Assembly: GCA_002887195.1 (NCBI GenBank)
Contig: PJAB01001348.1
Location: 1-15,163 of the forward strand
Direction of reading: 5' to 3'
Length of the DNA: 15,163 bases
Source of the DNA: Chrysochromulina parva
Lineage: Eukaryota > Haptophyta > Prymnesiales > Chrysochromulinaceae
The position numbers were made by a program, and so were the translations under genes. Under the pieces are notes generated by a model that did not search any database, was not told where the DNA came from, and saw nothing but the letters and a program-made list of their open reading frames with translations. How positions within the stretch are numbered: the first letter of the stretch is position 1; each line of letters opens with the position of its first letter. This document shows, in pieces, positions 1-15,163 of the stretch.

Positions 1-213
1 GGTTGCCTCGCCATATCTACCACCGATTGTGCAGTCCTGTTACGATGTGTTGTCGTAGACGGGGCCCGTCGGTCACACCTCCGTCCATAGCGATAGAGGC
101 CCTCATGCTTGGGGGCCCGGTGCGTGTGCGCGTTTGTGTTTCACAGCAGCAGCATGTGCTTAGCAGACGTTGCTTGACCATAATTCTTCAAAATTTCGTG
201 GGACGTATGGCAA

Positions 214-1128
214 ATGGCGTGGTCATACTCCCCGCCGCTGCCGTCATCGTCGTCGTCACCGGTGATATCCGTTTTTGACGGTGTTGAAGACTGGCTTTCC
301 AATCATCCCGCATTCGCGCCGGCCGTGTCGATCACCGTCGTTACCTTTCTGATTGCCAGCGTCTGTACCTTGTACATTCGGCAGCGTTGGCGCTCTTATT
401 TTGATGCGGCCTGTAAAGCAGCATTTGCCGAGGTGGACATCGATCACTCTGGGAGCATAGATAAAAATGAGCTCTACGTGGGCGTACTCGAGCTCTATCT
501 GCAGCTTCATCGCTATGGGCTCAACATCCGCACGCCGCCTCGAGACAAGGTTGAGAAGCTCATGGACCTGGCGGATACAGATGGCCGTGGCCTCGAGCTC
601 GAAAAATTCAAAGAGGTGATTGAGCCTTTGGTGCGCCAAACATTCGGCCGGGTGATCCTGCAGATCGCCCTCACAATCATTTGCCCGATGATTGCCAGCT
701 ACGTCACGTTCGGATTGCGATTCTGTGTGGTAACGCTGATGGAGTTTGGCCACCTGTCTACGCCGAGCCTCTTGAAAGCCTTAGGCGCCACTCTGCCAGC
801 AGCTCTCGATGAGACGCTGCTCACGACGCTGCTCTTGCTAGTCATCGGTCCGGCCCTCTCCCTTTGCGACGAACACGTCGTGAAGGTGACTCAGAAGAAG
901 ATTCACAAGCAGACCACGTCCACTAGAGACAAGCCGGCAGACGCGGCCAGACCGTCATTAAAAGCCGACTCGAACCCAATGGCTTTTGTGGATGATCTCG
1001 GCAAAGGCGTCATCGACGTCATTGATGGTCTCGGGAAGAACATCCAGGAGCTCGGGCGTACTGTCCACCTACTGCCCAAGTCTGCGGGCGCCAAACCGAA
1101 GCCCGAGGGCGTCAAAAAGTCGGATTGA
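214..1128 (+). CDS. EF-hand calcium-binding membrane protein
   Basis: A 304-aa single-exon reading frame. Residues 36-55 form a hydrophobic segment, followed by a basic RQRWR stop-transfer-like stretch. Residues 75-86 are a canonical EF-hand loop (DIDHSGSIDKNE, with all Ca-ligand positions filled). Residues 121-132 are a second, degenerate loop (DTDGRGLELEKF) that lacks the usual acidic residue at position 12. Two more hydrophobic segments follow at about 147-166 and 200-216. The C-terminal third is polar, with a Lys-rich end. The arrangement (one membrane segment, a paired EF-hand, two membrane segments) suggests a membrane-anchored calcium sensor, but I cannot assign a named family. The start is the first ATG of the frame and lies just before the hydrophobic domain. 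The gene converges on the KDM1-like gene, whose stop is 420 bp away. No intron is evident. Confidence 0.8.
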   Translation: MAWSYSPPLPSSSSSPVISVFDGVEDWLSNHPAFAPAVSITVVTFLIASVCTLYIRQRWRSYFDAACKAAFAEVDIDHSGSIDKNELYVGVLELYLQLHRYGLNIRTPPRDKVEKLMDLADTDGRGLELEKFKEVIEPLVRQTFGRVILQIALTIICPMIASYVTFGLRFCVVTLMEFGHLSTPSLLKALGATLPAALDETLLTTLLLLVIGPALSLCDEHVVKVTQKKIHKQTTSTRDKPADAARPSLKADSNPMAFVDDLGKGVIDVIDGLGKNIQELGRTVHLLPKSAGAKPKPEGVKKSD

Positions 1129-1548
1129 GGCATTGATTACTCCAGTTCGTTCGCCTTGCGGCCCTCATGTTGGAGCATGTGAACCTCATGTTGGAGCATG
1201 TGAGCCTCATGTTGGAGCATGTGAACCTCATGTGTGCTCGCCGCTCGGAGAGTTTCGAGTAACCGTTACGAGTGTCGAGTCGATCGCCGGGCGAACGATG
1301 ATGGCGGAGGTGTGTATTATGTTAGTTGTTACCCGACCCATCGGTTTCGTGGTCCTTCTTACGTCTTAGCCTTACGTTCGACACCGTTTGCACCGAGGCC
1401 GACGCGACTCAGGTTGTCCATTCCGTCCCCGGGGTGGGGGCAAGAGGGCGTTGAGAGGCCTTGCGGGCCTAGCGAGCCATGGCCCATGCACCGCCTCCCG
1501 AGCCGAGACGTGGCGACGCCTCGCTGATGTCTTCTCACTGTCCTCAGT
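1129..1548. other. Convergent intergenic spacer
   Basis: This 420-bp spacer separates the 3' ends of the EF-hand gene and the KDM1-like gene. Apart from the 21-bp tandem repeat at 1163-1233, I see no supported gene, RNA or terminator. Overlapping short reading frames are low-complexity and arginine-rich, typical of chance frames in GC-rich DNA. Confidence 0.6.
1163..1233. repeat. 21-bp tandem repeat, about 3.4 copies
   Basis: The unit CCTCATGTTGGAGCATGTGA plus A or G occurs at 1163-1183, 1184-1204 and 1205-1225, with a partial copy to 1233. Copies are nearly identical. Each contains CATG on both sides of TTGGAG, a small dyad. The array lies 35 bp past the stop of the EF-hand gene, so it is probably in that gene's 3' UTR or in the convergent 3' spacer. 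No long direct repeats flank it, unlike the intronic arrays elsewhere in the window. Confidence 0.9.
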
Positions 1549-4500
1549 TCACCCCGATCGTTGCTGTGCCCGCTCCATTTCCGCCTGTCGGCGGGCGTCG
1601 CTCTCGGCTTGGCGCGCCTCGCGCAGCAGCTCGGCGACGCGTGCCTCAGCCTGCTGCGCCTCGGCGCGCGCTTCGCTCGCGTCGTTCTGGGCCTTCTGCA
1701 GCGCCGCGAGTAACTCGCTCTGATCGGGCGTCCGGCACGAGTGGAAGGCAGGCGGCAGTGGGGCGCTCGTCGCTGGCTTCGGGTGAGGGTGAAGGGCAGG
1801 CGGCAGTGGGGCGCTCGGCGCTGGCGGCCGCCAGCGCCCCTCCTGATGCATGCGGCACGCGAAGCGCGCGGCCTCACGAAGCCCACTAATGAAGGCGCCC
1901 GCGACGGTGGCCGGATGGGCGCGGCACGTGGCTTCGCCTGCCCAAAGAAGCGTGTCGTCCCAGAGAGGTTCGGCCATCAAGTCGTAGTCGCGGCTGGTCG
2001 CGCCAAGGGCGACGTGCGAGTAGACGCCGCGCGCGTAGGGGTCCTCGTCCCAGCGAGTGACCACCTGCTGCGTGGGCGCCGGCACCGCATCGGCACCGAA
2101 GATGCCGCGCAGGTATTCGAGCGTCGCCTCGACCGCGTCCTCGTCGCGCGTGGGAGCGCCATCGCGGCACGCGGCGCGCCCCGCATGCAGGACAAGCAGC
2201 ATCGGCTGGCCCGTGCACCGCTGCAGGTTCCAAAATTGGAAGCCCTCGCCGCGCCGTTTGGACGTGGGCGCGCAAACGCCCCAGAAATCGCGTCGCCCCT
2301 CGAGGTCCTCCCAGAAAGCATGTGGGAAGAGCAGCAACACCTGTGGGGAAGAGGGTGGGGCGCCGTGGTGAGCACCTGCATGCAAGGCCATCGTGACGGA
2401 ACTCGTCCTGTGGGAAGAGCAGCAATACCTTGTTGAGCGCGCCGAAGCCGAGCCGATCGATGGCACTCTGCTTACGCGGTGGCAACGGCGGGTCGAAGCG
2501 CACCATGCCCGCCTTGAGCACGCCCAGAGGCAGCGTCACCACCACCGCATCCGCATCCATACTGCTCCATGCCGCCGAGGCGGGTGGGGCGGGTGGGGCG
2601 GCGGGTGGGACGGGTGGGGCGGGTGGGGCGGCGGTAGGTGGGGCGGCAGGGGCGGTGGGTGGGGCCGCAGGGGCGGTAGGTGGGGCGGCAGGGGCGGCAG
2701 GGGCGGCAGCCGATGCGACGACCGATGCGGATGAGCTCGCGTCGGCGACGGGTGCAGTGGCGACGGGTGCAGCACTGATGTCGCTGGTAGCCAGGGCAGT
2801 GTCGGCAGCGTCTGGCGGCGCGGCTGGCGATGGCGCTGGCGCTGGCGCGGGCGCGGGTGCGGGTTCGGGCGCCGTCTTGGGCGCAGCACTCGTCCTGCTG
2901 TACTTGACCTGAACGCCGTTGGGCGTCCTCTCGATTGCATGCACGACGTGCCCAAAGCGCACGTCAAGGCCATTGGCCACCTTTTGGAGCAGCCCACCGT
3001 ACCCATCGGGCAGCAGGTAGTGGCCGCCGCCAAAGTCGAACTCATCATCGGCGTCCCACCAGCGGTTGGAGAGCGAGGCGAGCACTGTGCCGTTGGCATA
3101 CTCGAGGTTCGCCCAGTGCCAGTTCAGCAGCTGCGCGGGCAGCGGCAGCGGCGCCTCCGTGTCCTCGGCATCCTCCTCTGCAAACGCTGCCTCGCGCGCC
3201 GCCTTATCCGCGGCGGCCAGCCCACGCGCTTCCTTGCCGCTCGCGTCACCGCCGATGCGCTGCATCTCGCCGCGGCCGAGCGCTGGAAGCTGTGGCACCG
3301 CCGGTCGACTCATTGAGCGACCTGCGCTGTCTGCGGCGGCGCTGATGCTGCGGCCATTCGCAGCGGCGGGTGCGCCCGCGGCGGCGCCCGCCGAAGTCGC
3401 GGTTGCTCCGGCGCGATGAGCACTCGACACGATCGCGGGCGCCGCCTTCGGCAGCACAGGCGCGCCGCCGTTTGGCGGGATGTTGACACGCAGCTTCGCA
3501 TGGCACGAGGCGCAGGCCGTCTGCACGACGCATCCCTGCGGAGGGCAATCCACCAGATGCAATCAGATGCAATCAGACGCAATCGGATGCAATCAGACGC
3601 AATCAGACGCAATCAACGCACCTGCGGAGGGCAATCCACCTTGAAGCGAAGGCTGGTGCCACAGCTGGTGCATGCGCACATGAACGTCCGACGATTGGCC
3701 GCGCCATCAGCGGCAGCGGAGGCCGCCGCGGCGGCGGCAGCAGCGGCAGCAGCGGCGGCGGCAGCGGCGGCAGTAGCGGAGGAGCAGCAGGGCGCAGCGG
3801 GGGCGGCAGGGGCCGACGGCGCAGCCGGAGCCGGCGCAATGGTGCGGCCATTGGCAGCAGCGGCAGCGGCGGCGGCGGCGTAAGCGGCGGCCGCGTAAGT
3901 AGCGGCAGCAGCAGCGCCGGCAGCGGCGGCAGTAGCGGGAGCCGCAGCGGCCGGGTTGGGCGCAGCGGCGGCGGCAGAGGCCGACGGCGCAGCCGGAGCC
4001 GGCGCAATGGTGCGGCCATTGGCAGCAGCGGCAGCGGCGGCGGCGGCGTAAGCGGCGGCAGCGTAAGTAGCGGCAGCAGCAGCGCCGGCAGCGGCGGCAG
4101 TAGCGGGAGCCGCAGCGGCCGGATTGGGCGCAGCGGGGGCGGCCGAGGCCGACGGCGCAGCCGGAGCCGGCGCAATCGTGAGCGTAGTAGGGTCGGCGGT
4201 GGGGGCATCCGTCGGAGTGGGAGCTACGGGAGATGCGAGCTCGGAAGATGCGAGCTCGGGAGAGGGAGCTACGGCGGTGGCTGAGGGAGCCTCGGCAGTT
4301 GCGGCAGCTTCCAGTACGTCTCGAGTCCACGCGGGGGCACCTCCACCCCCAGTGCTCACTACGCCATGCGAGGCTATGCCGTGCGAGGCTGCGGCACTTG
4401 CCATGTCGACGTCGACGTCGACCTCGTCGGCCGCAGGCGATGGCGGGCACGAGGGCGGCGGCGCCGTATCGAGCGGCGCCGTATCGGGCGGCAGCGGCAG

Positions 4501-7205
4501 CCCGCTCGCTACGGCGCTCGCTGGCGGCTCGGCCAGCGGTGGCAGACTCGAGGGCGGCGGCACGACCGCTGCGTGCGGCGATGCGCTCGGCGGCGGAGGG
4601 GTGGCCGAGCAGCACTGCACCGCGCAGCGGAAGCAGACGTCGAAATCACACGGCGCGCAGCTGAAGTGGCGCGAGCCCGCAGCCACAATGAGGCGGCAGC
4701 ACGTCCCGTCGCACTTGAGCGCCTTGTCCTGCGATGCGCTCACTTGGAGCCGATGGCCGTTGGGGCAGAACCGCGGCGCTGCCTGCGCCGCCGCTGCCTC
4801 CTGTGCCTCCAGTGCGTCGGCCGCCGTCTTGGGTTGCGCGACCGGCGCTGGCGGCGGCGCACGGGACGGCGCTGGCGGCGGCGCCCGGTACGGCGCTGGC
4901 GGCGGTGCCGCGGCCTGCTGCGAGGCCAGCGGCGCGGGCTTGGCGGCGGGGATGGCGATGTCGAGCGTGGAGCCACAGTGCGAGCAGGAGGTGGTCACCT
5001 TGGGTGCCGTGTGCGAGAGCGGCAGGCTCAGGGACAGTTGGGTGCTGCACTGCGCACACTTGAAGAGGAAGGTGCGCGCTGTGCCGAGCGCACCGGAGGC
5101 GGAAGGGCCGAGCGCTGTGCCGAGCGTTGGCTGCTTTGCCGACGACGCCGCCTTCTTGGGTGGCGGCGCCTCGCGAGCGCCGTCGCGAGCGGCCCCCGCT
5201 GGCCGCTTGCCTGCGCCCTGTGCGCCGCGCCCGCACGTGTGCGCGACGTGCTTGCCGCGGCAGGCATCGCACCCGATGAGCGCCTTCTGCTCTTGATAGG
5301 CGACAAAGGGCAGGCAGTCCCTCACATGCGCGTGCGGTTCCCAGGTCGGCTCGAGGTAGCCGCGCCACTTGACCTGATACTCGAGACGGCTGCCGCCGCC
5401 GCTCGTGCGCGCACGCCGCTCACCTAGGATCGCCTCGACCTCGTACTCGTTGCTATCCCCGATGGGCCCCGGCGCGTGCTGCCCGCTCATGCTCTCATCA
5501 TCATCGTCATCATCGAGGCGTGTGTGGTCCTCGAGCTTGGTGATGCGTGGGCCGGCGGCCGCAGTGGCCGCCGCGCCGCCGCCGCCCAGCCCGACGCCGC
5601 GGCCCGCACCGCTACTCGCAGCGCCCGCGCGCCCGCCGGCATTCTCCTTGCCCTCTGCGTCGGCCTCCTCCTCCTCGCGTTTGCGGGCGAGCTCCTCGAG
5701 CAGGACGGTGCGGCATTCGGCGGAGTACGCGCGCGCTGCCTCCTCTGCGGAATCAAAGATCTGGCCGACGCGCCTGATGAGGGGGGCAATCAGCATGCAA
5801 TCAGCATGCAATCAGCATGCAATCAGCATGCAATCACGGTCGCGGAATCAAAGATCTGGCCGACGCGCCGGCGCTTGCGCCCGTAGCTCGACCCGTAGTT
5901 CGAATCGATGATGAAGGCCTCCCATTTATCGCCCTTGCCCGTCTGCGACACCACGACGCCCTCGAAGCCCGAGAAGGCCTTATGGGAGCGCACGAGCACC
6001 CGTGTGGCGTCCCCCTCTGGCAGGCAGCACAGTCGGTGCCTGTCGAGCCGATCGATGGACGCGAAGCAGCGGCCGCACAGCTCGCACGCATAGGCGGAGA
6101 TCGCGACCTCGCCCTCGGAGATCACGAGCGAGCTACCGCCCAGGACGGCGCTCCGTGGGCCACTCGCGTCGTGGTGAGCCCGTCGCGCGGCCTCGTCTTG
6201 GGCGAGCTGCCCCTCGATGGTGCTGTACCACTCCTTGCGCTCGCGCAGGATGGCCCGCAGCCGGCTCCCGAGCGACACGTCGGCGAACGGCTCGGGCAGC
6301 GCCTCGGCCTTGCACATGTCGAGCATCGTGTTCCATTCGGCCTCGAGCGCCGTGTCGAGCGCATCGGGCACCGGCTGCCCCGTCGGCGTGTAGATGCGGC
6401 ACTTCGGGGTCAGGCGATGCATGCGCGAGCGCGTCTGGCGCGCGATCATGGCGACCGGGTTGCCCTCGGTGCCCGTCACGACCATCGCGCCCAGGTCCAC
6501 CGAGCCCATACCCATGGGCGTCTTCACATTCAAGGTGTGCACACGCCCGCCCGTGCGCTGACGCGCCTCGAGCACGATGACTTCGTGGCCGAGCATGTGG
6601 AGCTGGCGAGCCGCCGCGAGCCCCGCGGCACCCGCGCCGATGACGATGACGCGCCGACGCGCGGGGTTCGCCGTCGCCGCCGCCGCCGCCTTTGACGACG
6701 ACACGGTGCTGCGGCCCGCTGCAGGTAGACAAGGGTGGTCGTCGAGGACGCCAAAGTTGAGGTAGCCGTGGTGCGTCAGGCACTCGTACACGGCGGACGC
6801 ATCGGCCGCGTCGGCGCTCGTCGCGACGGACCGCTGGAAGGACGAGTCGAGCCCCTTCACCGACTCGGCAAATGTCAGGAACTTGGATGGATTCTTTGCA
6901 GCGCGGCCGAGCATGTGGTTACGGATCGATGTCATCCGCGAGGGCTTACGCCGTAGCGCGTCGGGGATCGCGCAGCAGGTGCGCTCAAAGTCTGCGAGCT
7001 CGTACGGCTGCAGGCCGAGCTCTCGGGCGGCAACGTCGTCCGTGCGCTGCGGCCTCGACTTGCGCTCATCTTCCATGTGGGCCAGTGCGGCCAAGATGAG
7101 AGGGTTGTCGTCGTTGTACGTGCGCTTCTCGCGCTGGCGCATGCTACGACCCCCGGCAGAGGAATCGTCGCCCTCTTCGTTGGCTGCTCGCTTGGAGGTG
7201 GACAT
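1549..7205 (-). CDS. KDM1: LSD1/KDM1-like histone demethylase with chromodomain insert, 4 exons
   Basis: Join complement of 7205-5869, 5773-3622, 3535-2429 and 2340-1549; about 1,795 aa. Family role: FAD-dependent oxidative demethylation of histone lysine in the nucleus. Visible order: SWIRM about 80-155 (IRNHML, HGYLNFGVL); FAD Rossmann fold 185-225 (VIVIGAGAAGLAAARQL, LEARQRTGGRV) and DLGAMVVTG at 237-245; CCHC-like finger 374-394; AP2-like motif about 410-470 (FDSAEEAARAYSAE); acidic stretch; chromodomain 554-608 (EYEVEAIL, YQVKWRGY, PTWEP); Cys-pair modules 614-626, 684-713 and 782-834; Ala-rich repeats; Cys-pair module about 1143-1175; amine-oxidase second half 1298-1692 (LLNWHWANLEYANGT, TLPLGVLK, LGFGALNK, WAGEATCRAHPATVAGAF); coiled coil 1740-1792. 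Lys1532 matches the active-site lysine of human LSD1 (Lys661, from memory). The start is the first ATG; the frame is open 45 bp upstream but with only a GTG. Splicing restores all frames exactly. FAD and catalytic motifs look intact. Confidence 0.87.
1747..1826 (-). repeat. 48-bp in-frame tandem duplication near KDM1-like C-terminus
   Basis: ggcaggcggcagtggggcgc occurs at 1747 and again at 1795, 48 bp apart, with the match continuing through about 30 bp with one difference. It encodes SAPLPPALHPHP then SAPLPPAFHSCR just after the catalytic domain, before the C-terminal coiled coil. No GT or GC donor fits the repeat boundaries, so this is a coding duplication and not an intron. Confidence 0.85.
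2321..2428 (-). repeat. 20-bp direct repeats bounding intron 3
   Basis: tgtgggaagagcagcaacac at 2321-2340 and tgtgggaagagcagcaatac at 2409-2428 match 19 of 20 and are 88 bp apart, equal to the intron. One copy is the first 20 nt of the downstream exon, the other the first 20 nt of the intron. No tandem array lies between them. The interior holds GATGGCCTTGCATGCAG, which resembles the 3' end of the dioxygenase intron. Confidence 0.93.
2341..2428 (-). other. KDM1-like intron 3 (GT-AG, 88 nt, phase 0) after catalytic Lys codon
   Basis: Minus strand: exon ends CTCAACAAG, intron begins GTATTGCTGCTC and ends CTTCCCCACAG, next exon GTGTTGCTGCTC. Removal joins GFGALNK to VLLLFPHAFW, matching the continuous amine-oxidase core of LSD1. 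An earlier AG (TTGCATGCAG, G at 2376) would give a 53-nt intron and shift the frame, so it is not the productive site. Confidence 0.9.
2575..2880 (-). repeat. Pro/Ala-rich low-complexity insert in amine-oxidase domain
   Basis: This stretch encodes about 100 residues of the KDM1-like protein (about 1379-1487), made of APAPAP and PPTAPAA repeats with a Ser/Ala-rich middle. It splits VQVKYSRTS from DADAVVVTLPLGVLK, a surface loop in LSD1 enzymes. On the plus strand the DNA is a run of GGGTGGGGC and GGGGCGG tracts at about 2580-2700, with clear G-quadruplex potential on the strand that is template for this gene. Confidence 0.85.
3535..3640 (-). repeat. 20-bp direct repeats flanking 10-bp array (intron 2)
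   Basis: The perfect 20-bp sequence cctgcggagggcaatccacc lies at 3535-3554 and 3621-3640, 86 bp apart, equal to the intron length. Between them (3556-3615) are six 10-bp units, sense TGATTGCGTC or TGATTGCATC, with one CGATTGCGTC variant. Sense orientation and unit are those of introns 1 and of the dioxygenase intron. Confidence 0.95.
3536..3621 (-). other. KDM1-like intron 2 (GT-AG, 86 nt, phase 0)
   Basis: Minus strand: exon ends CCTCCGCAG, intron begins GTGCGTTGATTGCG and ends TTGCCCTCCGCAG, next exon GGATGCGTC. Removing 86 nt joins two frames precisely to give KVDCPPQGCVVQTACASC, linking the Cys pair CTSC to CASC in one Cys-pair module. The 3' splice site is itself a copy of the upstream exon end, so donor and acceptor share CCTCCGCAG. 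Confidence 0.88.
3800..4180 (-). repeat. 168-bp tandem repeat coding Ala-rich 56-aa units
   Basis: Within exon 2 of the KDM1-like gene, a 168-bp unit occurs twice in full and once in part. The marker string gccggagccggcgcaat ends at 3840, 4008 and 4176, exactly 168 bp apart. Each unit encodes TIAPAPAAPSASA, then NPAAAAPATAAAAG, then long Ala runs broken by TYAAAAYA and ending NGR. Copies are nearly identical, implying recent duplication. The period is a whole number of codons, so copy-number change keeps the frame. Confidence 0.92.
5747..5869 (-). repeat. 28-bp direct repeats flanking 11-bp array (intron 1)
   Basis: A perfect 28-bp repeat, starting gcggaatcaaagatctggcc on the plus strand, occurs at 5747-5774 and 5842-5869, 95 bp apart. 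Between the copies (5786-5836) is an 11-bp array. In the sense of the host gene it reads TGATTGCATGC, four full copies and a partial. The two flanking copies both encode RRVGQIFDSA, so the unspliced DNA shows that peptide twice and the spliced product once. Confidence 0.95.
5774..5868 (-). other. KDM1-like intron 1 (GC-AG, 95 nt) with repeat array
   Basis: Intron read on the minus strand: exon ends CGCCG, intron begins GCGCGTCGG, intron ends CCCCTCATCAG, next exon GCGCGTCGG. The reading frame changes by exactly what a 95-nt removal requires, giving KRRRVGQIFDSAEEAARAY across the junction. A strict GT alternative (5864 to 5761, 104 nt) also keeps frame but deletes Val-Gly-Gln from the AP2-like motif, so I prefer GC-AG. 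Retention would end translation within about 10 codons, at the TGA in the array. Confidence 0.75.
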
Positions 7206-7498
7206 GACGCGAAAAGCGAAGCAGGCCCGCGTCTGTGAGATCGCCGACACAAGGCAAGGTCAGGTCAAGTCAAGGCAGACTTGACTGACCGCCACAACCG
7301 AAAATCAAGTTCCAGAAAAGGTGCTCCGGAGGAGCGGCACGCACGTGTGCGACGAGATCGATGGTCACTCAACATTCATGTGAAGATCCGGTGTTCACAC
7401 GAACTCACTCCCCGAAGCGCGAGAGGGACACACGGCTGGCGCACGGCTCTCCCGCCAAGCCATTCCTGCCCTCAGGCGACACCAGCGCAACTAGTCGC
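7206..7498. promoter_or_regulatory. Divergent promoter region of KDM1-like and TMEM107-like genes
   Basis: The 293 bp between the two start codons must hold both promoters and 5' UTRs. An inverted repeat, AGTCAAG (7268-7274) and CTTGACT (7280-7286) with a 5-nt loop, sits near its left end. The same CTTGACT motif recurs in front of the ubiquitin-like gene. I see no clear TATA box. The regulatory role is inferred from position only. Confidence 0.55.
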
Positions 7499-8058
7499 AT
7501 GGGGCACCACGACTTCGTCGTGCCCATCCGATTCCTTGCACTCGTCGGCCACTTCTTCTCGGCGCTGCTCACGCTCTACGCCATCAAGGACAACTGCATT
7601 GTCGCTCTGCCTTTCTTGTACGAGCAATCAGATCTCGACAGTCTGGTCGGCTCCGCTAGCGCCGCCCTCGTCCTCTGCTTTTGCGTGCTGGCCATCAATG
7701 CTGTGAGCTTCTTTGGCGGCTTCTCAACGTTTGACCTCCCGATCAGCATCTTCCGTGAGTTCGCAAAAGTGCCTCCCCAGGCATCAGCCAGCGCCGCCGC
7801 AGCGTCGCGGCGCCCCTTCCCCGAGCCGCCACCCGTTGCGCGATCGCGCTCGAGGCTCACAGTCCCGTCCCGTATCGTGTCCCTGGCGCAGATATCTTCA
7901 TGCACACCTTGGAAAGCATTCTGCTGTCGATTGTGGTCATTGCAAAGGGCCACTACTTGTACGTGTGGTTCATCGTGGGCATCGGCAACGGGTTGCAGCT
8001 GCTCGCGGAGGTCTACACGTTCACCACCGTGATGGTGCTGGGTAAGAGGAGGTGGTGA
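7499..8058 (+). CDS. TMEM107: TMEM107-like ciliary transition-zone protein, 2 exons
   Basis: Join of 7499-7754 and 7892-8058; 140 aa, the same length as human TMEM107 (from memory). Four hydrophobic segments at about 7-27, 50-72, 90-106 and 109-130. The N-terminus VPIRFLALVGHF, the loop Asp-Asn-Cys-Ile-Val-Ala-Leu-Pro and the motif FFGGFSTFD match the family, whose members carry VPSRFL, IQACLPL and FLSGVSMF at these positions. The second exon supplies HYLYVWFIVG and ends in a basic GKRRW tail, as the vertebrate protein ends in Lys-rich residues. TMEM107 works in the MKS module of the ciliary transition zone, so the host should build cilia or flagella. ATG 7499 is preferred to an in-frame upstream GTG-type extension because it aligns with the family start. 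Confidence 0.85.
7755..7891 (+). other. TMEM107-like intron (GT-AG, 137 nt, phase 1)
   Basis: Exon 1 ends ATCTTCC, intron begins GTGAGTTCGC and ends CCCTGGCGCAG, exon 2 begins ATATCTTCATG. Without removal the frame loses its hydrophobic pattern; with it, transmembrane segments three and four and the stop appear in order. It has no tandem array and no direct repeat longer than about 6 bp, so it contrasts with the repeat-bounded introns of this window. Confidence 0.88.
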
Positions 8059-8703
8059 GGCTCATGTGGCGACTCGGTCTCGCTGTGAGCCGCTCTCTAG
8101 CGTGCGCGCTGCCGCTGGTGCGGACGTCGCCCAGGTCGCACGCGCGCGCGACTACCCTATTCGACGTTTCAGATGCCATGTCAGCCGCGTTCACGTAGCA
8201 GTTAACGCAGCAGTCTACACCCTTAGGAGCCATGTAGCAGCATTTTGAGATGTTGCCCTTGAAAGCAAATAATACATTACAAGTCTTGTGAAGTCTGCAT
8301 GGAAGTCTGCAATTGTGTATTCGTCCATTCCCCCACCGCGCCGGGTGTTCCGTGTGAACATGCGACGCTCGAGACCGACGTGTATTTGCAGCGCGTTATT
8401 TGCAGTTTTGCACACACGCCACGTTAACCTCAACGGCCTGAGAGCGTGAGAGGAGACGTGGAGACCGGACCGCGGACCGAGCCGGACGCCGACGGAGAGT
8501 TCACACACGGCCCTGGTGCTGTGGGGCGCCGCCCGGGGCCTCACTGTTTGTGCGGTTCAGCTTCACCTCCTCCGGATGTGCATGGATGTGTACTTGACTT
8601 GACTTGACTGAACTGGACTTTGCCGTCCGTTCGTTCGAGGGAGGACAGGGAGGTGCTCGGCGAGAGCGTCAAGCCTCCCCGCCGACTCTCCGACTCTGGG
8701 CAA
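8059..8703. other. Intergenic region and 5' flank of ubiquitin-like gene
   Basis: No supported gene lies in these 645 bp. At 8592-8609 the pentamer ACTTG or its shift CTTGA is repeated, giving TTGACTTGACTTGACT about 95 bp before the next start codon. This echoes the CTTGACT motif in the KDM1/TMEM107 promoter. An AT-richer patch (about 8260-8285) may belong to the TMEM107 3' end. The minus-strand frame at 8544-8215 has no recognisable product. Confidence 0.5.
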
Positions 8704-9546
8704 ATGCCGACGCTGATGATCGACACCGTGTGTGGGATCCCTGCCTTCAAGGTCCAAGTCGGGCCCGACGAAACCATCCGCAGCCTGCAGATCAAGTGCG
8801 CCAAGGCTGCGCACGTCAACACGCTCACCTGGAAGAACATGAAGCTCATCAACAACAAGGAGGACGTCAGAGTGCGCCTGTCCCGCGGCCGGGTGTTCTT
8901 GAAACCAACGGACACGGTGGCCGCCCTTGGTTTGCAAAATGGTTCGCGGCTGATGCTGCACACCAGGAGCAGGCCGCTGATTCCCAACTACAACGGTCAC
9001 CCGCTCGTGATGACGGCACCACTGCCCGTCTACTCCTTTGGCCGAGAAGACTACGACCTTTGGGTGAACGTATGCGCGCCCAATGGGCAGCGTCTGTTTA
9101 AGCTGAAGCTCACCTCCGAAATGAACACGACCAAGGTCCTCTCCATGGCCGTGAAGCAGGCGAAGCTGCGCGGCTTCGGTGACCTCGAGCAGGCGGCTGA
9201 GAACGGAGAGGTGAGGCTGACGCACAAGGGTGTGGAGATGAAGCCGGGCAAGTCCATCTCGGCGTACCACGTGCAGACTGGGCACGAGATTGACCTGCAT
9301 GGTCTCGGGGAGCAGTATGAGCAGCCGTCCTCACCAGCACCTTCGCTGCTGCAACTGCTGCGTCCGGCCAGCACGAGCCACAATCTGCTCGCGCAACTCC
9401 AGGCGATGCCGAGCTTTGCACAGCATGTCGACGAGAGGCGTGCTGCGAGCCGCCCGGCCAGCGCTCGCCGGCCGAGCTCGGCTGGCATGCTGTTGAAGGA
9501 GCGTGCCACGTGGATGCCCGTGGGTGCGAATGAAGCCTTGCTATGA
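8704..9546 (+). CDS. Tandem ubiquitin-like domain protein
   Basis: A 280-aa frame. Residues 1-88 read like a ubiquitin fold: a beta-hairpin start MPTLMIDTVCGIPAFKVQV, then DETIRSLQIKCAKAA as the helix, and DTVAALGLQNGSRLMLHTR as the closing strand region. Residues about 119-205 repeat the pattern: DLWVNVCAPNGQRLFKLKL, TTKVLSMAVKQAKL, then GVEMKPGKSISAYHVQTGHEIDLHGL. The C-terminal 70 residues are Ser/Ala/Arg-rich with RPASARRPSSAG and probably disordered. No diglycine terminus follows either fold, so this is more likely a ubiquitin-like adaptor than a conjugated modifier. An in-frame stop at 8605 and the absence of any other ATG support the start at 8704. The next gene begins 91 bp downstream on the same strand. 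Exact function unknown. Confidence 0.78.
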   Translation: MPTLMIDTVCGIPAFKVQVGPDETIRSLQIKCAKAAHVNTLTWKNMKLINNKEDVRVRLSRGRVFLKPTDTVAALGLQNGSRLMLHTRSRPLIPNYNGHPLVMTAPLPVYSFGREDYDLWVNVCAPNGQRLFKLKLTSEMNTTKVLSMAVKQAKLRGFGDLEQAAENGEVRLTHKGVEMKPGKSISAYHVQTGHEIDLHGLGEQYEQPSSPAPSLLQLLRPASTSHNLLAQLQAMPSFAQHVDERRAASRPASARRPSSAGMLLKERATWMPVGANEALL

Positions 9547-9637
9547 CATGGCGACGTTCATGTTTGCACAGTGGGGATACAGTTGTCGATTCTAAAGTGA
9601 AGCTCTTTTCGCGGCGCGTTGTGTTGAGCACACCGCG

Positions 9638-10686
9638 ATGATGGACGCCCACTTCGCGGAGCCACCAGCGTCGTTGAGCTGCGTCCTGCAGGCGCACGGC
9701 CTCGAGGCGCACCGCCACGCCATCGAGAGCGCCTTGCCGGATGCTGCGGCGCTGCATAAGCGCCTCAAAGCTGCTGGCGTGATAAGGATCGGCCGGAGGG
9801 TGTCGCTCGTTGCCACACTGCTCCGCATCGCAGCAGGCGTCGACGACGATAGCGCGACGCCAGAGGGTCCTATGGACGAAGACGTTTCGTTATCGCACGA
9901 CTCGGCTCCTACCAGTCGCGAAGAGGATCTGGGTAGCGGCGATGGCAGTGTAGGGGTCATGGTCGACGCGCCTTCGAGCAGGGCCAGGGTCGCGGCCGAC
10001 GACACACTCGAGTTAGACGAGGGCGACGATGGTGGCGAGGATGATATCAGCCTCTTCGACGCGAGCCCCAGTTCTCCTGAGCGCGATGATTGCAGCCTGT
10101 CGGAGACTCTGGAGGACTGGAAGGCCATCGAGGTCGACACGGACTCGTGCACTGACGCCGAGGCAGCCGAGTTGGAAGGACCGTCTGAGGTGGTGGCAGG
10201 GGAGGCGGCGGCGCCGCCGAGCACGCCCGCGCTGCGCGACGCGCTCAAGGCGGAGGGCAACGGGCACGTCGCCCGAGGTGACTGGCGCTCCGCGATCGGG
10301 TGCTACCGTCGCGCGCTCTCCATGACCTTCGGGGAGGAGGAGGAGGAGGAGGAGGAGGATCCGGTCGTGCTCGCGGCGCTCTGGTCGAACCTGTCGCTCG
10401 CGCTGCTGCGCGCGGGTGAGGCGGCTGAGGCGATCGCCGCCGCGGACGCCAGCATCAGCGTCCGCCCCGACTGGACCAAAGGTCACTACCGACGTGGCGT
10501 AGCGCTCTTGGACGCCGACTTACCCTCTCAGGCGGCGGCGAGTCTGGGGCGTGCGCGTGTGCTGTGCGAGGATGAGCGGGAGCGTCTCGCGGTCGATGTC
10601 GCCCTCGAGCGCGCCGCCGCCGCGGGCGCCTTCCGCCGTCGCGAGCCTGAGCCATCCACCGATGACGTCGCTGACGAGGCCGAGCC

Positions 10687-10717
<31 letters not shown>

Positions 10718-11926
10718 ATTGGCGCGCGGCTGCGGCTGCGACGGCCGCTATCCGAGGCGCGGCGCACTGTGAAGCCCCTGTGGGCACCGCGCTTCGCACC
10801 GACCGACCCGCGTCTTCGTGAGCACCTTCTGAGCGAAGGGTTCGCCGTGGTGCGCGGCGCCGTCTCGGGCACGCGCCTGGCCGCGCTGCGTGCGGAGCTC
10901 TGGGAGTATCTCGAGCTCGAGACTCCGATGCGGCGCGGGCGTCCGGAGACGTGGGGTGGCGTCTTCAGCGGCCCCGCGCACCTCGGCCTCCTCACATGGG
11001 GAGCCATAGGCCAAGCGACCCTCCAGTGGAGCGCGCGCACCGAGCCCGCTGTTGGCGCTGCTTTCGAGACAGTGTGGGGACTGTCCGGTGGCGACCCCCT
11101 GCTCACCTCCTTTGACGGGCTCGCGCTCTTCCGTCCTCCCCAACTGGACGCCACGTGGCTCACGCGGCCGGCACTCGAATGGCTCCATGTCGACCAAGGC
11201 TCATCCAAGCGTGGCATGGTGGGCATACAAGGGCAGCTGCTCCTGTATGACCAGGACGCGGCCTCGGGCGGGCTGGTCGTCGTCCCAGGCTCACACCAAC
11301 GGCACGAGGAGCTGGTGCCCGAGCACCGGCGAAAGGACTACGTGCGCTTCGATGCGGACGATGCTCGCCTCGATGGCCTAGGGCCGGCGCGCCTCGTGTG
11401 CGCTGCCGCAGGTGACTTGGTGCTATGGGACTCGAGGACGGTGCATGCTTCGGCGGCCTCTGATTGCCTCTGATTACCTCTGATTACATCTGATTACCTA
11501 TGATTAAATATGATTACCTCTGATGGCCTCCCTCATTGCATGCAGGTACATGCTTCGGCGCCGGCGGACCCGGGCGCGCCACTGCCCGCCGACGACGACG
11601 GCCGGCCGCGCCTCGCTCGCGTTGCATGCATGATCTCAATGGTTCCCGCGCTCGAGCACCTTCAAGCTCGCCCAACGCTCGCACGCGAGCGCGTGACGCT
11701 CGTCGAGCACTCGATCACCACCACGCACTGGCCGCAGGACGTACTGCGGGTCTCGCAGGGCCTCCAGGGCTCTGGTGTGGGCGACATGCGACGGCTCTCC
11801 CCCGAAGGACGGGCTCTCGTGCTGGGCGAGCCGTGCCTGGTGCGCCGGCGCTACCGTGCCGTCATGGCGAGTGAAGAGTGCCTTCGTGCCTTTGTTGCCG
11901 ACCATGCAATCAGCGCCCTCCAGTGA
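9638..11926 (+). CDS. SAM-TPR-phytanoyl-CoA-dioxygenase-like fusion, 2 exons
   Basis: Join of 9638-11440 and 11546-11926; 727 aa. Residues 11-63 resemble a SAM domain (LQAHGLEAHRHAIESALPD, then GVIRIGRRVSLVATLL). Residues 65-195 are acidic and Ser-rich. Residues 197-310 hold two to three TPR units (KAEGNGHVARGDWRSAIGCY, ALWSNLSLALLRAGEAAEAI, WTKGHYRRGVALLDADLPSQ), with a Glu run inside. A Gly run (351-360) links to a PhyH-like 2-oxoglutarate/Fe(II) dioxygenase from about 390: DPRLREHLLSEGFAVVRGAV, iron ligands His517 and Asp519 (LHVDQGSS), SGGLVVVPGSHQRH, and distal ligand His603 in WDSRTVHAS; Arg626 may bind 2-oxoglutarate. The substrate is not predictable. The TPR region suggests a protein partner or target. 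The start is the first ATG (two in tandem). Confidence 0.82.
11441..11545 (+). other. Dioxygenase intron (GT-AG, 105 nt, phase 0)
   Basis: Exon ends GAGGACG, intron begins GTGCATGCTTCGG and ends CATTGCATGCAG, next exon GTACATGCTTCGG. Both sides are in the same frame, but the intron contains in-frame TGA, so it must be removed to give the full dioxygenase fold. The exon junction falls between Thr601 and Val602, one residue before the distal iron-binding His603. Confidence 0.9.
11441..11560 (+). repeat. 15-bp direct repeats and seven-unit 10-bp array (dioxygenase intron)
   Basis: gtgcatgcttcggcg (11441-11455) and gtacatgcttcggcg (11546-11560) match 14 of 15 and are 105 bp apart, equal to the intron. 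Between them, 11459-11528 holds seven 10-bp units of the type TCTGATTRCC, including two AT-richer variants (TATGATTAAA, TATGATTACC) and a final TCTGATGGCC. The unit is the same as in the KDM1-like introns 1 and 2, and again in the sense direction of its gene. Confidence 0.95.
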
Positions 11927-12196
11927 GAAATCATCCTCGATCCTGGGGATGCGAGCGGACGCCCGGACAGTAGAAAACTTGCCAACTACAGGCAGCGCAC
12001 ACATAAGCAAGCAAATAGTGAAACAAAAACACAAGCTTGCTGGCCTCTTTCCGTCCAGTAATTATTCGGTAATCAGCGTCTGTGGAAACGCCCCAATAAT
12101 GAAACCCAAAACGTCAAGTCGCCGATTCAGAACCAACCTGATGCATTTTGCCGTGACCGTCTCAAGACCTCCGCGAACAAGCGACAAACGCGCCAT

Positions 12197-12963
12197 ATGA
12201 GCGCGCGAGTTGCATCGGTTTCTCCCGTATCGCCGTGGCAGCAGTACCCGCACCAGACACCGATCTTCGATCGCACCGGCGGATGCCCCACGTACCGTGG
12301 CCTCAATGTGGAGACCTACGGTACGCCACCCTTCTGTGCATGGCCCCCGCGCGCAATATGCATAATTGTAATGCATTGTTGCTCATGTTGTGCGCGCATG
12401 TGCGTGGCCGACCCCGCGCAGGAAGCTTCCTGGCGCCCCTTAATTCGTACCGCATCGAGGGTGAGGACGACGGATTCCCCCGCGTGTCCCAGCCTGCGCC
12501 TTCCCGAGAGGAGCCCCAGCCCATACACGAGCATCAACCCATCCACGGCGAGCCCCATCCGACCCTGGAGCGGCAGCGCTCGACGGAGGTGACCAACTTT
12601 GTCGAGGGAGCCTTCGACGAGATGGACGTAGCGCTCCGCGCTCAGCGTGACGCGGCGCACCACCACCACCACCACCACTCACGACCCACGGCTTCATCTG
12701 TGCACCCGAGTCACTACTACCGGCTGAGTGGCGAGGAGCAGGCGTGGCTCGACCAGGAGTTCGACGCGGAGATGGAGATGGCGGAGGACCACTTCTCGGG
12801 CGAGGAGGCGTCACGAACAGGCTCAATCGATGACCGTGCCGACGAGTGGGAGGAGGAGACGGAGGAGGAGTTCGTGCGGGACCTGCTCGTGGCGCACCCA
12901 GCACTCAATGAAGCCGAGGCCCGCTGGTTGTGGCAGGAGCGAGAGCGCGCCCGCCGAGGATGA
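12197..12963 (+). CDS. Acidic protein with poly-His tract, unknown function, 2 exons
   Basis: Join of 12197-12320 and 12422-12963; 221 aa by splicing. I do not recognise the family. Visible features: a short N-terminus with PWQQYPHQTPIFDRTGGCPTY; a Pro/His/Glu-rich stretch (61-90) with PIHEHQPIHGEPHP; a seven-His run at 121-127; a strongly acidic helix-prone region (145-195); and a C-terminal segment EEFVRDLLVAHPALNEAEARW followed by basic residues, which looks like a small helical module, perhaps UBA- or CUE-like. The ATG at 12197 and the splice sites are predicted. A single-exon model from 12235 lacks an ATG start and reads a Cys/Met-rich N-terminus through the intron. The upstream gene ends 270 bp before it on the same strand. 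Confidence 0.65.
12321..12421 (+). other. Intron of the acidic protein gene (GT-AG, 101 nt, phase 1)
   Basis: Exon ends GAGACCTACG, intron begins GTACGCCACC and ends GACCCCGCGCAG, next exon GAAGCTTCCTGG. Joining gives NVETYGSFLAPLNSYR. The interior is locally AT-rich (ataattgtaatgcattg), unlike the flanking exons. There is no tandem array. A weak imperfect repeat, gcatggcccccgcgcgca versus gcgtggccgaccccgcgca, sits inside it. Confidence 0.65.
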
Positions 12964-13720
12964 GGCAGGGCATCGAAATGACGTCTAGGGCAAGGGATAT
13001 GGTCTTTCCGCGCGGCGTCGGTCTCTGTTCCACAACCGAGAGACAACCGAGAGACTTCCGCGACGTGTCGGTGTGTCCTCACTGTACAGTAATATGTCTC
13101 AGACTGAGAGGTGCAACATGACGCTTTCACCAACAGTTGACACGTAAATCAAGCCCCGGACACAATATCAAAGTACTCAACAGTCGCGCGCGAGCGCCGA
13201 TACGGATATCATTTTCCCTATGCCTATCGTGCCGAGATCGAGTCTATGTGCGCGCGGGGCGCGAAGGCCGAAGCCGCCTAGCCGCGCGGTGCGCGTCGCG
13301 TGGCTAAGGCCGGGCCTAAGCACGGGCCGCGGCACGATGCTTCTCGTGCGGCGCCCCCAGGGCCGGGGGGGCTACCGCGGGGGGCGGAACATACAAGGCA
13401 GAGCGGCCCTGGATATCCCCCCGTACGAGCCAACGAGGGGCGAGGCAGCGCTACCGAGAGTTCACGTCGCGACTCCCCACTAGCTCTACACATGTCACAC
13501 CGCACGGAGCGTCTCTAGGAGTCGTGATGTGCTGTGTTCTCTATAGGGTTAAGTCTCGTAGCCAGTAGAGGTCTCGTGTGTCGCCTGTCGCGTGCCGTAG
13601 ATATCGTCGCGTGTCAAAGACGAGGCCACGACGAGTAGTCAAATAGGAGGCCACGACGGGTACCCGTGTCGCGAGGTATACAGTATGGCGACGCCGTACC
13701 CGGGCCTCACATTCCACACG
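12964..13720. other. Convergent intergenic region with small repeats
   Basis: No supported gene in this 757-bp stretch. It holds a 12-bp tandem duplication near 13031-13054 (caaccgagagac twice), an imperfect GC-rich hairpin at 13276-13310 (arms gcctagccgcgcg and cgcgtggctaaggc) followed by AGGCCGGGCCT, and two copies of gaggccacgacg near 13621 and 13648. Plus-strand frames here lack any recognisable domain. The right end is probably 3' UTR of the minus-strand gene. Confidence 0.5.
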
Positions 13721-13812
13721 CCGTCAAGCCCAGAACTCGACCTCCTTGAGATTGAGATTGAGAGTGAGAGTGAGAGTGAGATCTCCGTCAAGCCCAGAAC
13801 TCGACCTCCTTG
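13721..13812 (-). repeat. 28-bp direct repeats flanking a 6-bp array at the stop codon
   Basis: A perfect 28-bp repeat beginning ccgtcaagcccagaactcga lies at 13721-13748 and 13785-13812, 64 bp apart. Between them the sense strand of the gene reads three CTCACT units followed by CTCAAT units. The layout, direct repeat then short array then direct repeat, is that of KDM1-like introns 1 and 2. Confidence 0.95.
13742..13805 (-). other. Candidate intron (GT-AG, 64 nt) spanning the stop codon
   Basis: Minus strand: GACAAGGAG then GTCGAGTTCTGGGC as donor side; CTCAATCTCAAGGAG then GTCGAGTTCTGGGC as acceptor side. The 64-nt segment is bounded by 28-bp direct repeats. Each repeat contains GTCGAGTTCTGGGCTTGA, including the stop, so protein sequence is the same (EVEFWA, stop) whether or not it is removed. 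Only the 3' UTR changes. Splicing itself is inferred from the resemblance to the other four repeat-bounded introns. Confidence 0.5.
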
Positions 13813-14945
13813 TCGTGATTGGCCAAGCGCACGAGCTGGCAAAAGCTGCCAAGCTGCCGATGGGTCGATCGCCAGCTGTGGTCCATCGCAGCAGCCTCAA
13901 GCGCCTCGAGATCTATAGCTCCACGCCGCAGCGATCGCGGCATCGGGGCATCGATGAACTCGGCGGCGCCACGGCATCGAATCTGCTCGTATTCGGCCAT
14001 GAGTAGCCGCAGCTTCTGCGAGGGGTGAACTGAGGGATGGCACGCGCAGCCTTCTACACGAGGTGCGTCGGAGTCCTCTCCGACACTCGCGAGGTCATCG
14101 AGCATCCCCTCGCAGACTAGGGTCACATTCTGGCTCCGTCGAAGACTTACGGACGACCCTCCCTCTCCCAGCCCCTCGAGCATCCCCTCGCAGACGCGCT
14201 CAAAGCGACCGAAGTCGAAGAGACGCGTAGCCGCCTCGTCGACACGTTCCTTGGGCGCGGCGATTGCGCGATACGCCGCGAACAGGTATTGGACTGCCGC
14301 GCGCACCGGCGGCTCCCAACGACCGTCGGAGGCGCGAAAGCACGTGGCGATCGATCTCGGCAGCAAGCTCAAACCCACGAGTGCTCGGCGAACCACAGGC
14401 GCGTCCGCAGAGTGCGTCGCCTCAAGCTCGCCCACAAGCCAGCGCAGGTACTTTTGGCCTTCCTTCGGCTCGGTGAAGGGCGGCATACGTGCCAGCCGCC
14501 TCCACACTATGCACGTGGTGTGATAGGCGTGCCGCCAGTTGGGTTCCTGAATGCTCTCCATGGGTGAGACAGTCTGCGAGAGCCCGAGCAAAGCAAGCGC
14601 GGGAGCTCGAAAAGCGTGTTCGGGAAGTGTGAGGTAGGCGGCGCGCAGATGCTGCGAACAAGCCGCGAGATGGCCAGCCATCGAAGAATGCAATGGGGCC
14701 GAAGAATGCGATCGCGAAACTGCTCCTTCCTTGTTATCAGGAAGGAGAAGTAGTGTAAAAAGGCGGTGGAGCAGATCCACCGGTAGCGCTTCGAGCAGAT
14801 CCACCGGCAACACGTCGAACACTAGTTCGGGGTCTGCGAGGCACGGCGCTATGTCGACCATTTTGCAGACCGTTGTGGACTGATGATCTCGTTCGTGGGA
14901 AGCGCTGGCGAGGAAGACGTGGTGGCGTTTCATGTACAGGGTCAT
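13788..14945 (-). CDS. Unrecognised protein, probable 340-aa product after splicing
   Basis: The minus-strand frame runs 385 codons from the first ATG at 14945 to TGA at 13788. If the internal intron 14150-14016 is removed the product is 340 aa. I do not recognise the family. Features: DVLPVDLLEALPVDLL at 44-59, encoded by a 24-bp tandem duplication; a helical, Leu/Ala-rich body (90-265) with HAYHTTCIVWRRLARMPPF, GQKYLRWLVGELEAT and RAAVQYLFAAYRAIA, suggesting an all-alpha repeat protein; and a C-terminus LGSFCQLVRLANHDKEVEFWA. No catalytic motif, signal peptide or membrane segment is clear. The frame is open upstream to 15053, but only with a GTG and through a G-rich repeat, so I start at the ATG. 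A repeat-bounded intron covers the stop codon. Confidence 0.65.
   Translation of the reverse strand: MTLYMKRHHVFLASASHERDHQSTTVCKMVDIAPCLADPELVFDVLPVDLLEALPVDLLHRLFTLLLLPDNKEGAVSRSHSSAPLHSSMAGHLAACSQHLRAAYLTLPEHAFRAPALALLGLSQTVSPMESIQEPNWRHAYHTTCIVWRRLARMPPFTEPKEGQKYLRWLVGELEATHSADAPVVRRALVGLSLLPRSIATCFRASDGRWEPPVRAAVQYLFAAYRAIAAPKERVDEAATRLFDFGRFERVCEGMLEGLGEGGSSVSLRRSQNVTLVCEGMLDDLASVGEDSDAPRVEGCACHPSVHPSQKLRLLMAEYEQIRCRGAAEFIDAPMPRSLRRGAIDLEALEAAAMDHSWRSTHRQLGSFCQLVRLANHDKEVEFWA
14016..14150 (-). other. Probable intron (GT-AG, 135 nt) in the unknown minus-strand gene
   Basis: Minus strand: exon ends GGGTCGTCC, followed by a strong donor GTAAGTCTTCG (G at 14150). A good acceptor, TTCACCCCTCGCAG, ends at 14016. 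The 135-nt segment has no stop and is a multiple of three, so the frame is open either way. Its 45 codons are of poorer quality than the flanks (Cys- and Ser-rich) and repeat VCEGMLEGL as VCEGMLDDL, which fits non-coding sequence. Splicing would join GEGGSS to KLRLLMAEYEQ. RNA evidence would decide. Confidence 0.5.
14099..14195 (-). repeat. 19-bp direct repeat around the GTAAGT intron
   Basis: cgagcatcccctcgcagac occurs at 14099-14117 and 14177-14195, 78 bp apart. One copy is in the exon (encoding VCEGML), the other inside the probable intron. Unlike the other introns here, the repeat spacing does not equal a GT-AG or GC-AG intron, so it is a related but different arrangement. Confidence 0.9.
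14769..14816 (-). repeat. 24-bp tandem duplication in coding sequence
   Basis: gagcagatccaccgg occurs at 14769-14783 and 14793-14807 within a 24-bp period, encoding VLPVDLLE and ALPVDLLH in the unknown minus-strand protein. It keeps the frame and contains no splice signals, so it is a coding duplication of eight residues. Confidence 0.85.
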
Positions 14946-15026
14946 GTCCTGTATAGATGCAAAACCTCTGAAAAAGGAGGGCGCCGCCGACAGTGGACTA
15001 CCTACTATCGCGGCGGCCACCTCTGA

Positions 15027-15060
15027 CCCCCCCACCCACCCCACCCACCCCACCCACCCC
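15027..15060 (-). promoter_or_regulatory. G-quadruplex-prone tract upstream of the unknown minus-strand gene
   Basis: The plus strand reads CCCCCCCACCCACCCCACCC and continues with more such runs. The gene-sense strand therefore has at least seven runs of three or more G separated by single T, a strong G-quadruplex pattern. It lies about 80-115 bp upstream of the ATG at 14945, in the promoter or 5' UTR. A pyrimidine run (about 15078-15090) lies next to it. Function is inferred from position. Confidence 0.6.
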
Positions 15061-15099
15061 TTCGCGCACCTACGCGATTTTTTTCTTTCTTCGCGCGGG

Positions 15100-15123
15100 G
15101 ACTCGAGTCGCGCGACTCGAGTC
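15100..15123. repeat. 24-bp perfect palindrome
   Basis: The sequence from 15100 to 15123 is identical to its reverse complement, with two CTCGAG cores around a central TCGCGCGA. Further ACTCG/GACTCG repeats continue to about 15141. It sits upstream of the G-rich tract and the minus-strand gene, so it could be a dimer-binding site, but no factor can be named. Confidence 0.75.
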
Positions 15124-15163
15124 GCGACTCGGTTCGGGACTCCTGTGCTCCGGCACTCGCGCT

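Follow-up and report, generated by a model that had tools for sequence, protein, structure and literature searches.

The repeat-bordered introns of this window are very probably introner-like invasive elements, and we think it likely that the best explanation holds as a whole, namely that they are introners with unusually long and variable target duplications, probably element fragments captured at staggered breaks. The origin of new introns is a long-standing question, and here hundreds of copies are found in two families, with a footprint that in most of the family B copies and about half of the family A copies examined is long enough to define the empty site. Copies that look unspliceable provide an internal control for selection, one intron (I1) is apparently present or absent among very close alleles, and the insertion step, be it by transposase, reverse transcription or break repair, becomes directly testable.

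The window, i.e. the whole stretch of 15,163 bases that was analysed, is contig C1348 of a source genome of 45.07 Mb in 2199 contigs. Besides the genes for an LSD1-like demethylase and a TPR + PhyH protein, it holds a TMEM107-like and an EF-hand gene, a frame with a sub-threshold match to ubiquitin, and further frames that match nothing in Pfam. Named relatives at the protein level include the haptophytes Prymnesium parvum (P0014), Chrysotila carterae (P0023) and Emiliania huxleyi (P0052). The features that bear on the introns are as follows, a slash marking the border between exon and intron.

1549..7205, minus strand: LSD1-like gene (SWIRM, amine oxidase, chromo), 1795 aa after removal of I1-I3
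2341..2428, minus strand: predicted intron I1, family B variant (core match 2359-2384), AAG/GTATTG..CCACAG/GTGTTG
2409..2430, minus strand: I1 target duplication copy 1 (intron 5′ end), 21/22 letters alike
2321..2342, minus strand: I1 target duplication copy 2 (exon side), 21/22 letters alike
3536..3621, minus strand: predicted intron I2, family A array, CGCAG/GTGCGT..CCGCAG/GGATGC
3621..3640, minus strand: I2 target duplication copy 1, 20/20 letters alike
3535..3554, minus strand: I2 target duplication copy 2, 20/20 letters alike
3554..3620, minus strand: I2 array, 10-bp units of CTGATTGC type
5774..5868, minus strand: predicted intron I3, family A, GC donor, GCCG/GCGCGT..CATCAG/GCGCGT
5842..5869, minus strand: I3 target duplication copy 1, 28/28 letters alike
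5747..5774, minus strand: I3 target duplication copy 2, 28/28 letters alike
5786..5836, minus strand: I3 array (CTGATTGCATG)n, 11-bp unit, similar arrays on other contigs
9638..11926, plus strand: TPR + PhyH gene, 727 aa after removal of I4
11441..11545, plus strand: predicted intron I4, family A-like array, GACG/GTGCAT..TGCAG/GTACAT
11440..11455, plus strand: I4 target duplication copy 1, 15/16 letters alike
11545..11560, plus strand: I4 target duplication copy 2, 15/16 letters alike
11457..11524, plus strand: I4 array, 10-bp units, CT lost in some
13785..13812, minus strand: I5 duplication copy 1, containing the TGA stop of ORF 13788-15161, 28/28 letters alike
13721..13748, minus strand: I5 duplication copy 2, 28/28 letters alike
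13746..13782, minus strand: array of candidate intron I5, CTCACT/CTCAAT, 6- or 12-bp unit

The earlier note on this DNA had described five introns with border duplications of 15-28 bp. The repeats are present at all five places, and removal of I1-I3, and of I4, joins open frames of 1795 aa and 727 aa, respectively. The spliced I1 region yields a 218-aa piece that matches PF01593 (amine oxidase domain) with 157 bits, and its joint aligns without gaps to human LSD1 at ‘..GFGALNK/VLLLFPHAFWED..’. I4 splits ‘GDLVLWDSRT/VHAS’. Homology is continuous over the I1, I3 and I4 joints and, by eye, over that of I2. On the strength of frame and homology, I1-I4 are thus predicted to be spliced as introns. 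GT and AG lie at matching places of both repeat copies in I1 and I4, and GC with AG do so in I3, whereas I2 has its own GTGCGT as donor and takes its CAG acceptor from duplication copy 2. Because GC pairs are no commoner than on the other strand (see below), the GC donor of I3 is predicted from frame and homology only. I5 is at most a candidate intron, as the stop codon lies in its copy 1 and the protein is identical spliced or unspliced. I5 was also rejected as a member of a dispersed family: its array pattern gives 21 matches (≤2 mismatches), of which 3 fall on I5 and most are simple CTCAAT arrays. Tandem duplication or slippage is a possible origin for it. An additional exact 20-bp pair (14098-14117/14176-14195), missed by the earlier note, is found inside the I5 gene.

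The best border-repeat scores are 19 (I1), 20 (I2), 28 (I3), 13 (I4) and 28 (I5). When 5000 pairs of positions were drawn at random from the window, 379 scored at least 12 and 218 at least 15, so by this test the I4 repeat taken alone is unremarkable (7.6%). Two of the three introns that had been said to lack both repeats and arrays were located by eye at 7755-7891 and 12321-12421, with border-repeat scores of only 6 and 7; the third was not. Arrays are present in four of the five places, as had been noticed, with units of 10 bp in I2, 11 bp in I3, 10 bp in I4 and 6 or 12 bp in I5, and I1 has none.

I1-I4 belong to dispersed families, A and B, with copies elsewhere in the genome. Family A comprises CTGAT arrays, many with the end ..CCTCATCAG, and its 3′ end TGATTGCMTCCCTCATCAG has 814 exact matches genome-wide, compared with 0 for a reversed-letter control. 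Family B is recognized by a 26-bp core, TGCATGCAAGTGCTCACNACGGCGCC, with 141 exact matches genome-wide (reversed-letter control, 0), and CCACAGGT at 5-25 bases past the B core is found 187 times genome-wide (control, 0). After the B core there usually come a pyrimidine-rich stretch and then CAG; most copies have no array, and a few carry CTGAT units. I1 matches the B core with ≤4 mismatches and I3 matches the A end with ≤3, and a 91-base query made of the I3 array and its flank has at least 81 matches over many contigs, the query itself among them. The introns do form a class, as proposed, with I1 in a different family from I2-I4. Arrays are not required, since duplications and GT-AG pairing of the same kind occur in family B, most copies of which are array-free. 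Closer study was given to 20 A and 58 B copies, chosen manually among the first 100 places listed for each family, mostly in contig order and leaving out places already taken and most close clusters, and two multimers (L109, L110) were added. Almost without exception, the copies examined differ from one another in their duplicated flanks. The 5′ part of L103 resembles the L082 duplication, but the two seem to lie in paralogous genes, and this likeness was dropped as proof of carry-over. The B core was also found in one viral contig (L069, from another sample), the matching G000 locus being L070, and the A 3′ end had 0 matches in viral contigs. Between L069 and the G000 locus there are length differences of 14 nt, within repeat copy 1, and of 20 nt, or two array units, and the upstream flank is alike; such length differences are expected of intron sequence, and the two were rejected as a presence/absence case as both carry the same insertions.

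In agreement with the claim that the repeats behave as target duplications, a flanking direct repeat of score ≥12 is found in 45/58 B copies compared with 254/3000 random places drawn from 20 stretches of 10 kb (the random 200 kb), and one of score ≥15 in 38/58 compared with 169/3000. For family A, the corresponding figures with array letters masked are 11/20 and 229/3000. Copies without a flanking repeat at score 12 (13/58 B and 9/20 A) count against the best explanation. The duplications of these 45 B copies span 12-46 bp with a median of 25, which differs from the short, fixed-length duplication of a DNA-transposon introner. The insert itself is variable on both sides, the gap between repeat and core being ≤30 nt in 42/45 copies and larger in 3. 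The repeat edges reveal no sharp sequence preference (≤0.46 bits, n=38, uncorrected), and GCATGC, with 184 occurrences where 151 are expected, shows no strong enrichment. Spaced duplications that hold other fillers are in excess in the random 200 kb: 39 of 108 remained after filtering compared with 1.0 in a Markov control, the spacing of 22/39 being divisible by 3. Part of this excess is made up of A or B inserts, the remainder can be due to protein repeats, and we do not lean on it.

The duplications are closely tied to potential splice sites. In 36/45 B copies, AG at copy 2 is paired with GT or GC at the corresponding position of copy 1, compared with 17/45 on the other strand; with GT alone, the counts are 29/45 and 3/45. 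The GT pairs therefore carry the signal, whereas the 7 GC-only pairs may be due to chance. Among the 36 paired copies, the acceptor is at the left duplication edge in 28 (24 GT, 4 GC), at the right edge in 3, where GT is brought by the element, and the pair lies inside the duplication in 5 (2 GT, 3 GC). The remaining 9/45 repeat-flanked copies have no splice pair, which counts against the best explanation. In five of these (L061, L067, L089, L099, L102), an acceptor is present but is lined up with neither GT nor GC in the other copy. L052, L057 and L065 lack both a splice pair and an acceptor next to copy 2, and their spacings of 45, 63 and 51 are all divisible by 3. L081, a nested case, likewise lacks both, and its spacing of 119 is not divisible by 3. 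Our confidence in the best explanation is slightly lowered by this exception and by the GC pairs, which do not exceed their frequency on the other strand. In the multimer L109, a unit of 48 is repeated ten times.

The direction of the coding sequence at each emptied site was called with a codon model trained on 2230 window codons, 8/36 of the paired calls being weak. Coding is in the sense of the element in 34/36 paired B copies, in 27/29 of those with a GT pair, and in 4/9 unpaired copies; an earlier, partly overlapping set gave 26/29 (A 12/12, B 14/17). The ratios of 34:2 for paired and 4:5 for unpaired copies indicate that the orientation of arrays and elements is explained by the 3′ splice site that lies on the element. 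Insertion itself looks unoriented, with splicing or frame acting as a filter thereafter, as judged from few unspliceable copies. The sense orientation of CTNAY-like motifs that the earlier note had pointed out is borne out, both on the gene sense strand in the arrays of the window and in 15/16 strand-callable arrays of the random 200 kb. That sample holds 88 tandem arrays of 6-14 bp, 20 of which carry at least 3 CTNAY in one direction; the 15 sense arrays come from 7/20 stretches, with 7 of the 15 in stretch L016, where the sole antisense array is located as well.

Within the arrays, the letters do not behave as expected of branch sites. In 56 arrays, a few of which are not of the CTGAT type, change rates are 44/434 for C, 45/442 for T, 16/442 for G and 17/440 for A, compared with 206/2633 for the other columns; in the 17 arrays of the random sample, they are 23/153, 19/156, 2/157 and 8/157, with 84/939 for the others. 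It is thus G and A of CTGA that are conserved, whereas C and T vary like other columns. In a yUnAy branch site, T and A would be the letters most strongly conserved, and the variable T leaves the within-array rates without a branch-site pattern. The same splice pairing is seen in family B, although most of its copies lack an array and contain just one CTCAC, in the core. Redundant branch points supplied by arrays are a possible, if weak, idea; the arrays are probably the product of slippage growth in a permissive place.

Comparison with relatives bears on the gain of the introns. The metagenome proteins P0001-P0009 and P0040 ignore introns, i.e. they run into them and stop there, which makes such protein calls useful indicators of intron presence. 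I4 is present in 9/9 close alleles, as P0001-P0009 (97-99% alike) end in the read-through ‘HASAASDYL’, and its joint is continuous in 13/13 fetched relatives at 52-65% identity (P0010-P0020, P0022, P0023); in this comparison P0021 (91%) ends before the joint and P0024-P0039 were left out. Among the continuous relatives, P0013 has 575 aa on a contig of 1898 bp, with scant room for an intron, and P0010, P0014 and P0023 come from annotated sources in which introns were possibly removed. At the I3 site, P0041 and P0042 are continuous, and P0042 is also continuous, by eye, at the I2 and I1 sites. I1 is present in P0050 and P0051 (99%), which start with the read-through ‘MALHA.AHHGAPPS.PQ/VLLLF’, and P0043 (98%, a cluster of 31) runs straight through the site; in all, 22/25 aligned proteins run through, most of them distant. 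P0043 is known as a predicted protein alone and may stem from a spliced transcript; unless transcript-derived, it would be a putative empty I1 allele of a very close strain. The predicted lineage-specific gain of I1-I4 holds at the protein level only. A search of the same genome for a second, empty copy of 7 loci (of 13 built sites) returned the loci themselves and three matches of ~40 bases.

In the mechanism that we propose, short dispersed A or B sequences would enter exons in either orientation, and 12-46 bp of exon would become duplicated on both sides of the insert. In a minority of copies, the element would bring GTACGT or a similar donor and the duplication would give CAG, and the survival of a copy would be decided by splicing or by an in-frame length. 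With respect to the insertion step, we give about an even chance to a route in which fragments of the elements are captured where exons break with staggered overhangs of 12-46 nt, and in which no fixed-cut transposase takes part. A transposase of fixed stagger is argued against by the broad lengths, the edges without a sharp motif, the additional letters that separate repeat from core, and the truncation of copies on one side or the other. As in the staggered break repair described for Daphnia, the exon repeat lies at the opposite intron end, is of variable length and lacks a motif, whereas the inserts are A and B and not, as we read that model, of no fixed family. More tentatively, the breaks themselves may be the engine, in that staggered exon breaks of 12-46 nt would be filled in and sealed with existing intron fragments, the duplication giving one splice site, and no transposase would be involved. 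If this were true, almost any fragment with the other splice site would make an instant intron.

Target-primed reverse transcription, in which a LINE-type enzyme copies excised intron RNA or a SINE-like transcript into nicked exons, is a rather unlikely route but a serious rival. It predicts variable duplications, a fixed 3′ end at CAG and a ragged 5′ end. LINE duplications vary in length, and the lengths here are broad; the 5′ side is indeed ragged (-5 to 73 nt before the core), the 3′ side is clustered, with 24/45 copies at 13-19 nt after the core, and the acceptor is at the left repeat edge in 28/45 B copies, a feature that selection may imitate. Six copies (L050, L052, L057, L064, L065, L098), however, are shortened at the 3′ side and have the same kind of duplication, and the repeat edges lack a sharp nick motif. 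A non-autonomous DNA transposon (a MITE-like introner), mobilized by a transposase with a staggered cut, appears improbable. Introners with ascertained features were mostly judged DNA-transposon-like in the consulted part of PMC9860276, and some A copies, by eye, start with CTGATGA and end with TCATCAG, a 7-bp inverted pair, but no inverted repeat was noticed by eye in B, the duplications are of 12-46 bp and not of one length, and letters stand between repeat and core (≤30 nt in 42/45 copies, more in 3). Tandem duplication of an exon piece (the AGGT type) or replication slippage, with arrays growing inside and no mobile element, is highly improbable: AG/GT at the duplication edge is the layout predicted in the consulted part of PMC3443670, and multimers of duplication plus insert do exist (L109, L110), but the inserts are common to hundreds of places, and on account of this sharing between loci pure tandem duplication was rejected for A and B. 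That these are old introns with expanded minisatellites and coincidental border repeats is scarcely credible given repeats at 45/58 copies against 254/3000 and the continuity of relatives' proteins at I1-I4, even though tandem arrays are common in the genome (88 in 200 kb).

The capture of introner fragments at staggered breaks may be set against the systems described so far. Introners are already known, Chrysochromulina included, as evident from the consulted parts of the literature. Gozashti et al. 2022 (PMC9860276) give duplications of 3-9 bp for earlier introner families, and in their example from Chrysochromulina sp. (TARA_PON_109_MAG_00232) the duplications are of 4 bp, the 5′ splice site lies on the element and the 3′ one is co-opted. 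The present introns resemble those introners, as far as the consulted part of that study describes them, in that families of like sequence occur at unrelated sites with target duplications, in that the splice sites are divided between element and duplication, and in that the mRNA would mostly be restored exactly. In contrast to its Chrysochromulina example, the duplications here are variable, the layout is mostly the reverse and one family carries CTGAT arrays; at 12-46 bp, against the 3-9 bp and 4 bp given there, they are also longer than the introner duplications described in that part, in line with the earlier note. The introner elements of Amoebophrya (PMC7789003, consulted part) are alike in their many copies and in the direct repeats that border the introns; there, the direct repeats are of 3-5 nt, and inverted repeats are of 8-20 nt, chiefly among non-canonical introns. 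New introns of Daphnia pulex are ascribed to staggered break repair, with repeats of 4-12 bp in 33 cases (PMC4202315); the consulted part of that paper makes no mention of a dispersed family, whereas the inserts here form families. A precedent for long repeats is found in the consulted part of PMC11782384, where 213 introns are described with nearby repeats of 4-30 bp, 11.4 on average, taken as the footprints of insertions, so that repeats of up to 30 bp near introns have already been claimed; that survey allowed imperfect repeats, covered many taxa and, in the part consulted, does not mention element families. Breaks with 43-nt 3′ overhangs in mouse cells lead, via fill-in and end joining, to duplications that mostly span the overhang (PMC8355091, consulted part), although this was an experimental system in which neither an element nor an intron was captured. 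In the consulted parts of the open-access literature searched, no introner was found with duplications of 12-46 bp.

In a random 200-kb sample of the C. parva genome, spaced exact repeats of at least 14 bp numbered 39 after filtering, as against 1.0 in a Markov control. Their spacing was divisible by 3 in 22 cases, and inserts of family A (introner-like, with CTGAT arrays) or family B (with a 26-bp core and mostly no array) account for some of the 39. The window itself holds two further repeats:

14098-14117/14176-14195, exact 20-bp direct repeat with a spacing of 78 bp, in the open frame shared with the putative intron I5
1163-1233, 21-bp tandem repeat of 3.4 copies, directly after the EF-hand frame

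The 26-bp core of family B is identical in 141 copies genome-wide, an identity that is built into the exact-match search by which these were collected. In contrast to the core, the sequence on its 5′ side and that of the pyrimidine tract vary freely among the copies that were read. At two loci, the target duplication and a B fragment form one unit repeated head to tail, namely a 48-bp unit in ten copies (C760:16050-16900) and a 50-bp unit in three (C1209:2150-2560).

The protein P0021, a 91% relative of the product of the TPR + PhyH gene (9638..11926, +), ends in 'LLLYDQVSATECY'. Judged from the protein, this end would fit read-through into a family-A-like intron (GTGAGTGCCACTGAGTGC..); at the corresponding position, the PhyH gene in the window lacks an intron.

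A third array type, (CTGACGAACC)n, occurs at 4405-4446 of L069, a contig from another sample, and at its locus in G000 (L070). In both, a duplication of ∼38 bp, as seen by eye, borders the array, which was also matched on contigs C284, C467, C2020, C2119, C1095 and C176.
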